DNA of 64,000 nt from Actinopolyspora biskrensis (lineage in GTDB: Bacteria; Actinomycetota; Actinomycetes; Mycobacteriales; Pseudonocardiaceae). Under the pieces are notes generated by a model. It was not told where the DNA came from and did no database searches. It saw nothing but the letters and a program-made list of their open reading frames with translations. This document shows, one piece after another, positions 1 to 64,000 of the stretch (the stretch's first letter is position 1; every line of letters begins with the position of its first letter). The stretch is from contig NZ_JACBYW010000003.1 in assembly GCF_013408175.1 (NCBI RefSeq), forward strand, positions 124,001 through 188,000, in the 5' to 3' direction. Made by a program: the position numbers and the translations under genes.

Positions 1-75
1 GTAACCGGCCTCCACCAGGTTGGCCGCCATCGGGCCGCCCATGATTCCGAGTCCGACGAATCCGACCTTGGTCAT
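1..75 (-). CDS. glxR: 2-hydroxy-3-oxopropionate (tartronate semialdehyde) reductase, N-terminal fragment at window edge
   Basis: Only the first 25 codons are present; the gene runs off the left edge. The visible start has the beta-hydroxyacid dehydrogenase nucleotide-binding signature: a beta strand followed by GxGxMGxPMAxNL. This family includes tartronate semialdehyde reductase and 3-hydroxyisobutyrate dehydrogenase, which reduce small hydroxy-oxo acids with NAD(P)H. The next gene on the same strand is hydroxypyruvate isomerase, which favours tartronate semialdehyde reductase in the glyoxylate to glycerate route. The ATG follows a GGGGAA purine stretch. The family call is firm; the substrate is inferred from context. 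Confidence 0.75.
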   Translation of the reverse strand, partial: MTKVGFVGLGIMGGPMAANLVEAGY

Positions 76-381
76 CGAAGTTCCCCTCTTCTCGTCGAGG
101 TTTTCCGTTCGCGTTGTCGTGGGTGTTCACCGGGCGGGCCCTCCTGGCCCACCAGGCGAACCGAGCCGAGAAGCCCGGCAGGAACTTCCGGCAGAAGGGC
201 TCCGTCCTCCTAAGCGCTTCAGCCTGAGCAGGACGAGGAGATCCGGTGCGTGAGTCGGATGCATTGCCAGGCCGGGCCGCTCGCCGCGTAGGTGGCTACT
301 CAAGAGCGGCCCGACGCAGCAAGGCGCCGACTCACGTGCCGGCTAACCGACCACCTGAGCAATCCGAGCCGCCGCCCCTTC
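76..381. other. Intergenic gap between hydroxypyruvate isomerase and reductase genes
   Basis: This 306-base gap has no convincing gene. It contains pieces that resemble intergenic repeats found elsewhere in the window: a minus-oriented fragment near 286-300 (CGTAGGTGGCTAC) and a plus-oriented fragment at 341-374. The gap suggests that the reductase may have its own promoter rather than being read only from the isomerase gene, but no clear promoter was recognised. Confidence 0.45.
341..374 (+). repeat. Fragment of dispersed intergenic repeat (3' end)
   Basis: The stretch matches the 3' end of the larger repeat at 21855-22010. Both carry the string ACCACC[CT]GAGCAA followed by a CCGA[AG]CCGCCG block, with only a few differences over about 28 bases. 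The hairpin part of the repeat is absent here, so this looks like a truncated copy. See also 7938-8040, 32824-32955 and 54335-54462. Confidence 0.5.
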
Positions 382-1176
382 TCACATCCAGGTGAAGCTG
401 TCGTTGGTGGCCTTGCTCGGCTTGTACTCCAGGGCCACGTGTCCGCGGTAACCGGCTTTCTCCAGTTTCGCGAAGTACCCCGCGAAGTCCACTTCACCGG
501 TTCCCGGCTCGTTCCTGCCCGGAGCGTCCGCGATCTGCACGTGCCCGATCCTGTCCGCGTACCTGTCGATGGCGGCGCTCGGATCGTCACCGTTGGCGAT
601 CAGGTGGTAGAGGTCGAACAGCAACCGCAGGTTCTCCACACCGCCGGCCTCGCGCACCCTGTCGATGACGGTCACCGCGTCGGCGGCGGTCTTGAGCGGG
701 TAGCTGGGTGTTCCGCTGACCGGTTCGATCAGCACGGTGCCGTCGATCCTGGCGGCCGCCCGCGCCGCGGCGGTGAGGTTCTCCACGGCGGTCACGTCCT
801 GGTCGGCGGGCAGCATCCCCTCGATGCGGTTGCCGTAGAGGGCGTTGAACGCCGTGCAGCCCAGCCGGGCGCCGATCCCCACGGCCACGTCCACGTTGTC
901 CCGGAACTCCGTGGAGCGCTTCGGGTGCGACAGCACACCGCGGTCTCCGGCGGGCATGTCACCGGCGAAGAAGTTCAACCCCACCAGCGAGACCCCGGCA
1001 TCGTCGACCGCGCGGACGAATTTGTCCACTTCGCCGTCACCGGGCACAGCCTCGCCGAAGGGCCACCAGAACTCGATCGCGTCGAACCCGGCCGCCTTCG
1101 CCGCGGCCGGACGTGAGAACACGTCCAGTTCGGTGAACAGGATCGAGGTGTTGACGGCGTACGGGAACCGATGCAT
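382..1176 (-). CDS. hyi: Hydroxypyruvate isomerase
   Basis: A 264-residue TIM-barrel protein of the xylose isomerase-like superfamily. Hydroxypyruvate isomerase interconverts hydroxypyruvate and tartronate semialdehyde in the cytoplasm. Family marks include the N-terminal YAVNTSILFTE strand, the FNALYGNR segment, LIEPVS, LLFDLYH, the HVQIADAPGRNEPGTGE metal/substrate loop and the C-terminal HVALEYKPS. Length matches the family (about 260). The ATG start is preceded by GGGGGC. It sits upstream of a tartronate semialdehyde reductase on the same strand, so the pair converts glyoxylate-derived C3 units to glycerate. Palindromes just upstream (1193-1218) may regulate it. Glyoxylate carboligase, the usual partner, is not in the window. 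Confidence 0.9.
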   Translation of the reverse strand: MHRFPYAVNTSILFTELDVFSRPAAAKAAGFDAIEFWWPFGEAVPGDGEVDKFVRAVDDAGVSLVGLNFFAGDMPAGDRGVLSHPKRSTEFRDNVDVAVGIGARLGCTAFNALYGNRIEGMLPADQDVTAVENLTAAARAAARIDGTVLIEPVSGTPSYPLKTAADAVTVIDRVREAGGVENLRLLFDLYHLIANGDDPSAAIDRYADRIGHVQIADAPGRNEPGTGEVDFAGYFAKLEKAGYRGHVALEYKPSKATNDSFTWM

Positions 1177-1192
1177 CCGTGCCCCCTAATGT

Positions 1193-1218
1193 TTTCGCGA
1201 AGCGAAATTTTTATTTCG
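1193..1218. promoter_or_regulatory. Overlapping palindromes upstream of hyi (candidate operator)
   Basis: TTTCGC-GAA-GCGAAA at 1193-1207 is a perfect 6-3-6 inverted repeat. CGAAAT-TTTT-ATTTCG at 1203-1218 is a second one that overlaps it. The stretch is AT-rich against a GC-rich background and lies 17-42 bases upstream of the hyi start, where an operator would act. IclR-family repressors of allantoin/glyoxylate genes often bind short perfect palindromes, and an IclR gene is present at 15387. Regulator identity is inference. Confidence 0.5.
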
Positions 1219-1328
1219 TACAGTGATAGATTAATGAGTATCCGCCACAGGGTCAACACCGGCACGACAGCCACGGGCTACCGTGGCGCCCGAGCACGAG
1301 AAATCGAACCGGAAGCGACAGGTGTCCG

Positions 1329-1583
1329 ATGAACCTCAGGGCCGAGTTCACGACGGAACCGTTCGAGGGCGAGGGTGAACCACCCACCCACGCCGCAGTC
1401 GCGCGAGACGTGCTGCGCGAATCCGGCCTGGAGCCCGAGTTCGGACCACTGGGCACCGCGATCAGCGGCGAACGCGAAGTGGTGCTGACCGCGCTGTCGA
1501 ACGTGCTCGAACGGACGCTCGAAGCGGGCGCGGACCGGATCACCATGCAGGTCAGCGTCGACGACACTCCCGAGGACAGTTGA
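1329..1583 (+). CDS. Thiamine-binding (MTH1187/YkoF-type, DUF77) family protein
   Basis: An 84-residue protein resembling the small MTH1187/YkoF-type fold. It begins with an EFTTEPFEGEGEPP segment, followed by an HAAVARDVLRESGLEPEFGPLG helix-strand and a C-terminal strand ending in ITMQVSV. Members of this family form beta-alpha-beta ferredoxin-like dimers and some bind thiamine. The link to thiamine is interesting here because glyoxylate carboligase is a thiamine diphosphate enzyme, but no biochemical role can be read from the sequence. The gene is separated by 10 bases from the HTH gene downstream and is divergent from hyi. The ATG follows a weak GTGTCC leader. Confidence 0.65.
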   Translation: MNLRAEFTTEPFEGEGEPPTHAAVARDVLRESGLEPEFGPLGTAISGEREVVLTALSNVLERTLEAGADRITMQVSVDDTPEDS

Positions 1584-1593
1584 GGTTATCCGC

Positions 1594-1950
1594 GTGCACC
1601 CGCTGACTTCAGCGATTCAGCCCCTGCTCAGCCGCATCGGCGCCACAACAGTCCCCCTGGAGGAGCGCGAGCCCGGTGACGTCCTGCTCTACTGGGAGGG
1701 CAGCCCCGCCGTCGCCGTGCGGCTTCCCGGGGAGGAACTCACCAGCGCCCTGGACAGGGTGATCGCCCAGGTGGAGTCCGAGCTCGGCGCGAAGCTGTCC
1801 GACCTCTCCCGCGCCGACAAGCAGCGCGCGGTGCGCCTGCTGGAGGAACGCGGCGCCTTCACGCTGCGCAAGTCCGCCGAGTCGGTGGCCAGGGCCCTGG
1901 GCGTCAGTCGCTTCACCGTCTACAACTACCTCAACCGCGAGCGCTCCTGA
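1594..1950 (+). CDS. Small helix-turn-helix regulator (DauR/YheO-type C-terminal HTH)
   Basis: A 118-residue protein whose last ~50 residues form a helix-turn-helix: a DKQRAVRLLEERGAF helix, then KSAESVARALGVSRFTVYNYLNR, the pattern of the HTH_22 domain of DauR/YheO-type regulators. The first ~65 residues (EREPGDVLLYWEGSPAVAVRL) look like a degenerate sensor segment, much shorter than the PAS-like domain of full YheO proteins. It starts with GTG at 1594 after GAGGTTATCC. Its position between hyi and the urate operon suggests that it regulates purine or glyoxylate genes; that is inference. It may be cotranscribed with the thiamine-binding-type gene. Confidence 0.7.
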   Translation: MHPLTSAIQPLLSRIGATTVPLEEREPGDVLLYWEGSPAVAVRLPGEELTSALDRVIAQVESELGAKLSDLSRADKQRAVRLLEERGAFTLRKSAESVARALGVSRFTVYNYLNRERS

Positions 1951-2077
1951 CCGGAGGCCGCCGCGCCCCCACGGCTTCCGGCCGGCACTCCCCGCCCCGC
2001 GCGTCCGGGTGCGAGCGAAAACGATCCGGAGCACACTGCGGCCGTTGTGCGAGTGCACAGCCGCCGACCCGCAAATT

Positions 2078-2117
2078 TCAACAAACTGTTGACACCCCTG
2101 CGGGGCCGGACTTAGCT
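2078..2117 (+). promoter_or_regulatory. Candidate sigma-70-type promoter with overlapping operator for urate operon
   Basis: TTGACA at 2089-2094 and TTAGCT at 2112-2117 are separated by 17 bases, an excellent -35 element with a fair -10. A perfect inverted repeat, TCAACA-AAC-TGTTGA (2078-2092), overlaps the -35 element, the expected place for a repressor site. The transcript would start about 70 bases before uraD. Confidence 0.6.
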
Positions 2118-2193
2118 TTTCCCATCAACCGCTCCGAGGGAACATTCAGGTGAACCCGAGGAGAACGACCACGCGAACCGTGGGGTTTTGCCA

Positions 2194-2721
2194 ATGTCAG
2201 CACCATCTTCCACCGGGACCGGTCCGGGGCTGGCCAAGCTGAACAGTCTTCCTCGTCCGGAGCTGATCAAACAGCTGCTGGCCTGTCTCGACGTCCAGCG
2301 TTGGGCCAACGAGATCGCCGACCGGCGCCCCTACCGATCGGACGACGAGCTCTACGAAGTCGCCGACCGCGCCGCGACCGAACTCACCGAGGACGAGATC
2401 CACTCGGCGTTGGCCGCCCACCCGCGCATCGGACAGCGCTCCACCGGCAAGGACACCTCGGCGTCCTGGTCCCGCAGGGAACAGGCCGGGGTCGACGCCG
2501 ACGACACGAAACTGGCCGTGGAGCTCGCCGAGGCCAACGAGGAGTACGAACGCCGCTTCGGGCACGTGTACCTGGTGTGCGCCAGCGGTCGCAGCGGGCC
2601 GGAACTGCTGGAGATCCTGCGCTCCCGGCTGGACAACGACCCGACCACCGAGATGCGCGTCGTCGCCGACGAACTGCGCAAGATCGCACGACTACGGCTG
2701 GCGAGGGTGATCGAAGCGTGA
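2194..2721 (+). CDS. uraD: OHCU decarboxylase (2-oxo-4-hydroxy-4-carboxy-5-ureidoimidazoline decarboxylase)
   Basis: About 175 residues, all-helical. The enzyme performs the last step of uricolysis, decarboxylating OHCU to S-allantoin. The family pattern is visible: LNSLPRPELIKQLLACLDVQRWANEI, AAHPRIGQRSTG with the catalytic His in the HPRIG loop, SRREQAG, the EYERRFGHVYLVCASGRS segment and LRKIARLRL near the end. ATG at 2194 is chosen; a TTG two codons upstream is in frame. The GAGGAG at 2158 is too far away to be a normal ribosome site, so the start is not certain. The stop overlaps the GTG of the hydroxyisourate hydrolase gene (GTGA), implying translational coupling. Confidence 0.93.
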   Translation: MSAPSSTGTGPGLAKLNSLPRPELIKQLLACLDVQRWANEIADRRPYRSDDELYEVADRAATELTEDEIHSALAAHPRIGQRSTGKDTSASWSRREQAGVDADDTKLAVELAEANEEYERRFGHVYLVCASGRSGPELLEILRSRLDNDPTTEMRVVADELRKIARLRLARVIEA

Positions 2722-3068
2722 GCGGAACGAACACGAGCGCCGTCACGACGCACGTCCTCGACTCCTCCAGGGGGCTTCCCGCGGCGGGGATCACCGTCGT
2801 CCTGGAACAGGCCTCCGACGGGGGGTGGAGCCGGATCGGCGAGTCCGTGACCAACGACGACGGCCGGGTCAGGCAGCTCGGACCGAGCCGCCTGGACGAG
2901 GGGACCTACCGGCTGACCTTCGAGACCGGGGACTACTTCCAACGGCTGAGCGTCGACTCCTTCTACCCGCAGGTGCAGATCACCTTCCGCCTCGCGGATT
3001 CGGAGCAGCACTACCACGTGCCGCTGCTGCTGAGCCCGTTCGCATATTCCACATACCGAGGGAGCTGA
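2718..3068 (+). CDS. uraH: 5-hydroxyisourate hydrolase (transthyretin-like)
   Basis: A 116-residue transthyretin-related protein that hydrolyses 5-hydroxyisourate, the product of urate oxidase, to OHCU. Hallmarks: TTHVLDSSRGLPAAG at the N terminus with the active-site His, an internal YFQRLSVDSFYP region, HYHVPLLLSPFAYSTYRGS at the end, and the diagnostic C-terminal YRGS tetrapeptide. The GTG start at 2718 overlaps the uraD stop. It is followed 7 bases later by urate oxidase, so the three consecutive enzymes of urate degradation form one operon in reverse biochemical order. Confidence 0.95.
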   Translation: MSGTNTSAVTTHVLDSSRGLPAAGITVVLEQASDGGWSRIGESVTNDDGRVRQLGPSRLDEGTYRLTFETGDYFQRLSVDSFYPQVQITFRLADSEQHYHVPLLLSPFAYSTYRGS

Positions 3069-3075
3069 TCAGCTC

Positions 3076-3966
3076 ATGGGCATCGTCATGGGCCCGAACC
3101 AGTACGGAAAGTCCGAGTGCCGAATCGTCACCGTCGACAGGGGCAGCAGCAGGCACAGCATCAAGGACCTCAACGTAAGCACCTCGCTGCGCGGCGACTT
3201 CGACGACACCCACCACACCGGCGACAACGCCAAGGTGCTTCCGACCGACACCCAGAAGAACACCGTCTACGGGCTCGCGAAGGAACAGCCGGTCGGCGAG
3301 ATCGAGGACTTCGCCATGCGCCTCGGTCGTCACTTCGTCGACACGCAGCAGCCGGTGACCGGAGCACGCGTGCTCATCGACGAGTACGCCTGGGAGCGCA
3401 TCCCGGTCGGTGGTGCCGGGCACGACCACTCCTTCGCCCGTTCCAGCGACGAGAAGCGCACCACCGCGGTGACCATCGAGGGATCGGAGACCCACGTCGT
3501 CTCCGGCCTCAAGGACCTCGTCGTGCTCAAGTCCACGGGGTCGGAGTTCTGGGGATACCCCAAGGACCGGTTCACCACCCTCGCCGAGACCGACGACCGG
3601 ATCCTGGCCACGGCCGTGACCGCGCGCTGGCGTTACCTCAGCACCGACGTCGACTGGGCGAAGAGTTTCGAGGCGATCCGTGAGATCATGCTCGAAACGT
3701 TCGCCACCACGCACAGCTACGCGCTGCAGCAGAGCCTGTACGAGATGGGCAAGGCCGTGCTGGAAAAGCGTCCCGAGGTCGCGGAAGTACGCATGTCCCT
3801 GCCGAACAAGCACCACTTCCTGGTGGATCTCGAACGGTTCGGGATGGAGAACGAGAACGAGGTCTTCTTCGCGGCCGATCGTCCCTACGGCCTCATCGAA
3901 GGCACTGTGACCCGCGACGACGTCGACCCGGCCCCCACGGCCTGGTACAGCCTCCCCGAGTTCTGA
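3076..3966 (+). CDS. Urate oxidase (uricase, cofactor-free)
   Basis: A 296-residue tandem T-fold protein that oxidises urate to 5-hydroxyisourate with O2. Visible family features: YGKSECRIVTVDR with the catalytic Lys near residue 12, the VLPTDTQKNTVYGLA strand with the catalytic Thr around residues 57-59, LKDLVVLKSTGSEFWGY in the middle and a late NKHHFLVDLERFG segment that carries the catalytic His. Length fits bacterial uricases (about 290-300). ATG 3076 is preceded by a GGGAGC ribosome site that overlaps the end of uraH. A GC-rich terminator hairpin follows the stop. Confidence 0.96.
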   Translation: MGIVMGPNQYGKSECRIVTVDRGSSRHSIKDLNVSTSLRGDFDDTHHTGDNAKVLPTDTQKNTVYGLAKEQPVGEIEDFAMRLGRHFVDTQQPVTGARVLIDEYAWERIPVGGAGHDHSFARSSDEKRTTAVTIEGSETHVVSGLKDLVVLKSTGSEFWGYPKDRFTTLAETDDRILATAVTARWRYLSTDVDWAKSFEAIREIMLETFATTHSYALQQSLYEMGKAVLEKRPEVAEVRMSLPNKHHFLVDLERFGMENENEVFFAADRPYGLIEGTVTRDDVDPAPTAWYSLPEF

Positions 3967-3974
3967 TCCTCCCC

Positions 3975-4004
3975 GGGGCCGCCGGCACGAGACCCGGCGG
4001 CCCC
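3975..4004 (+). terminator. Rho-independent terminator after urate oxidase
   Basis: GGGGCCGCCGG (3975-3985) pairs perfectly with CCGGCGGCCCC (3994-4004) across an 8-base loop and is followed by GTTGTTT. It lies 9 bases after the urate oxidase stop, so the permease gene downstream probably has its own promoter. Confidence 0.8.
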
Positions 4005-4136
4005 GTTGTTTCCCACCGTTCCCGGCAGTTCTTTTCGGAAACAAAATCTTCGCTCGGCAGCAATACCTGATCCGAGGTCCGGCAGCAGAATTGATTTAGC
4101 TACCTCTCATATCTTCTCCGCGCTCAGGAGTCCCCT

Positions 4137-5633
4137 ATGCCCCTGTTCATCAGTAGGCGCAATCGCGGAACGCGAAACGGAAGAACCGATTCCCCCCACC
4201 CGGTGGACGAGGTACTACCGCCGGGCAAGCTGTTCGCCTACGGTGTGCAGCACATCGCCGCGATGTACGCGGGCGTGGTAGCACCCCCACTCATCATCGG
4301 ACAAGCGCTCGGGCTCAGTCCGCTCAACATGACGCTGCTGATCGGCGCCAGCCTGTTGACCGCCGGGCTGGCGACACTGTTGCAGTCGATCGGTGTATGG
4401 CGCATCGGCGCCAGGATGCCCTTCGTCAACGGCGTCACCTTCGCGTCCGTGGCTCCGATCCTGGCCATCGTCACACAGCACGACAAACAACAAGCACTGT
4501 CCATTGTGTACGGTTCGGTGCTGATAGCCGGTATTCTGGCCTTTCTGGCAGCTCCCTACTTCTCCCGGATCGTGCGGTTCTTCCCGCCGCTGGTCAACGG
4601 AACCGTGATCACGCTGATCGGGTTGTCGCTGTTCCCGGTGGCAGCCGACTGGATAGCCGGTCAGGATCCGGAAGCGGCCAACTACGCCTCCCCGCTGCGC
4701 ATCGGACTCGGCGCGGGGACCTTTCTGCTGGTGCTGGTGCTGAACCGGGTGCTGACAGGCTTCCTGAACCGGATAGCGATACTGATCGGCCTGGTCGTGG
4801 GCACACTCGTCGCCTGGCCGCTGGGAATGGTGAACACCAGCACGTTCGAACGCGCCCCGGTCTTCGACGTGCCGATGCCGTTCGAGATGGCCTCTCCGGT
4901 CTTCAGCCTCACGGCCACGATCTCCATCTGCATCGTGATGCTCGTGGCCATGATGGAGAGCACCGCCGACATGATCGCGCTGGGCGAGATCGTCGACCGC
5001 CCGGTCGGGGAGAAGACCATCGCGGCCGGGTTGCGCGCCGACGGAGCGGGCAGCGCGCTCAGCGCGGTGTTCGGTGGTTTCACCTGCAGCGCGTTCGCGC
5101 AGAACGTCGGACTGGTCGCGCTGACCAGGGTCAAGAGCCGTTTCGTCGTGGCCGCGGCAGGCGGAGTGCTGATCCTGATGGGGCTCTTCCCGATCGTGGG
5201 GGGAGTGGTCTCGCTGGTGCCCAAGCCCGTGCTGGGCGGTGCCGCGCTGGTGCTGTTCGGCTCGGTGGCGGCCAGCGGCGTGCGCACCCTGGGCAAGGCG
5301 AACCTGGGTGATCCGCTGAACGCGCTGGTGGTCGCGGGCGCGTTCGGCGTGGGGATGATCCCGATCATCTCCCCGGAGTTCTACGAGCACTTCCCCGCCG
5401 CGCTGCGCACCGTGCTGGACTCCGGCATCAGCACCGGTTGCCTGATCGCGGTGTCCTTGAACCTGCTGTTCAACGGAACCCGGCCGACGGGAGGGGAGCA
5501 GGACCAACCTCCCGAGGACGACGCCCCGCCCGCCGCTCGCGAAGCGGTGGACACGGACGACTCCCGGGCGGAGTCCGTGCCCACCCCCCGCCCCAACGAC
5601 GTGCGCAGCGAAGCCGAACCGACCGGCTACTGA
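4137..5633 (+). CDS. NCS2-family nucleobase (urate/xanthine) permease
   Basis: A 498-residue integral membrane transporter of the nucleobase-cation symporter-2 family. It has about 12-14 hydrophobic segments between residues ~25 and ~445. These include the QHIAAMYAGVVAPPLIIGQALG motif typical of UraA/UapA/PucJ-PucK transporters, GARMPFVNGVTF, a central TADMIALGEIV segment with the substrate-contacting Glu, and a following GFTCSAFAQNVGLVALT loop. Its C-terminal ~50 residues are a charged cytoplasmic tail. Next to uricase genes the likely substrate is urate or xanthine. The start has CAGGAG 8 bases upstream. It is separated from the uricase by a terminator, so it is a separate transcription unit. 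Confidence 0.9.
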   Translation: MPLFISRRNRGTRNGRTDSPHPVDEVLPPGKLFAYGVQHIAAMYAGVVAPPLIIGQALGLSPLNMTLLIGASLLTAGLATLLQSIGVWRIGARMPFVNGVTFASVAPILAIVTQHDKQQALSIVYGSVLIAGILAFLAAPYFSRIVRFFPPLVNGTVITLIGLSLFPVAADWIAGQDPEAANYASPLRIGLGAGTFLLVLVLNRVLTGFLNRIAILIGLVVGTLVAWPLGMVNTSTFERAPVFDVPMPFEMASPVFSLTATISICIVMLVAMMESTADMIALGEIVDRPVGEKTIAAGLRADGAGSALSAVFGGFTCSAFAQNVGLVALTRVKSRFVVAAAGGVLILMGLFPIVGGVVSLVPKPVLGGAALVLFGSVAASGVRTLGKANLGDPLNALVVAGAFGVGMIPIISPEFYEHFPAALRTVLDSGISTGCLIAVSLNLLFNGTRPTGGEQDQPPEDDAPPAAREAVDTDDSRAESVPTPRPNDVRSEAEPTGY

Positions 5634-5748
5634 AGTTTCCCGCTCGGTTCGCGTGACGGTGCGGGTTCCCCGAGCCGGGCAGCGGCACCGCGCAGCGAAA
5701 CCGAGCCGGCAGGAAGGTCTGCACAGCACTCGCGGAGCACTTCCCGCA

Positions 5749-5776
5749 CGGGCCCGGTCGATGACGACCGGGCCCG
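5749..5776 (+). terminator. Rho-independent terminator after the permease
   Basis: CGGGCCCGGTCG (5749-5760) and CGACCGGGCCCG (5765-5776) form a perfect 12-base-pair stem with an ATGA loop, followed by CTTTCGC. It lies 115 bases downstream of the permease stop and ends that transcript. Confidence 0.8.
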
Positions 5777-6024
5777 CTTTCGCGGGCACTCGCCCCTTCG
5801 GCCCATTCCGCGAAGTCCGGGCGACCGAGAGCGCTCGACCGAACGTCCGAGAAATCGGACTATTTTCGGACACTCACTTGTCCGTTCCGCTCGATTCCGG
5901 GAAAAATCCTCTTCGTCGGCCGTCGAACCGAAAATCGTCCACTTTCGAACATCCACTGGACCGCGCGACTCTCCCGGAAAACCGCTCTCGGCGAGGTAGC
6001 CGGTGCCAGTTCGCGGAGTGACAC
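5777..6024. other. Leader region upstream of amidase, with small hairpin
   Basis: The gap ahead of the amidase gene is comparatively AT-rich. It contains GTCCGA-GAAA-TCGGAC (5845-5860), a perfect six-base stem closed by a GAAA tetraloop, followed by a third CGGAC copy and then TTGTCCG. I checked it for a c-di-AMP (ydaO) riboswitch, which controls wall hydrolases in many actinomycetes, and did not see its conserved core. No gene is visible. Confidence 0.4.
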
Positions 6025-7107
6025 ATGTCGGATTCGTCCCGTGAATCAGCGCCACGTTCAACGACCGGCCCGAACAGACGGAGCCTGCTCGGAGCAGCCC
6101 TGGGCGGGTGCGCCGGACTGCTGGTCCTCGACCTGAGAACGGCGGCCGCGGCCGCGATGCCGCGGAGCTCGACGATCGCGGACACCGGGGCGTGGGGGGC
6201 CAGGGCTCCGAAGGCGACGATCGACGTGCTCGGACACGCCCCGTCCAAGATCGTCGTCCACCACACCGCCACCCCCAACAGCACCGACTACTCCCGGGCG
6301 CACGCCTTCGCGCTGGCGCGGTCCGTTCAGGACCACCACATGGACAACAACGGCTGGATCGACACCGGCCAGCACTTCACGATCAGCCGCGGCGGGTACG
6401 CGACGGAGGGCAGGCACCGCAGCCTGGCGGCGGTGCGGGACGGCTCGCGGCACGTGGTCGGGGCGCACACCGCCGGGCAGAACCGGCTGGCCGTCGGCAT
6501 CGAGAACGAGGGCACCTACAACAGCGTCGACCCGAGGGACACGCAGTACACGAGGCTGGTCGAGCTGTGCGCGCGGCTGTGCCGCCGGTACGGCATCGAG
6601 CCCCACGAGATCTACGGTCACCGGGACTTCAACGCCACCGACTGCCCCGGCGACCGGCTCCACGCCCTGTTGGGGCAGCTGCGCTCGGACGTGGCGGCCG
6701 AGGTCGGCGGGGACCCGACCGGCGTGAGCTGGCCGCTGCTGCGGCCCGATGACGAGGGCGAAGGGGTACGAATCCTGCAGTACCTGCTCAACGAGCACGG
6801 CGCGTCCCTGACCGCCGACGGGATCTACGGCCTCGCCACCGAGAGCGCGGTGGGCGACTTCCAGCGCTCCACCGGCGCCATCGTGGACGGTCTGGCGGGC
6901 AACCAGACCTGGAACCAGGCCGTCCGCGAGCGCGGCAGCGGCGACCGCGGTCCGGCCGTGCGAGCGGTGCAGCACCGACTCGGCACCACTGTGGACGGGA
7001 TCTTCGGGCCGAACACCGAAACGGTGGTGCGCTCGTTCCAGTCCGCCAGCGGAATCTCCTCCGACGGAGTCGTGCGGGTCCGCACCTGGCAGGCACTCGT
7101 CGGTTGA
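6025..7107 (+). CDS. Secreted N-acetylmuramoyl-L-alanine amidase (PGRP domain) with two peptidoglycan-binding repeats
   Basis: A 360-residue exported protein. The N terminus has an NRRSLLGAALGG twin-arginine-like signal (residues 18-19 RR) followed by a hydrophobic run to about residue 45. Residues ~50-230 are a PGRP/amidase_2 domain: IVVHHTATPN supplies the first zinc His pair near residues 79-80, HMDNNGWIDTGQHF the substrate face and GHRDFNATDCPGD the late zinc/catalytic ligands. Two peptidoglycan-binding_1 repeats follow (about 240-300 and 305-358), each ending in DG..G..T..A...FQ. It should cleave stem peptides from muramic acid outside the membrane. ATG 6025 follows CGGAG. The next gene encodes another wall enzyme. 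Confidence 0.88.
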   Translation: MSDSSRESAPRSTTGPNRRSLLGAALGGCAGLLVLDLRTAAAAAMPRSSTIADTGAWGARAPKATIDVLGHAPSKIVVHHTATPNSTDYSRAHAFALARSVQDHHMDNNGWIDTGQHFTISRGGYATEGRHRSLAAVRDGSRHVVGAHTAGQNRLAVGIENEGTYNSVDPRDTQYTRLVELCARLCRRYGIEPHEIYGHRDFNATDCPGDRLHALLGQLRSDVAAEVGGDPTGVSWPLLRPDDEGEGVRILQYLLNEHGASLTADGIYGLATESAVGDFQRSTGAIVDGLAGNQTWNQAVRERGSGDRGPAVRAVQHRLGTTVDGIFGPNTETVVRSFQSASGISSDGVVRVRTWQALVG

Positions 7108-7110
7108 GCC

Positions 7111-7136
7111 GCGCCCCCACCACCGCGGTGGGCGCG
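7111..7136 (+). terminator. GC-rich imperfect hairpin after amidase
   Basis: GCGCCCCCACC pairs with GGTGGGCGC with a two-base bulge, and CCACCGCGGTGG (7120-7131) is a perfect palindrome inside it. It lies directly after the amidase stop and 30 bases ahead of the next gene's ribosome site. It has no T run, so termination is only probable. Confidence 0.4.
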
Positions 7137-7168
7137 CTGGCCGGTTTCACCCGAGTAAGGAGGTATTC

Positions 7169-7918
7169 ATGAGAGCGAGACGAAGAGGACGCGGGGCGGT
7201 GGGTCTGCTCGGCGCGTTCGCCCTGAGCCTCGGCCTGGTGAGCGGTGCGAGCGTGCTCGCCCCGGCACCCGCCGCCGCGGACTCCTGCTACACCTGGGGA
7301 CAGACTCTGTCCCAGGGCGACAGCGGTAGCGACGTGCGCGAGCTGCAGGTCCGCGTGGCCGGCTGGGCCGCCTCCGGCGACCCGGTGAACATCGACGGTG
7401 CCTACGGTCCGGAAACCGCGAACGCGGTGGAGCGGTTCCAGCGTGGCTACGGCCTGTCGGTGGACGGCGTGGCGGGCCCGGAGACCTACGGTCAGATCTA
7501 CGACCTGCAGGACGCCGACTGCACCCCGGCGCACTTCGCGTTCTCCGAGTTCACCTCCAACGACGGCAGCGGATTCTCCGGAGGGAACACCAGCACCTCC
7601 AACGTGCGCACCAACGTGCTGCGCAACATGTGGAAGCTGGAAGCACTGCGGCACAAGCTGGGCGACCGGCCGCTCTACGTCAGCTCCGGCTTCCGCAGCG
7701 TCTCGCACAACGACGACGTGGGCGGCGCGCCGAACAGCAAGCACACCTACGGCACCGGGGTCGACCTGACCGGTGCTCCCTCGCTGTGCGACCTGGCCCG
7801 CGAGGCCAGGAGCTCCGGCTTCAACGGCATCATCGGCCCCGGGGCGTCCGGGCACAACGACCACACGCACCTGGACACCCGCTCGGGCCGGTACTGGAAC
7901 GCGCCGAACTGCTTCTGA
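7169..7918 (+). CDS. Secreted zinc D-Ala-D-Ala carboxypeptidase-like protein (peptidoglycan-binding + M15)
   Basis: A 249-residue exported protein. Residues 1-38 are a Sec signal peptide (RARRRGRG, hydrophobic core, APAAADS). Residues ~45-105 are a peptidoglycan-binding_1 domain (VRELQVRV...DGAYGPETANAVERFQ). The C-terminal ~125 residues are an M15 zinc peptidase: the SSGFRSVSHNDDVGG segment, SKHTYGTGVDLTG with His and Asp ligands, and HNDHTHLDTRSGRYW with the final His. This order matches the Streptomyces albus G DD-carboxypeptidase type, which trims peptidoglycan stem peptides. A very strong TAAGGAGG ribosome site precedes ATG 7169. The next gene on this strand is unrelated. Confidence 0.87.
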   Translation: MRARRRGRGAVGLLGAFALSLGLVSGASVLAPAPAAADSCYTWGQTLSQGDSGSDVRELQVRVAGWAASGDPVNIDGAYGPETANAVERFQRGYGLSVDGVAGPETYGQIYDLQDADCTPAHFAFSEFTSNDGSGFSGGNTSTSNVRTNVLRNMWKLEALRHKLGDRPLYVSSGFRSVSHNDDVGGAPNSKHTYGTGVDLTGAPSLCDLAREARSSGFNGIIGPGASGHNDHTHLDTRSGRYWNAPNCF

Positions 7919-7937
7919 GACGCAAGGTTTCCATCGC

Positions 7938-8040
7938 GGCCTGCGTAGGTGGTTACGTGGCGGAACCTCTCGCGGGCCCTCGCTGTGGGAGGTCCGACAC
8001 CGGGTAGCCGCGAAAGCACTTCGAGACGGCCGTGTCGCCC
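7938..8040 (-). repeat. Dispersed intergenic repeat, minus-oriented copy
   Basis: Read on the minus strand it contains GCTACCCGGTGTCGG, then AGCGAGGGCCCGCGAG, then GGTTCCGCCACGTAACCACC. The same blocks in the same order occur at 21855-22010, 32824-32955 and 54335-54462 on the plus strand. The 5' arm of the hairpin is less conserved in this copy. It sits between the carboxypeptidase gene and the DUF3995 gene. Confidence 0.65.
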
Positions 8041-8088
8041 GCTGCGGCACGGTCGTCGCTTCGTCGAGCAACCGATAGTGTTCGCTCC

Positions 8089-8586
8089 GTGAGGAGCACC
8101 GCACGGCACGGCTCGCACCTGCCGCACCACCTGGCTCTCGTGTGGGCCTTTCTGTTCGCCGCGCTGAGCGTGTTCTGGGCCTTCGGCGGGGAGACCGGCA
8201 TCCACCCGCTGGAAACCCCCGATCCGACGCCGCTGTTCACACTGGTCAACCTCGTGGCGGCCGCGCTCAAGGCCGGCCTCGGTGTCGTCGCCTGGCTGGC
8301 CACCCGCGAGTGGCGGCGGCGCGCGGTGCGCGGCCTGCTGACGCTGGCGCTCTGGGGTTCCGGGGTGGTGTGCGCGCTGTACGGCGTGTTCGGCCTGGTG
8401 GGAAACGGCCTGGTGCTGGCCGGGGTCGTACCGGTCGCGGGTGGGATCAGCCGCTGGTACTGGTACTACGTGCTGCTCTGGGACCCCTACTGGGTGCTGG
8501 GCGGCGTGCTGCTGCTCGCTGCGGCGCTCCGTTCCGGCCGGCCGAGCGAGACGGGGGATCCGCGCCCCGGGGGGCGGATGTTCTGA
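8089..8586 (+). CDS. DUF3995-like small integral membrane protein
   Basis: A 165-residue protein with four predicted membrane spans: LALVWAFLFAALSVFWAFGG, LFTLVNLVAAALKAGLGVVAWLA, GLLTLALWGSGVVCALYGVFGLVGNGLVLAG and a YYVLLWDPYWVLGGVLLLAAAL segment. The WYWYYVLLWDPYWVLGG motif near the last helix and the overall layout fit the uncharacterised DUF3995 family. GTG 8089 is chosen because the alternative GTG at 8032 lies inside an intergenic repeat; neither has a clear ribosome site. Function is unknown. Confidence 0.6.
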   Translation: MRSTARHGSHLPHHLALVWAFLFAALSVFWAFGGETGIHPLETPDPTPLFTLVNLVAAALKAGLGVVAWLATREWRRRAVRGLLTLALWGSGVVCALYGVFGLVGNGLVLAGVVPVAGGISRWYWYYVLLWDPYWVLGGVLLLAAALRSGRPSETGDPRPGGRMF

Positions 8587-8684
8587 AAGCGCACCCGAGT
8601 GCCCGTCGTCCGGGGGCGGAGGGACTCGACTCTCCGTAGAATCCGCGTTCGACCAGCAGCACCGACGATCCGGAGCTCACGCCC

Positions 8685-9870
8685 GTGCCAACGGAGTCGA
8701 TCACGGAGCTCACCACCGAACTGCGGACTCTCGATCCCGATGCCGACGACGCCGACCTGGAAGTGCTCCGCGAGGTGGTCGGGCGGGCCAGGGTCGTCTT
8801 CCTCGGCGAGAGCGCGCACTTCACCGCCGAGTTCAACCGGATCCGGGACCGGGTGCTGCGGTTCCTGGTGCGGCGGATGGGGTTCTCGGCGCTGGTGCTC
8901 GAGTCCGGACTGCCCGAGGGGCTCGCGGTGGGCCGGTGGGTCCGGGGCCGGGCCGGGTGAGCTCGCCGACGTCGCCCGCGACGGCCTCACCTACGAGTTC
9001 GGCCGCTGCGTCGAGGTGCACGAGCAGCTGGACTGGATGCGCCGGTGGAACGCCGAGCACGAGCGGCAGGTGGGCTTCTACGGCATGGACGTTCCCGGGT
9101 GGTGCGTCTCACCGGGCCCCGGGGTCGCGGCTTGCCTGGAGCGGCTGCCCGCCGAGCCCGGCGACCGCGAACTGCTGCCGGCGGCCGACCTGGGGAGCAG
9201 GATCACTCTTCCTCCCGACCCGGCCGCCGCCCCGAGCGTGCCCGCGGGACTGGCGGAGTCGATCACCGAGCTGGTCGGTCGCGCCGATGCCGCGGGAGAC
9301 ACCGTGGCCGGGCAGTGCGCCCGTGGCGCGTCGCGTGTCGTGGGGTTCCTGGAGCACGGGCTCTATCCCGGTGCGGGCCGCAACCTGCGCAACGAGGTGA
9401 TGGCCGAGAACCTGGAGCTGGTCCTCGAACGCGAGCAGCGCGTCCTGGTGGCGGGGCACAACGTCCACCTGCAACGCGCGCCCTCCTTCGACGGCACCAC
9501 CACGGTCGGCGGCCTGCTGGCTCCCGCGCTGGGCGAGGACCTGGTCGTCATCGGCGGTACGCACGCCTCCGGGCGCATACCGGACCTCGATCCGGACGCG
9601 CCCCCCGGAGGGCGTTACTTCGCGGCGGGAGAGGAACCCCCGCCTCCGACGGAGCACACCCTGGAGGCCGCGCTCGACGCGGCCGGGCACCGGGCTCACC
9701 TGGTCGACCTGCGCCGCCTGCCGGAGGAGGCCCTCGCGGGCTCCACCGCCCTCCGGGCGCAGACCCCGCACCACACCGTGCTGCTGGACACCGCACCGCG
9801 CGAGGCCTTCGACGCCGTGTGCCACGTGCACGCCGTCCACCCCGCACGGGGGGCCGCGGACGTCCCCTGA
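8685..9870 (+). pseudogene. Erythromycin esterase-like gene with a frameshift
   Basis: Two reading frames join to make one protein of about 395 residues. Frame 1 (8685 to ~8945) gives the N terminus with VVFLGESAHFTAEF, the GE..H motif of erythromycin esterase/EreA-like hydrolases, and a LVLESGLPEG strand. Frame 2 (~8940 to 9870) continues with YEFGRCVEVHEQLDWMRRWN, QVGFYGMDVPG, the LVAGHNVHLQR active-site loop and a C-terminal DTAPREAFD region. The shift is inside CCGGGGCCGGGCCGGGTGAG (8944-8963), a compression-prone stretch. It may be a real inactivating mutation or a sequencing error; coding quality is good on both sides. If intact, it would be a metal-independent esterase of unknown substrate. 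Confidence 0.75.
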
Positions 9871-9908
9871 CATCGCGCCTTCGCCGGTTCCGGACCCGTG
9901 CTCGGGGT

Positions 9909-10304
9909 TCACCGGAGGCGGTGGAGCCCGTCGAGGACGCGGCGCATGAGCACCAGCTCCGGATGCTCGGACTCGCGGTCGGCACCGCTGCCGACGTTCG
10001 CCGCGGGAGCCGGTGCTGCCGGTTCCGGCGGTGCGGACGGTGTGCCGGGGCGTGGTGGACCGAGCCCGAACAGGTGCGGACGCCGGTCGGGGTCGTGCGG
10101 CGGCCAGCGGATGGACTCGGTGGTGGGCTGTTCGGGGCGGAAGAGCGATTCCGGTTGGAGCGCTGCCAGGCGTCGGGCCGCGCCTCCGCTGCCGCCCGCG
10201 TGGCGGGGTCGGTAGCTGACGCGGTTGCCCCAGACGCCGAGCACGACCGCCGTGCCCGCCAACAGCACCACCGTGCTCAGCAGCATCGCGGGGTGCGTGC
10301 TCAT
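9909..10304 (-). CDS. Hypothetical single-span membrane protein
   Basis: 131 residues. An N-terminal membrane anchor (MLLSTVVLLAGTAVVLGVWG, about residues 7-26) is followed by a Pro/Arg-rich, probably unstructured tail (RPRHAGGSGGAARRL; PPRPGTPSAPPEPAAPAP). I recognise no family. Its ATG overlaps the stop of the preceding gene by the ATGA tetranucleotide, and that gene overlaps the one before it, so the three small genes 10752 to 9909 are a translationally coupled operon divergent from the Scr1 regulator. Confidence 0.6.
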   Translation of the reverse strand: MSTHPAMLLSTVVLLAGTAVVLGVWGNRVSYRPRHAGGSGGAARRLAALQPESLFRPEQPTTESIRWPPHDPDRRPHLFGLGPPRPGTPSAPPEPAAPAPAANVGSGADRESEHPELVLMRRVLDGLHRLR

Positions 10305-10540
10305 CCCGGCTCACCCCGCTCGCGCGGTTCGTCCAGGTCCACCGCGGTGGGTGGATGGCCGCCGAAGGCGAGCGTCGCCGCGTAGTCGCGGAGCTCCCGG
10401 GCCAGGCGCTCCAGCACCCCGGCGGTCTCGGCGCACCTCTTGGCCGTGGCCCTGCCCGCCGAGATGTCGTAGGAGGCCTGCTCCAGCTCCCACTGCTCGT
10501 GTGCCAGCACGATCGCCAGCCTTCCCGCGTGAGTGGTCAC
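10301..10540 (-). CDS. Hypothetical small helical protein
   Basis: 79 residues, mostly alpha-helical by composition (HEQWELEQASYDISAGRATAKRCAETAGVLERLARELRDY), with no membrane segment. I recognise no family. It starts with GTG overlapping the stop of the 71-residue gene upstream (GTGA) and ends overlapping the start of the membrane protein gene downstream (ATGA). Genes like this often travel beside Scr1-type regulators with DUF397 partners in filamentous actinomycetes; its role is unknown. Confidence 0.6.
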   Translation of the reverse strand: MTTHAGRLAIVLAHEQWELEQASYDISAGRATAKRCAETAGVLERLARELRDYAATLAFGGHPPTAVDLDEPRERGEPG

Positions 10541-10752
10541 GACACCTCACCCCCGCCCCGCAGCGCCGCGTCCAGCACGTCGCGCAGCTCACGCGCCTGC
10601 TCCACCGTCCACAGCGTCCGGTGGTAGATCGTCGGCGTCCGGATCCGGATCCGCTCACCCACCCGGGAGACCCGCAGTGCCGACGGACCGGACTCGTCCC
10701 GGCAGGGCACCCGCACCCCCGGACCCGACAGGTCGCTGGATCTCGACGACAT
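10537..10752 (-). CDS. Hypothetical 71-residue protein
   Basis: 71 residues, no signal peptide or membrane helix. The central RVSRVGERIRIRTPTIYHRTLWTVEQARELRDVLDAAL looks like a beta strand pair followed by a helix. The start is set at the ATG at 10752, which has GAGGAGG 7 bases upstream; the longer in-frame extension to 10830 crosses the divergent regulatory palindrome and is unlikely. It is the first gene of a three-gene coupled operon. No family recognised. Confidence 0.6.
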   Translation of the reverse strand: MSSRSSDLSGPGVRVPCRDESGPSALRVSRVGERIRIRTPTIYHRTLWTVEQARELRDVLDAALRGGGEVS

Positions 10753-10788
10753 GTCACTACCTCCTCGTAATGCTGTATCCCTGTATCG

Positions 10789-10808
10789 CAATCCAGAGTG
10801 CTGGATTG
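10789..10808. promoter_or_regulatory. Perfect palindrome between divergent Scr1 regulator and small-gene operon
   Basis: CAATCCAG (10789-10796) and CTGGATTG (10801-10808) form an 8-base inverted repeat with a 4-base AGTG spacer. It lies in an AT-rich patch between divergent genes. A direct repeat CTGTATCCCTGTATC is adjacent (10774-10788). Both fit binding sites for the neighbouring XRE-family protein. TACGAT at 10864-10869 could be the -10 box of the regulator gene, which would give a nearly leaderless transcript starting at the ATG at 10876. Confidence 0.5.
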
Positions 10809-10875
10809 GATTACATCCGTGCAATCGCACGTTCGAGTGGTGATCTTTACGGTCGACACCAGCTACGATTGGTTT

Positions 10876-11724
10876 ATGAACCGATCCAAACCGAGCAGCC
10901 CGAAAGCGCGCTCTCTGGCCGCTGAACTGCGTAAAGTTCGTCAGGATGCCGATGTCGGCGTCCGCGAACTGGCTCGCAGGATCGGAACATCACACGGCTG
11001 GGTAACTAGAACCGAATCCGGTAGTCGTTCGATCAGTGTCGAGGACGTGACCAGCATCCTGGCAGCGTTGGAGATCTCCAGCGGCGAACGCGAACGTCTC
11101 GTCGACATGGCGCGTGAGGCGGACCAGCCGGACTGGCTGCGTCCCGGCATCCCCGGAGTCCGGGAAGAGCTGGTGACGCTGATCGAATACGAACGCACGG
11201 CTACCCACATGATTCAGGGCGCTCCCCTGCTGCTGCCGGGCATCCTTCAAACAGCCGACTACGCACGGGCGATCATGGCCGGGCTGCCGGTGGGCGAACG
11301 TGAGGCCAAGGTCGGAATGCGCGCCGCTCGGCGCGATGTGCTCACCAAAGTGCAAGCACCGATCTTCGAGGCGTTCATCCTGGAACACGTCCTGCGTGAC
11401 TCGGTGTGCGATCCAACGGCCCATGCCGACCAGCTGCGCCACCTGCTCAAAATGTCCGAGCTGCCGAACGTCTCGATCCGGGTGCTGTCCAGGGACTCGG
11501 GCTGGACACCCCTGCACAGCGGTCATTTCATCCGCTTCGAATTCGGCGACGCAGCACCGATCGTGCACCTGGAAACGCTCGGTTCCGGGGTCTTCCTCTC
11601 GTCTCCCGGAGCTATCTCCAGCTACACGGAAGCCGTAGGTAGCCTCCGGCAGGCAGCGATGACCGAGCAGGAAACGACCGAGTTCATCGCTTCCCAGATG
11701 GAGCGACTGGAGGAGACCACATGA
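10876..11724 (+). CDS. Scr1-family transcriptional regulator (XRE HTH + DUF5753)
   Basis: 282 residues. Residues ~10-70 are an XRE helix-turn-helix (AAELRKVRQDADVGVRELARRIGTSHGWVTRTESG). Residues ~95-275 are the DUF5753 sensor domain, with LIEYERTATHMIQGAPLLLPGILQTADYARA, a PIFEAFILEHVLRDSV segment and LPNVSIRVLSRDSGWTPLHSG. This is the architecture of actinomycete developmental regulators partnered with DUF397 proteins. The ATG overlaps no strong ribosome site and the transcript may be leaderless. Its stop overlaps the DUF397 start (ATGA), so the pair is cotranslated. Base composition is slightly lower in GC than the flanks, consistent with transfer. Confidence 0.88.
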   Translation: MNRSKPSSPKARSLAAELRKVRQDADVGVRELARRIGTSHGWVTRTESGSRSISVEDVTSILAALEISSGERERLVDMAREADQPDWLRPGIPGVREELVTLIEYERTATHMIQGAPLLLPGILQTADYARAIMAGLPVGEREAKVGMRAARRDVLTKVQAPIFEAFILEHVLRDSVCDPTAHADQLRHLLKMSELPNVSIRVLSRDSGWTPLHSGHFIRFEFGDAAPIVHLETLGSGVFLSSPGAISSYTEAVGSLRQAAMTEQETTEFIASQMERLEETT

Positions 11725-11912
11725 CGGCACCTGTCGAAGGATGGCGCAAAGCGAGCTACTCGTCCCGCGAAACGGATTGCGTCGAGATAGGCCGCATCGA
11801 CGACGGCGCCGCCGTCCGGGACACCAAGAACCGCGCGGCGGGCTACCTCACCACCACCGGCCGGCAGTGGTCGGCGTTCATCGACGCCGTCAAGGCCGAA
11901 CGCTTCGGCTGA
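11721..11912 (+). CDS. DUF397 small protein
   Basis: 63 residues matching DUF397: GWRKASYSSRETDCVEIG, then the VRDTKNR strand motif and the final WSAFIDAVKAERF. Such proteins are coded directly after Scr1-type regulators and are thought to act as their partners or antagonists, somewhat like an antitoxin or anti-regulator in a two-gene module. It starts in the ATGA overlap with the regulator. A 13-base-pair hairpin follows its stop. Confidence 0.9.
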   Translation: MTAPVEGWRKASYSSRETDCVEIGRIDDGAAVRDTKNRAAGYLTTTGRQWSAFIDAVKAERFG

Positions 11913-11942
11913 ACCTGGCCGGACCACGGCGAACACGAAGAA

Positions 11943-11980
11943 GGCGCCTCCGGAGAACCACGACAAACTCCGGAGGCGCC
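11943..11980. terminator. Bidirectional terminator hairpin
   Basis: GGCGCCTCCGGAG (11943-11955) and CTCCGGAGGCGCC (11968-11980) form a perfect 13-base-pair stem with a 12-base loop. It lies between two convergent genes (DUF397 and the aldolase-like gene) and can end both transcripts. Confidence 0.75.
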
Positions 11981-12033
11981 GTCCATTTCCGCTGAATCAC
12001 CGCCCACGCACGGAGCACGGCGATCCGGGAAAA

Positions 12034-13293
12034 CTACACCCGCCCGAGCCGCCGCAGCTCGGACTCGGAAACACCGGTCATCCGGGCGACCTCGTCCGCG
12101 TCGGTGGCTCCGTTGTCCAGCGCCCGCACGAACGAGGCGGCCAGCGCCCGCGCGGTGGCGGGCTCGTCCAGCACCGCTCCCTCGGTGGCCGAGACGTAGG
12201 CGGCCAGCCGGGCGGCCTCGGACTCGGCCGACTCCCGGAACTCGGCGAACACCGCCGCGTAGCGCGTCACCAGCTGCGCGGGGTGCAGGTCCCAGCCCTG
12301 GTAGAAGCCGTGCTCCAGCGAGCGCCGAACCAGCCCGTAGTGGGTCCGCCAGCCGTGCCGCACCTGCTCGGCATCACCCACCGGCAGCACGTTGGTGGAC
12401 CCGTCGGACAGGAAGATCCCGGTGCCCGCGGCCGAAACCTGCATCACGTGCCTGGCGAAGTCGCAGGCCCGGTGCGCCAGGTGCTGGTGGGCCGCCGTGA
12501 GCCCGCAGCCTGCCGTGTAGTCGTAGGTTCCGAAGTGCAGCCCGCTGATCCTGTCGTCGCCCGCACCGATGAACCTCGGCAGCGCCAACCTGCCCTCAGT
12601 GTCCACTATGGACTGAGTCGTCTCCACCTGGATCTCGAAGCGCAGCGCGCCCGCGGCGAGCCCGAGGGTGTGCTCCAGCATCTCGAGGATCCCGACGAAC
12701 GTCTCGACCTGGCGCACGTCGACGACCTTCGGGAAGGTCAGCAGGAACCCCTCCGGCAACCCGCCGTGCCGGGCGAGCAGCTCGGTGAGGAAGACGTCCA
12801 GCGTGCGCACCGAGCGGGCGCGCAGCTCGGGGTCGTCGAAGGACTTCACGCGCAGCCCGAAGTTGCCGGGGGCCGTGCCCTGACGCAGCCACTCGGCCAC
12901 CACCCCGGCGGTGCGCTCGGCGTCGGCGTCCTCCGCCTCGTCACCGGGCGCGCCGTAGCCGTCCTCGAAGTCGATCCGCAGGTCCTCCACCGGCGAGTCG
13001 TGGAGCTTGGCCCGCACCCGCGGCAGTATCTCGGCGGCACGCCGCTCGGAGACGTCGACGATCCCGGCGAACTCCGCCGCGCTGGGAGCGTGCTCGTCGA
13101 GCGCGGCCAGGGCCCCGTCTCCCCAGTTCCGCAGGGTGTCGGCGTCGACCCTGCCCGCGGGGACGTAGCAGGTGTGCACCGGCTGGCGCGCCGCGGTGGT
13201 TCTCCGGAACCTGGCCGCGATCCGCTCGTCCACATCGGTCAGCGGCGCCAGCCGTACGTCCACATCCGCCCGGTTCAACGAGGTCCTGGGCAC
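12034..13293 (-). CDS. Aldolase/citrate lyase-superfamily protein (DUF6986 type)
   Basis: 419 residues with a HpcH/HpaI-citrate lyase-like TIM barrel. LRIDFEDGYG holds the metal-binding acidic residues, LLTFPKVVDVRQVE and RFEIQVETTQSIVD the central strands with a phosphoenolpyruvate-type Glu, and the GLHFGTYDYTAGCG segment is strongly patterned. It resembles malyl/citramalyl-CoA lyase-like proteins but the substrate is unknown. GTG 13293 is chosen for the AAGGAGG 6 bases upstream. It follows malate synthase on the same strand, 157 bases away, so a role in glyoxylate or malate chemistry linked to purine degradation is inferred. Confidence 0.7.
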   Translation of the reverse strand: MPRTSLNRADVDVRLAPLTDVDERIAARFRRTTAARQPVHTCYVPAGRVDADTLRNWGDGALAALDEHAPSAAEFAGIVDVSERRAAEILPRVRAKLHDSPVEDLRIDFEDGYGAPGDEAEDADAERTAGVVAEWLRQGTAPGNFGLRVKSFDDPELRARSVRTLDVFLTELLARHGGLPEGFLLTFPKVVDVRQVETFVGILEMLEHTLGLAAGALRFEIQVETTQSIVDTEGRLALPRFIGAGDDRISGLHFGTYDYTAGCGLTAAHQHLAHRACDFARHVMQVSAAGTGIFLSDGSTNVLPVGDAEQVRHGWRTHYGLVRRSLEHGFYQGWDLHPAQLVTRYAAVFAEFRESAESEAARLAAYVSATEGAVLDEPATARALAASFVRALDNGATDADEVARMTGVSESELRRLGRV

Positions 13294-13450
13294 TTGTCCT
13301 CCTTGCAGTATTTCTCGGCTCAGAGAGCCTCGGTTTTCCGTTCGGCGACAGCTCCGGAAGGGCTGAACCCGTGAGCGGCGAAGAACGGAACCTCGGAACG
13401 CCCCCGCGGTGGCCGCCCGGAGCACCCGGGGCGGCCACCGTCGTGGTCGT

Positions 13451-15052
<1,602 letters not shown>

Positions 15053-15164
15053 GAGTCCACCTCTTTCTGGTGCCGGGTTACAGACGGTGGCTGGTGACAC
15101 AGCTTGCCGCGCCGACGGCTCCCTCGCACCCCTCGGAACGAGTTCGCTACTGGCTCGCGGTACA

Positions 15165-15202
15165 CCCGTTATGTTTTTTGCATCGTGGAGGTTAGTTTCC
15201 AC
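15165..15202. promoter_or_regulatory. aceB/iclR divergent region with weak palindrome
   Basis: The 334-base gap 15053-15386 separates malate synthase from the divergent regulator. It contains a short AT-rich stretch (GTTATGTTTTTTGCATC) followed by GTGGA-GGTTAGTT-TCCAC (15185-15202), a 5-base inverted repeat. On the minus strand, CATAAC could serve as the aceB -10 box. This is the likely site where the IclR protein acts, but the palindrome is weak. Confidence 0.35.
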
Positions 15203-15386
15203 ATGTCGTCATAGACAAGATGAGCTGGACCACCCGAAGCACGAAGGAACGTGCGAAACACCGGCCACCGAGGGCTCAGCGGAGCGTCCGCCGAACGGCG
15301 GACGGCTACACTGGTTCATCGCCGTACGGTGGGCGGAACCGGCCCACCGACGAGGCCGAGCACCACACGGGAAGAGGAAGACTGGG

Positions 15387-16193
15387 ATGGCGGCTGGACA
15401 GGACGCGAACGGCACCGGCACCGATCGCGCCAAACCCACTCAGGGCGGCGTTCAGTCGGTCGAACGCACCTTCGAACTGCTGGAACTCATGGCCGACGCG
15501 GGGGGCGAGGTGACCCTCAGCGACCTCGCCGAGGCCTCCGCGCTGCCGTTGCCCACCATTCACCGGATCATGCGCACGCTGGTCCGCGCCGGATACGCGC
15601 GCCAGCAGCCCTCCCGCAGGTACGCCCTGGGGCCGAGCCTGATCCGGCTCGGCGAAACGGCCAGCCGCACGCTCGGCTCCTGGGCCCGTCCCTATCTGTC
15701 CGAACTGACCGAGGCCACCGGCGAGACGTCCAACATGGCGGTGCTCGACGGGGCCCAGATCGTCTACGTCTCCCAGGTGCCCTCGGGACACTCCATGCGG
15801 ATGTTCACCGAAGTGGGCAGGCGCGTGGACGCGCACGCCACGGCGGTCGGCAAGGCCGTGATGGCGACCATGCCGGAGGACAGCGCGGTCCAGGTGCTCA
15901 ACCGCACCGGGATGCACCCGCAGACCGAACGCACCATCACCGACGTCGGGACGATGCGCGAGGAACTCGAACGCATCCGCGAACTCGGCTACGCCCTCGA
16001 CGACGGCGAGCAGGAGGTCGGGGTGCGCTGCTACGCGGTGGCGATCCCCGACGCGCCCGCTGCCTCGGCGATCTCCATCAGCGGCCCCGAGGCGCGGATG
16101 AAGCGGATCGCGGCGGAGGACGTGGTCCCGCTGATGCGCAGGCTGGCCACCGAACTCGGCAACGAGCTCAGCGCGGCGGGGGAGCCGACCTGA
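15387..16193 (+). CDS. IclR-family transcriptional regulator (AllR/GlxR-like)
   Basis: 268 residues. Residues ~20-85 are the IclR winged helix: SVERTFELLELMADAGGEVTLSDLAEA, then ALPLPTIHRIMRTLVRAGY as recognition helix and wing. Residues ~100-260 are the effector domain, with TSNMAVLDGAQIVYV, RRVDAHATAVGKAVMA (the ligand-pocket HATAxGK motif) and EEVGVRCYAVAIP-type strands. IclR proteins next to malate synthase and allantoin genes usually repress glyoxylate/allantoin catabolism and respond to allantoate or glyoxylate; the effector here is inferred. ATG 15387 follows GAGGAAG. It is divergent from aceB. Confidence 0.85.
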   Translation: MAAGQDANGTGTDRAKPTQGGVQSVERTFELLELMADAGGEVTLSDLAEASALPLPTIHRIMRTLVRAGYARQQPSRRYALGPSLIRLGETASRTLGSWARPYLSELTEATGETSNMAVLDGAQIVYVSQVPSGHSMRMFTEVGRRVDAHATAVGKAVMATMPEDSAVQVLNRTGMHPQTERTITDVGTMREELERIRELGYALDDGEQEVGVRCYAVAIPDAPAASAISISGPEARMKRIAAEDVVPLMRRLATELGNELSAAGEPT

Positions 16194-16242
16194 GGCCGCG
16201 CCTCGGCGCACGCGCGAGCGCACGAGGCTCCGGACAGGCGGC

Positions 16243-16456
16243 TCAGTCCCGGAGGAACACCCGCGGCAGTTGCCGCTCGGCGTCCAGGAGCTCGGCGCCG
16301 AACCGCTGCCCGTCCGCGGCGAAGTCGGGAACGGCGGCGACCTCGCCCGCCTCGTCCGCCGCGGGAAGCGACTTCGCGCCTCCCCCGCGCGATCTCACCG
16401 AAGTAGACGTAGGCGGCGTTGGCTTGGCTGTCCAGGCAAGCACGTGGGTGATCCAT
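16243..16456 (-). pseudogene. DUF2283-like remnant with frameshift
   Basis: Read on the minus strand from ATG 16456, the first frame gives CLDSQANAAYVYFGEIARG, like the D..ADAAYI.L start of DUF2283 proteins. Near 16375-16395 the match moves into another frame, which gives VPDFAADGQRFGAELLDAERQLP, like the D.DG.L.GIE.LDA.R end of the same family. Joined, the two halves would make a typical ~70-residue DUF2283 protein. No single frame contains both, so the gene is broken or contains a sequencing error. It is next to no obvious partner. Confidence 0.6.
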
Positions 16457-16511
16457 TCGCGGCTCCTGCCGAGAGCCGCCCCACCCACGTCGACATCCCG
16501 TCCGAACGAGC

Positions 16512-16548
16512 ACAGCGCCCCGAGGTCCAACGGACGCCGGGGCGCTGT
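16512..16548 (-). terminator. Hairpin downstream of DUF4232 gene
   Basis: ACAGCGCCCCG (16512-16522) pairs perfectly with CGGGGCGCTGT (16538-16548) across a 15-base loop. It is 49 bases after the stop of the DUF4232 gene on the minus strand and likely ends its transcript. Confidence 0.65.
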
Positions 16549-16597
16549 CGTGCCGGTGCTCCCCACCCGTCATCGGGTGGCGGACGGTACGGCGGTC

Positions 16598-17131
16598 TCA
16601 GGCCTGGCTGACCGGGGTGACCTTCAGCTCGGCACCGTGCACCGGCTCGTCGGGCCAGGCCACCTCGACGTGGTTCCGCTGGACACCGGTGGGCGTGCGG
16701 AACGAGACCGAGCCGACCGCGTTGTGCTGGCCGGTCGCGGGCTGGACGAAGTAGGACACTCCCGAGTGATCGGCGTCGATGGTGACCGCCTCGGCCACGG
16801 TGTGCTCCGCGGTGGCGAAAATCCCCGTCGCGATCTCACCGTTGGGCTGGTAGAACCTCACGTTGGTGGGGAATCCCTGCATCAGGCAGTGGGTGTCGGC
16901 GTCGGCGGCGGTGTAGTGCACCGCGAATGCCTGCTGCCCCGCCCCGCCGTGCGGATCCTTGGTGATGTCGATGGACAGGTCCCCGGCGGTACACGAGGAA
17001 ACCGGCGCGGCGGCCCGCGAGGAATCCTGCTGGCCCTGCGTCGCGGCCGTGGCACCGAAGGCCGTGCTCACCATAGCCCCTGTTGCCAGCAGGGTAGCGG
17101 CGATGCTGGTGGTAATCGTCGAACGTTTCAC
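16598..17131 (-). CDS. Secreted DUF4232-family protein
   Basis: 177 residues. Residues 1-~31 form a Sec signal peptide (KRSTITTSIAATLLATGAMVSTAFGATAA). The mature part has the DUF4232 pattern: CTAGDLSIDI, then a region with AFAVHYTAADADTHCLMQGFPTNVRF, where the two cysteines probably form a disulfide, and a C-terminal beta-rich section. DUF4232 proteins are common exported proteins or lipoprotein domains of actinomycetes with unknown function. This one has no lipobox. It is monocistronic, between a decayed DUF2283 gene and tsaE. Its start is preceded by AGGGAG. Confidence 0.8.
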   Translation of the reverse strand: MKRSTITTSIAATLLATGAMVSTAFGATAATQGQQDSSRAAAPVSSCTAGDLSIDITKDPHGGAGQQAFAVHYTAADADTHCLMQGFPTNVRFYQPNGEIATGIFATAEHTVAEAVTIDADHSGVSYFVQPATGQHNAVGSVSFRTPTGVQRNHVEVAWPDEPVHGAELKVTPVSQA

Positions 17132-17365
17132 GGGAAAACTCCCTGTCGCACATCATTGGAACGATCTGTTCGATCGAATTTCACCCCGGAGGACGGGAAT
17201 TCAAGAAACGTGGTTCATCGTCGGTGAAACAAGTCACACAAAAACAACCCGAACAATAAATCAATTTTGATGACGACGACAGGGGAACCGGGACCCGATT
17301 CGTCCCTTTCTGGGAGGACCATTTTTCGGCGCCCCCTGTCGCGCTCCCCCACCAGGGGAACCGCC

Positions 17366-17848
17366 TCACTCGAAGGCGGGCGGCAGCCGATCCCGCCAAC
17401 GCCGCCCCTGCGGCAGCAGGGACAGCTCCCGCGTGTCATCCCCCCGGCGGCTCATCCGGACCAGCAGGTGGTCCTCGGCCAGCCGCTCGGCGAAACCACC
17501 GCCCCACTCCACCACGACGGCCGCTTCGGTCAGCTCCGTGTCCAGATCCAGATCGTCGAGCTCGGCCAGGGAAGTGAGCCGATAAGCGTCCACGTGAACC
17601 AGGGTGGTTCCCCGCCAGTCCGCGGGGTGGTGCTCCCGGGCCAGCACGAAGGTGGGCGAGGTGATCCGCCCCTCCACCCCCATGCCGGTGGCGATCCCAC
17701 GGACGAGCACCGTCTTGCCCGCCCCGAGCGGGCCGTCCAGCAGCACGAGGTCCCCCGGCACGAGCAACGCCCCGAGCGCGGCACCGAAACGCCCGGTGTC
17801 CTCCTCGGTCGCCAGTTCGAACGTCCAGGTCGCAGAATCGGAAGTCAA
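17366..17848 (-). CDS. tsaE: tRNA threonylcarbamoyladenosine biosynthesis ATPase TsaE
   Basis: 160 residues. TsaE is the ATPase that works with TsaB and TsaD to add the threonylcarbamoyl group to A37 of ANN-decoding tRNAs. Visible: Walker A DGPLGAGKTVLVRG, the switch-like ITSPTFVLAREH, LVHVDAYRL and VVEWGGGFAERL. The start is a TTG at 17848 in a TTGA overlap with the upstream hydrolase stop, so it is translationally coupled. In mycobacteria tsaE is followed by tsaB, rimI and tsaD; here the next genes are unrelated, so the operon ends at tsaE in this genome or the others moved. Confidence 0.92.
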   Translation of the reverse strand: MTSDSATWTFELATEEDTGRFGAALGALLVPGDLVLLDGPLGAGKTVLVRGIATGMGVEGRITSPTFVLAREHHPADWRGTTLVHVDAYRLTSLAELDDLDLDTELTEAAVVVEWGGGFAERLAEDHLLVRMSRRGDDTRELSLLPQGRRWRDRLPPAFE

Positions 17849-18942
17849 CTGCCGCTCACCTTCTCCGCGGAATCCGCGGCCCGCGTTCTCCGCACCGCGC
17901 GCCGCACCAGATCTCCCAAGCGGGCGGTGACCAGCTCCGCCCGTTCGAGAATCACCATATGCCCCGCCCCCTCGACCCGGACCAGCTCGGCCTCGGGCAG
18001 CTCGGCGGCTATCGCCTCCGAGTGCGCGAAAGGGATGAGCCGGTCGGAATCGCCGCCGAGCACCAGAACCTCGCAGGACCGCAGCCCGGCCAGCGCGGCC
18101 CTGCGGTCGTGCGAACCGAGCGTGTCCAGGAAGTCCGTCACGGTCTCCACCGTGGTCCCCGCGATCATCGAGTCCGTCAGCTCGACCAGCTCCGCGCTCA
18201 CCTCCCGGTCCCCGAACGCCAGGCCGCGGACCACGCTCCGCGGCATCTGCGCCCCGGTCCGGCGGGCGCGCTCCACGAGACCGGGCTGCCAACCGGCCAG
18301 CAACCCCAGGGTCCTGGTGATCGGGTTGTGCTTGGACAGCCACGGCCTGGGCAGCCCGCTCGCCCCCACCTCACCGGCCGAGGTCCCCAGCAACGCCACA
18401 CCACGGACCCGCTCCCGGAACAGCTCGGGGCGTTGCTCCGCCAGAGCCATGATCGCCATGCCCCCCATGGAATGGCCGACCAGCACGACGGGATCGTCGC
18501 TGGTCGTGGCGCGCAACACCGCGTCCAGATCCCTGCCCAGCTGTTCGATGGTGCTGTTGGCCCGTGCGGAACGTCCGGAACGGCCGTGGCTGCGCTGGTC
18601 GTAGAGCACGAGCCGCACCCTGGGATCGGTCGATCCGGGCAGCCCCGCACGCTGAAAACGCCAGCAGCGCGAGTCCAGGCTGTACCCGTGCACCAGGACC
18701 ACGGTCAGCTCGGCCCGTCCTCCGTCCGCGGGCTCCACCTCCCGCACGGACAGCGGAACCCCGTCGTCGGCGGCGACGGTGGACCTGCGGGCGGAATCCG
18801 ACTCGCCCGGCGTCATCGCACCGGGGACGCTCCCGCCCGGTACCGCTTCCCGCGCGCCCCGGGAGACGAGGCTCACCGCGGTGCCGGTCACCGCGGCGCC
18901 GAGCACCCCGGCGGACCAGGCCAACGCCCGCCGAGTCCTCAT
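17845..18942 (-). CDS. Alpha/beta hydrolase, membrane-anchored
   Basis: 365 residues. An N-terminal hydrophobic segment (LAWSAGVLGAAVTGTAVSLVS, residues ~8-28) probably anchors it. The alpha/beta hydrolase domain has LTVVLVHGYSLDSRCW as oxyanion region, VVLVGHSMGGMAIMAL with the nucleophilic Ser, VLVLGGDSDRLIP with the Asp and VEGAGHMVILER with the catalytic His. The substrate is unknown. Its start overlaps the alr stop (ATGA) and its stop overlaps the tsaE start, so alr-hydrolase-tsaE is a tightly coupled operon; mycobacteria have the same neighbours. Confidence 0.87.
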   Translation of the reverse strand: MRTRRALAWSAGVLGAAVTGTAVSLVSRGAREAVPGGSVPGAMTPGESDSARRSTVAADDGVPLSVREVEPADGGRAELTVVLVHGYSLDSRCWRFQRAGLPGSTDPRVRLVLYDQRSHGRSGRSARANSTIEQLGRDLDAVLRATTSDDPVVLVGHSMGGMAIMALAEQRPELFRERVRGVALLGTSAGEVGASGLPRPWLSKHNPITRTLGLLAGWQPGLVERARRTGAQMPRSVVRGLAFGDREVSAELVELTDSMIAGTTVETVTDFLDTLGSHDRRAALAGLRSCEVLVLGGDSDRLIPFAHSEAIAAELPEAELVRVEGAGHMVILERAELVTARLGDLVRRAVRRTRAADSAEKVSGS

Positions 18943-20084
18943 ACCGGATCCTCCGCGACCAGAGTCCTGCTCACCCGGGGGCGGTACATGCCGGTGACTA
19001 TCTCGTAGTGGATCGTGCCCACCTCACGAGCCCACTCGGCGGCCGTGGGCTCCCCGCTGTCCCCCGGACCGAACAGCACGACCTCGTCGCCCTCCTCGAC
19101 CTCGTCGTCGTCGCAGCAGACCACGAGCTGGTCCATGCACACCTTGCCGACCACGGGGCGACGCTTCCCCCGCAGCCAGACGGACATGCGCCCGGACAAC
19201 GAGCGCGGAACCCCGTCGGCGTAGCCCACCGGAACCAGGGCGAGGTTCGTCTCCGCGGGGGCCACCCACATGTGGCCGTAGGAGACCGCTTCCCCCGCCT
19301 GGATCCGCTTGGTCAGCACCACAGTGGAACGGAAGGTCATGGCCGGGCGCAGGTCGTGGCTCCCCGCCTGGGGAACGGGATCCAGCCCGTACAGCGCGAT
19401 ACCGGGACGGACCATGTCGAAGTGCAGGTCGGGCCGGGTGAGCAGCGCGGCCGAGTTGGCCAGGTGGCGCAGCGGGCGCAGCCCCGCGTCCACCGCGTGC
19501 TGGTGGGCGAGCCGGAACCGCCGGGCCTGCATGTCGATGGACGGATGCCCCGGTTCGTCGGCACAGGCCAGGTGCGACCAGACCGCGAAGACCTCGACCG
19601 TCCCGTCGGCTTCCGCCTTCGCCGCCTCCTCGACCAGCTGTCCCCAGTCCTCGGGGAGCGCACCGTTGCGGTGCAGACCGGTGTCCACCTTGAGGTGGAT
19701 CCGGGCGGGCCTGCCGACCGCGCCGACGGCCTCCACGACCCCGCTCAGCTCCCGCGAGCTGGACACGGAGAGGTCCACGCCCGCGGCCACGGCGGCGGCG
19801 ATGTCGTCCTCCCGGCGGTAGAGCCAGCACAGCACGGGAGCTTCGACACCGCCCGCGCGCAGCTGCAGCGCCTCGGCTATCGAGGCCACGCCCAACCACT
19901 CGGCCCCGGAGCGCAGCGCCGCCGAGGCGACGGCCGGAGCCCCGTGTCCGTAGCCGTCGGACTTGAGGACCGCCATCGTCCGCGCACCGGAACGGCGGGC
20001 GCGGTCGGACAGCGTCCCCACGTTGTGCCGGATCGCGGACAGATCGATGCACAAATCGGCACGGTGCGCGGCCTGGTCGTTCAT
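18939..20084 (-). CDS. alr: Alanine racemase
   Basis: 381 residues, a standard-length PLP enzyme that makes D-alanine for peptidoglycan. The N-terminal barrel starts with CIDLSAIRHNVGTL and carries the PLP lysine in the VLKSDGYGHGA motif. VDTGLHRNG, FDMVRPGIALYGLDP, and the C-terminal domain with VSYGHMWVA (catalytic Tyr region) and VCMDQLVV follow. It is the first of three coupled genes with the hydrolase and tsaE, and sits 40 bases downstream of nnr on the same strand. The wall-building context is reinforced by glmS and glmM nearby. Confidence 0.95.
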   Translation of the reverse strand: MNDQAAHRADLCIDLSAIRHNVGTLSDRARRSGARTMAVLKSDGYGHGAPAVASAALRSGAEWLGVASIAEALQLRAGGVEAPVLCWLYRREDDIAAAVAAGVDLSVSSSRELSGVVEAVGAVGRPARIHLKVDTGLHRNGALPEDWGQLVEEAAKAEADGTVEVFAVWSHLACADEPGHPSIDMQARRFRLAHQHAVDAGLRPLRHLANSAALLTRPDLHFDMVRPGIALYGLDPVPQAGSHDLRPAMTFRSTVVLTKRIQAGEAVSYGHMWVAPAETNLALVPVGYADGVPRSLSGRMSVWLRGKRRPVVGKVCMDQLVVCCDDDEVEEGDEVVLFGPGDSGEPTAAEWAREVGTIHYEIVTGMYRPRVSRTLVAEDPV

Positions 20085-20124
20085 CGCGGCTCATGGTCGC
20101 ACAGCACCGGTGCGCTGTCGGTTT

Positions 20125-21678
20125 CTACCTCACCGAAGCGGTCGCGGCGGCACGGACCTCGCGGATCGCCGCCGGCACCGCGGCCAGCAGTGCCGAGGCA
20201 CCGATCGGTGCCCCCACCGTCCGCTCCGCGCGGCCTTCCTCGTCGCCCCCCACGCGGGGAGCTCGCCCGCCGTGCTCGGCGGATCCGGTGGCGGCGATCT
20301 CGGCGGCCCTGGCGTGCACCAGCACGGCACAGCCACAGGCCCGCAACGGCTCCACACCGGCAGCGAGCAGCTTGCCGAGCATCCCGGTGAGCACGTCCCC
20401 CGAACCGGCCGTCGCGGGCCAGGCGTGTCCGGAAGGATGCACCAGAACCCGCCCGTCGGGTGCCGCCACGACCGTGGAGTTGCCCTTCAACAGCAGCAGC
20501 ACGCCGTAGCGCCGGGCGGTCTCGCGCGCGGCCGCCACCCTGTCCTCCGGCCGCTCGCCTGCCAGCCTGGCGAACTCCCCGTCGTGCGGGGTGAGCACCA
20601 GGGGGGTTTCCGGGTCCCGCGCGTCCCACAGGGCCGCGTCACGAGCGAGCAGGGTGATCGCGTCCGCGTCGGCGACCACCGGCCTCGCCTCCTCCAGAAC
20701 CCTGGCCAGCACCTCGCGGCCGTTGCTTCCCGTACCGATCCCCGGCCCGACGGCCCAGGCCTGCACTCGCCCCGTGTCACCGACCGAGCCGGTGGCCACG
20801 ATCTCGGGCCAGCTCTCCCGCACCGCGTCGGCGGCGGGCCCCGCGTAGCGGACCATGCCGGAAGCCGTCCGCACGGCCCCTCCCGCGGTGAGCATCGCCG
20901 CCCCGGGGAAGCTGGCCGAACCGGCGGCCACACCGAGCACGCCCTGGCTGTACTTGTCGTCCTCCGGGGAGGGCACGGGCCACGCGGCACCGGCGTCCTC
21001 GGGGTCGAGCACCGTGAAGTCGGGCTCGTCCAGGTAAGGGATCAGCCCGATGTCGACGAGCCGCACCCGGCCGGAGCGCGCCGCCCCCTCCTCGAGCACG
21101 TGGCACGGTTTGAGCCCCCCGAAGGTGACCGTCACCTCGGCGGAGACCGCGGGCCCCTCGACCAGCCCCGTGGCCGGATCGACCCCGCTGGGCAGATCCA
21201 CGGCAACCACCGGGGCCCCGACGTGCCCCACCGCTTCCGCCGCGAGCGGACGCAGCCCCCCGCGCGCGGAAAGGCCCACTACGCCGTCGACGACCACGTC
21301 ACCGCGGCGCAGCGCCCCGACCGCTTCCGAAGTCAGGCCGGAGCTCCCCTCCGCCGCCAGGGCACGCCCACCTGCCGCCCGCAACGCGCGCAGTCCTTCG
21401 CCGTGCGTCCTGTCGGGGGCGAGCAGCACGGCGGTGACCCCGACCCCGCGACCACGCAGCAGCGCCCCGGCCCAGAGCGCGTCACCACCGTTGTTGCCCG
21501 CCCCGACGAGCAACGTCACGTGTCGGCCCGCGACACCGCCCGCGCGTTCGCCGAGCAGGCGCCGCACGTGCAGTGCCACCCCGTTCGCGGCGCGCCGCAT
21601 GACCACCGGTTCCGCCACGGCTTCGAACAACCGCTCCTCCGCGGCCCTGATCCGGTCCGGTGTCCACACTCCGCGCAT
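20125..21678 (-). CDS. nnr: Bifunctional NAD(P)H-hydrate epimerase / ADP-dependent NAD(P)HX dehydratase
   Basis: 517 residues with two domains. Residues ~1-215 are a YjeF_N epimerase domain (VTLLVGAGNNGGDALWAGALL, VVAVDLPSGVDPATG). Residues ~230-517 are a ribokinase-like dehydratase domain (VLGVAAGSASFPGAA, AWAVGPGIG, LVLTPHDGEFARL, and HAWPATAGSGDVLTGMLG with the catalytic Asp). Together they repair hydrated NAD(P)H. ATG 21678 has AAGGAGC upstream; the longer frame to 21777 lies in repeat DNA and is rejected. The order nnr-alr-tsaE mirrors the mycobacterial Rv3433c to Rv3422c segment. Confidence 0.93.
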   Translation of the reverse strand: MRGVWTPDRIRAAEERLFEAVAEPVVMRRAANGVALHVRRLLGERAGGVAGRHVTLLVGAGNNGGDALWAGALLRGRGVGVTAVLLAPDRTHGEGLRALRAAGGRALAAEGSSGLTSEAVGALRRGDVVVDGVVGLSARGGLRPLAAEAVGHVGAPVVAVDLPSGVDPATGLVEGPAVSAEVTVTFGGLKPCHVLEEGAARSGRVRLVDIGLIPYLDEPDFTVLDPEDAGAAWPVPSPEDDKYSQGVLGVAAGSASFPGAAMLTAGGAVRTASGMVRYAGPAADAVRESWPEIVATGSVGDTGRVQAWAVGPGIGTGSNGREVLARVLEEARPVVADADAITLLARDAALWDARDPETPLVLTPHDGEFARLAGERPEDRVAAARETARRYGVLLLLKGNSTVVAAPDGRVLVHPSGHAWPATAGSGDVLTGMLGKLLAAGVEPLRACGCAVLVHARAAEIAATGSAEHGGRAPRVGGDEEGRAERTVGAPIGASALLAAVPAAIREVRAAATASVR

Positions 21679-21854
21679 GGGCTGCTCCTTCCGAGATGAC
21701 TTCGGGCGAGTTGGCCGCTTGGACGGGCCATCGGACAAGTTGACGGAGTCGCTCTCAGCCACCTGAGCAGTCGGCACCGCCGCGGGTTCCGCTCATCAGA
21801 ACCCGCTGAGCAAATCGAGTCTCCGGAAGCCCTCCACTCCAACGCAAGCGCTCT

Positions 21855-22010
21855 GAGCCTACGCAGTCGGCACCGCCGGGGGTTCTCAGTCCCGGGTCTC
21901 GCGAGGAAGGCCCGACGTCGTGTAGAGCGCTACCCGATGTCGGGCCTCCCCGCAGCGAGACCCCGACTGAGGTTCCCCCACGGAACCACCCGAGCAAGCC
22001 GAACCGCCGA
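21855..22010 (+). repeat. Dispersed intergenic hairpin repeat (best-preserved copy)
   Basis: It fills most of the 347-base gap between nnr and glmS. Inner stem: AGGCCCGACGTCG (21908-21920) with CGATGTCGGGCCT (21935-21947), one mismatch, enclosing TGTAGAGCGCTACC. Outer stem: AGTCCCGGGTCTCGC (21888-21902) with GCGAGACCCCGACT (21955-21968). The 3' tail (GGTTCCCCCACGGAACCACC...) is shared with copies at 7938, 32824 and 54335. A partial second tail, CAGTCGGCACCGCCG, occurs twice, at about 21769 and 21864. No gene is visible in 21679-22025. Confidence 0.7.
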
Positions 22011-22025
22011 CTCTCCAAAAACGGG

Positions 22026-23885
22026 TCACTCCACGGTCACCGATTTGGCGAGGTTGCGGGGCTTGTCCACGTCGTAACCGCGGTTGCGCGCCACCTCGGC
22101 CGCCAGCACCTGCAGCGGAACCGCCGAAACCAGCGGTTGCAGCAGCGTGGGCACGGCGGGCACCTCGATGATCTCGTCGGCGAACGGGCGCACCACGTCG
22201 TCGCCCTCCTCGGCGATGACGATGGTGTGCGCGCCACGCGCCTGGATCTCGCGGATGTTGGAGACGAGCTTGGCGTGCAGCTGTGAATTCCCCTTGTTCG
22301 AGGGCATGTTCACCACCACGGGGAGACCGTCCTCGATCAGCGCGATCGGTCCGTGCTTGAGCTCGCCCGCCGCGAACCCCTCCGCGTGCATGTAGGCGAG
22401 TTCCTTGAGCTTGAGCGCGCCCTCCAGAGCCACCGGGTAGCCCACGTGCCTGCCGAGGAACAGCACCGCCTTCGCCTCGGAGAACCGCTCGGCCAGCTCG
22501 CGCGTCTGCTCCACGGTCGACAGGGCGGAACGCACCGCCTCCGGCATGGCCGCCAACTCCTCGAACTCGCGCTCGAGCTCCTCGGGGTACTTGGTGCCCC
22601 GGGCCTGGGCCAGCGCCAACCCCACCAGGTAGTTGGCCGCGATCTGGGCGAGGAACGTCTTGGTCGCCGCCACACCGATCTCCGGGCCCGCGTGGGTGTA
22701 GAGCACGGCGTCCGACTCGCGCGGAATCTGCGAACCGTTGGTGTTGCTGATGGCGAGCACCCTGGCGTGCTGGGTGCGCGCGTGACGAACCGCCTCGAGG
22801 GTGTCGGCCGTCTCCCCCGACTGGGAGATCGCCACGACCAGCGTGTCCCGCCCGAGCACCGGGTCGCGGTAGCGGAACTCGCTGGCCAGTTCGACCTCGA
22901 CGGGTATCCGGCACCAGTGCTCGATCGCGTACTTGGCGAGCAGCCCCGCGTGGTAGGCGGTTCCGCAGGCCACGACGAACACCTTTCCGATGTCCCTGAG
23001 GTCCTGTTCGCTGAGCCGCTGCTCGTCGAGGACCACCCCGTCGGAGAAGTGGCCGCGCAGCGTGTTGGCCAGCGCCTCCGGCTGCTCCTCGATCTCCTTG
23101 AGCATGAAGTAGTCGTGGCCGCCCTTCTCCGCCGCGGACAGGTCCCAGTCCACGGTGAAGGGCTTGGTCTCCACTTCCGCGCCGGCGAAGTCGGTGACCC
23201 GGTAGCCGTCCCTCGTTATGGCGACCACCTGGTCCTGACCGAGCTCGACCGCGTCCCTGGTGTGCTCGATGAAGGCGGCCACGTCCGAAGCCACGAAGGT
23301 CTCACCGTCACCGACCCCCACCACCAGCGGGGAGGAGCGCCGGGCCGCGGCGATCCGCTCGGGTTCGGCGGCGTGCGTGACCACCAGGGTGAACGCACCG
23401 GTCAGGCGGTCGGCGATCTTTCCGAGGGTCGCAGGGAGGTCACCGGCGGTCTCTCCCTCCTCGTAGGCTCGCGCGATCAGGTGAGCGACGATCTCACTGT
23501 CCGTGTCGCTGCTCAGCTCGAGCCCATCGGCCTCGAGCTCGGTGCGCAACGCCGCGAAGTTCTCGATGATCCCGTTGTGCACCACCGCGACCCGACCCGA
23601 ACCGTCGCGGTGCGGGTGGGCGTTGCGATCGGTCGGTGCCCCGTGCGTGGCCCAACGCGTGTGCCCCATACCACCGGTGCCCGCGAAGTGTTCGCGCTCG
23701 GAGGCGGCGAGCCGTTCTTCCAGGTTCGACAGCGCTCCCGCGGAACGCTCGACCGCCAACGAGCCCGAGCCGTTCAGCAGGGCGATGCCCGCGGAGTCGT
23801 AGCCGCGGTACTCCAGTCGCCGCAACCCTTGAATCACCACGTCAAGAGCAGGGCGATGTCCTAGGTAACCCACAATGCCGCACAC
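22026..23885 (-). CDS. glmS: Glutamine-fructose-6-phosphate aminotransferase (isomerizing)
   Basis: 619 residues. It makes glucosamine-6-phosphate from fructose-6-phosphate and glutamine, the first step to UDP-GlcNAc. The GTG start at 23885 is chosen so that Cys becomes residue 2, the N-terminal nucleophile (CGIVGYLGHRPA). The glutaminase domain (1-~240) shows RRLEYRGYDSAG, GMGHTRWATHG and HPHRDGSGRVAVVHNGII. Two SIS domains follow (VVACGTAYHAGL; VELASEFRYRDP; ISQSGETADTL; LGRHVGYPVALEGALKLKEL), ending in the YDVDKPRNLAKSVTVE tail. Its wall precursor role matches glmM 6 kb away. A separate promoter is likely; the gap downstream holds a repeat. Confidence 0.96.
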   Translation of the reverse strand: MCGIVGYLGHRPALDVVIQGLRRLEYRGYDSAGIALLNGSGSLAVERSAGALSNLEERLAASEREHFAGTGGMGHTRWATHGAPTDRNAHPHRDGSGRVAVVHNGIIENFAALRTELEADGLELSSDTDSEIVAHLIARAYEEGETAGDLPATLGKIADRLTGAFTLVVTHAAEPERIAAARRSSPLVVGVGDGETFVASDVAAFIEHTRDAVELGQDQVVAITRDGYRVTDFAGAEVETKPFTVDWDLSAAEKGGHDYFMLKEIEEQPEALANTLRGHFSDGVVLDEQRLSEQDLRDIGKVFVVACGTAYHAGLLAKYAIEHWCRIPVEVELASEFRYRDPVLGRDTLVVAISQSGETADTLEAVRHARTQHARVLAISNTNGSQIPRESDAVLYTHAGPEIGVAATKTFLAQIAANYLVGLALAQARGTKYPEELEREFEELAAMPEAVRSALSTVEQTRELAERFSEAKAVLFLGRHVGYPVALEGALKLKELAYMHAEGFAAGELKHGPIALIEDGLPVVVNMPSNKGNSQLHAKLVSNIREIQARGAHTIVIAEEGDDVVRPFADEIIEVPAVPTLLQPLVSAVPLQVLAAEVARNRGYDVDKPRNLAKSVTVE

Positions 23886-24009
23886 TCGACTCAGCATAGC
23901 CACGAGATGTGGTCTGAACCTGATACGCATCCACCACCCGGGTGACGGACCCCCCGTCCGACCGGTCGCTGGCACGGTGCGCGAGAAACATCCGCTACCG
24001 TTGCGAGCC

Positions 24010-24828
24010 ATGGCCCACAACGCCAAGAAGGTGCTGCACGAGCTCGCCCAGCGCGGACCGCACGACGTACTGCACGGGGACCTCGCTCTGGTCGGACTGC
24101 CCGGCGTCGTGTGCGCGCCGCGCAGCGGGCGCGGGCTGGCGGCCATCGCGTTCGGGCACGGCTGGCTGCAGCCGCCCCGGCGTTACGTCCGGCTGCTGCG
24201 ACACCTGGCCTCCTGGGGGTTCGTGGTGGCGGCGCCGGCCACCCACGCGGGACCGTTCGCCTCACACCGGATGTTCGCCGCCGACCTGCGTACCGCGCTC
24301 GACGTCTGCGTCGGAGTACGGCTCGGCGAGGGGGAGATCAGCGTCGACGAGCGCAAGCTCGGAGTCGCCGGACACGCGATGGGCGCGGGCTGCGCGGTGC
24401 TGGCCGCCGCCGAGGACCCCCGCATCCGCGCGGTGGCCGGTATGGCCCCGGCGGAGACCATGCCCTCCGCGATCGGAGCGGCGCGGCAGGTCTCGGTGCC
24501 CGGACTGCAGCTGGCCGCCGCGGGCGACCTGCTCTCCCCGGCTCGGGCCAACGCTGAGCCGATCTCCTCCGCCTGGGGCGGACCGGTGCAGCTGCGGACC
24601 CTGCGCAAGGCCGGGCATCTCGGCTTCACGGAAGGCAGGCACTGGAGCGAACTGCTGCTGCACGGCAAGTCGCACCACGGCACGCAACGGCTGTCCCGCG
24701 CGCTGCTGACGGCGTTCTTCCTGCGCACACTCGTGGGGGACAAGCGGGGGCAGCCGCTGCTCTCCTCCGATGCCGGGGGAGCGAGCATCGACGAGGAGCA
24801 CAGCACGGGCGCGCTGGCCGCGGCCTGA
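24010..24828 (+). CDS. Alpha/beta hydrolase (dienelactone hydrolase/chlorophyllase-like)
   Basis: 272 residues, the only plus-strand gene in this stretch. The fold is readable: FGHGWLQPPRRYVRLLRHLASWGFVVAAP near the N terminus, GVAGHAMGAGCAVLAAA where the nucleophile position reads GHAMG rather than GHSMG, and AGHLGFTEG as the His region. The Ser to Ala change at the nucleophile elbow implies that it may be catalytically dead or use another residue. From memory, the equivalent interval in mycobacteria also carries a plus-strand conserved gene between glmS and glmM. ATG 24010 follows GCGAGCC, a weak ribosome site; it is divergent from glmS. Confidence 0.7.
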   Translation: MAHNAKKVLHELAQRGPHDVLHGDLALVGLPGVVCAPRSGRGLAAIAFGHGWLQPPRRYVRLLRHLASWGFVVAAPATHAGPFASHRMFAADLRTALDVCVGVRLGEGEISVDERKLGVAGHAMGAGCAVLAAAEDPRIRAVAGMAPAETMPSAIGAARQVSVPGLQLAAAGDLLSPARANAEPISSAWGGPVQLRTLRKAGHLGFTEGRHWSELLLHGKSHHGTQRLSRALLTAFFLRTLVGDKRGQPLLSSDAGGASIDEEHSTGALAAA

Positions 24829-24868
24829 AACCGGTGAGCGCGATTCACACGGGGCGCCGGAGCCGCCG

Positions 24869-24909
24869 GGTTCCCGGTGGGCGGGGAACGGGCCCGCGGA
24901 CCGGGAACC
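24869..24909. terminator. Convergent terminator hairpin
   Basis: GGTTCCCGG (24869-24877) pairs with CCGGGAACC (24901-24909), a 9-base-pair stem with a GC-rich 23-base loop, in the gap between the plus-strand hydrolase and the minus-strand 150-residue gene. Confidence 0.5.
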
Positions 24910-24924
24910 GACACCTCCCCTGAA

Positions 24925-25377
24925 TCACTGAAGCCAGCTGCGCTGGGAGAAGTCCTCCTCGTCGTCCCAGTCGTCCTCGAAGGAGCGGCGCCGGCGCGGA
25001 GGGGCCGGGGCCGCAGGCGGTTCGGCGGGTGGCTGAGCGGCAGACGCGGGAGTCCGTTCGTGCCCCCCGCTCAGGTGGTCCGCGGCATAGTCCTCGTCAT
25101 CCTCGACCACGCCGATTTGCAGCTCGTTGCTGCTCTTCCCGGAATCCGGCTCCCAGGCCCCTGCTCCCCTGTCCTTCTCCGCATCGGCCACTGCCTGCCG
25201 GCTCTGCTCCAGCACCCGCTGCTTCCGATCAGCAGCCTCGCGCTCCAGCTCCCTCCGGGACTGCTCGGCCTCGGACTCCGCGGCGCTGATCTCGTCCCTG
25301 CCGTCCGCGAGGCCGTATCCCTGACGGGCGACCAAAGTCTCGACTCCCTCAGCTACCCGTTCGTTGACGAGTGCCAT
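24925..25377 (-). CDS. Hypothetical 150-residue coiled-coil/Pro-rich protein of the type VII-like cluster
   Basis: The N-terminal ~70 residues are strongly helical and charged (ESEAEQSRRELEREAADRKQRVLEQSRQAVADAEKD), a likely coiled coil. Residues ~105-130 are Pro/Ala-rich and the tail is acidic (FEDDWDDEEDFSQRSWLQ). No signal peptide, no membrane helix, no known family. It follows the 1017-residue gene by 7 bases and is the last gene of a three-gene operon headed by a WXG100/EspC-like protein, so it may be a chaperone or partner for that putative secreted protein. This role is inference. Confidence 0.65.
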   Translation of the reverse strand: MALVNERVAEGVETLVARQGYGLADGRDEISAAESEAEQSRRELEREAADRKQRVLEQSRQAVADAEKDRGAGAWEPDSGKSSNELQIGVVEDDEDYAADHLSGGHERTPASAAQPPAEPPAAPAPPRRRRSFEDDWDDEEDFSQRSWLQ

Positions 25378-25384
25378 TCAGAAC

Positions 25385-28300
25385 TCACCTCTCCTCGGGA
25401 TCACCCAGCACCGCGCTGTACTTCCAGTCGGCGGAGGCGTCGATGCCGTCGTCGAACAGATTCCCCTCGGTGCGCCACGGGCTGTCGTTGCTGCGTTCCT
25501 CGTCGCCACCCTGTTGCCCAGCACCGCCGCCCATGCCTCCCATGGGCATCATTCCGCCACGTCCGGAACCCTGATCGTTCTGACCCGACCCGCCGGAATC
25601 CCCCATGGACGCCAGGCCGGTCGTTCCCTGTGAATCAGTCCGGTCCGCTCTGTCCTCCATGCTCGGCAACCCGGCCGATCCGGACACCTCACCCACCTTG
25701 TTGTTCGGGCGGTCGCCCCACACGCTGCCGCCGCTGTCCTCCGCGGAACTGAACAGGTCTCCGGAGAAGGCGGTGAACGTCTGGCGCGGGCCGGAATCGG
25801 ACTGGGGTCCGGTGAACATGTTGTCCCCGGCCCACTGCGAAGTGGTCCGCGCGGGGGAGTCGAGCGGATCCGCGCCCTGCTGTCCGGGGGGCGTTCCCGG
25901 GTTACCCGCGTCCCGGGGGCCGGACGCCGGTTCCGCGTAGGCGTCGCGCCCGACCGTCTCCCCCGCGGAGCTCGGCGCCCCGCTCGGAGCGCCCGACGCC
26001 GGGCCGGTGGTGCTCTCCGCACCGCCCGCGACGGACGTAGCCGCGCGTTGCGCGTCGTCCCCGTTCGGCTGCGCAGCACCGCTGCTCGGCCGCGTGCCGC
26101 CGTCGCCCGGCTGCGCGGCGCTCTGGCCGGGCGCGGCGGGCCGCTCGGCCGCCGCGCCGGCGGCGACGGAATCGGGCGAATCCCCGGAACCGCTGTCCTG
26201 CCCGAAGTCCACGGTCCTGGTCTCGGGGGGCTGAGGGCTGCCGTCGTCCACGGAGAGCTGCAACCGCCCCTCCGGGGTCCGCTCCACCTCGATGGTCCGG
26301 TCGCCCTGCTCGATAACCGCGGTTCCGTCCTCGTTCGGACGAACCGTGGTTACCTGGCGAGCACCGTCAGTCCCCGCAGCGGCGGCTGACCTCCCGGGTG
26401 CCGCACCGTCCTGGCCGGGTTGATCGGACGTGGCCGCACCACCCGCGCCGGGAACGGCACCGGTTACGTCCGAAGCACCGGGCGTGAGCCGTTCTCCCGC
26501 CACGAACTCCCCGTCGGAAGAAGGCTGTGCCGCTTCCCCCGCCTGGGGTCCGGAATCCTGCTGAGCACCCGCGGAGTCGTCGAAAGCGATCTCGTAGGTC
26601 TGCGGCTCACCGTCCGGACCGATCAACGTGACTTGGGGGTTTCCCCGGTCGTCGGGCTCCCGAACGGTGATCTTCTCCTCGCCCTCCCCCAGGGTGACCT
26701 CGTCCGGGTTCTGCTCGGAGGACTCACCGTTCCCCGGCCCCGGGAGGTCTTCTTTCATCTCCCCGCCGTCGGGCACACCGGGGGGCTGCTGGTCGGCGCC
26801 TCCCGCTCCGGGAGGTCCTGCTCCCGCGGTTCCGGCCCCCGCCCCGGCACTACCGGTTCCGCTGCCACTTCCGCTACCGCTGCCATTACCGCTCGAGGTG
26901 CCGGACCTGCCGTCCTTCCCGGAGCCGTCACCGCTTTCCTCGAGGACCCCCTTGAAGGGATCATCGCTGATCTCCGCCTCTTGAAGCAGCCGCTGATAGC
27001 ACTGCTCCACGGTGCGGGTGGTGTTCGAAGTCTGTTGCTCGAACTGCGTCAGCTTCTTCTGGAACTCCGGAACGAAAGAGGAGTCCAGCCACTTCTTGGC
27101 ATCGTCCATAATGCCCTGGCGAATGCTGTCCACTGCGTTCTTCGCGCCCACCGTATTACCTATGACAGCACCAAAAGGACCTCCCAGCACGGCCCCTACG
27201 GCGGCGCCTTTCAGGTTCTCCCACGCACCGGAAAAAATGTCGTCGATACCGACGTCGGCCAGGTCCTCCGGCTTGAGGTCACCACGCGCCTTGCGAATCT
27301 CGTCGGCCGTCTCCTCCGGGGTCTTCCCGGAGCACTTGATCTCTTTTCCCACGTCGAGCACGAACTTCGCGTACTCACGAACCGCCTTCTGTATACCGTC
27401 CATCGCGGGAGCGATGGCTCCCGCCAGGCTCTCGACCTCGTCGATGACCACGGTTCCGCTGCTCGTGTAGGAGTTCACCTGTCCGGCCGCCGCTTCCGAG
27501 GCCTCGCCCTGCCAGGTCTCCCGAACACCGCCGAAGTCCCTCTTCATGCTGCTGCTCTGGTCCAGCAGCGCCGAGTGAACCTTTTCCAGACGGTCGGCGT
27601 CCTCACGGAAAGCGGCGAAATCTATACCACGCAGATCGTCGTACCGACGCTTGATCTCGCCTTCGAAATCCGGGCCGTTGCCCGTCCAGTCCTTGAAGTG
27701 CGGCAGAAACTTGGAGTAGTACTCCAGCCCGAGACTGCCGTCATCGAGCAACTGATCCGAATTCGGGACCCGCGAACCGCTGTTCAGGCTTTTCTGCGCC
27801 TTGTCGAACTTGTCGGAGCGCTCGGATTCCTGTTCCGCCCTTTCCTGTGCACCGGAAAGACCACCGGTCAAGGCGTCGAACGCCCCGTAAGCCGGGTTGA
27901 TGGCAGTCATGGCACCGTCGGCGATGTGCCCGGCGTTGTCCTTCAGGAAACCACCAACATCCGACGCGACATCGGTGACCGTGTCCCCCACGGAGGAAAG
28001 CGCATCCGTGGCCGCGTCTCCGGCGGAGGAAAGCGCGTCCCCCGCCGAGGAAGCCACATCACCAGCGACATCGGTGACCGACGAAGCCACATCACCGGCC
28101 ACGTCCCCAGCGGAGGAAAGCGCGTCCCCCGCCACGTCCCCGGCAGCGGAAGCCGCGTCCCCCAGGGAACCGGCTGCATCTCCAACGGAGGAAGCCGCGT
28201 CCCCCAAGGAACCGGCGGTTTCTCCGAGGGAAGACATCATCTCTTCACCGGAAGAAGCATCCGAACCCCCCGAGCTCCCTCCGCTCTGTCCGTACTGCTG

Positions 28301-28438
28301 CCCTGTCTGACCACTTTGCTGCCCGGTTTCCGATCTGACACTCGAAGCGCTCCCCGACGAACCCCCGGTCCCGGCTCCGCTCGAGGCACCTGTCGAGTTC
28401 TCGTCAGAGCTCGTGCTGCTTGTCCCCGACCTCGCCAT
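25385..28438 (-). CDS. Large WxG-domain, low-complexity protein (putative type VII secretion substrate)
   Basis: 1017 residues in three parts. Residues ~1-150 are Ser/Gly-rich and then a tandem array of degenerate SSxGDxAGDxx units that can form a repetitive helix or coil. Residues ~165-470 are a helical domain with RETWQGEASEAAAGQ near residue 309, a WxG turn like that of WXG100 proteins, plus a GGPFGAVIGNTVGAK hydrophobic stretch. Residues ~475-1017 are Gly/Ser/Pro/Gln-rich and probably disordered, broken by a small beta-like segment around ITVREPDDRGNPQVTLIGPDGE and its second form VRPNEDGTAVIEQGDRTIEVERT. It is cotranslated with the EspC-like gene (stop and ATG 2 bases apart). I infer a type VII substrate or surface protein. 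Function unknown. Confidence 0.7.
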   Translation of the reverse strand: MARSGTSSTSSDENSTGASSGAGTGGSSGSASSVRSETGQQSGQTGQQYGQSGGSSGGSDASSGEEMMSSLGETAGSLGDAASSVGDAAGSLGDAASAAGDVAGDALSSAGDVAGDVASSVTDVAGDVASSAGDALSSAGDAATDALSSVGDTVTDVASDVGGFLKDNAGHIADGAMTAINPAYGAFDALTGGLSGAQERAEQESERSDKFDKAQKSLNSGSRVPNSDQLLDDGSLGLEYYSKFLPHFKDWTGNGPDFEGEIKRRYDDLRGIDFAAFREDADRLEKVHSALLDQSSSMKRDFGGVRETWQGEASEAAAGQVNSYTSSGTVVIDEVESLAGAIAPAMDGIQKAVREYAKFVLDVGKEIKCSGKTPEETADEIRKARGDLKPEDLADVGIDDIFSGAWENLKGAAVGAVLGGPFGAVIGNTVGAKNAVDSIRQGIMDDAKKWLDSSFVPEFQKKLTQFEQQTSNTTRTVEQCYQRLLQEAEISDDPFKGVLEESGDGSGKDGRSGTSSGNGSGSGSGSGTGSAGAGAGTAGAGPPGAGGADQQPPGVPDGGEMKEDLPGPGNGESSEQNPDEVTLGEGEEKITVREPDDRGNPQVTLIGPDGEPQTYEIAFDDSAGAQQDSGPQAGEAAQPSSDGEFVAGERLTPGASDVTGAVPGAGGAATSDQPGQDGAAPGRSAAAAGTDGARQVTTVRPNEDGTAVIEQGDRTIEVERTPEGRLQLSVDDGSPQPPETRTVDFGQDSGSGDSPDSVAAGAAAERPAAPGQSAAQPGDGGTRPSSGAAQPNGDDAQRAATSVAGGAESTTGPASGAPSGAPSSAGETVGRDAYAEPASGPRDAGNPGTPPGQQGADPLDSPARTTSQWAGDNMFTGPQSDSGPRQTFTAFSGDLFSSAEDSGGSVWGDRPNNKVGEVSGSAGLPSMEDRADRTDSQGTTGLASMGDSGGSGQNDQGSGRGGMMPMGGMGGGAGQQGGDEERSNDSPWRTEGNLFDDGIDASADWKYSAVLGDPEER

Positions 28439-28440
28439 TA

Positions 28441-28743
28441 TCAGCTCCGCACCTGCTCGATGGTGTTGGCACCGGACCGGTCACTGTCCTGATACCGCTT
28501 ACCGGATTCATCAAAATTCTGCGCGAGCCGATCGCCGAGCTCGGCGAAACTCTTTACGTTCGATTCGACCTTTTCGAGCGCTTCCTTGTAGGACGTCCCC
28601 TGTTCGTGAAATTTCCTACCGGCTTTGTCAGGAGTTACGTTGCTGGCCGCCACCTCCTTCACCTGCGAACGTATTTCTTCCGCGCTGCCCGAGAATGATT
28701 GGGCGATCCGGGATAGATCACTCCCCGACGCAGTGAATCCCAT
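28441..28743 (-). CDS. WXG100/EspC-like type VII secretion target protein
   Basis: 100 residues, a helical hairpin protein. The layout (GFTASGSDLSRIAQSFSGSAEEIRSQVKEVA, a central GRKFHEQGTSYKEALEKVESNVKSF and a final LAQNFDESGKRYQDSDRS) fits the EspC/DUF2580-type group of WXG100 relatives, where the WxG turn is weak or replaced. Such proteins are exported by ESX systems as dimers with a partner protein, which here could be the 1017-residue product downstream. ATG 28743 has GGGAGGGAGAGG directly upstream. In mycobacteria a ~100-residue protein sits in the same position next to glmM (from memory). Confidence 0.75.
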   Translation of the reverse strand: MGFTASGSDLSRIAQSFSGSAEEIRSQVKEVAASNVTPDKAGRKFHEQGTSYKEALEKVESNVKSFAELGDRLAQNFDESGKRYQDSDRSGANTIEQVRS

Positions 28744-28915
28744 TTTCCTCTCCCTCCCGAAAGAAACTTGCTCCCGCCGAAGCCGCTCGAACCACTGCAA
28801 ACCGGCTTATTCGTCCGAGTTCGATGATCGCAACCGGGAGACGACTGCCGTGATTTTTCGAACCAGCTCGTTGCAAAAGCAAATACAGGCCTTACCGGCC
28901 GGTTCGGCCACACGT

Positions 28916-29209
28916 TCATGCCGTTGCGCGCACGAAAGCCCTCGAACGTCCCCCCGGCTCAGCACGGCCGGGGCCGGGACACGCTTCGCTCCGGTGGTTC
29001 GCCCGCCGGGAGGGCTGCTGCCGCTGCTGGACAGGTTGTCGATACGGCGCCGCCCGAAGTGCGTACCCGAGCTGGTGGTCCCCCCGCGAACCGTGGGGAT
29101 GGTGCTGCCGGGGACCGTTGCTCAACCGCTCGGTCTTTCGGTTCCCGCGCACCACGAGCGCGAGCACTGTTCCCGAAAGCACCAGCAGGATCAAATCCCA
29201 GCCGCTCAT
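28916..29209 (-). CDS. Hypothetical small single-span membrane protein
   Basis: 97 residues: MSGWDLILLVLSGTVLALVVRG is an N-terminal transmembrane helix, followed by a charged, Arg/Gln/Pro-rich tail. ATG 29209 has GGAGGGGG 8 bases upstream, a strong ribosome site, which argues that the helix is translated; the long tail has weaker coding character and may be artefactual. It sits just upstream of the EspC-like gene on the same strand. No family recognised. Confidence 0.45.
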   Translation of the reverse strand: MSGWDLILLVLSGTVLALVVRGNRKTERLSNGPRQHHPHGSRGDHQLGYALRAAPYRQPVQQRQQPSRRANHRSEACPGPGRAEPGGRSRAFVRATA

Positions 29210-29277
29210 TACACACACCCCCTCCGACAACTTCGCGCAGTGCGCAGCATCCTATCGGAGACGGGGGGCGCTGATGA

Positions 29278-29370
29278 TCAGACGAGTACGAGCACGAGGA
29301 CCGCGCCGATCACCATAACGGCGATCGGGAGGAGCAGCACGTAGAGCAGATCACCGAAGAAGTAGCGCAT
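29278..29370 (-). CDS. 30-residue membrane peptide
   Basis: A short frame encoding a Met-Arg-Tyr-Phe-Phe start followed by a nearly all-hydrophobic helix (GDLLYVLLLPIAVMVIGAVL) and ending at TGA. GGAGGTG lies 10 bases before the ATG at 29370, the classic ribosome site. Such tiny single-helix proteins are usually missed. Evidence is the ribosome site plus a perfect transmembrane composition; there is no family match to offer. Confidence 0.5.
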   Translation of the reverse strand: MRYFFGDLLYVLLLPIAVMVIGAVLVLVLV

Positions 29371-29610
29371 GACCGAGCGACACCTCCGCCGGAGCGGGGT
29401 CAGCGAAAACGACTCGCTTCCCACCGAGGTTTTCTGTTCGCCTCTGACGAGGCGCTCACTTGGCGGGGCTCCCACGGGCTCTCGTCCCGGTTGGCACGTC
29501 CTCGGGCAGCCACTCGGGAGCGTCCTCGCGAGAGCACGACGCGGGAGAACCCACGACGCCAACCACGCCGAAGCACCACATCAATCGTCAACACGACAGA
29601 AGAGCATCAG

Positions 29611-29778
29611 TCAAGACTTCGCACGACGCGGCCAGTGCTCAAGCACCCAGGTTCCGCCGTCCTGCGCCAAGGTCGCCGCCTTGGCACCGGCGATGGCGAG
29701 AGCGGCCATGACCACGAGACCTACTACCAGCCCGACCGCGAACAATGCGATCAGCATGGTGAAAACGATGGCACCCAT
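29611..29778 (-). CDS. 55-residue membrane protein
   Basis: From ATG 29778 the frame encodes MGAIVFTMLIALFAVGLVVG, continuing as a second hydrophobic stretch LVVMAALAIAGAKAATLA and a short tail with GGTWVLEHWPRRAKS. It resembles a one- or two-span membrane protein. There is no good ribosome site, but a palindrome GTGTGA-N6-TCACAC sits immediately before the ATG, so translation or transcription may be regulated there, or the message may be leaderless. It is on the same strand as glmM, 54 bases downstream of that gene's stop. Confidence 0.5.
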   Translation of the reverse strand: MGAIVFTMLIALFAVGLVVGLVVMAALAIAGAKAATLAQDGGTWVLEHWPRRAKS

Positions 29779-29796
29779 GTGTGAAGGGTCTCACAC
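29779..29796. promoter_or_regulatory. Palindrome abutting the start of the 55-residue gene
   Basis: GTGTGA (29779-29784) and TCACAC (29791-29796) form a perfect 6-base inverted repeat with a 6-base spacer, ending at the base before the small gene's start codon. It may be an operator or an mRNA hairpin that masks the start. It could also be a weak terminator for glmM; it has no T run. Confidence 0.4.
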
Positions 29797-29832
29797 GTTG
29801 GGCCACTAAGCGAGAGCTAGCTCACATGTTCA

Positions 29833-31164
29833 TCAGATCGAGCCAACGACTTCGGCCAATTGCTCGGCCGTGGTCCGCGCGCGGTCAGCCGTCGGCGCCT
29901 CCACCATCACCCGCACGAGCTGCTCGGTGCCCGAAGGGCGCAACAACACCCGCCCGTGCTCCCCCAGCTCGGCCTCCGCGTTCGCCACGGCCTCCGCGAC
30001 CGCGGGAGCGTGCACAGCGGTCGTCTTGTCCGTCACCGACACGTTGACCAGGCTCTGCGGCAACCGGGTCATGGTCGCGGCGAGCTCGGCCAGGGAACTG
30101 CCCGTGCCGACCATGCGGTCCATCAGGCGCAGCGCCGTGAGCAAGCCGTCCCCCGTGGTCGCGTGCCCGGGGAGCACGATGTGACCGGACTGCTCCCCTC
30201 CGAGAGCGAATCCGCCCGCGCGCAGCTCCTCGAGCACGTAACGATCCCCGACCGCCGTGGTGCGCAGCTTGAGCCCGTTCTCACGCATGGACAGGTGCAG
30301 CCCGAGATTGCTCATCACCGTGGCCACGACGGTGTCCTCGGCCAGTTCGCCCGCGTCACGCATGGCCAGCGCCAACACGGCCAGTATCCGGTCACCGTCG
30401 ACCAGCGAACCGGACGCGTCCACCGCCATGCACCGGTCGGCGTCCCCGTCGTGCGCGATTCCCAGGTCGGCGGCGTGCTCGACCACCGCCTCCTGCAACC
30501 GCTCGGGGCGGGTGGAACCGACCCCGTCGTTGATGTTCACCCCGTCCGGCTCGGCGTGCAACGCGACGACGTCCGCCCCGGCCCTGCGATAGGCCTCCGG
30601 AGCCGCGTTCGAGGCCGCGCCGTGCGCGCAGTCCACCACCACGCGCAGCCCCGCCAGGGAGCGCGGGGTCGCGCTCAGCAGGTGATCGACGTAACGATCC
30701 AGCGCGTCGGGCAGTTCGCGGATCCTGCCCACGTGCTCGCCCGTCGGCCGGTCCCGCGTCTCGTCCAGGCGCGCGGCGATCTCGTCCTCGATGGCGTCGG
30801 GGAGCTTGTGCCCACCGGCCGCGAACAACTTGATGCCGTTGTCCGGCATCGGATTGTGCGAAGCCGAGATCATGACGCCGAGATCGGCCCCGGTGTCGGC
30901 GACCAGCTGCGCCACGGCCGGAGTCGGCAGCACACCGACCCGCCGCACATCCGCCCCCGCCGAGGCGAGCCCCGCCGTCACGGCCGCGTCGAGCATCTCA
31001 CCGCTCGCCCGGGGATCCCGCCCCACCAGCGCGACGCGCCGTCGGGAGTCGTCCCGCTCGTAAAGAACCCGCGCGGCGGTGCTCGCCAGCGACATCGCCA
31101 GCTCGGGGCCGAGATCGGCATTGGCGAGACCACGCACACCGTCGGTGCCGAACAGACGGGACAA
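29833..31164 (-). CDS. glmM: Phosphoglucosamine mutase
   Basis: 443 residues. It converts glucosamine-6-phosphate to glucosamine-1-phosphate, the step after GlmS on the way to UDP-GlcNAc. Four-domain phosphohexomutase pattern: [13 protein letters not shown] at the N terminus, the phosphoserine loop [17 protein letters not shown], the metal-binding HDGDADRC, the sugar-binding GGEQSGHIV and the phosphate-binding [15 protein letters not shown] near the end. Length is standard. It follows rplM-rpsI on the same strand after a terminator hairpin, the same order as mycobacteria. Confidence 0.96.
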
Positions 31165-31320
31165 CCGTTTCCTCCTGCTGAATCACGGCGCGCCCACGCG
31201 GCCGGTTACCTCCGGACCAAATACTGCGGGAGCAGCCTCTCGCCCGACGGGCGGAAACTGCTCCCACAGAGTTCCTCGTCTTCCGGGGAGCCGCAACACG
31301 GTGCGACCGGCCGGAAGGAC

Positions 31321-31343
31321 GGGCCCGCAACCACGGCGGGCCC
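31321..31343 (-). terminator. Terminator after rpsI
   Basis: GCGGGCCC (31336-31343) and GGGCCCGC (31321-31328) form a perfect 8-base-pair stem with a 7-base loop just 8 bases beyond the rpsI stop in the direction of transcription. It separates the ribosomal protein pair from glmM. Confidence 0.65.
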
Positions 31344-31350
31344 GGAAAGG

Positions 31351-31878
31351 TCACCGCTTGCTGTACTGCGGGGACTTCCTGGCCTTCTTGAGGCTGTACT
31401 TCTTACGTTCCTTGGCCCTGGGATCGCGGGTGAGCATGCCCGCCTTCTTCAGCGTGGGGCGGTCGTCCGGCTGGTAGGCAACCAGGGCGCGGGCGATAGC
31501 CATACGCAGCGCACCGGCCTGACCGGAAGGCCCGCCGCCGGTGAGGTTGGCGAAGACGTCGAAGCCCTCCGTGCGCTCCAACAGCTCCAGCGGCTCACGG
31601 GCGATGTTCTGGTGCACCCGGTTCGGCATGTACTCGTCCATCGACTTGCCGTTGAGGACGAACCGACCGGTGCCGGGAACCAGCCGAACCCGCACGATCG
31701 CCGTCTTGCGCCGCCCGACGGTCTGGATCGGCCTGCCGGACGGAATCGGTGCCATCTCCTGAGGGAAGGCCTCAGGGGCCGGCTCGTCCGCCGGGACCTC
31801 TGAATCGAGGACCTCGGGAGCCGGGGCTTCGTCGGTCTCTGGAGTGCTCACGTGCTCTTCCTCGTATCCCTCGGTCAC
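31351..31878 (-). CDS. rpsI: 30S ribosomal protein S9
   Basis: Up to 175 residues. The S9 core begins with [18 protein letters not shown] and ends with the basic [17 protein letters not shown], which reaches into the ribosomal P site. An acidic N-terminal extension of about 45 residues precedes the core, as in other actinomycetes. GTG 31878 overlaps the rplM stop; a second GTG at 31851 has GAGGAAGAG ideally placed and may be the real start, giving 166 residues. It is cotranscribed with rplM. Confidence 0.93.
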
Positions 31879-32321
31879 TTCTTGGCCCTCGTTTCGATCT
31901 CGAAGGGCTGCGGCTGCTGCGAGTGGTGCGGGTGGTCCGGCCCGGCGTACACCCTGAGCTTCTTGCCCATCGCGCGGCCGAGCTTGCCCTTGGGCAGCAT
32001 GCCCTTGATCGTCCTCTCCAGCAGACGCTCGGGCTTGTTGTCGAGCATCTCGCCGAAGGAGTGTTTCTTCAGGCCGCCGGGATAACCACTGTGCCGGTAG
32101 ACGAAGGCTTGATCGCGCTTCTTCCCGGTGAGGGCGACCTTGTCGGCATTGACGATGACGACGAAGTCGCCGGTGTCCATGTGCGGAGCGTAGGTCGGCT
32201 TGTGCTTGCCACGCAGCAGCGTGGCGGCCTGGGTGGCCAGCCGGCCGAGCACCACGTTCTCGGCGTCGATCACATGCCAGGCGTGGGTCACCTCGCCGGC
32301 CTTCGGGCTGTACGTGCGCAC
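31875..32321 (-). CDS. rplM: 50S ribosomal protein L13
   Basis: 148 residues: [30 protein letters not shown] at the start, [16 protein letters not shown] in the middle and [26 protein letters not shown] later, all diagnostic of L13. The GTG at 32321 is chosen because the family begins at that point and AGGTAG lies 7 bases upstream. It is the first gene of the rplM-rpsI operon. The 649-base gap upstream holds its promoter region, a terminator for the esx genes and a repeat. Confidence 0.96.
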
Positions 32322-32681
32322 GGGTCTACCTCGTCGTCGTTCGCGTTGGAATCTCGGTGCGGCAGTCGTGTCCCGTCGCCCATTACGTCGGGGCGGATCG
32401 CGATCCGATTCCCCCCGTGGGAACCAAGCACATCCCACGAGCGACCGAGACCGCGACCTCCGGCGGGTCACCCCCGGGGCATACCGCGTCAGTCGGTCAT
32501 CGAATCATCTCGCGGTCGTGCACACCCACCGCACAACAACGGATGAGAGTACTCGGTGGCTGACGAACGGGTCAAAACGGGTCCCCTCAAAGCCCCACGA
32601 GAGACTCTCGCTGCCGACGGTACCGCTTGGACCTGCCTTCAGCACCGGACTCATGGTATCGGACGGTGTCACCGGACGAGA

Positions 32682-32718
32682 CGTGCCCCCTGGATCCCGT
32701 TGCGGTCCAGGGGGCACG
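32682..32718 (-). terminator. Strong terminator hairpin downstream of esx genes
   Basis: CGTGCCCCCTGGA (32682-32694) and TCCAGGGGGCACG (32706-32718) form a perfect 13-base-pair stem with an 11-base loop. It should stop transcripts coming leftward from the esx pair before rplM. Confidence 0.75.
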
Positions 32719-32823
32719 CGAGGCTCCGGGGAGCTCACAGAGCTCTCCCGGCCGAGTTGTCGGTGGTCGGGGCCTTTCCCTCGGCGCGGCAGCGCCGAAA
32801 CGACGCTTGCCGGACCGAGTGAC

Positions 32824-32955
32824 CGCGGGCTCTCCCGTGGTTCTCCCGCGAGGACGGCCCCGAGGTCGTGCAGGACGCTACCCGATGCCGGGGCACCCCC
32901 GGCGAGGGCCCGCGAGGGGTTCCGCCACGGAACCACCCACGAGAACCCGAACGGA
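32824..32955 (+). repeat. Dispersed intergenic hairpin repeat
   Basis: Outer stem CGCGGGCTCTC (32824-32834) with GAGGGCCCGCG (32904-32914), one G-U/mismatch position. The inner GGCCCCGAGGTCGTG...CGATGCCGGGGC arms are more diverged. The core CAGGACGCTACCCGATG and the tail GGTTCCGCCACGGAACCACC align with the copies at 7938, 21855 and 54335. Confidence 0.7.
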
Positions 32956-32970
32956 AAGCATCAGCGTCAG

Positions 32971-33261
32971 TCAGCCGCCGAACTTCGCGGCGTTGGCCCG
33001 CTCCCCGGCCTGGTAGGAATCGTTGGCCGCGTTGACGGCCATCCCCATCTTGGCCGCGATCTCGCGCATGTTCTGCGCGGACTCGTTCCACTTGCGCTGG
33101 GCCTCGAAGTACTGCTCCTTGGCCTCACCGTCCCAGGTCTCGATCAGCGGCTTGAGCATCTGCTCCAGCTCGTCCAACTCGGACTGGATCTTGGTCGCGG
33201 CCTGGTTCAAACTCTCCGCGCCCGCGCTGAGCTGGCCAAAGTCAACCTTGATTTCAGGCAT
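32971..33261 (-). CDS. WXG100 protein of ESX-4 (EsxT-like)
   Basis: 96 residues of two long helices joined by the ETWDG turn (WxG motif near residue 43). WXG100 proteins are small substrates of type VII secretion that dimerise and are recognised by the EccC ATPase. It ends in ANAAKFGG. ATG 33261 is preceded by AGAAGGTGCGACC. It is 73 bases after the partner WXG100 gene. By position next to rplM it corresponds to EsxT of mycobacterial ESX-4. Confidence 0.88.
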   Translation of the reverse strand: MPEIKVDFGQLSAGAESLNQAATKIQSELDELEQMLKPLIETWDGEAKEQYFEAQRKWNESAQNMREIAAKMGMAVNAANDSYQAGERANAAKFGG

Positions 33262-33334
33262 GGTCGCACCTTCTCCTCTACGTGATTAACCCGACGGATG
33301 AGAAACCTCTGACGAGGTGGAAGAGGAGCACCGC

Positions 33335-33649
33335 TCAGCCGTTGAGCATGCCCTCGATCTTGGAGACCTCGGCGGCCTGCTCCTCGTCGCGCTGGGCGTA
33401 GTCCTGCCCGGAGGTCTTGATGTTGTCGCTGATTTCCTGCAGCTGCGTGGTGATGGTGCTCGCGTTCTCGCGGAACTGGTCCATCAGCTTCTGGAAGGTC
33501 CGGCTCGCGTTGCCGTGCCAGGAGGCGATAACCGGGTCGATCTCGCTCTGCAGCTTGTTCACGGCCTGGTCGACGTTGTTGCGGACCTCCTCGACCTGAG
33601 CCGCGGACTTCTGCATCAGCTCCGCGTCGGTCCCGAATCCACCGCCCAT
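33335..33649 (-). CDS. WXG100 protein of ESX-4 (EsxU-like)
   Basis: 104 residues with the ASWHGNASRTF turn (WxG) near residue 43, flanked by the helices AELMQKSAAQVEEVRNNVDQAV and LMDQFRENASTITTQLQEISDNIK. The C-terminal AAEVSKIEGMLNG could carry the YxxxD/E-like export signal in altered form; I do not see a clean YxxxD. ATG 33649 is chosen (GGGGGTT upstream). It pairs with the next WXG100 gene, likely as a heterodimer, and corresponds to EsxU by synteny. Confidence 0.87.
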   Translation of the reverse strand: MGGGFGTDAELMQKSAAQVEEVRNNVDQAVNKLQSEIDPVIASWHGNASRTFQKLMDQFRENASTITTQLQEISDNIKTSGQDYAQRDEEQAAEVSKIEGMLNG

Positions 33650-33832
33650 GTGGGTAACCCCCTTCAATCCGTGGTCAAAAGATCGATCGAACTTCCGACG
33701 CAAACATTGCCAGACGCGGTTCCACCGTGTCCCGGTTTTCGTCCGATCACGTTGCTCATGTAAACGCCTCGGCACCGCTCGGGGCGCGGAACCGCGCGTT
33801 CCCACCCACCGGCGTCCGGTGTGAACGGTGCC

Positions 33833-35764
33833 TCACCGCACGGTTACGGTGCGCACGACCTGTGCGCAGGCACTCCGAACACGTTCCCCGCGCGACGGTC
33901 CGTACTGGCACCCGACGCTGATCCGGGTGCTCCCGCGATGCAACAGGTACCAGTCCACGACGGACCCACCGACGCGTTCCTCGTAGTGAACGACCCGTTC
34001 CCCCGCGAATTCGCCGTCCGGTTCGAAGCCGGACAACTCGTCACCCCCGGCGACACGCTCGTCGAAGCTCCTCCGCAGTTCACGCACCGAGCGCCTGCGG
34101 TTCGCCTCGACATCGTAGTCCAGCTCGCCCGCGCGAACCGAAACCAGCCTGCCCGGGTCCGGGCCGGCTCCCGGCGGCCGGAGGCGCGTCTCCCACAGCT
34201 CGGGAGCTCCCCCGCCCTGGTGCCACTCCTCCGGGTACTCGAACTCGTACCCGTAGCGCGCCACTCTGCCGCTCGGTGCCTCGCTCTCCCGGTCCGTGGA
34301 CGAGCGCTCCGCACCGCCCCCGAAGGCGCCGCTCCCGAAGCGGGGGAGGAACACCCAGCCCAGGGTGACCGTGACCCCGAGCAGCAGCACCAGCGCGGAA
34401 CCGCCGATCCACCGGGCGAGCCTCCCGCGTCGTCCGGCACCGGTTCCGACGGACACTCTCGTGGTCGGGTCGTTCGCCCCGGCGAGGCTCGCCCTCCCCT
34501 CGCCGGGAGCGCTCCAGGTACCCGGAAGGGTCCGGGAGGCTGGGGGCGTCGGACCCGCTCGGTGCGGCCCGAAGCCCGCGTGCACCGCACGAGCCGCGGA
34601 TCCGTGCGCTCGCCCGCCGTGCGCCGGTGGCGCGGGACCGCTCCGCGGCCCCTTCGGCTCTCCGCCCGGGGTCCGCGACGCCCTGGTCCGCCCGTGACCG
34701 GGGTCCGCGCGTACCGCGCGCAGCGCGCCCCGGGCGACCACGGTCTCCGGTTGGTCCAAAGTGGTCGGTACTGTCCCGGTCCGCTCGTGGATCAACCGCG
34801 CCACCATCGGCACCCTGCTCGAACCGCCGACGAGGAAGACCCCGGCCCGTTCGCCCTCGGTCACCCCGCCTTCCCGGAGCACCTCCCGCACCAGCTCGGC
34901 GACATCGCCGAGGGAGTCGACGATCAGCGACTCCAGGTCCGAGCGGGTGACATGAGCGTCGGAGAACGGCGGAGGCAACGGCACATCGGTGTAGCTGTGC
35001 CTGGACAGCGTTTCCTTCGCTCCACGAACGTCCTGACGCAGCACCCTCCTGCGCCGACGATCGGCCATGTCCCGCCCCTCGACGAGCTGCCGCCAGGCCT
35101 CCGGGTCGGACGACTCCACGACGCCGCCGATGTGCTCGAGCAGCGCCTGGTCGATGTCCGCCCCGCCGAAGTCCGGTTCGCCACGGGTCGCCAGCACCCG
35201 GAAGGCGTCCCCGGACCTGCGTACCAGGCTGGCGTCCACCGTCCCCCCGCCGAGGTCGAGCACGGCCAGCGCCGCTCCGTCGGGCAGTCCGTAGCCGGCG
35301 GAGTGGAACACCGCGGCCCCGACGGGTTCGGGAACCAGCACGACCTCGGACGCCATACCACCAGCGGCCCTGCGCAGCCGGTCGGTCCGCACAGCGCCCC
35401 AGTCCGCGGGATGGGTCAGCACCAGCAGGTCCACCCCGGCACCGCCCGCGTAGCGACGTGCCTCGTCCACGACCCGGGTCAGCACGGCTCGAACGGCATC
35501 ACCGACGGTGAGGACGGTTTCACCGAGCAGCAGCTCGCCCTCGTCGATCCGCCGTTTCGGGTGCGGCTCGAAGCGGGCCGGATCCACAGCGGCCTGCCGT
35601 TCCGCCTCCTGCCCCACGAACAGCGTGCCGTCCTCCGCGGCGAACACGGCGGAGGAGACCAGCGGTTGCCCGTCGATGACCACGACATGCGGTTCGCCTC
35701 CGCCGAGGGAGGCGACGGTGCAGGTGCTCGAGGTGCCGAAGTCCACAGCGACGTGCAGGGTCAC
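33833..35764 (-). CDS. Hsp70-like / type VII secretion-associated membrane protein (Rv3446c-like)
   Basis: 643 residues with an unusual build. Residues ~1-350 are an Hsp70-type ATPase (VAVDFGTSST phosphate-1, AVLDLGGGTVDASL phosphate-2, VFLVGGSSRVPMV adenosine motif). No substrate-binding domain follows; instead there is an Arg/Pro-rich linker, a membrane helix (WIGGSALVLLLGVTVTLGWVFL, around residue 450) and an extracytoplasmic domain of ~170 residues resembling the type VII secretion-associated TIGR03931 family (YGYEFEYPEEWHQ, VVDWYLLHRG). GTG 35764 has AAGGAG upstream. Its place between esxU and eccC matches Rv3446c. It may couple ATP-dependent folding to export; this is inference. Confidence 0.82.
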   Translation of the reverse strand: MTLHVAVDFGTSSTCTVASLGGGEPHVVVIDGQPLVSSAVFAAEDGTLFVGQEAERQAAVDPARFEPHPKRRIDEGELLLGETVLTVGDAVRAVLTRVVDEARRYAGGAGVDLLVLTHPADWGAVRTDRLRRAAGGMASEVVLVPEPVGAAVFHSAGYGLPDGAALAVLDLGGGTVDASLVRRSGDAFRVLATRGEPDFGGADIDQALLEHIGGVVESSDPEAWRQLVEGRDMADRRRRRVLRQDVRGAKETLSRHSYTDVPLPPPFSDAHVTRSDLESLIVDSLGDVAELVREVLREGGVTEGERAGVFLVGGSSRVPMVARLIHERTGTVPTTLDQPETVVARGALRAVRADPGHGRTRASRTPGGEPKGPRSGPAPPAHGGRAHGSAARAVHAGFGPHRAGPTPPASRTLPGTWSAPGEGRASLAGANDPTTRVSVGTGAGRRGRLARWIGGSALVLLLGVTVTLGWVFLPRFGSGAFGGGAERSSTDRESEAPSGRVARYGYEFEYPEEWHQGGGAPELWETRLRPPGAGPDPGRLVSVRAGELDYDVEANRRRSVRELRRSFDERVAGGDELSGFEPDGEFAGERVVHYEERVGGSVVDWYLLHRGSTRISVGCQYGPSRGERVRSACAQVVRTVTVR

Positions 35765-35911
35765 GCGCAACTCCTTCTACCGTCGCCCGTCCGGTGCCGA
35801 CAGCACCGCCACGTACCGAAGTGCCCACCCGCACGGCACTCTACAGAGATCGTCGGTTCGGGTTGACGGGCCGAGTCGTGTGCTCCGGCGCCCCGGTGGG
35901 AACGGCCAGCG

Positions 35912-35945
35912 GGGCCCGCCGGGTGCGCGGTCACCCGGCGGGCCC
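35912..35945 (-). terminator. Strong terminator after eccC
   Basis: GGGCCCGCCGGGTG (35912-35925) and CACCCGGCGGGCCC (35932-35945) form a perfect 14-base-pair stem with a 6-base loop, 16 bases past the eccC stop in the direction of transcription. The Hsp70-like gene therefore probably has its own promoter. Confidence 0.8.
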
Positions 35946-35960
35946 GGACCGGAAGCTCCT

Positions 35961-38900
35961 TCAGTCCGGCTCGATGTAGGCGGTCTGAATGAGCTGCGGG
36001 CCGCCCTTGAGACTGCGGCTGACCAGGGTGCCCCTGCCGGGAGGGAGCTGGCGGGACTTGATGTTGCCCACGAGCTGCCCGTCGTCCTTGTTCGCGCTCA
36101 TCGCCAGCCCGGGCGCCGAGGCCTCCCGCATCTTGCCCAGGACCGGCTCGAACAGCGCCCTGCTCGCACCACCGGAGTTGCGGGCGAGAACCACGTGCAA
36201 CCCGACATCACTGGCCTGGGGGACGAACTCGGCCAGCTGCTGCATGGGGTTGTTGCCCTGCGGAGCGACCAGGTCGTAGTCGTCGGCGACCACGAACAGC
36301 TCCGGACCCGACCACCAGGAGCGGTTCTTCAGCTGCTCCTGGGTGACGTCCGGACCGGGCAGACGCTTCTTCAACGCGTTGCACACGTCGTTGACGTTGC
36401 TGCGCAGCTGGTCGGCCGAGACCGCGTACTCGAGCAGGTGCCCCGAGTCGAGGAAGCCGAGCATGGTGCGCCGGTAGTCCACCAGCAGGATCAGCGCCTC
36501 CTGCGGGGTGTAGCGGGTGGCGATACCGCGCACGATGGTGCGCAACAGCGCCGTCTTGCCCGCTTCCCGCTCCGCGAACGCGTAGAAGTGCGGTTCCGCG
36601 TCGAAGTCGAGGTAGACCGGGTGCAGGCCGTCCTCGTTGATGCCGATCGGAACCAGCCGCGACTTGGGCTGCTGTTCCGGGGCGGGCAGCTGGTCGTAGG
36701 CGAGCAGGTCGGGCAGCAACCGGACCTTGGGGGCCGGTTTGCCCTGCCAGGAGCTGCGCACCCTGTTGACCAGGTCGGCCACGCCGTCGGAGAGGTCCTC
36801 GTTGTAGGCCTGCCAGCCGACGCGGTCCCCGAGGTTCTCACTGTCCACCCGGGGCACCGCCGTCAGGAAGTGCAGCTTGCTCGGGTGCAGCCCGCGACCG
36901 GGCCTGCCCGAGGGCACGTTGACGGCGACCTTCCGGTCCACCTCGGACTCGCTCGGGTCGCCGAGCCGGAGCTCGAAGCGGGTCCCGATCAGGTCCTTGA
37001 GCGCGGGGCGGATCTCGGCCCACCTGTTGGCGGAGACGAACACGTGCACCCCGAACGTCAGGCCCTGCGAGGCCAGGTCCAGCACCTCTTGTTCCAGGTT
37101 CTCGAAGTCGTTCCGGAAGGCGCCCCAACCGTCGATCACCAGGAAGACGTCCCCGTGGGCGTCGTCGGTGATCTTGCCCTGGCGCTTGCGGTTGCGGAAG
37201 TCGGCCATCGAGTCGATACCGAGCTGCTGGAAGCGCACCTCGCGCTCGGAGACCAGCTGCTTGAGCTCGGCGACGGTCCGCCGCACCACGTCCTGGTCCC
37301 GGCGGCCGCCGAAGCCACCGACGTGCGGCAGGTTCTGCAACGCGGCCATCGAACCGCCACCCAGGTCGATGCAGTAGAACTGCGCCTCCTGCGGGGTGTG
37401 CGTGAGCGCCATCGAGGCGATCAACGTGCGCAGCAGGTTGGACTTGCCCGACTGCGGACCGCCCACGACGGCACCGTGCCCGTTGGCGCCTCCGAGGTCG
37501 ACGATCATGTGGTCCTGGCGCTGCTGGTAGGGCATGTCGATGATGCCGACCGGAACCTGCAGCTTGCCGTTGCCCGCGTTGCCAACGGGGGTGTAGCCAC
37601 GCTCCTCCGTGGCCGACAGCGGAGGAAGCACGCTGTCCAGTGTGGGCGGCGCGTCCAGGGGCGGCAGCCACACCTGGTGCGCGGGCGGGCCCTGCCCCTG
37701 CATCTTGTTGATCACCAGCTGGAAGTCGGTGTCCGGGAGCCCGTCACCGTCGTTGTCGACGCCGGCCTCGCCCTCCGGCTCCGGTTCCGGTTCCACCGGC
37801 TGCTCCGGCTCGGCCGGAGGTTCGATGTAGTCCGGCACGAAGAACCGCGGACGCTTCTCACCGGTGACCGGGGAAGCCGCCACCGTGCGGCGCCTGCCAC
37901 CTCCCTGGTGCATGTGCCCCGAGACGTAGGCGGCACGGAACCGGTCCATGCCACCCGGATGCTTCAGATAACCGTGCCCACCGGTGGCGGGCAGGTCGCC
38001 CGCGTCGGGAACACCGATGGCGGCCCTGGACTCCGAGGCGTTGAAGGTCTTCAGACCGATCCGGTAGGAAAGGTGCGACTCCAGACCGCGCAGCTTGCCC
38101 TCCTCCAGGCGCTGCGAGGCGAGCAGCAGGTGCACCTGCAGCGAACGACCGAGCCGGCCGATCATGTTGAACAGCTCGGAGAACTCAGGCTTGGTCGTCA
38201 ACAGCTCGGAGAACTCGTCGATCACCACGAACAGGGCGGGCATGGGAGCCAGGTCGGATCCGGCCTGCCGAGCCTCCTCGTAGTCCCAGACGTTTTTCAC
38301 CTTCGCCTTGTTCAGCTCCTCCTGCCGCCGGTTCATCTCCCCGGCGAGAGCGTCCTGCATGCGGTCGACCTGGGTCAGGTCGTCGGCGAGGTTGGTGATG
38401 GTGGCCGAGACGTGCGGAGCCGCCTCGAAACCGTTGAACGTGGCACCGCCCTTGAAGTCGACCAGCACGAAGTTCAGCGCGGTCGACGAGTGGGTGGCCA
38501 TCAGTCCGAGCACGATCGTGCGGAGGAACTCCGACTTGCCGGAACCCGTCGCCCCGATGCACAGCCCGTGGGGGCCCATGCCGCCCGAAGCGGTCTCCTT
38601 GATGTCCAGGGAAACCACCTGTCCGTCCTCACCCGGACCTATGGCCACCTTGTAGCGCTCGGGAATCGGGCGCGGACGCCAGGCCTCGTTGAGGTCGAAG
38701 GACATCGGGTCCCCGCTCAGCCCCAGCTGCTCGATGTAGTTCAGCGGGGTGGTGAGCGGTTCCTGCCCACCGCTCTCCGTCTCCGTCTGGGTGCGGGCGA
38801 CCATGCGGTACGGCGAGAGCTGCCGCGCCAGCGCTGTCGCCTCCTCCTTGCTCATCGAGTCGGGAACGCCGAACCACTCGACGTTGTTGCCGCTGCGCGC

Positions 38901-40001
38901 ACCGACCCTGTCCTGCTCCACGACCATGCGCATACCGCGCTTGGTCGTGACAGCACCGAGCACATCGGACAGGTCTATGAGGGTCACACCGGTCATCCCG
39001 CCCTCCAGCATGATCTGCTCCTCGCGGCTGATCTCCGCGTCGTCGAGCACGATCACGATGTGCGGGCCGTCCGGCGGCGCGTTGTTCCTGTTGAACCGCG
39101 GCCTGCCCTCGAGCTGGTCGGCGAGCATGCCCTCGACGGCCCGCAGGGAACCGGCCATCAACCGCTGCTGACCTATCCCGTCGGTCAGATCCGGGTGCTG
39201 CGAGTGCGGCAACCACTTGATCCAGTCCCACTCCGCGCGGGAGCGGCCACCGCTGGCCACGGCGATGACCACGTCGTCGGGAGTGTGGAAAGTGGCCAGC
39301 TGGGCGATCAACGCGCGCGTCAGCCCGCGGGCCAGCTCCCTGTCCCCCTGCAGGCCGATGGCGGCGAAACCACGTAAGGAGGTCGCGACGGGCAGCTCCG
39401 AGACCAGCGAGTGGGCCCGGACGAAACGACGCAGCGCGAGCGTGGTGATCGGCTCCAACTCGTCGACGGGACCTGTCTGCGGCGGAACCAGCCGCGTCTC
39501 CAACCTCTGCGAACCCAGTCCCACGCGGATCTGGCAGAAATCACCGTCCCCGGTGCGGCGCTCCCACATCCGACGACTCGTCGCGATGGACCACAGCGTG
39601 GACGGATCGGGATGCACCCAGGTGCGGGCCAGCCGCTGCTCGTCCGCGGCCTGCCTGGCCCTCTCCCTCATCTGGCCGAGGTACCGCAGGTAGTCCTTGC
39701 GGTCCTCGTTCATCTCCGCCTTGCTCTGGCCGCCTCCCTGATTGCCACCGGCCATCATGCCCACCGTGGAAACCAGCATCATCATCGGCATCATCATCAT
39801 CATCGGGTTGCTTTTGGCCCGCTGAAGCATGAAGACCATCATTCCGAGAGATGCCACGATCATGATGGCCGGAAGGAGTTTCTGCACGATGTTTCCCGGA
39901 ACCGCCCTCGGAATCTCCGGCGGCGGTTCGAGATGCACCTCTCCGCCCGGCGGCTTGGGAGCGGCCATGCGTGGCGGTCGCTTGAACTGCAGCGTGCTCA
40001 C
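35961..40001 (-). CDS. eccC: Type VII secretion FtsK/SpoIIIE-type ATPase EccC
   Basis: 1346 residues. EccC is the motor that binds WXG100 substrates and drives export. Near residue 40-85 are two membrane helices (LLPAIMIVASLGMMVFML; the Met-rich MMMMMPMMMLVSTVGMMAGG). Three ATPase domains follow: the first with CIGATGSGKSEFLR and LFVVIDEFSELL, the second with VGGPQSGKSNLLRTL but a degenerate Walker B (VFLVIDGWGAF), the third with EREAGKTALLRTI and LFVVADDYDLV. This one-active, two-degenerate pattern is typical. GTG 40001 is chosen, with GGAAGGG upstream; the frame extends farther without support. It is divergent from eccD. Confidence 0.95.
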   Translation of the reverse strand: MSTLQFKRPPRMAAPKPPGGEVHLEPPPEIPRAVPGNIVQKLLPAIMIVASLGMMVFMLQRAKSNPMMMMMPMMMLVSTVGMMAGGNQGGGQSKAEMNEDRKDYLRYLGQMRERARQAADEQRLARTWVHPDPSTLWSIATSRRMWERRTGDGDFCQIRVGLGSQRLETRLVPPQTGPVDELEPITTLALRRFVRAHSLVSELPVATSLRGFAAIGLQGDRELARGLTRALIAQLATFHTPDDVVIAVASGGRSRAEWDWIKWLPHSQHPDLTDGIGQQRLMAGSLRAVEGMLADQLEGRPRFNRNNAPPDGPHIVIVLDDAEISREEQIMLEGGMTGVTLIDLSDVLGAVTTKRGMRMVVEQDRVGARSGNNVEWFGVPDSMSKEEATALARQLSPYRMVARTQTETESGGQEPLTTPLNYIEQLGLSGDPMSFDLNEAWRPRPIPERYKVAIGPGEDGQVVSLDIKETASGGMGPHGLCIGATGSGKSEFLRTIVLGLMATHSSTALNFVLVDFKGGATFNGFEAAPHVSATITNLADDLTQVDRMQDALAGEMNRRQEELNKAKVKNVWDYEEARQAGSDLAPMPALFVVIDEFSELLTTKPEFSELFNMIGRLGRSLQVHLLLASQRLEEGKLRGLESHLSYRIGLKTFNASESRAAIGVPDAGDLPATGGHGYLKHPGGMDRFRAAYVSGHMHQGGGRRRTVAASPVTGEKRPRFFVPDYIEPPAEPEQPVEPEPEPEGEAGVDNDGDGLPDTDFQLVINKMQGQGPPAHQVWLPPLDAPPTLDSVLPPLSATEERGYTPVGNAGNGKLQVPVGIIDMPYQQRQDHMIVDLGGANGHGAVVGGPQSGKSNLLRTLIASMALTHTPQEAQFYCIDLGGGSMAALQNLPHVGGFGGRRDQDVVRRTVAELKQLVSEREVRFQQLGIDSMADFRNRKRQGKITDDAHGDVFLVIDGWGAFRNDFENLEQEVLDLASQGLTFGVHVFVSANRWAEIRPALKDLIGTRFELRLGDPSESEVDRKVAVNVPSGRPGRGLHPSKLHFLTAVPRVDSENLGDRVGWQAYNEDLSDGVADLVNRVRSSWQGKPAPKVRLLPDLLAYDQLPAPEQQPKSRLVPIGINEDGLHPVYLDFDAEPHFYAFAEREAGKTALLRTIVRGIATRYTPQEALILLVDYRRTMLGFLDSGHLLEYAVSADQLRSNVNDVCNALKKRLPGPDVTQEQLKNRSWWSGPELFVVADDYDLVAPQGNNPMQQLAEFVPQASDVGLHVVLARNSGGASRALFEPVLGKMREASAPGLAMSANKDDGQLVGNIKSRQLPPGRGTLVSRSLKGGPQLIQTAYIEPD

Positions 40002-40326
40002 CGGACGCGGCACCCTTCCATGTTGTCGGCGATCTGACGTCAACTGCGCAAGCAGCATTCTGTAACCGGCCGTGTTTCCAGCCCCGCCGGGGTGGAGGTT
40101 CGCGGCACAGCCGCAGGACAGCCACACACGGGGAACCGTGCCGGACCCGAGTGGACGAGTTCGACCAAACCCACCCCGCGAAGCGGCCGTTGCAGCCATA
40201 CTAGAAGGGTCGCGCGGCAGGATGGGGCGATTTCGCGGAAATCGACCCCGGTTGGTTGGATCGGACCGAACGCGCACAAACACGTATCGACCGAACGGAA
40301 CGAAAACGAGGGAGTAGGGGGCCCAA
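40002..40326. promoter_or_regulatory. Divergent eccC/eccD intergenic region
   Basis: A 325-base gap between divergent ESX genes, presumably holding both promoters. The part near eccD is richer in A (GAAAACGAGGGAGTAGGGG) and includes its ribosome site. I find no convincing -35/-10 pair or strong palindrome. Confidence 0.4.
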
Positions 40327-41739
40327 GTGGCGACCGGGACCACGGTGTTCAGCCGCGTGACGGTGGTGGCGCCGAAGACTCGCATCGACCTCGCGCTACC
40401 CGCTGACGTCTCGGTGGCGGACCTGCTACCGATGCTGCTGGACATGGCTCACGAAGCCACTCCGGACGGCGGGGCGCGACACGGCGGCTGGTGTCTGGCC
40501 AAGTTGGGAGACGCGCCGCTGGACACCAGTCAGACCCTGGCCGCGCTCGGCATCGTCGACGGCGACATGCTGCAGCTGCGGCGCAAATCGGACGATCCGC
40601 CACCACCGTTGTACGACGACGTCGTCGACGCACTGGCCGAGGCCGAGCCCGGGAGCTACCGCCCCTGGACGAAGGAGACCGCGGCCAGAACCGGCCACGC
40701 CGCCGGGGCGATCGCCATGATCGCCTCCGCCGTGGCCCTCGGAATGGCGGCGATCCCGGAGGGGGTCATCTTCCACGTCATCGCCGCGGTCACGGGGCTG
40801 GCCGTGGCCGTCTTCGCCACCGGCATCGGTGCCATAGTCACCAGGGCCTACGGGGCGGCGACGACCGGAACCGTCATCGCGGCGGCAGGCGGGCTGCCGA
40901 TGGCGTTCGTGGCGGGACTGAACATCGTGCCCGGTGGGGAGGTACGCCCCAAACTACTGCTCGCCAGCGCACTGGTGCTCATATTCTCGGCAGTGTCGAT
41001 CATGGTGATCGGCGCGGGGATCATCACCTTCATCGCCGTGGCGACGCTGGCGTTCTTCGCCGTCATCGGGTTCGTGGTCGCCACCCTGGTGCCGGTCGCG
41101 ACGCTGCCCGGGGTAGCGGCCGGGGCCTCCGCGGTCGGACTCGCGGGGATCTCCCTGCTCCCCCGCATAACCATCCAGCTCGCCAAGCTCCCGCTGCCGC
41201 ACGTCCCGGGCAGCTCCGAGGACCTCAAGGAGGACGGCGGCTTCCCCGACTACTACGAGATCCAACGCCAGTCCGGGCTCGCGCACAAGTACATGACCGG
41301 GCTGATCGTCGGTTGTGGAGCCACCGCCGCTCTCGGCGGAGTGTTCGCCGCGGCGGCCCCCAACGTCTGGGGCGGGCTGCTCGCGATCGTCGTGGCCGCC
41401 GTGCTGATGCTGCGGGGCCGCAACTACGCGAACGGGAGCCAGGCGATCGCGCTGCTGCTCAACGGGCTGCTCGCGGCGGTCGGTGTGACCATCGGGTTGC
41501 TGCTGCCGACCACGACCACCTCCGAGCAGAAGCTGACCTGGGTCTTCTGGCCGCTGCTGCTGCTCGGCGTGGCCGCGCTCGTGTTCGGCGTCGTCTTCCC
41601 GAACAGGCGTTTCTCCCCGGTGCAGCGCCGCAGCGTGGACATACTCGAAGCGGTGCTGATCGCACTCGTGCTGCCCCTCGCACTGGGGGTCATGGACGTG
41701 TACATGGCGATCCGCGACCTCAACATCAGCCTCTTCTGA
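40327..41739 (+). CDS. eccD: Type VII secretion integral membrane protein EccD
   Basis: 470 residues. Residues ~1-85 form the ubiquitin-like cytoplasmic domain (SRVTVVAPKTRIDLALPADVSVADLLP; GIVDGDMLQLR). From about residue 125 to the end are some 11 membrane helices, for example GAIAMIASAVALGMAA, VLIFSAVSIMVIGAGII, LLAIVVAAVLML and LLNGLLAAVGVTIGLLLP. EccD dimers form the core channel scaffold in the plasma membrane. GTG 40327 follows GAGGGAGTAGGGGG. It is the first gene of a plus-strand pair with mycP and matches eccD4 by position. Confidence 0.93.
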   Translation: MATGTTVFSRVTVVAPKTRIDLALPADVSVADLLPMLLDMAHEATPDGGARHGGWCLAKLGDAPLDTSQTLAALGIVDGDMLQLRRKSDDPPPPLYDDVVDALAEAEPGSYRPWTKETAARTGHAAGAIAMIASAVALGMAAIPEGVIFHVIAAVTGLAVAVFATGIGAIVTRAYGAATTGTVIAAAGGLPMAFVAGLNIVPGGEVRPKLLLASALVLIFSAVSIMVIGAGIITFIAVATLAFFAVIGFVVATLVPVATLPGVAAGASAVGLAGISLLPRITIQLAKLPLPHVPGSSEDLKEDGGFPDYYEIQRQSGLAHKYMTGLIVGCGATAALGGVFAAAAPNVWGGLLAIVVAAVLMLRGRNYANGSQAIALLLNGLLAAVGVTIGLLLPTTTTSEQKLTWVFWPLLLLGVAALVFGVVFPNRRFSPVQRRSVDILEAVLIALVLPLALGVMDVYMAIRDLNISLF

Positions 41740-41904
41740 CGTGGTCGTTCGAACAGCCGTGTTCCCGTTCGAACGGTTTCCCGACACCGGCGGCAGCACG
41801 TTCTTCGCTCGGATCCGTGGGCACGTACGGGGGCGTGCCCACGGCGAGTGGGCCGATCGACCCGTCGCCGTAAGCTTTCGACCACCCCCCGGAGGGGACA
41901 AGTG

Positions 41905-43320
41905 ATGCGCTCAACGACATTCGCGCGTCGTGACGGCCTGCGGCGCACACTGGCGATGTCGGCCGCACTCGGCACGTTCCTGCTGTGCGGCGCGGTACCG
42001 CCGGCCGCGGCCCAGGACGCGGGCAGCACCGAGACGGGCGACCAGCCCTTCGCACCGCCACCGCTGAACCCGGAGATGACAGCCAGGAGCGGGCTGCAGG
42101 TCGACGGAAGCTTCCAGCAGCAACAGGCCTGCATGCAGGCCGGCGAATCCGGGGCCACGATCGAGGAACAGCCCTGGAGCCAGCGACTGCTGGGCTTCCA
42201 ACGCGCCCACGAACAGGGGCTGCTGGGAACGGGCCAGACGGTCGCGGTGATCGACACGGGAGTGAACGAGCACCCGCGCCTCAAGCCCGGGCTGGAACCG
42301 GGCGGTTCGAAGCTCGAGGGCGGGGCGCTGAAGGACTGCGACGGTCACGGCACGATCGTCGCCGGGATCATCTCCGCCGAACGCTCCGACGAGACCGGAT
42401 TCGTCGGAATCGCCCCGGAAAGCACCGTCCTGTCCCTGAGGCAGTCCTCCGCGCTGTACAAGAAGCAGGACGACGGAAACACCCCCGGAACCACCGAGAC
42501 GATGGCTCGGGCCATCAACCACGCGGTGGACAACGGCGCCAGCGTGATAAACATCTCGCAGTCCTCCTGCCAGTCGCTGGCCCGGGCGAGCAACCCGGCC
42601 GACAGGGGCAATCAGAAACTGCACAACGCGGTGAGGTACGCCTACGAGCGGGACGTGGTCGTCGTGGCCGCCGCGGGCAACACGGGCGGACAGTGCCAGA
42701 AGAACGCCCCCGGCAGTCCCAGCACGGCCGTGCTGCCGGCGTGGTTCGACAAGTACGTGCTGACCGTGGCCTCGGTGAACGAACACGGCGCTCCGTCCGA
42801 GTTCACCGTCCCCGGCCCGTGGGTGGACGTGTCCGCACCCGGTGAGGACCTGGTCTCGCTCGATCCGGGCGCCGGCGCCAGCGGGCTGGTGAACCGGGTG
42901 TCGCACGGCTCGGACAGCGAGCCGCAGCCGATCCAGGGAACGAGCTTCGCCGCACCGTACGTGTCCGGCCTGGCGGCGCTGGTCAAGGAAAAGGACCCGA
43001 GCCTGACCGCGGAACAGGTCATGCGGCGCATCACCGAAACGGCTCAACGCACCGGAAGCGACAACGACATCGTCGGACACGGGTTGATCAACCCGATGGC
43101 CGCCATCAACAACGTCATCCCGGCCGAGCACAACGCCGCCGCCCCGCCGACGCAGCAGCGGCACCTTCAGGCCCACGTCTTCCCCGAACGCAACTGGGCC
43201 GCCATCGCGGTGGCGCTGGGAGGAGCCGTCGGCGGTCTCGCGACGGTCCTGTTCACGGCCTTCCTCGTCAACGCGGTGCGCAGGGTGCGCGCCCGCAACG
43301 CCGGAACCACCTCGGAGTGA
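41905..43320 (+). CDS. mycP: Type VII secretion mycosin protease (subtilisin-like)
   Basis: About 471 residues. Signal peptide ~1-36 (LAMSAALGTFLLCGAVPPAAAQ). The S8 subtilase domain carries the triad in TVAVIDTGVNEHPRL (Asp), DCDGHGTIVAGII (His) and GTSFAAPYVSGLAALV (Ser), with VVVAAAGNTGG as the oxyanion region. A C-terminal membrane helix (AAIAVALGGAVGGLATVLFTAFL) anchors it facing out. Mycosins stabilise the ESX complex and process substrates. ATG 41905 is preceded by GGAGGGGACAAGTG; the GTG one codon earlier is an equal candidate. It follows eccD by 165 bases. Confidence 0.94.
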   Translation: MRSTTFARRDGLRRTLAMSAALGTFLLCGAVPPAAAQDAGSTETGDQPFAPPPLNPEMTARSGLQVDGSFQQQQACMQAGESGATIEEQPWSQRLLGFQRAHEQGLLGTGQTVAVIDTGVNEHPRLKPGLEPGGSKLEGGALKDCDGHGTIVAGIISAERSDETGFVGIAPESTVLSLRQSSALYKKQDDGNTPGTTETMARAINHAVDNGASVINISQSSCQSLARASNPADRGNQKLHNAVRYAYERDVVVVAAAGNTGGQCQKNAPGSPSTAVLPAWFDKYVLTVASVNEHGAPSEFTVPGPWVDVSAPGEDLVSLDPGAGASGLVNRVSHGSDSEPQPIQGTSFAAPYVSGLAALVKEKDPSLTAEQVMRRITETAQRTGSDNDIVGHGLINPMAAINNVIPAEHNAAAPPTQQRHLQAHVFPERNWAAIAVALGGAVGGLATVLFTAFLVNAVRRVRARNAGTTSE

Positions 43321-43346
43321 GGGCTCCGGCGGAACTCCGCTTTTCC

Positions 43347-43377
43347 GCGGGTGGTCGCGTCGGGCGCGACCACCCGC
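43347..43377 (+). terminator. Terminator after mycP
   Basis: GCGGGTGGTCGCG (43347-43359) and CGCGACCACCCGC (43365-43377) make a perfect 13-base-pair stem with a 5-base loop, 26 bases past the mycP stop. Confidence 0.8.
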
Positions 43378-43489
43378 CGGCACCGGGGAACGGGTTCACC
43401 CCCGAGCACTGACCCGCGCGGCGCCGGTCGAGTGCTCACGCGGCACCGTCCCGGGGGGACCCGCTGTCGCTCACCCCGGCGGCGTGGAC

Positions 43490-43524
43490 GTGCGGGCCCC
43501 GCGCGAGTGGCGCGGGACCCGCAC
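43490..43524 (-). terminator. Terminator after eccB
   Basis: GTGCGGGCCCCGCGC (43490-43504) pairs with GCGCGGGACCCGCAC (43510-43524) with one mismatch across a 5-base loop, 6 bases past the eccB stop in its reading direction. Together with the mycP hairpin it separates two convergent transcripts. Confidence 0.8.
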
Positions 43525-43529
43525 CTCAC

Positions 43530-45125
43530 TCAGCTTCCCGCGGAGACCGAATCCCCCGCCGCGGACTCCGAGTCGTCCTCCGGAGGCCGGTTCACCCCCG
43601 CCTCGGAATCCATCGGAATGGAGTCGTAGACGAGACTGGCCTGCGCAGGATCCAGGAAGTCCCCGGAAGGCAGGGAACCGAGCACCGAAGCGGGAGCGGA
43701 CTTGATGTCGCCGGAGCCGTTTATGACGCCGAGCCCCTTCGCCGTGGCGACGTCCTTGATCCCGTACGTCACCCCGCGGTCGGAGACCAGGTAGATCGGC
43801 CCGCCCTCGGAGGTGTCCGGGCCCGTCGTCCCGCGCACCACGGCCGCCTTGCCCGGAGGCATGTAGAAGTAGTCCACCCTCGGCCCCTCGCCGTCGTACT
43901 GGGCCAGTTTGACCGGCGCCTTCGGCGCGGGAGATCCCGAACCGACGGTCACGGTGACCTGCTGCTCACCGGAGCGGTCGTTCCAGCTCAGGCAGGAGCT
44001 CTCCGCATCGGAGAACGGAACCGGCTCCGGCACCCCCTTCGGGAAGTGCCGAACACCGAGCTCGTCGCCCTCGGCCGCGTCGTCCACCTCGGTCAGCATC
44101 CCCGTGGCGTTGGGGATGTCCTCCGAGGAGTACCGGGCCGCGTGCAGCACAGCGGCAGCACCGCGCGTGATCCGCTGCTTACCGCTGTCGAGCAGCACGA
44201 AGTACTCGTGCTCGTGCTCGTTCTGTCCGGGGACGCTCCGGGAAACCACGTCACCGAGCTGGTACGTCCCGCTCCGGTAGTCCGGGCTCCCCTCCGGAAG
44301 CTCCGGCACCTCCAGGGAATCGACCTCGGGGATCGCATTGAGCATGTTCGTGCTGATCGCCCTCGGCTCCACACCGTTCAGGCCGAACATCTCCATCACG
44401 GCCGGGCCCGCGTCGGTGACGTTCGCCCTGACCACGCGAGTCCCCGAGCTGTTCCGCGAGTCGTCGCGGTAAACCAGGTAGCGCTGCTCCGAACTGTCGT
44501 CCTCCACGTACAGCGCCTGGTCGACACCGAGCTCCTCCCCCCGATCGGCGACACCGCCCACGACAGTGGTCTCCACAGTGGCCGCGGCCTGCATCTTCGA
44601 AGGACTCAGCGCCTTGTTCAGCTCGGCCACGTCACAGATGGCCCAGGCCGGGGAGACGGTCTCGTCCGGAGAGGGGAGGAGGTTCGGTGCGTTGGGAATT
44701 CCCGTTTTCGGACCACGGGGCAACTCGGCCAACGCGGCCTCCTTGACCTTCGTCGGCTCGATCGACTGTCCTTGACCACCTCCATTGGCCATGACCAGCA
44801 ACTTGGCCGAAGCCATGTTCAGCATCGGAATCAACCGCTTGTCGGTCCGGTCATCCGAAGTGACGACGTAAACGCTGCCGCTCCCCTTCGCGATGACCAC
44901 CGAACCCGGTTTGGGAACGGTTCCCTGACCACTGAACAGTCCCCAGACCAGGAAGCCGATCATTCCGATACAGGCGAGGATCGCGCCCGCGATCGTCGCT
45001 CGTTTGTGCGAGCCCAACGGATCGTGCAACATCACCGCGTCCTTGCGGGCGAGCGCGGACTCCATGCGGCGTATGACGAACTTGTAAGCCTGGACTTGCG
45101 ATTTCGTCGTGGGTGTTGATGCCAT
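43530..45125 (-). CDS. eccB: Type VII secretion protein EccB
   Basis: 531 residues. A short cytoplasmic start (TTKSQVQAYKFVIRRMESALARKD, the family signature) precedes one membrane helix (ATIAGAILACIGMIGFLVWGLF, residues ~43-64). The large extracytoplasmic part has repeated R1-R4-like modules, a LPRGPKTGIPNAPNLLP segment, and cysteines in AICDVAEL and SSCLSWND that likely pair as in mycobacterial EccB. EccB is a core component on the outer face of the ESX membrane complex. ATG 45125 has a weak ribosome site. It is convergent with mycP and divergent from eccE. Confidence 0.94.
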   Translation of the reverse strand: MASTPTTKSQVQAYKFVIRRMESALARKDAVMLHDPLGSHKRATIAGAILACIGMIGFLVWGLFSGQGTVPKPGSVVIAKGSGSVYVVTSDDRTDKRLIPMLNMASAKLLVMANGGGQGQSIEPTKVKEAALAELPRGPKTGIPNAPNLLPSPDETVSPAWAICDVAELNKALSPSKMQAAATVETTVVGGVADRGEELGVDQALYVEDDSSEQRYLVYRDDSRNSSGTRVVRANVTDAGPAVMEMFGLNGVEPRAISTNMLNAIPEVDSLEVPELPEGSPDYRSGTYQLGDVVSRSVPGQNEHEHEYFVLLDSGKQRITRGAAAVLHAARYSSEDIPNATGMLTEVDDAAEGDELGVRHFPKGVPEPVPFSDAESSCLSWNDRSGEQQVTVTVGSGSPAPKAPVKLAQYDGEGPRVDYFYMPPGKAAVVRGTTGPDTSEGGPIYLVSDRGVTYGIKDVATAKGLGVINGSGDIKSAPASVLGSLPSGDFLDPAQASLVYDSIPMDSEAGVNRPPEDDSESAAGDSVSAGS

Positions 45126-45306
45126 TCTTCGCCTAAAGCTCTCCCGTCCGAGGTACCGTTCAGCAGGGTAGCCGGGAAAGGGTGCCGCGTGGGTACGGTT
45201 CGACCGACTCAGCGCAGTATTCTCTTCGATCGGTTACCGGTACCTACACTCGCCCGCACCCACAGTGGGCAGACGCATCTACCTGCGAGGGGGAGAGACC
45301 CAACGG

Positions 45307-46620
45307 ATGTCCGTGACCACACAGCATCCGGCCCAGCCGAAAGCGTCAGGATCATCAGGCGCCGGGCCCACGAAGACACCGCGGGCACGAGTCCGGGCAC
45401 GGCGACGCACCAGCGGAGCAAGCCTCGGCGCGCTACCCGTGTCGAACCTAGTTGTCATGGAAATCGGCCTGGCGGCCGGTCTCGTCATCATCGCCGTCAA
45501 CCAGACGCTGTGGCCGGTCGCTGCCGGAGTCGCCGGATTCATGCTGATTCTCGCGCTGCTGCGCAGGCGCGGCCGCTGGTTCACCCAGTTGTTCGGGCTG
45601 GTGCTCGACTACAACTTCCGCAACCACACCAGCGCCGTGCAACCCGTCACCCCCGGCCTGACCGAAGGTGGCGACGAGAACGGCGACGGAGTGATCGGTC
45701 CCGAGGAGAACCACCGCGTATCCCTGCTGCGCCTGGTCGTTCCCGACCTGGTCGTCGCGCACGGTCAGGACCACGACCGCAATCACGTGGGAATGGCGTT
45801 CAACGACGGGAAATGGACCGCCGTGCTCATGGTGGAGCCGACACCGTCGCTGGTGAACGAGATCGGCAAGGACCCGAACCTGCCGCTGGGAACGTTGACA
45901 CCGTGTCTGGAGGACCGCGGTGTGGTTCTCGACGCGATACAGGTGATCTGGCACTGCTACCCGGGAAGTGCGGCGCTGCCTTCGAACTCACCGGCGCTGA
46001 ACTCCTATCTGGAGGTCCTCGGACCGCTTCCCGCGGCCGCGCGCCGCACCACCTGGGTGGCGGTCCGCCTCGACCCGAAGCGCTGCGCCAAGGCGGTCGG
46101 TGAGCGCGGTGGCGGCATCGTCGGCGCCCACCGCGCGCTCATCGGGGCGCTGTCCCGTGTGCGCAGCGCGCTGGAGCAGGAGTCCGTGCCGACCCGGCCG
46201 CTGGATCCGGACGAGTTGCTGCAGGCGGGGATCGCCTCGGCCGAACTTCAATCGGTGCTCGGCTCCCAGCGTTCCGTCGGTCTCAAGGAGCGCTGGGACG
46301 GTGTCACCGCGGGCGGAGTCGGGCACTCCAGCTACGCGATAACCGGCTGGCCTTCCCAGATGAGCCACAGCCTCAACGCCCTGACCGGGGTCCGGGCGCT
46401 CTCCTCCACCGTCTCGATCTCCATCTCCCCCACCGGCGAGGAGGACGAGGTCGGCATGCGTGGTCTCGTCCGCGTGAGCGCCCGCACCCCGGCCGAACTC
46501 GACGCGGCCGACGAGAGGCTGCGAACGATAAGCAACAGACTCGGAGTGACCTTGACCCCGCTGCGTGGAGTACAGCTGGCAGGCTTCACCGCTACTCTCC
46601 CGTTCGGGGGTGCGGTATGA
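45307..46620 (+). CDS. eccE: Type VII secretion protein EccE
   Basis: 437 residues. Two N-terminal membrane helices (LVVMEIGLAAGLVIIAVNQTLW; GVAGFMLILALLRRRGRW) are followed by a cytoplasmic domain with DLVVAHGQDHDRNHVGMAFNDGKWTAVLMVEPT, the EccE hallmark region. EccE lies at the periphery of ESX membrane complexes. The M. tuberculosis ESX-4 locus lacks it, while other actinomycetes keep it, so this locus is of the fuller ancestral kind. ATG 45307 follows GGGGGAGAGACCCAACGG. The stop overlaps the start of the next gene (ATGA), so the two are coupled. Confidence 0.87.
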   Translation: MSVTTQHPAQPKASGSSGAGPTKTPRARVRARRRTSGASLGALPVSNLVVMEIGLAAGLVIIAVNQTLWPVAAGVAGFMLILALLRRRGRWFTQLFGLVLDYNFRNHTSAVQPVTPGLTEGGDENGDGVIGPEENHRVSLLRLVVPDLVVAHGQDHDRNHVGMAFNDGKWTAVLMVEPTPSLVNEIGKDPNLPLGTLTPCLEDRGVVLDAIQVIWHCYPGSAALPSNSPALNSYLEVLGPLPAAARRTTWVAVRLDPKRCAKAVGERGGGIVGAHRALIGALSRVRSALEQESVPTRPLDPDELLQAGIASAELQSVLGSQRSVGLKERWDGVTAGGVGHSSYAITGWPSQMSHSLNALTGVRALSSTVSISISPTGEEDEVGMRGLVRVSARTPAELDAADERLRTISNRLGVTLTPLRGVQLAGFTATLPFGGAV

Positions 46621-47351
46621 GCCGTAGCAGGACCATCGACACACCGGACGATCTGCGCGACGCGGTACCGGAGTTCCTCGTACCTCCCGAGACCCTCGAC
46701 ACGGTGAGCCCTTCCGGGGACCGCGGCGGGATGATCATCGGTTCCGGCCCCCAGGGTGAACCGATATCCACCTCGATCCTGCGGCCACAGCCGACTCGCA
46801 TGGTCACGGTGGGCGGGCTGTACCTGGCCCGTCAGATCGCGCTGCGCGCGATGGCGACGGGTGCCTGGGTGATCGTGGCGACCGGTCGTCCCGAACCCTG
46901 GAAGATCCTGGAGCAGGCCGCGGGGGAAACCCCCGACGGGCAGCCGGTCCCGCTCGTGCAGATCAGGCGTCTGACACCGTTCGACCTCCCCCGCTCCAGC
47001 GAGGACGCCCCGCTGCTCGTCATCCACGACGGCGGCGCGGTCCCGCAGGAGCTCTTCCCCCCGCGGTCGGCCTGGCAGACCACCATGTACGTGCTGCCCT
47101 ACCTGCACCCGCAGGTGGGGAACGGTACCGCGGCGAACACGGCCGATCTCGTGCTGCTGCAGCGCCTTCCCGCCAACCAGGCACAGCTGGCCGGACGGAT
47201 CTGGCACCTGCATCCGCCGCAGATCCAGCAGTTGACCACGCTCAAGGACGACGGGGTCATCGCGCTCGGCAACATGGTCTGGAATCCCATCCAGCTGGTC
47301 ACGAACAAACGCGAGCAGGAGATCCTCGGGCCCATACGCCGCGGGGACTGA
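46617..47351 (+). CDS. Hypothetical protein coupled to eccE (possible EccE C-terminal-like partner)
   Basis: 244 residues, soluble, with a Rossmann-like alternation: MVTVGGLYLARQIALRAMATGAWVIVATGR, then PLVQIRRLTPFDLP, PLLVIHDGGAVPQE and TADLVLLQRLPANQAQLAGRIWHL. I do not recognise a named family. It is translationally coupled to eccE by an ATGA overlap, so it very likely acts with the secretion complex. EccE proteins of other ESX systems are longer than this EccE, so this gene could be the separated C-terminal half; this is inference. An AT-rich terminator follows. Confidence 0.7.
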   Translation: MSRSRTIDTPDDLRDAVPEFLVPPETLDTVSPSGDRGGMIIGSGPQGEPISTSILRPQPTRMVTVGGLYLARQIALRAMATGAWVIVATGRPEPWKILEQAAGETPDGQPVPLVQIRRLTPFDLPRSSEDAPLLVIHDGGAVPQELFPPRSAWQTTMYVLPYLHPQVGNGTAANTADLVLLQRLPANQAQLAGRIWHLHPPQIQQLTTLKDDGVIALGNMVWNPIQLVTNKREQEILGPIRRGD

Positions 47352-47363
47352 CCCCACTCCCTA

Positions 47364-47418
47364 CAGTTTTGCCTAAAATTGGGACTTTTCCACAGGGACC
47401 CAATTTTAGGCAAAACTG
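47364..47418. terminator. 20-base perfect inverted repeat (bidirectional terminator)
   Basis: The arm at 47364-47383 (CAGTTTTGCCTAAAATTGGG) is the exact reverse complement of the arm at 47399-47418, with a 15-base loop. It lies between the convergent 244-residue gene and the DUF559 gene and includes the DUF559 stop codon (TAA in GCCTAAAA). Its AT-rich sequence is unlike other terminators in the window and is echoed at 48364-48387, upstream of the same gene. Confidence 0.8.
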
Positions 47419-48281
47419 GGTGACCGCTCGTGGAGCTTCGTACGCACCCGCTGAACCAGCTCCCGGGGGCGGCGCGTCAGCTCCTCAGCGGTGACCACCA
47501 TCACGTACCACCCGTTCGCCCGCAGCGCGGCCAGTCTGCGCTGGTCCCGGTGGAACTGCCCCGGCTCCCCGTGCCACGCCCCGTCGTACTCGACGGCGAG
47601 CCTGGCCTCCTCGAACCCCAGATCCACTCGCACGGTCCGCCCGTCCGCGTCGACGACCTTCAGTTGCGGGGTCGGACGTATCCCGGCGAGCACGAGGAAC
47701 ACGCGCAGCACCGACTCGGGAACGGACTCCGCACGAGCGTCCAGCAACCGCACGGCCCTCCTCGCCCGTACGACGCCGTCGTCGCTGCGCCCTTCCAAGT
47801 ACGCGGCCAACGCGCTCGGGGTGAGCTCTCCGGCCCGGAGCACCGCGTCGCAGCAGGCAACACCGGTAGCCACGGAGTTCCGCGCGAGCATGTCGAAGCA
47901 GGCGCGCTCGATGCGGGCCACGTGGACTCCCGCCCACTCGACCTTCTCGAACTCGTAACACCGGACGTTCCAGCTCCGGATGCCGTGGGCGCGCTTGCAA
48001 CCGCTCACGATCACTTCCACCGGATCGCTCGCACGTGCCAGGGGAACCCCGTACAACGTGGCCGCGGAACGGCCGGTTATGACAGCCCGTGCGGGTAGTC
48101 GCAGCGCAGCGGCCGAACACCGCAGAAGATGCGTGGGAGGAGTCGTCGACGTCCTGTAAACACCGTGCAGGACCCGCCGGTAGTGCGTGGCCTTGAGGTC
48201 GGAGTCGGTCAGTCCGCTCCGCAGCGCCTGCACGCGGGTGAACAAACCACTGAACTCGGGTTCGGCGATCTTCCGTTGCAT
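47406..48281 (-). CDS. DUF559 (Vsr-like nuclease fold) protein with AbiEi-type N-terminal region
   Basis: 291 residues. Residues ~1-165 resemble the AbiEi-type antitoxin/transcription-regulator region common in actinomycete DUF559 proteins (SGLTDSDLKATHYRRVLHGVYR; ITGRSAATLYGVPLAR). Residues ~190-285 are DUF559, a very-short-patch-repair-like endonuclease fold: KVVDADGRTVRVDLGFEEARLAVEYDGAWHG with the acidic D...E catalytic pattern, then FHRDQRRLAALRANGWYVMVV and a final helix. It may be a single-gene antitoxin-like or defence-linked nuclease; no toxin gene is next to it. The ATG has no strong ribosome site. It is bounded on both sides by AT-rich palindromes sharing TTTTGCCTA[AT]AATTGG and interrupts the eccE-truA interval. 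Confidence 0.72.
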   Translation of the reverse strand: MQRKIAEPEFSGLFTRVQALRSGLTDSDLKATHYRRVLHGVYRTSTTPPTHLLRCSAAALRLPARAVITGRSAATLYGVPLARASDPVEVIVSGCKRAHGIRSWNVRCYEFEKVEWAGVHVARIERACFDMLARNSVATGVACCDAVLRAGELTPSALAAYLEGRSDDGVVRARRAVRLLDARAESVPESVLRVFLVLAGIRPTPQLKVVDADGRTVRVDLGFEEARLAVEYDGAWHGEPGQFHRDQRRLAALRANGWYVMVVTAEELTRRPRELVQRVRTKLHERSPSFA

Positions 48282-48363
48282 GAGACCAACATGCTTCGGA
48301 CGAAGCTACCGGGGCACTACCCGACCGACGATTCTGCGGAAGAACGACGTGGCTGTGGACAAC

Positions 48364-48387
48364 TTCCAATTATAGGCAAAATTGGAA
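48364..48387. promoter_or_regulatory. AT-rich palindrome between truA and DUF559 gene
   Basis: TTCCAATT (48364-48371) and AATTGGAA (48380-48387) are an 8-base inverted repeat with an 8-base loop. Six bases beyond the truA stop, it can act as the truA terminator. Read leftward it contains TTTTGCCTATAATTGG, almost the same as TTTTGCCTAAAATTGG in the terminator at the far end of the DUF559 gene. It could also be an operator or promoter (TATAAT on the minus strand is a perfect -10 box) for that gene. Confidence 0.6.
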
Positions 48388-48392
48388 ACAGT

Positions 48393-49271
48393 TCAGAGGG
48401 AGCGGCGCACCCGCGTCGTCCGCGCGCGCTCCGCGAGCTCCTCGTCCGGCGGGTACTCCACCTCGGCCAGCGTCAAACCGTGCGCCGGCGCCACGGCACT
48501 GGTGCGCGTCTCGGCACGAAGCAGCTCGCCCGGCCACTCCTGAGCGCGCCTGCCGTCACCGGCCATCAGCACCGAACCGACCAGACTCCGCACCATCGAA
48601 TGGCAGAAGGCGTCGGCGCTGACTCGCGCTTCCAAGGAATACCGCCCGACACGCTCCCACTCGAAGGACTGCAGTTGTCGGATCGTGGTGGCGCCCTCGC
48701 GCTTCTTGCAGAAAGCCGCGAAATCGTGCAGGCCGAGCAGCTCGGACGACGCCCTGTTCAAACGGTCCACGTCCAAGGGCCTGTTCCAGGCGAGCGTGTC
48801 CCGTCTGCGCAACGGATCGACGCCCCACGGGGCGTCGGAAACCCGGTAGAGATAACGCCGCCGCACAGCGGCGAAACGCGCGTCGAACCCCTCCGCCGCC
48901 ACACGGGCCCGCAACACCCGCACGTCCGGGGGAAGAATGCGGTTCCAGCGCCCGCACAACCGCTCCAGATCCGGAACGCCGTGCTCGTCGAGCGACAGCC
49001 TTCCGGCCTCCTCCGGGGCCAACGGGACCACGTCGACGTGCACCACCTGGTGATCGGCGTGCACCCCGGAATCGGTGCGCCCCGCGACCACCACGGAACC
49101 GACGACCTCCCGCCCGGGGGGTTGTTTGCTCAGAGCGTCCTCGAACAGCCCCTGCACGGTGCGCAAACCGGGCTGACGAGCCCACCCCGAGAAGTCCGCC
49201 CCGTCGTAGCACAGATCGATGCGAATACGAACGAACCCGCCCTTCCCGGAGGAATTGGCGGGTTCGTCCAC
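48393..49271 (-). CDS. truA: tRNA pseudouridine(38-40) synthase TruA
   Basis: Up to 292 residues. TruA isomerises U38-40 in the anticodon stem of many tRNAs. It starts with [28 protein letters not shown], carries the catalytic Asp in [18 protein letters not shown], and has [10 protein letters not shown] and [23 protein letters not shown] 49271 gives a 13-residue lead ahead of the conserved start; GTG 49232 is possible. It follows rplQ on the same strand after only 17 bases, as in other actinomycetes, and ends the alpha operon. Confidence 0.94.
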
Positions 49272-49288
49272 AACGCGTTCGGAAGAGA

Positions 49289-49819
49289 TCAGGACTCGTC
49301 CTTTTTCTCGTCCTTGTCTTCCGGGGTCTCCTCCGCCGTCTCCTCGGACGCCTCGGCGGCCTCGGAGGACTCGGCGGGGGCCTGCTGCCCCGCGTCCGCC
49401 GCGGACTGCTGGTCCTTGGCGAACTTGGTGCCGCGGGCCGCTTCCGCCTCGGAAGTGGCCGTCTTCTCGTTGACCAGCTCGATAACCGCCATCGGGGCGT
49501 TGTCACCCTTGCGCGGCATCGTCTTGACAACCCTGGTGTAGCCACCGGGGCGGTCCGAGAAGAACGGACCGATCTCGGCGAAGAGCTTGTGCACGACGTC
49601 CTTGTCCCGGATCGTCTTCAGCACCTCGCGGCGATTGTGCAGGTCACCCTTGGTGGCCTTGGTGATGAGTCGCTCGGCGAGCGGTTGGACCCGCTTCGCC
49701 TTCGCCTCGGTCGTGGTGATCCGCCCGTGCTCGAAAAGCGCGGTGGCCAGGTTCGCCAGGATCAGCCGCTGATGCGACGGCGACCCGCCGAGACGCGGAC
49801 CCTTCGTTGGGCTGGGCAT
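49289..49819 (-). CDS. rplQ: 50S ribosomal protein L17
   Basis: 176 residues. The core (~1-120) has [49 protein letters not shown] and [21 protein letters not shown]. After it comes an acidic Glu/Ala/Ser tail of about 55 residues ([25 protein letters not shown]), common in this phylum but absent from most bacteria. It is 46 bases after rpoA in the usual rpsM-rpsK-rpsD-rpoA-rplQ operon. Confidence 0.95.
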
Positions 49820-49865
49820 CGGTTGCTCCTCTCAAGGTGCGGCCGGAAACCAGTCCGCGAAGCGG

Positions 49866-50987
49866 TTAGAGCTGTTCCGTCTCCGCGTAGTCCTGACCGT
49901 CGTCGTCATAGCCGTTTTCGAAGCCGCTGTCGTATCCACTGTCGAGACCGGTGTCGAAACCGCCCGTGGACATCTCCTGCGGCATACTCGTCTCTTCGGA
50001 CCAGCCCTCGGAGGGATACTCGGCGGCAGCGGCCGACGGGTCGAATCCGGGCGGGCTGTCCTTCAGGGTCAGCCCCAGGCCGACCAGCTTCATCTTGACC
50101 TCGTCGATGGACTTCGCACCGAAGTTACGAATGTCCAACAGGTCGGCCTCGCTGCGCGAGACCAGCTCCCCGACGGTGTGGATCCCCTCGCGCTTGAGGC
50201 AGTTGTAGGAACGCACCGTCAGATCGAGGTCCTCGATCGGCATGGAGTAGGCGGCGATGGTGTCCGCCTCCGCCGGCGAAGGACCGATCTCGATGCCCTC
50301 GGCGTCGACGTTGAGCTCCCGTGCCAGCCCGAACAGCTCGACCAGGGTACGCCCGGCCGAAGCGACCGCGTCACGTGCGGTCATCGAGGGCTTGGTCTCG
50401 ACGTCGAGCACGAGTCGGTTGAAGTCCGTACGCTGTTCGACACGAGTCGCCGTCACGTCGAAAGAGACGTTCCGCACCGGCGAGTAGATCGAGTCCACGG
50501 GAATCCGGCCGATCTCGGCACCGGACTCCTTGTTCTGCGCCGCGGGCACGTAACCGCGGCCCCGCTCGACCACGAGCTCGATCTCCAGCTTGCCCTTCGA
50601 GTTGAGGGTGGCGATGTGGAGATCGGGATTGTGTACGGTCACACCGGCGGGCGGAACGATGTCGGCGGCGGTGACGTCACCGGGGCCCTGCTTGCGCAGG
50701 TACATGGTGACCGGTTCGTCGTCTTCGGAACTGACCACGAGTTCTTTGATATTCAGGATGACGTCGGTAACGTCCTCCTTGACCCCCGGAATCGTGGTGA
50801 ATTCGTGGAGCACACCGTCGATACGCAGGCTGGTCACGGCCGCACCCGGAATCGAGGACAGCAGGGCACGGCGGAGCGAATTGCCGAGGGTGTAACCGAA
50901 GCCGGGCTCCAGCGGCTCGAAGGTGAACCGGGAGCGCGTCTCCGAAATAGGCTCCTCGGACAGTGAGGGTCGCTGGGAGATGAGCAC
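49866..50987 (-). CDS. rpoA: RNA polymerase alpha subunit
   Basis: 373 residues. It begins [48 protein letters not shown], the alpha N-terminal dimerisation domain, and after a linker carries the C-terminal domain ([46 protein letters not shown]) that contacts promoter DNA and activators. GTG 50987 is chosen on family start; an in-frame ATG 11 codons earlier is not conserved. The tail is unusual: [20 protein letters not shown] is a run of G-aromatic/aliphatic-acid-x repeats before the normal acidic end (QDYAETEQL). Confidence 0.97.
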
Positions 50988-51139
50988 TGTCGTTTTTCCT
51001 TTCCACACGGCGCCCGCCATTTTACGCCGAAGGGATGGCGTGCCCGCTGCGAACAGTGGGCGAGGCGGGGACGCCTTCGCGCCCCCACCCGTACCGGGCT
51101 ACGGAGCAGCCATCGACACGGTAGCCGCTCCGCCCGGTA

Positions 51140-51745
51140 TCACTTCGAGTAGAGCTCGACGATGAGCTGCTCGGTGACCGGCGTATCGATCTGCGCCCGC
51201 TCGGGCAGCTGGTGCACGAGAATACGCAGCGAGGACGGCACCACCTGCAACCACGCCGGGCAGGGCCGCTCGCCCAGGGTCTCCTTGGCGATGATGAACG
51301 GCGTCGTGTTCAACGACTTCGACTTGACGTCGATGATGTCGAACTTCGAGACCTGGTAGCTCGGAATGTCGACCTTCCTGCCGTTGACCAGGAAGTGACC
51401 GTGGTTGACCAACTGGCGGGCCTGCCTGCGGGTACGTGCGATCCCCGAGCGGTAGACCACGTTGTCCAGCCGGCCTTCCAGCAGCTGCAGCAGGTTGTCA
51501 CCGGTCTTGCCGGGCCTGCGGTTGGCCTCCTCGTAGTAGGAGCGGAACTGCCGCTCCAGCACTCCGTAGGTGAAGCGGGCCTTCTGCTTCTCCTGCAGCT
51601 GCAGCAGGTACTCGGTCTCCTTGATGCGACCACGGCCGTGCTGCCCCGGCGGGTACGGACGACGCTCGAACGACTGGTCGCCGCCGATGAGGTCAACCTT
51701 CAACCGGCGGGACTTGCGGGTCGCGGGACCGGTGTAACGCGCCAT
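51140..51745 (-). CDS. rpsD: 30S ribosomal protein S4
   Basis: 201 residues: [36 protein letters not shown] at the start and the S4 RNA-binding domain later ([41 protein letters not shown]). The N terminus lacks the zinc-binding cysteines found in many S4 proteins, the zinc-independent form. The gap to rpoA is 152 bases. It is in the standard operon and likely a primary rRNA-binding assembly protein and autoregulator by family knowledge. Confidence 0.96.
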
Positions 51746-51768
51746 TGGTGTCTACTCCTTTCCCGCTG

Positions 51769-52173
51769 TCAGACCCGGCGCCGCTTCGGCGGGCGGCAGC
51801 CGTTGTGCGGCTGGGGGGTCACGTCCTGGATGGTGCCCACTTCGAGGCCTGCCGCCTGTAGTGAGCGGATCGCCGTCTCACGTCCGGACCCCGGTCCCTT
51901 GACGAAGACGTCGACCTTCTTCATGCCGTGTTCGGCGGCCTTGCGAGCAGCGTTCTCCGCGGCCATCTGAGCCGCGAAGGGCGTGGACTTCTTGGAGCCC
52001 TTGAAGCCGACGTGCCCGGCGGAAGCCCAGCTGATCACCGAACCGACGGTGTCGGTGATCGAGACGATCGTGTTGTTGAAAGTGCTCTTGATGTGCGCTT
52101 GTCCGTGCGCTACATTCTTTTTCTCTTTACGCCGGACCTTCTTGACGGCGCCGGCGCGCCCCTTCGGTGGCAT
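51769..52173 (-). CDS. rpsK: 30S ribosomal protein S11
   Basis: 134 residues: [31 protein letters not shown], then [33 protein letters not shown] and the C-terminal [41 protein letters not shown], all canonical. S11 lines the mRNA exit region of the small subunit. It lies 23 bases after rpsM and 23 bases before rpsD. Confidence 0.97.
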
Positions 52174-52196
52174 CGCTGTTCAACTCCTCGCGAGGC

Positions 52197-52574
52197 TTAC
52201 TTCCTGGCCTTCTTCTTGCCTGCGACCGTCTTCTTCGGTCCCTTTCGGGTACGGGCGTTGGTCTTGGTCTGCTGCCCGTTCAGCGGCAGGTGACGACGGT
52301 GCCGCATTCCGGCGTAGGAACCGATCTCGATCTTCCGGCGAATATCGGCCTGGACCTCGCGGCGAAGGTCACCTTCGACCCGGTAGTTGTTCTCGACTTG
52401 CTCGCGCAACGCCGAGAGCTGGTCGTCGTCGAGGTTCTTCGCACGGGTGTCGAAGGGGATACCCGTCGTCTGCAGAATCGTCTTCGACCTGCTGCGGCCG
52501 ATGCCGTAGATGTAGGTCAGCGCGACCTCGACGCGCTTGTCGCGCGGGAGGTCGACGCCAGCGAGCCTTGCCAT
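52197..52574 (-). CDS. rpsM: 30S ribosomal protein S13
   Basis: 125 residues: [34 protein letters not shown] begins the H2TH-like domain and the tail [31 protein letters not shown] reaches the P-site tRNA. ATG 52574 has AGGAG 10 bases upstream; the six-codon longer frame to 52592 has no support. Gene order rpmJ-rpsM-rpsK-rpsD is standard. Confidence 0.97.
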
Positions 52575-52796
52575 TTGGCAGGTACTCCTCACTCGTCGTT
52601 CCAGGTCTGCTCCCCGACCGTCCTCGTGTGCCCGGTTCCCGTCGAACGTCCGCGCCGGGAACGCCCGTCGGGACCACGCCTTACACGAAGCCCCGGCCTG
52701 GTTCCGGAGGTGAACCGACCCAACTCCCGGGCCGGCAGGTTACGGGGAGGTCCCTTGTCGGTCTGTGGTTTTGTCCGCGACCGCGTTACTGCCCGG

Positions 52797-52910
52797 TCAG
52801 CCCTGGCGCTGCTTGTGCCGCCCGTTGCTGCAGATCACGAGGACCCGTCCGTGACGACGAATCACCTGGCAGTTGTCGCAGATCTTCTTCACACTCGGTT
52901 TGACCTTCAC
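52797..52910 (-). CDS. rpmJ: 50S ribosomal protein L36
   Basis: A 37-residue protein, shorter than usual gene-finding limits, with the sequence pattern [20 protein letters not shown] followed by [17 protein letters not shown]. The Cys11, Cys14, Cys27 and His32 ligands show the zinc-binding C+ form. The GTG start has AGGAG 10 bases upstream. It sits between infA and rpsM, its usual place. A 222-base gap to rpsM may hold a promoter or leader. Confidence 0.95.
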
Positions 52911-52963
52911 GGCCGTGCTCTCCTGATCGCGAAGCGTGTCCGTAAACCCGGACACCGTGGAGG

Positions 52964-53185
52964 TCACTTGTAGCGGTAGACAATGCGCCCACGGGAGAGG
53001 TCGTAGGGAGACAGCTCCACGACGACCTTGTCCTCGGGCAGGATGCGGATGTAGTGCTGGCGCATCTTGCCACTGATGTGCGCGAGGACCTTGTGGCCGT
53101 TCTCCAACTCGACACGGAAGGTCGCGTTGGGGAGCGGCTCGATCACCCGACCCTCGACCTCAATGGCCCCGTCCTTTTTGCCCAT
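52964..53185 (-). CDS. infA: Translation initiation factor IF-1
   Basis: 73 residues, an S1/OB-fold protein: [40 protein letters not shown] and [22 protein letters not shown] are nearly invariant in bacteria. IF-1 binds the A site during initiation. It heads the infA-rpmJ-rpsM block here, because the gene before it (map) is separated by an oppositely oriented methyltransferase gene. Confidence 0.97.
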
Positions 53186-53647
53186 GTCCTCCGCGTTTCG
53201 TGACGGTGACAGTTCATCTTCTCGGTAGCGTGTACCGCTTCATTACCGCTGGACGCCGGAGCCGGCACCTAGGGCAGACCCACTCCGCGCGCGGTCCGCA
53301 GGCCCTGCCGCCACCGACGCGTTAGCCTCGACGACATACCGCAGGAACCACGGCCGTTCCGTAGCGAAAACCGTGCCCTGACCCGCCCAGCGGACCATGG
53401 CCGCTCCTGCGAGCAGAACGGCATGACGAACCGACGCCACGTGTGCGCCGGTACTCCACTGTACGCGCACGCGCGAATGCCACCCAAATCGGGGCTGGAC
53501 ATCGCCGCACAGCGCACCCGGAGTCGCCCTACGAACACAAAGAGTATCAGCCGAAAGGCCACTACAACATTTCTCACCACGGCACGGCCTGTCGGTATGA
53601 TCGAGGTTCGGCCGGCACCGCGCCGGGTACGCGTATCGAGGAGAACA
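53186..53647. promoter_or_regulatory. Divergent region between infA and methyltransferase gene
   Basis: A 462-base gap that must hold the promoter for infA (minus) and for the methyltransferase (plus). On the plus strand TATGAT (53596-53601) is a good -10 box 47 bases ahead of the methyltransferase start. On the minus strand TACTCT (53546 back to 53541) with TTGTAG (53567 to 53562) is a weak pair that would give infA a long 5' leader of about 350 bases. No gene is visible. Confidence 0.4.
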
Positions 53648-54304
53648 GTGACCGCCCAGCACCACGGCCGACACTCGCCGACACACCGCACGCCCGGCAG
53701 AACCACCCTGGCCGAGTACCGACGGTTCCTCCGCACCGCGCTGCGCAGCCCCGCCACCGTAGGAGCAGCCACCCCCACCTCGCAGGCCGTGAGCAGGACC
53801 GTGGCTCAAGTCGTCCCCCGCACGGGCTCTCCCGTGGTGGTCGAGCTGGGCCCGGGGACGGGGTCGCTCAGCGGTGCGATTCACCACCGTCTCCCGGAGT
53901 CGGGCCGACACGTCGGAATCGAGCTCGACGAAGGGCTCGTACGGCACCTGCGCGCCAATTACCCCCGGATGGAAACCATCCACGCCGACGCGCGCGACCT
54001 GCGCGGGGTGCTGGACAGGCTCGGAGTCGGAGCGGTCGACGTGATCGTCACCAGCATCCCCTGGGCGCTGCTGCCGGAAGACGCTCAGGAGGACATCCTG
54101 CGGCAGTGTCACGAGGCCCTGACCCCCGCAGGCGTCTTCACGGCCCTCACCTACCTGCCGATGCAGCACACCCCGACGGGACGTCGATTCGGCACCCGGC
54201 TGCACTCCGGATTCGACGAGGTGCTCATCCACGCCACCTGGCGCAACCTGCCCCCGATCCTGCACTACACCTGCAGACGCCCGCTGCAGGCGACCGAGCA
54301 GTAA
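53648..54304 (+). CDS. SAM-dependent methyltransferase (phospholipid N-methyltransferase/rRNA dimethylase-like)
   Basis: 218 residues with a class I methyltransferase core: VVVELGPGTGSLSGAI is motif I, HVGIELDEGLVRHLR motif II, HADARDLRGVL motif III, and VTSIPWALLPEDAQEDIL motif IV, where a SIPW replaces the NIPY/NLPY of KsgA/Erm dimethylases. This resembles bacterial phosphatidylethanolamine N-methyltransferases (PmtA-type) more than rRNA enzymes. Substrate unknown. GTG 53648 is chosen for GAGGAG just upstream. It is inserted in opposite orientation between map and infA, which are usually adjacent or close on one strand, so it may be a lineage-specific acquisition. Confidence 0.75.
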   Translation: MTAQHHGRHSPTHRTPGRTTLAEYRRFLRTALRSPATVGAATPTSQAVSRTVAQVVPRTGSPVVVELGPGTGSLSGAIHHRLPESGRHVGIELDEGLVRHLRANYPRMETIHADARDLRGVLDRLGVGAVDVIVTSIPWALLPEDAQEDILRQCHEALTPAGVFTALTYLPMQHTPTGRRFGTRLHSGFDEVLIHATWRNLPPILHYTCRRPLQATEQ

Positions 54305-54334
54305 CCGGAACTCTTCTCCGGTTCCGCCCGCACC

Positions 54335-54462
54335 GCCGCGGGCTCTCCCGCGCCGCTCTCGCGAGCACGGCCCCGACGTCGTGCAGAACCGCTGCCCGAG
54401 GTCGGGGCGCCCGCGCACGAGCCCGCGAGAAGTTCCGCTCGGCAACCGCCCACGACGGGGCG
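54335..54462 (+). repeat. Dispersed intergenic hairpin repeat
   Basis: Outer stem CGCGGGCTC (54337-54345) with GAGCCCGCG (54419-54427), perfect. Inner stem GCCCCGACGTCG (54370-54381) with CGAGGTCGGGGC (54397-54408), one mismatch. The core GTGCAGAACCGCTGCCCGAGG and the tail GTTCCGCTCGGCAACCGCCC align with copies at 7938, 21855 and 32824. Inner stem bases differ between copies while pairing is largely kept. It lies at the convergent junction of the methyltransferase and map, so it may also terminate both. Confidence 0.7.
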
Positions 54463-54469
54463 GAAAACA

Positions 54470-55258
54470 TCAGTCAGCGGCGGTGAGCACCCAGGGACCG
54501 TCCTCCGTGATCGCCACCGTGTGCTCCCAGTGCGCGGCACGCGAACCGTCCACCGTCACCACGGTCCACTCGTCGTCCATCTCCTCCGTGTCGGGCGGGC
54601 CGAGCGTGAGCATGGGCTCGACGGCCAACGCCATGCCCGCCCGGAGCTTCGGCCCCTTCCCCGGCTTGCCCAGGTTCGGCAGGAAGGGCTCCATGTGCAT
54701 CCGGGTACCGATCCCGTGGCCGCCGTACTCGGCGATGATCCCGTAGTCGATCCCGTCCGAGGAAGCGGCTGCCCGCGCCGCCGACTCCACCGCGTGCGAG
54801 ATGTCGGTCAACCGGTTGCCCTCGGCCACCTTGTTTATGCCCGCCCACATGGCACGCTCGGTTGCCGCGGACAGCGCCCGGTCGCGTTCACCGACCGAAC
54901 CGACCATGATCGTCACGGCCGAGTCGCCGTGCCAACCGTCCAGGATCGCCCCGCAGTCCACCGAGATCAGGTCGCCGTCCGCCAGCACCTCCTTCTCGGA
55001 GGGGATGCCGTGCACGATCTTCTCGTTGATCGAGGCGCAGATCGAGCCGGGGAAACCGTGGTAGCCCTTGAAGGAGGGGATCGCACCCGCGTCGCGGATC
55101 ACGCTCTCGGCGACGGAATCGAGTTCGGCGGTGCTGACACCGGGCTTGGCCCGCTCCGTCACAGCCGAGAGGGCCCGCGCGACGAGGAGCCCCGAGGCGC
55201 GCATCGCCTCGATCTCACCGCTGCTCTTGAGTTCGATTCCCTTACCTCGACGCAACAT
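54470..55258 (-). CDS. map: Methionine aminopeptidase, type I
   Basis: 262 residues. It removes initiator Met from nascent proteins. The pita-bread fold ligands are visible: [17 protein letters not shown] with the two Asp ligands, [14 protein letters not shown] with the His, MALAVEPML with Glu and [12 protein letters not shown] with the last Glu. ATG 55258 has GGGAGGGGG directly upstream. It belongs to the secY-adk-map series of the spc region and ends next to a repeat. Confidence 0.95.
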
Positions 55259-55475
55259 CGCGCCCCCTCCCGTCAAGTCGACGGCTTCTCACGAACATTT
55301 TTCTGCTCAGGTGCGCGTCGTCCCGGAGCCCGCAGGCGCGGACTCGGACGAACCGAGTGGCCGGATCCGTTCCGCGCCACGCGGACATCCGCTCGCGCGA
55401 AGGCCCGGAGCCCGGTTCACCCGCGCCACCCGGTCATCCGCACCGAAGACGATCCGGCCCCGGAGCAATCGGTCG

Positions 55476-56027
55476 TCAGCTACGGGCGCGCAGGGATTCC
55501 AGCGCCCGCGACGTGACCTCCTCCACCGGGCCGAACGCGTCGATCGTGATCAACTTGTCCTGGTAGTAGTCCAGCAACGGGGCCGTCTCCGAGTCGTACA
55601 CGTCCAGCCTGCGCCGGATGAGCTCCTCGGTGTCGTCGGACCGCCCGCGCTCCAGCAGTCGACGAACGAGCTCTTCACGCGGGACCTCGAACTGCACGAC
55701 AGCCGTCAGCTGCATGCCGTTCTCGGCGAGGATGCCTCCGAGGACATCGGCCTGCGGAGTGGTGCGCGGAAATCCGTCGAGCAGGAAGCCCTCGGCCGCG
55801 TCGGCCGCGGTGAGCCGCTGACGCACCATCTCGTTGGTGACCTCGTCCGGCACCAGTTCACCGGCGTCGAGGTAGCTCTTGGCCTCCTTGCCCAGCGGCG
55901 TGGCGTTGTCGATGTTCTCCCTGAACAGGTCGCCACTGGAAATGTGGGGGACCGCGAGATGTTCACTCAGCACGGCCGCTTGGGTGCCTTTGCCCGCACC
56001 GGGCGGGCCGACCAGAACCAATCGCAC
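55476..56027 (-). CDS. adk: Adenylate kinase
   Basis: 183 residues. It equilibrates AMP + ATP with 2 [14 protein letters not shown] is the P loop, [10 protein letters not shown] the AMP site and [16 protein letters not shown] the core. The LID is the short form ([28 protein letters not shown]), as in other actinomycetes. GTG 56027 with GGAGG 9 bases upstream is preferred over the adjacent TTG 56030. It is between secY and map in the standard order, with rather wide gaps of 285 and 217 bases. Confidence 0.96.
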
Positions 56028-56312
56028 CAAGGGTCTGCCTCCGAATCCGTGATGATGGCTTGCGCCACCGTTTGGCGGGCGCTTACGTCCCGTCTGTCAT
56101 CGCACGTCCGCATCTCCGATGTCGCGGGATGGGCTCCGCGGCAGTAACCGGTTGTGCGGACACCGAGCGATCGACACCGTAACCGAACCTGCCGATTCCG
56201 CCATGGGCGCCGCTCGAAGTGTGGGAAACCACTCCCGTGGTCGCCCGCACTCGCGGGACGAACGGCAGGCCCGGAGAACGGAGGGGAAGCCACCCGCACG
56301 GACCTCCCGATC

Positions 56313-57623
56313 CTACCGGAGGAAACCCTCGTAGCTGCGCTGCGTGAGCTGGCTCTCCACCTGTTTGACCGTGTCCAGCCCCACGTTGACCATGATCAGC
56401 ACCGCGGTGCCGCCGAACGGGAAGTTCTGCGCACCACCCTGTCCGCCGGTGACTCCGAGGAAGAAGTTCGGCAGGACCGCGATGATGCCCAGGTACAGCG
56501 CTCCGGGAAGCGTGATCCGGGACAGCACGAAGCTGAGGTACTCCGCGGTCGGACGTCCCGGCCGGATGCCGGGGATGAAGCCCCCGAACTTCTTCATCTC
56601 GTCGGCGCGTTCCTCTGGATTGAACGTGATCGAGACGTAGAAGTAGGCGAAGAAGATGATCATCGCCATGTACAGCAGGATGTGCACCCAGCTGGACGGA
56701 TCGACGATGTAGGTCTGGATGAACCGCGACCACCACGTGTTCTGGTTGCCGGCGAGCTGACCGAGCAGCTGCGGCAGGTAGAGCAGGGAGGAACCGAAGA
56801 TGACCGGGATGACACCGGCCTGGTTCACCTTCAGCGGCAGGTAGGTGGAAGTGCCGCCGTACATCCTGCGCCCGATCATGCGCTTGGCGTACTGCACCGG
56901 TATGCGCCGCTGCGCCTGCTCGACGAACACGACGCTGGCGATGATGACCAGTCCGAAGGCGCAGATGACGGCGAAGACGAAACCGCCGCTGTTGTTCAGG
57001 ATCTTGCCGCCCTCGGAGGGGATGCGGGCCGCGATCGAGGTGAAGATCAGCAGGGACATCCCGTTGCCGACACCGCGTTCGGTGATCAGCTCGCCCATCC
57101 ACATCAGCAGTACCGCGCCCGCGGTCATCGTGACGACGATGACCACCATGTTCAGCACGGAATTGTCCGGAATGACCTGTTCCTGGCAACCGGGGAAGAG
57201 CTGCCCGCGTACGGCCAGCGCGACGATGCCCGTCGCCTGCAGCACGGCCAACGCCACGGTGAGGTAGCGGGTGTACTGCGTCAGCTTCGCCTGACCGGAC
57301 TGACCTTCCTTCTTCAGCTGCTCGAACCTTGGAATCACCACCTGCAGCAACTGCACGATGATGCTGGCGGTGATGTAGGGCATGATCCCGAGGGACAGCA
57401 CCGACAGCTGAAGTAGTGCTCCGCCGCTGAAGAGGTTCAGCAGCGAGTAAACGCTCTGGTTCTCGCCTTCCAGAGCCTGCACACACTGCTGGATGTTCGG
57501 GTAGGAAACCCCGGGGGAAGGAATCGTGGCACCGAGCCGGTACAGCACGACGATCCCCAGTGTGAACAGGATCTTCCGGCGCAGATCCGGCGTTGTCAGA
57601 GCCGAGCGGAATGCGCCGAGCAC
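56313..57623 (-). CDS. secY: Protein translocase subunit SecY
   Basis: 436 residues with ten membrane helices, the channel of the Sec translocon. Signature regions: KILFTLGIVVLYRLGATIPSPGV at helix 1, LLNLFSGGALLQLSVLSLGIMPYITASIIVQLL (plug and helix 2), VIPRFEQLKKEGQSG, and late FIPGIRPGRPTAEYL. The GTG start has AGGAGG 6 bases upstream. A terminator (57929-57963) and a 406-base gap separate it from rplO, so secY-adk-map is likely its own unit. Confidence 0.97.
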   Translation of the reverse strand: MLGAFRSALTTPDLRRKILFTLGIVVLYRLGATIPSPGVSYPNIQQCVQALEGENQSVYSLLNLFSGGALLQLSVLSLGIMPYITASIIVQLLQVVIPRFEQLKKEGQSGQAKLTQYTRYLTVALAVLQATGIVALAVRGQLFPGCQEQVIPDNSVLNMVVIVVTMTAGAVLLMWMGELITERGVGNGMSLLIFTSIAARIPSEGGKILNNSGGFVFAVICAFGLVIIASVVFVEQAQRRIPVQYAKRMIGRRMYGGTSTYLPLKVNQAGVIPVIFGSSLLYLPQLLGQLAGNQNTWWSRFIQTYIVDPSSWVHILLYMAMIIFFAYFYVSITFNPEERADEMKKFGGFIPGIRPGRPTAEYLSFVLSRITLPGALYLGIIAVLPNFFLGVTGGQGGAQNFPFGGTAVLIMVNVGLDTVKQVESQLTQRSYEGFLR

Positions 57624-57928
57624 GCAGACCTCCTGTGCGCGAGCCGGTAGTCACCGGCCGGTGTCGGTGGCCGACTCACGAGTCGCCCACGGCTGGATTC
57701 CGTCAGCAGTGCCGTCTAACACGGAACTGCCGAACGGACTCTAACAGCATTCGCCCGATCTTTCGTAGCCACCTACACACAGCGGCGACAAACCGACAAC
57801 CGTCCGATACCGACAGTGTTCACCGAGTCCGCGACCGACGAGCCCGCCGGAGCGGCACGAGCGGAGGCGGGAGCGTTCCTCTCCCCTCCCCGCACCGGCC
57901 GCGGGAATTCGACCGTGTGAACACGAAA

Positions 57929-57963
57929 ACGGGGCCGGCCGCCCATGGGTCGACCGGCCCCGT
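57929..57963 (-). terminator. Terminator between rplO and secY
   Basis: ACGGGGCCGG (57929-57938) and CCGGCCCCGT (57954-57963) make a perfect 10-base-pair stem with a 15-base loop, followed in the reading direction by TTTTCGTG. It lies in the 406-base gap 57624-58029 and ends the spc operon after rplO. The remainder of the gap should contain the secY promoter; no gene is visible, though TAGCCACCTACAC at 57767 resembles the tail of the dispersed repeat. Confidence 0.8.
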
Positions 57964-58029
57964 CCGAGACCGACGATCACGCGCCGTCGAGTCGGGTGGG
58001 CTCACCCCCCGAACGAAGGTCGCGGATCT

Positions 58030-58479
58030 TCAGCGCTCCTGCTTGGTGGCACTGCCACCCGCTGAGGTGATCTTCTCCCTGGCGCTGCCCGTGAACGCGT
58101 GCGCGGTCACGTCCAGCTTCACACCATCGAGATCACCATCACCGAGGATCTTGACGCGCTCGCCCTTCTTCAGCAGACCGACACCGATCAGCTCGTCGAT
58201 GCCGACCGTGCCGCCCTGCGGGAAAGCCTGGGCCAGCTTGCCCACGTTGATCCCCTGGTACTCGACCCGGCTGGGGTTCTTGAAGCCACGCAGCTTCGGC
58301 AGCCGCATCTGCAGCGGCATCTGGCCACCCTCGAAGCCGGGGGCCACTGTCTTACGTGCCTTCGTGCCCTTCGTACCGCGGCCCGCGGTCTTGCCCTTGG
58401 AAGCCTCACCGCGGCCGACACGAATCTTGCCGCGTTTGGCCCCGGGGGCAGGCCGCAGATCATGAATCTTGATGACCAT
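58030..58479 (-). CDS. rplO: 50S ribosomal protein L15
   Basis: 149 residues: [40 protein letters not shown] is the diagnostic N terminus, followed by [20 protein letters not shown] and a C-terminal [18 protein letters not shown] globular end. The start overlaps the last base of the rpmD stop, so it is coupled. It is the last gene before the terminator. Confidence 0.97.
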
Positions 58480-58661
58480 TACTCGACCTCCTCGACCGAA
58501 ACAAGATGGCCAACCGTGTCGACCTGGCCGCGAACCGTGGAAGTGTTCGGACGGGTGACGGTCTGGCCGATCCTGCGCAACCCGAGAGTACGCATGGTCT
58601 CCCGCTGGTTGGGCTTACGACCGGCCAGCCCGCGCAGCTGGGTGATCTTCAACTGGCTCAT
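58479..58661 (-). CDS. rpmD: 50S ribosomal protein L30
   Basis: 60 residues: [45 protein letters not shown] is the full L30 pattern (KIT..RS.IG....R.TL..LGL). It is 4 bases after rpsE and overlaps rplO by one base, the tightest part of the operon. Confidence 0.97.
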
Positions 58662-58665
58662 CGGT

Positions 58666-59277
58666 TCAGACCTCCTGACCCGCGCGCTGACGCAGCATCC
58701 GGGCCGGAGCGACGTCCTCCAGCGGCAGACCGCGCCGAGCGGCGACCTCCTCGGGGCGCTGCAGTTCCCTCAGCGCCGTGATGGTCGCCTGCACGATGTT
58801 GAGCGAGTTACCGCTGCCCAACGACTTGCTCAGCACGTCGTGCACGCCCGCGCACTCCAGCACCGCGCGGACGGGACCACCGGCGATGACACCGGTACCC
58901 GGACTGGCCGGGCGCAGCAGCACCTTGCCCGCGGCGTCCTCGCCCTGCACCGGGTGAGTGATCGTGCCGGCGACTCGCGGAACACGGAAGAAGTTCTTCT
59001 TGGCTTCCTCGACTCCCTTGGCGATGGCGGAAGGCACTTCCTTGGCCTTGCCGTAGCCGACGCCGACGAGGCCGTCACCGTCGCCACAGACGACCAGCGC
59101 GGTGAAGCTGAAACGCCTACCGCCCTTGACGACCTTCGCGACCCTGTTGATGGTCACGACACGCTCGAACTGCGGGGATTTTTCCTGGGCCGCCCCGCCA
59201 CGGCCACCGTCGCGGCGGTCCTTGCGGTCTTTGCCGCCGGATTCCGAACCGCCTTCACGCCGAGTGCGTCCAGGCAT
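58666..59277 (-). CDS. rpsE: 30S ribosomal protein S5
   Basis: 203 residues. A Gly/Arg/Asp-rich N-terminal extension of ~35 residues precedes the dsRNA-binding-like domain ([49 protein letters not shown]) and the C-terminal domain ([36 protein letters not shown]). S5 contributes to translational accuracy near the mRNA entrance. A 65-base gap separates it from rplR. Confidence 0.97.
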
Positions 59278-59342
59278 CAGGCGTCCCTTCCGTTACGTGC
59301 TGTCATCCTTCGTACGACGACGATGTGGTTATTGCGCACTTC

Positions 59343-59750
59343 TCAGAACTCCAGACCGCCGCCGCGCGCAGCGTCCGCGAGGGCGGCTACGCGGCCGTGG
59401 TAGGCGTGGCCGCCACGGTCGAAAACCACCTTCTCGATCCCTGCTTGGCTCGCACGCTCGGCGACCAGCTCGCCGACCCGTGTGGCCTTGGCCTTCTTGT
59501 CGCCCTCGAACGTGCGCAAACCGGCCTCCAGCGTGGTGGCCGACGCCAGGGTGTGTCCGATCGTGTCGTCGATGACCTGCGCGACGATGTGCCGTGTCGA
59601 ACGGCTGACGACCAGACGGGGGCGCTGAGGCGTGCCGCTGATCTTCTTGCGAATCCGGACGTGCCGCTGGGTGCGGGCACGGCGACGCACGGTCGCGATG
59701 CTCTTGCCCACCGGCTTGCGCTTCCTGGTGGCTGTGGTGCTCTCGCTCAT
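59343..59750 (-). CDS. rplR: 50S ribosomal protein L18
   Basis: 135 residues: [41 protein letters not shown] and the end [28 protein letters not shown] are canonical; L18 binds 5S rRNA. ATG 59750 is used; a GTG two codons upstream (59756) overlaps the rplF stop and is an equal candidate. It is translationally coupled to rplF. Confidence 0.96.
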
Positions 59751-59752
59751 GG

Positions 59753-60292
59753 TCACTTACCCGTCTTCCCGACCTTGCGGCGAATGGTCTCACCCGCGTA
59801 ACGCACGCCCTTACCGTTGTAGGGCTCGGGCAGGCGCAGCTTGCGAATCCTGGCGGCTACCTCTCCGACGAGCTGCTTGTCGACGCCCTTGACCGACAGC
59901 TTCGCCGGACCGTCCGTGGCGAACTCGATTCCCTTCGGGGGCTCCATGACCACCGGATGGCTGTACCCCAGCGAGAACTCGAGACTCTCGCCCTTCTGGA
60001 CCACGCGGTAACCCACGCCCTGGATCTCGAGGTCCTTCTGGAAGCCCTGGCTGACCCCGAGGACCATGTTGTTGATCAGGCTGCGCGAAAGGCCGTGCAG
60101 CGAGCGATTGGCCCGCTCGTTGTCCGGACGCTTGACCAGCAGCGAACCGTCGGAGTCCTTCTCGACCCAGATCGGCTCGGAAATACGCTGGTGCAGTTTT
60201 CCCTTGGGACCGTTCACCGTAACCGCCTGGCCGTCGATATCGACCTCGACGCCGGAGGGAACGGTGATCGGCAACTTACCGATGCGCGACAT
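59753..60292 (-). CDS. rplF: 50S ribosomal protein L6
   Basis: 179 residues with the two repeated L6 domains: [32 protein letters not shown] at the start and late KEL-type [27 protein letters not shown], which contacts the sarcin-ricin loop region. ATG 60292 has AAGGAGGAG 9 bases upstream, a very strong site. It is 16 bases after rpsH. Confidence 0.97.
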
Positions 60293-60308
60293 ACCGTAGT
60301 CTCCTCCT

Positions 60309-60707
60309 TCACCAGACGTAGGCGAGGACTTCCCCGCCCACACCATTCCGCATCGCTTGCCGGTCCGTCTGCAGACCGCTCGACGTCGAGATGATGGCGA
60401 TGCCGAGCCCCCCCAGAACCTTCGGCAGGTTCGTGGACTTGGCATACACCCGCAGCCCGGGCTTGGAAACCCGGCGCAGCCCGGTAATGGACTTCTCGCG
60501 GTTGGGCCCGTACTTGAGTTCCACGACCAGTTCCTTGGTCTTGGAACCGTCCTGCACGCGAGAGCCGGCCACGTAGCCCTCGCGTTGAAGAATGTCGGCG
60601 ATATTCGACTTGATCTTGGAGTGCGGCATCACGATCTCGTCGTGGTAAGCGCGACTCCCGTTGCGCAGACGTGTCAACATGTCTGCGATCGGATCGGTCA
60701 TCGTCAT
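60309..60707 (-). CDS. rpsH: 30S ribosomal protein S8
   Basis: 132 residues: [31 protein letters not shown] and the C-terminal [35 protein letters not shown] are canonical; S8 binds 16S rRNA helix 21. The first ATG (60707) is chosen; a second two codons later is possible. A 258-base gap upstream (to rpsN) contains a hairpin, which is unusual inside the spc operon. Confidence 0.96.
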
Positions 60708-60842
60708 GGTGACCTTGTCAACCTTTCTCGTTCGGTTCCCCGGACCCGGATACCGCGTTTCCCGCACGATCCGATGAACGCGGTTCGGTGAACGCGGTCT
60801 GGATCCTGGCCTAAACGAAGTCGGGGATACTGGCTCCGCACG

Positions 60843-60861
60843 CTCGGAACCGCGTTCCGAG
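60843..60861. other. Hairpin between rpsN and rpsH
   Basis: CTCGGAAC-CGC-GTTCCGAG is a perfect 8-base-pair stem with a 3-base loop in the 258-base gap 60708-60965. Nearby, TGAACGCGGT occurs twice in tandem (about 60775-60797). By family knowledge S8 regulates the spc operon translationally in some bacteria; whether this hairpin is such a site, an attenuator or an RNA processing site cannot be told from the sequence. Confidence 0.4.
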
Positions 60862-60965
60862 TACGAGCGGACCGTTGTCGTCGCGAGCCTGTTGCCGGGC
60901 TGCCGCCACTGGTTCGGAGGGCCCGACGAGACACCCTGCACAGGGGTCGTCCCGTCGTCACGACC

Positions 60966-61151
60966 TCACCAGGAAGACTTGCTGATCCCCGGCAGCTCGC
61001 CGCTGTGGGCCATCTCGCGGAAGCAGATCCGGCAAAGGCCGAATTTGCGAAGGACCGCGCGGGAACGCCCGCAACGCTGGCAACGAGTGTAGCCACGCAC
61101 CCGGAATTTCGGCTTGCGTGCCGCCTTGTTTATCAGTGCTTTCTTGGCCAT
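60966..61151 (-). CDS. rpsN: 30S ribosomal protein S14 type Z (zinc-binding)
   Basis: 61 residues: [45 protein letters not shown] with a CxxC...CxxC zinc ribbon (C24, C27, C40, C43), which marks the zinc-dependent short S14. Many actinomycetes carry a second, zinc-free S14 elsewhere that substitutes under zinc limitation. ATG 61151 has AGGAG upstream. It is between rplE and rpsH. Confidence 0.97.
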
Positions 61152-61194
61152 CGGCTCAGTTCTCCTAGTCTCGATCCGCAGCGACGGCCACGAG

Positions 61195-61770
61195 TCACTG
61201 TTCCCGGAACGGGAAGCCAAGCTGCCGCAGCAGCGACCTGCCTTCTTCGTCGGTGGTGGCCGTTGTCACTACCGTGATGTCCATACCACGCGCCCGGTCG
61301 ATCGAGTCCTGATCGATCTCGTGGAACATCGACTGGTCGTTGAGACCAAACGTGTAGTTGCCGTTACCGTCGAACTGCTTCGGCGACAAGCCCCGGAAAT
61401 CACGGATACGCGGCAGGGAAATCGAGATCAGGCGATCGATGAACTCCCACATCCGCGCACCGCGCAGAGTCGCCCGTGCGCCGATCGGCATGCCCTCGCG
61501 GACCTTGAACTGCGCGATGGACTTGCGCGCCTTGCGTACTTCCGCACGCTGACCGGTGATGATCGCGAGATCGCGGACGGCACCCTCGATCAGCTTGCTG
61601 TCCCGCGCGGCATCGCCCACACCCATGTTGACGACGACCTTGACCATACCCGGAACCAGCATCGGGTTGGAGTACCCGAATTCCTCGTTCAGGGCCGGGA
61701 CGATCTCGTCGCGGTAGCGGGCCTTCAGCCGCGGGACATTCCTCTCGGTGTTCTTCTCCGTGGTGGTCAC
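61195..61770 (-). CDS. rplE: 50S ribosomal protein L5
   Basis: 191 residues: [43 protein letters not shown] at the N terminus, [30 protein letters not shown] in the middle and late [31 protein letters not shown]. It binds 5S rRNA at the central protuberance. The GTG 61770 start is 3 bases after the rplX stop, so it is coupled. Confidence 0.97.
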
Positions 61771-61773
61771 GAG

Positions 61774-62088
61774 TTAGATGTCCTTACCGTTGCGGCGAGA
61801 GATCCGAACCTTCTTGCCGTCCTCGCCGGTGCGATAACCAACGCGAGTGGGCTTGCCGTCCGAGTCCAGGACCATCACGTTGCTGACGTGGATCGGCGCT
61901 TCCTGCGTCACGATGCCGCCGGACTGCGCGCCCCGTTCGGTCCGGGAGACCCGAGTGTGCTTCTTGATCTGGTTCACACCCTCGACCAGCACACGCTCCC
62001 GGTTGGGGAAAGCCTGGATGACCTTGCCCCTGGCGCCCTTGTCCTTTCCGGCGGTAACGACGACCGTGTCGCCCTTCTTCACCTTCAT
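61774..62088 (-). CDS. rplX: 50S ribosomal protein L24
   Basis: 104 residues: [44 protein letters not shown] is the KOW-domain start. ATG 62088 overlaps the rplN stop; GTG one codon upstream is also possible. GGAGGT lies 6 bases upstream of the ATG inside the end of rplN. L24 is an assembly initiator of the large subunit. Confidence 0.96.
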
Positions 62089-62456
62089 CACAGCACCTCC
62101 GGCGCGAGCGAGATGATCTTCATGAACTTCTTGTCACGCAGCTCGCGCCCGACGGGTCCGAAGATACGGGTACCGCGCGGGTCGCCGCCCGGCCTGATCA
62201 GGACGGCGGCGTTCTCGTCGAAACGGATGTAGGAACCGTCCGGACGACGCTTTTCCTTCTTCTGGCGGACGATTACCGCCTTGACCACATCGCCACGCCG
62301 GACGCCGGCGGCCGGAATGGCCTCCTTGACCGTGGCCACCACCACGTCACCGATGCCCGCGTAGCGTCGACCCGACCCACCGAGGACCCGGATCGTGAGG
62401 ATCTCCTTGGCCCCGGTGTTGTCGGCGACTCGCAGTCGCGACTCCTGCTGGATCAC
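62088..62456 (-). CDS. rplN: 50S ribosomal protein L14
   Basis: 122 residues: [27 protein letters not shown] is the invariant start and [24 protein letters not shown] the end. GTG 62456 has AGGAG 6 bases upstream; longer frames are not conserved. A 127-base gap separates it from rpsQ, which may mark an internal promoter. Confidence 0.97.
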
Positions 62457-62583
62457 GTTTACTCCTGACCCTAAGTTTCCGCACCTCGTGCGCGGAGACA
62501 CTCTGGCATGCCCGATTTCCGACCCGGCATGCGCGGTCACAACAACCTGCGGGGGGCTTCGTTGCCGCCCCCCGCAGGTGGCG

Positions 62584-62868
62584 TTACTTGGCCTTCTCCT
62601 GGATCTCGACCAGTCGCCAACGCTTCGTTGCCGACAGCGGACGAGTCTCCATCAACAACACCCGGTCGCCGACGCCCGCTTCGTTGTTCTCGTCGTGCGC
62701 CTTGACCTTGGTGGTCTTGCGCATGATCTTGCCGTAGAGCGGGTGCTTCTTACGGTCCTCGAGAGCCACCACGATCGTCTTGTCCATCTTGGACGAGACG
62801 ACGTGGCCCTCGCGGGTCTTGCGCTGGTTGCGCTGTTGATTCTGCTCTTGGGTCACTGTTTCGCTCAT
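62584..62868 (-). CDS. rpsQ: 30S ribosomal protein S17
   Basis: 94 residues: [45 protein letters not shown] and [19 protein letters not shown] are the S17 OB-fold pattern. The first ~15 residues are a Gln/Asn-rich extension. Its start overlaps the rpmC stop (ATGA). Confidence 0.96.
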
Positions 62869-63107
62869 GCCGCGCCCTCCTCGGCGCCCTCAGGAGACAC
62901 CGACAGGCCCAGCTCACGTTCACGCATGATCGTGTAGATCCGAGCAATGTCCCTGCGAACGACGCGCAACCGTCGGTTGTTCTGCAACTGCCCAGTCGCC
63001 ATCTGGAAACGAAGGTTGAACAGTTCTTCCTTCGACTCTCGCAACCGGGAAACGAGCTCCTCGTCGTTGAGTTCCCGGAGCTCCGTAGCGGTGACACCAG
63101 CCGCCAT
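62865..63107 (-). CDS. rpmC: 50S ribosomal protein L29
   Basis: 80 residues: [57 protein letters not shown] is the two-helix L29 hairpin near the peptide exit. It starts one base inside the rplP stop and overlaps rpsQ, so rplP-rpmC-rpsQ are coupled. The last ~12 residues are a short acidic tail. Confidence 0.96.
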
Positions 63108-63526
63108 CAGAAGTCACCACCCTCGCGGGACACGATCTTGCACTTCATAGGAAGCTTGTGGACCGCGCGCCTCAGTGCCTCGTAAGCGATTTTCTCGTTC
63201 GGGTAGTTCAGCTCGAATACGATCCGACCCGGCTTGACGTTCGCGATCCAGTATTCCGGCGAACCCTTGCCCGAACCCATGCGGGTTTCGGCGGGCTTCT
63301 TCGTCAGCGGGCGGTCCGGGAAAATGTTGATCCAGACCTTGCCACCACGCTTGACGTGCCGGGTGATCGCGATACGTGCCGATTCGATCTGCCGGTTCGT
63401 CACGTAGGCTTGTTCCAGCGCTTGGATGCCGTACTCGCCGAAGTTGATCCGGGTGCCGCCCTTGGCGAAGCCCTTACGCTTCGGCGCGTGGCTCTTGCGC
63501 CACCTGACCTTGCGTGGGACGAGCAC
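63107..63526 (-). CDS. rplP: 50S ribosomal protein L16
   Basis: 139 residues: [78 protein letters not shown] is canonical. L16 organises the A-site side of the peptidyl transferase centre; the Arg at the loop RVKRGG/RMGSGKG that is hydroxylated in some bacteria is present as [12 protein letters not shown]. It is 3 bases after rpsC. Confidence 0.97.
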
Positions 63527-63529
63527 GTC

Positions 63530-64000
63530 TCAGTCCTCCGTCTTCTGTTCAGCGTGCGGCTCGCTGACAGCCGGAGCGTTCTCGACGGCGGCGTCCGTCG
63601 CCGTCTGCTCCTGCTGCGGGCTCTCCGAGGATCCTCCGGACTTCGAGCCGCCCTTCGCGGCACGGCCGCTCTCGGTACCCACGTTCGTCGTGCCGGAGGC
63701 ACCCGAACGACGCCGGCCACCGCGCTCAGAGCGGCCACCACGGCCACCCTCGCGGCCGCCGCCGCCCTCACCGCGCGGCGGGCGCACCTCGGACTCCTGC
63801 TGCTTCTGCTTCAGGCCGCCGATGAGCTCGCCCTTGTAGATCCAGACCTTCACACCGATACGGCCGAAGGTCGTACGGGCCTCGAAGAACCCGTAGTCCA
63901 TGTCCGCACGCAGCGTGTGCAGCGGCACCTGACCCTCACGGTAGAACTCCGAACGGGACATCTCGGCCCCGCCGAGCCTGCCGCTGCACTGCACCCTGAT
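63530..64000 (-). CDS. rpsC: 30S ribosomal protein S3, C-terminal part (runs off window)
   Basis: 157 C-terminal residues are present; the N terminus lies beyond the right edge. [58 protein letters not shown] is the S3 C-terminal domain. An extra tail of ~85 residues follows, first Gly/Arg-rich ([20 protein letters not shown]), then Ser/Gly, then acidic ([14 protein letters not shown]). Actinomycete S3 proteins have such tails but this one is long. Confidence 0.96.

Follow-up and report, generated by a model that had tools for sequence, protein, structure and literature searches.

Between its genes, the soil bacterium Actinopolyspora biskrensis carries a long hairpin that recurs with the same blocks in the same order. 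What is this repeat, how does it stand relative to the genes around it, and what may keep it there? The window, the whole stretch of 64,000 nucleotides analysed here (positions 124,001 to 188,000 of contig NZ_JACBYW010000003.1, C3 below), had previously been read from its letters and open reading frames alone. That sequence-only reading reported at least four copies and several fragments, all between genes, took the kept pairing of variable arms as a sign of selection on the structure, and considered a REP-like palindrome family, a MITE or a structured RNA. It missed what is the main regularity of the family, namely its orientation and its distance from the stop codon of a neighbouring gene.

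Copies in the window and anatomy of the element

The features of the window are listed below, with scores from covariance model R1.

21868-21996, plus: full copy (strand of R1; the sense reading is minus), 130.5 bits
32815-32943, plus: full copy, 124.2 bits
54328-54456, plus: full copy, 96.1 bits
7942-8052, minus: 5'-truncated copy, part of the 5' arm absent, 54.0 bits
29445-29564, minus: diverged copy, 46.5 bits, E 6.9e-9
about 21765-21821, plus: core-less short variant, the usual flanking blocks around a small hairpin GCGGGTTC-CGCTCATCA-GAACCCGC, read directly
233-361, plus: hairpin of a second family, which has the apical GTAGGTGGCTAC (288-299) and nothing else in common with the repeat

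The four main copies described before are real: all were matched by R1 (54.0-130.5 bits), a model built from 30 copies with three of these four included, and their blocks follow the order given for them. The stretch at 29440-29560, formerly put down as a "perhaps", is matched by the model as well. The fragments fared differently. Those near 290 and at 341-374 belong to the second hairpin family and have only the apical motif GTAGGNNGCTAC in common with the repeat, and the one at 57767 is another hairpin carrying the apical GTAGGNNGCTAC (C3 181765, window 57765). The fragment at 21757 is a shortened variant that has the same flanking blocks and from which the core is absent.

In the model, the copy at 21868-21996 ends 30 nt from the stop codon (22026-22028) of a glmS-like gene on the minus strand, with SIS and GATase domains. 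The copy at 32815 lies behind the stop codon (32971) of a WXG100 gene (minus) and has a terminator-like hairpin, CTCGGCGC..GCGCCGAA (32780-32799), on its far side. The copy at 54328 is flanked by a methyltransferase gene (plus, ending at 54304) and a Peptidase_M24 gene (minus, stop at 54470), and the truncated copy at 7942-8052 comes after a peptidase M15 gene (plus, stop at 7918). The fold z-score was -6.8 for the 21855 copy and weaker for the 32815 copy (-2.4) and the 54325 copy (-1.8).

The element is mosaic in build. At its centre stands a hairpin of about 110 nt, in which internal-loop bases and the bases of the apex are conserved but the arms change freely. When it is read in the sense of the neighbouring gene, which is the reverse complement of the strand used previously, a short run of free bases separates the stop codon from a start block, either GAGAGTCGGCGGCTCGGTT or the CYGATGTTTTCCGCTC of a second type. 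After the start block come TGCTCGGGTGGTTGCGTGGCGGAACC, the long hairpin of variable arms with the apex GTAG..CTAC, the return arm and GAACCCGCGGCGGTGCCG. GTAG and CTAC pair with each other at the apex as helix 4. Some copies have, after GAACCCGCGGCGGTGCCG, a short second hairpin of the terminator type. A perfect stem of at least 6 bp was found after the core in 61 of 122 A. biskrensis copies, where a control window gave 23 of 122 and shuffled sequences 15%, and a stem of at least 7 bp in 40 of 122, compared to 8 in the control window. In other genomes, with six copies from each, the second stem was seen in five copies of G014 (control 2), four of G021 (1), four of G023 (2) and three of G034 (0); it was weak in G022 (8/30 vs 6/30 in the control) and G035 (3/6 vs 3/6). 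The modules are shuffled among copies, and core-less derivatives occur at orthologous sites, including sites in genome G005.

No match at the Rfam gathering score was obtained in the whole window, and the other Rfam comparison of the element returned one snoRNA model and models of animal miRNAs, all scoring well under the cut-off. Full-text searches of the open-licence literature found no published description of the element.

Two further hairpins were noticed. The second family has unrelated arms, GCGTGAGTCGG..CCGACTCACG, around the same apical GTAGGNNGCTAC; beyond window 233-361 (plus), copies lie at C3:469607, C6:263433, C4:137283, C4:122417 and C1:310059 of the same genome. Apical GTAGGNNGCTAC motifs number 52 in 1.22 Mb, compared to 31 after shuffling, and 12 of the 13 that fall outside known copies are intergenic. 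The L13 gene is preceded, at about 32683-32718 of the window, by a hairpin GTGCCCCCTGG..CCAGGGGGCAC that is conserved at the same place in G001, G002, G005, G006, G008 and G009; it has no Rfam match at the gathering score and is perhaps a ribosomal-protein leader.

Copy number and spread among genomes

The A. biskrensis genome (4.95 Mb, 15 contigs) holds copies well beyond chance, as had been supposed. BLAST with the 32815 copy as query returned 41 matches at E<=1, all but one of which have E values no higher than 5.1e-22. R1 returned at least 150 non-overlapping matches, the worst among those listed having E 2.6e-5, and in all 150 matches listed the 129-position model was spanned from 1 to 129. 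An exact 24-mer of the repeat occurs in 20 stretches of A. xinjiangensis, A. alba, A. mzabensis and A. righensis and, among the genome contigs searched, only in Actinopolyspora. NCBI places this genus in Actinopolysporaceae; the family of our genome set follows GTDB, in which Actinopolyspora and many other genera stand together in Pseudonocardiaceae.

In the model search, all ten genomes of the genus had copies, nine with at least 56 each and G006 with 2, as did 6 of 27 other genomes of the family; none were found in 24 genomes from other families of the order. The RNAalifold structure on the first alignment, the basis of R1, had a poor inner structure and was replaced, the new one being used in the cross-genus model R2. 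With R2, copies were detected in 30 of 120 family genomes and 12 of 46 genera. In a scan of the phylum, the only positive among 296 genomes was A. biskrensis itself, which is a weak negative because 13 candidates per genome were scored. The plasmid and phage collections searched gave zero matches.

Genome G006 (same genus, 4.2 Mb) has hardly any copies of the element, 2 or 3 having been detected. Its glmS is 86% identical to that of A. biskrensis, closer than in some species rich in copies, at 83-84%, which makes it a natural contrast for the mover. Since G006 lives with so few copies, the element is dispensable at most sites. The distribution along the chromosome was uneven in G002 (5.24 Mb, dnaA at 1603; 147 matches, of which one overlapping opposite-strand reading was excluded to leave 146): 4 of 146 copies lay in the ter-centred third at 1.48-3.23 Mb (P about 3e-20 against uniform, limits chosen after looking), and 38 of 146 in the ter-centred half (P 6e-9). 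G022 appears less depleted around ter than G002, and the gap in G002 may reflect accessory DNA. Close inverted or direct pairs resembling BIME doublets were also seen in A. biskrensis, at C7:99160/99308, C6:399951/400136 and C5:8822/9000.

Pairing is kept while the arms change

Conservation of the fold was assessed on alignment A3, comprising 64 sequences from seven genera: 22 A. biskrensis copies picked for diversity from the best-scoring ones for which DNA had been fetched, 3 window copies, 12 of the 30 from G022, and 27 of 30 from five further genera (L279, L286 and L287 left out). In A3, 91.0% of 2189 stem cells pair, compared to 75.4% in shuffled alignments, a figure favoured by the structure having been derived from A3 itself; the margin is far above what we would expect a self-derived structure alone to give. 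Both sides have changed in 25 of 35 pairs, with 304 double-changed cells vs 57-90 in slid controls, and the covariation score was 0.381 vs at most 0.091 in controls. Across the 122 A. biskrensis copies, 88% of stem cells pair, compared to 80% in shuffles and 31-46% with slid partners. The earlier statement that the arms vary while pairing is mostly kept is thus borne out, and the fold is kept, whether as DNA or as RNA. Conservation extends to what does not pair: 13 unpaired columns are conserved at 90% or more across genera in A3, and an A.C pair at 82-103 is conserved among the A. biskrensis copies.

A stem selected as RNA is expected to tolerate G-U more than A-C. On A3 the counts were 78 G-U and 84 A-C, and this near equality means that wobble asymmetry does not support selection at the RNA level. 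In the A. biskrensis copies, G-U stood at 169 vs 93 A-C in the mostly Watson-Crick pairs, and at 217 vs 196 when all 28 pairs are counted, a conserved A.C and a T-G pair among them. The claim of selection on the structure is therefore only partly supported: the pairing is kept, but the wobble test reveals no RNA bias, and template-switch repair could yield the same pattern.

Most copies follow stop codons in one orientation

Genes were called with our own codon-model caller, which is not an annotation, on 1.22 Mb fetched around copies, and the 122 copies examined are those of the 150 listed that have 1 kb of fetched DNA on both sides. In one of them the overlap with a called gene exceeds 30 nt, so the claim that all copies lie between genes nearly holds. 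In 93 of the 122, the neighbour on the sense 5' side is a gene that runs towards the element; the distance between its stop codon and the model end is 9-39 nt for 89 of these 93 and 123-221 nt for the other 4. The remaining 29 follow no gene in sense. A sense stop codon within 9-45 nt was found for 89 of 122 copies, compared to an expectation of 17.9 and a maximum of 32 in 2000 trials in which each copy was placed at random within its own gap, its orientation being kept. By eye, the start block begins about 2-16 nt behind the stop codon in most A. biskrensis copies.

Because these stretches had been chosen for their copies, the test was repeated on a contiguous 460 kb of G005, selected for synteny with the copy-rich contig C3 and not copy by copy. 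After exclusion of four overlapping opposite-strand readings from 32 matches, 25 of the 28 copies used follow a gene in sense, and 24 have the stop codon within 12-39 nt. In G022 (genus g14, best 30 copies), 26 of 30 follow a gene in sense and 20 of 30 fall within the range of stop distances. In five further genera, with six copies each, the corresponding numbers were 22 and 21 of 30, and copies obeying the rule numbered five in G014, four in G021, five in G023, five in G034 and two in G035. The stop-codon rule holds in most copies tested of five of the six other genera, G035 being the exception with two of six.

The type of gap agrees with this orientation. Convergent gaps are enriched (49/122 copies vs 99/565 gaps), divergent gaps are depleted (7/122 vs 141/565), and in co-directional gaps 44 copies lie in sense and 22 do not (P 0.009). 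The element shares one feature with intrinsic terminators, a hairpin or several clustered hairpins no further than about 50 nt from a stop codon. Folding is also in excess behind genes that lack a copy (250 of 282 sampled), over roughly the first 50 nt after the stop codon, indicating that the element sits where a terminator sits.

Stop usage was also counted. Genes followed by the element end in TAG more often than genes overall (20/89 vs 90/825, P 0.003; about 25 called genes cut by a segment end, and hence without a stop, were excluded). The possibility that a stop triplet is part of the element or its target was considered and set aside: where no gene ends, a triplet at the usual place was seen in 26 of 52 cases in sense vs 20 of 52 in antisense (P 0.32) and 15 of 52 in an upstream window (P 0.04), which is no clear enrichment. 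Strand counts in G002 were 46 minus and 19 plus on the right arm, and 51 plus and 30 minus on the left arm. A polarity of replication strands was likewise rejected, being explained by gene orientation (in G005, 65% of genes and 18 of 28 copies).

Gain, loss and turnover

The copy at site 32815 is present in A. biskrensis, G005 and G001 and absent in G006, G002, G009 and G008, a pattern most simply explained by gain. The copy at 54328 is also found in G002, G008 and G009, decayed in G005, as a remnant in G001, and was not seen in G006; it is old. Between A. biskrensis and G005, whose glmS are 97% identical, 4 of 16 placeable A. biskrensis copies aligned through, and at 7 of the 16 the gap in G005 is too short for the core. 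A comparison with G006 for exact junctions was abandoned, the flanks being too diverged.

Search for the mover

The sequence-only reading had advised looking for a TnpA-REP transposase. The single Y1_Tnp match in A. biskrensis lies at C5:89381-89734, its frame ending about 100 bp from a copy (89074-89202). Next to it, in divergent orientation, lies a tnpB broken into two frames (OrfB_IS605 and TNB domains in one, HTH_OrfB_IS605 in the other), which identifies the Y1_Tnp gene as a tnpA of the IS605 type. The IS605-like element as a whole (C5:89300-91084, L032 about 4301-6085) adjoins a copy, and one of its outer ends reads TTGACGTGC, resembling TTGAC, the target of ISDra2. In a Y1_Tnp search of 61 genomes, the copy-bearing G001, G008, G022, G023 and G035 had no match, so a RAYT is not needed. 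In the Y1_Tnp searches, no RAYT gene with an inverted copy on either side came to light. With five such bearers and a tnpB partner for the A. biskrensis gene, RAYT was dismissed as the mover. Transposases nested between close copy pairs were also sought, and the nine genes from 8 of 27 pairs belong to ordinary cellular families.

Direct repeats of at least 8 nt flanking the same copy were found in 18 of 122 A. biskrensis copies vs 16.5% in mispaired controls, in 9 of 30 G022 copies vs 15.5% (P 0.04), and in 6 of 30 copies of the five genera vs 10.9% (P 0.13), in a test confounded by convergent stop codons and palindromic CTAG. With windows narrowed after looking, P was 0.005 for G021, G023 and G035 together, 0.89 for G014 and G034, and 0.018 for all five. 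At locus L270 of G023, a perfect 11-bp direct repeat, TGAACACCTAG, lies near both outer ends. Terminal repeats of Type I form three pairs, with a core between them in two and TGA on both sides in one; the combination of such repeats with a duplicated TGA target, although attractive by eye, comes down to one element. Neither the terminal repeats nor the target duplications of a MITE were established by these searches.

Discussion

BIMEs are mosaics of REPs with other short motifs, and the present family resembles them in several respects. As described in the parts of the sources that bear on this comparison, REPs fall into GTAG and CGTC super-families, are found chiefly downstream of genes, might function as RNA and often provide TAG stops with their ends (PMC3733652); RAYT genes are flanked by REPs (PMC2817692), and Y1 transposases prefer the lagging strand (PMC6006769). 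Like REPs and BIMEs in that description, our family consists of many extragenic palindromes, mainly behind genes, in convergent and co-directional gaps, with mosaic structure, short motifs, and arms that vary while pairing is kept. The REP-like label proposed before is therefore right as to high copy number and extragenic position behind genes, and fails as to short unit, free tag and RAYT: the central hairpin is about 110 nt whereas a REP unit has 20-40 bp, GTAG and CTAC are apical and paired whereas a REP carries an unpaired GTAG or CGTC tag at one end, and the element has a preferred orientation, a narrow stop-codon distance and no RAYT, and belongs to Actinopolyspora and related genera.

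REPINs, as far as the source text describes them (PMC3116915), share the long hairpin, the many copies and the compensatory changes, but they consist of two inverted units, conserved at the ends and freer in the spacer, and are placed randomly in extragenic space; in our element the loops and apex are conserved, the arms are free, and the copies are anchored to stop codons. Size, tag and mover thus set it apart from REPs, and placement sets it apart from REPINs. Two further systems share its position, according to the relevant passages of the papers. In E. coli, REPs are reported to reduce translation where they lie no more than 15 nt from a stop codon, as 446 of 4,072 do (260 of 496 in an earlier study cited there; PMC12306157); they too are structures close behind the stop codon, but our unit far exceeds them in length and has no sequence relation to them. 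Clusters of hairpins near stop codons, mostly within 50 nt and favoured at high GC, are described as terminators (PMC8355165); these are predicted gene by gene, whereas the element is one dispersed sequence family.

What is the reason for such a placement? We give about even credence to the reading that the element is a REP/BIME-like mosaic hairpin at terminator positions, probably a module for termination or for the message end, its position behind the stop codon and its single orientation suggesting that it helps to end or protect messages, in the way proposed for the shorter REP repeats of other bacteria. In favour of this reading are the positional counts in A. biskrensis, G005, G022 and the five further genera, the enrichment between convergent genes, the excess folding behind genes that lack a copy, the published hairpin-cluster terminators, the second stem and the covariation. 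Against it are the even G-U to A-C counts, the 29 copies that follow no gene in sense and the 4 with a distant stop codon, the two of six in G035, the weak second hairpin in G022 and G035, and the scarcity of the element in G006. A selfish MITE-like non-autonomous element, moved in trans by a transposase that picks DNA behind stop codons, or surviving only there, with the hairpin kept for the enzyme, is a possibility that we hold tentatively. The gain at site 32815, the G005 gaps too short for the core at 7 of 16 placeable copies, the 11-bp repeat at L270 and the over-use of TAG by followed genes are in its favour; the flanking direct repeats are at the control level in A. biskrensis and at P 0.04 and 0.13 elsewhere, Type I repeats amount to three pairs with TGA on both sides in one, and a bare target triplet is not borne out. 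The strict version, in which a RAYT mobilises a REP or REPIN, can draw on the Y1_Tnp gene near a copy on C5, yet the tnpB neighbour marks that gene as part of an IS605-type element, five bearers have no match to Y1_Tnp (PF01797), and the free GTAG or CGTC tag is absent. It is largely contradicted and seems to us highly improbable.

The other two alternatives concern the fold itself. The repeat might act as DNA, as a cruciform or protein site between genes connected with supercoiling or the nucleoid, its strand having meaning by proximity only. The even ratio of G-U to A-C, the preference for convergent gaps and the near absence from the ter-centred third of G002 (4/146, limits set after looking) are consistent with this; a symmetric cruciform, however, needs neither an orientation relative to the gene nor a narrow stop distance, and we regard this reading as unlikely. 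It is also rather improbable that the pairing is kept by template-switch correction of quasi-palindromes instead of selection, the repeats being inert debris. Both the even wobble ratio and the core-less deletion derivatives at orthologous sites would fit, but such correction would erase conserved mismatches and unpaired bases, and the 13 conserved columns and the A.C pair persist, which makes it doubtful as a full account. Moreover, the placement rule holds in the genus and in five of six other genera.

Under the message-end reading, the mechanism might run as follows. About three quarters of the A. biskrensis copies lie in the 3' UTR, in gene sense, and begin a few to about 20 nt behind the stop codon; such copies would be transcribed as the start of the 3' UTR. 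The transcribed hairpin, with or without the second one, could then halt RNA polymerase, protect the end of the message, or both, often between convergent genes, and a copy may be kept where it landed for that reason. A wider and more tentative version is that of a mobile 3'-UTR module, which might spread from gene to gene, insert or survive mainly behind stop codons in sense, and confer the same end structure on each gene, with arms drifting by paired changes and loops held by a partner such as an RNA polymerase factor, an RNase or a transposase.

In the comparison literature, to the extent of the texts cited here, repeat families are mostly proteobacterial and are either tied to RAYTs or without a known mover. 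The present family sits in Actinopolyspora and related genera, and in several bearers it needs no Y1 transposase. Its positional rule is sharp enough for a direct test of function, in sister species that have the same gene with and without the element. The family would also explain some of the 3' intergenic DNA that Actinopolyspora and related genera carry.
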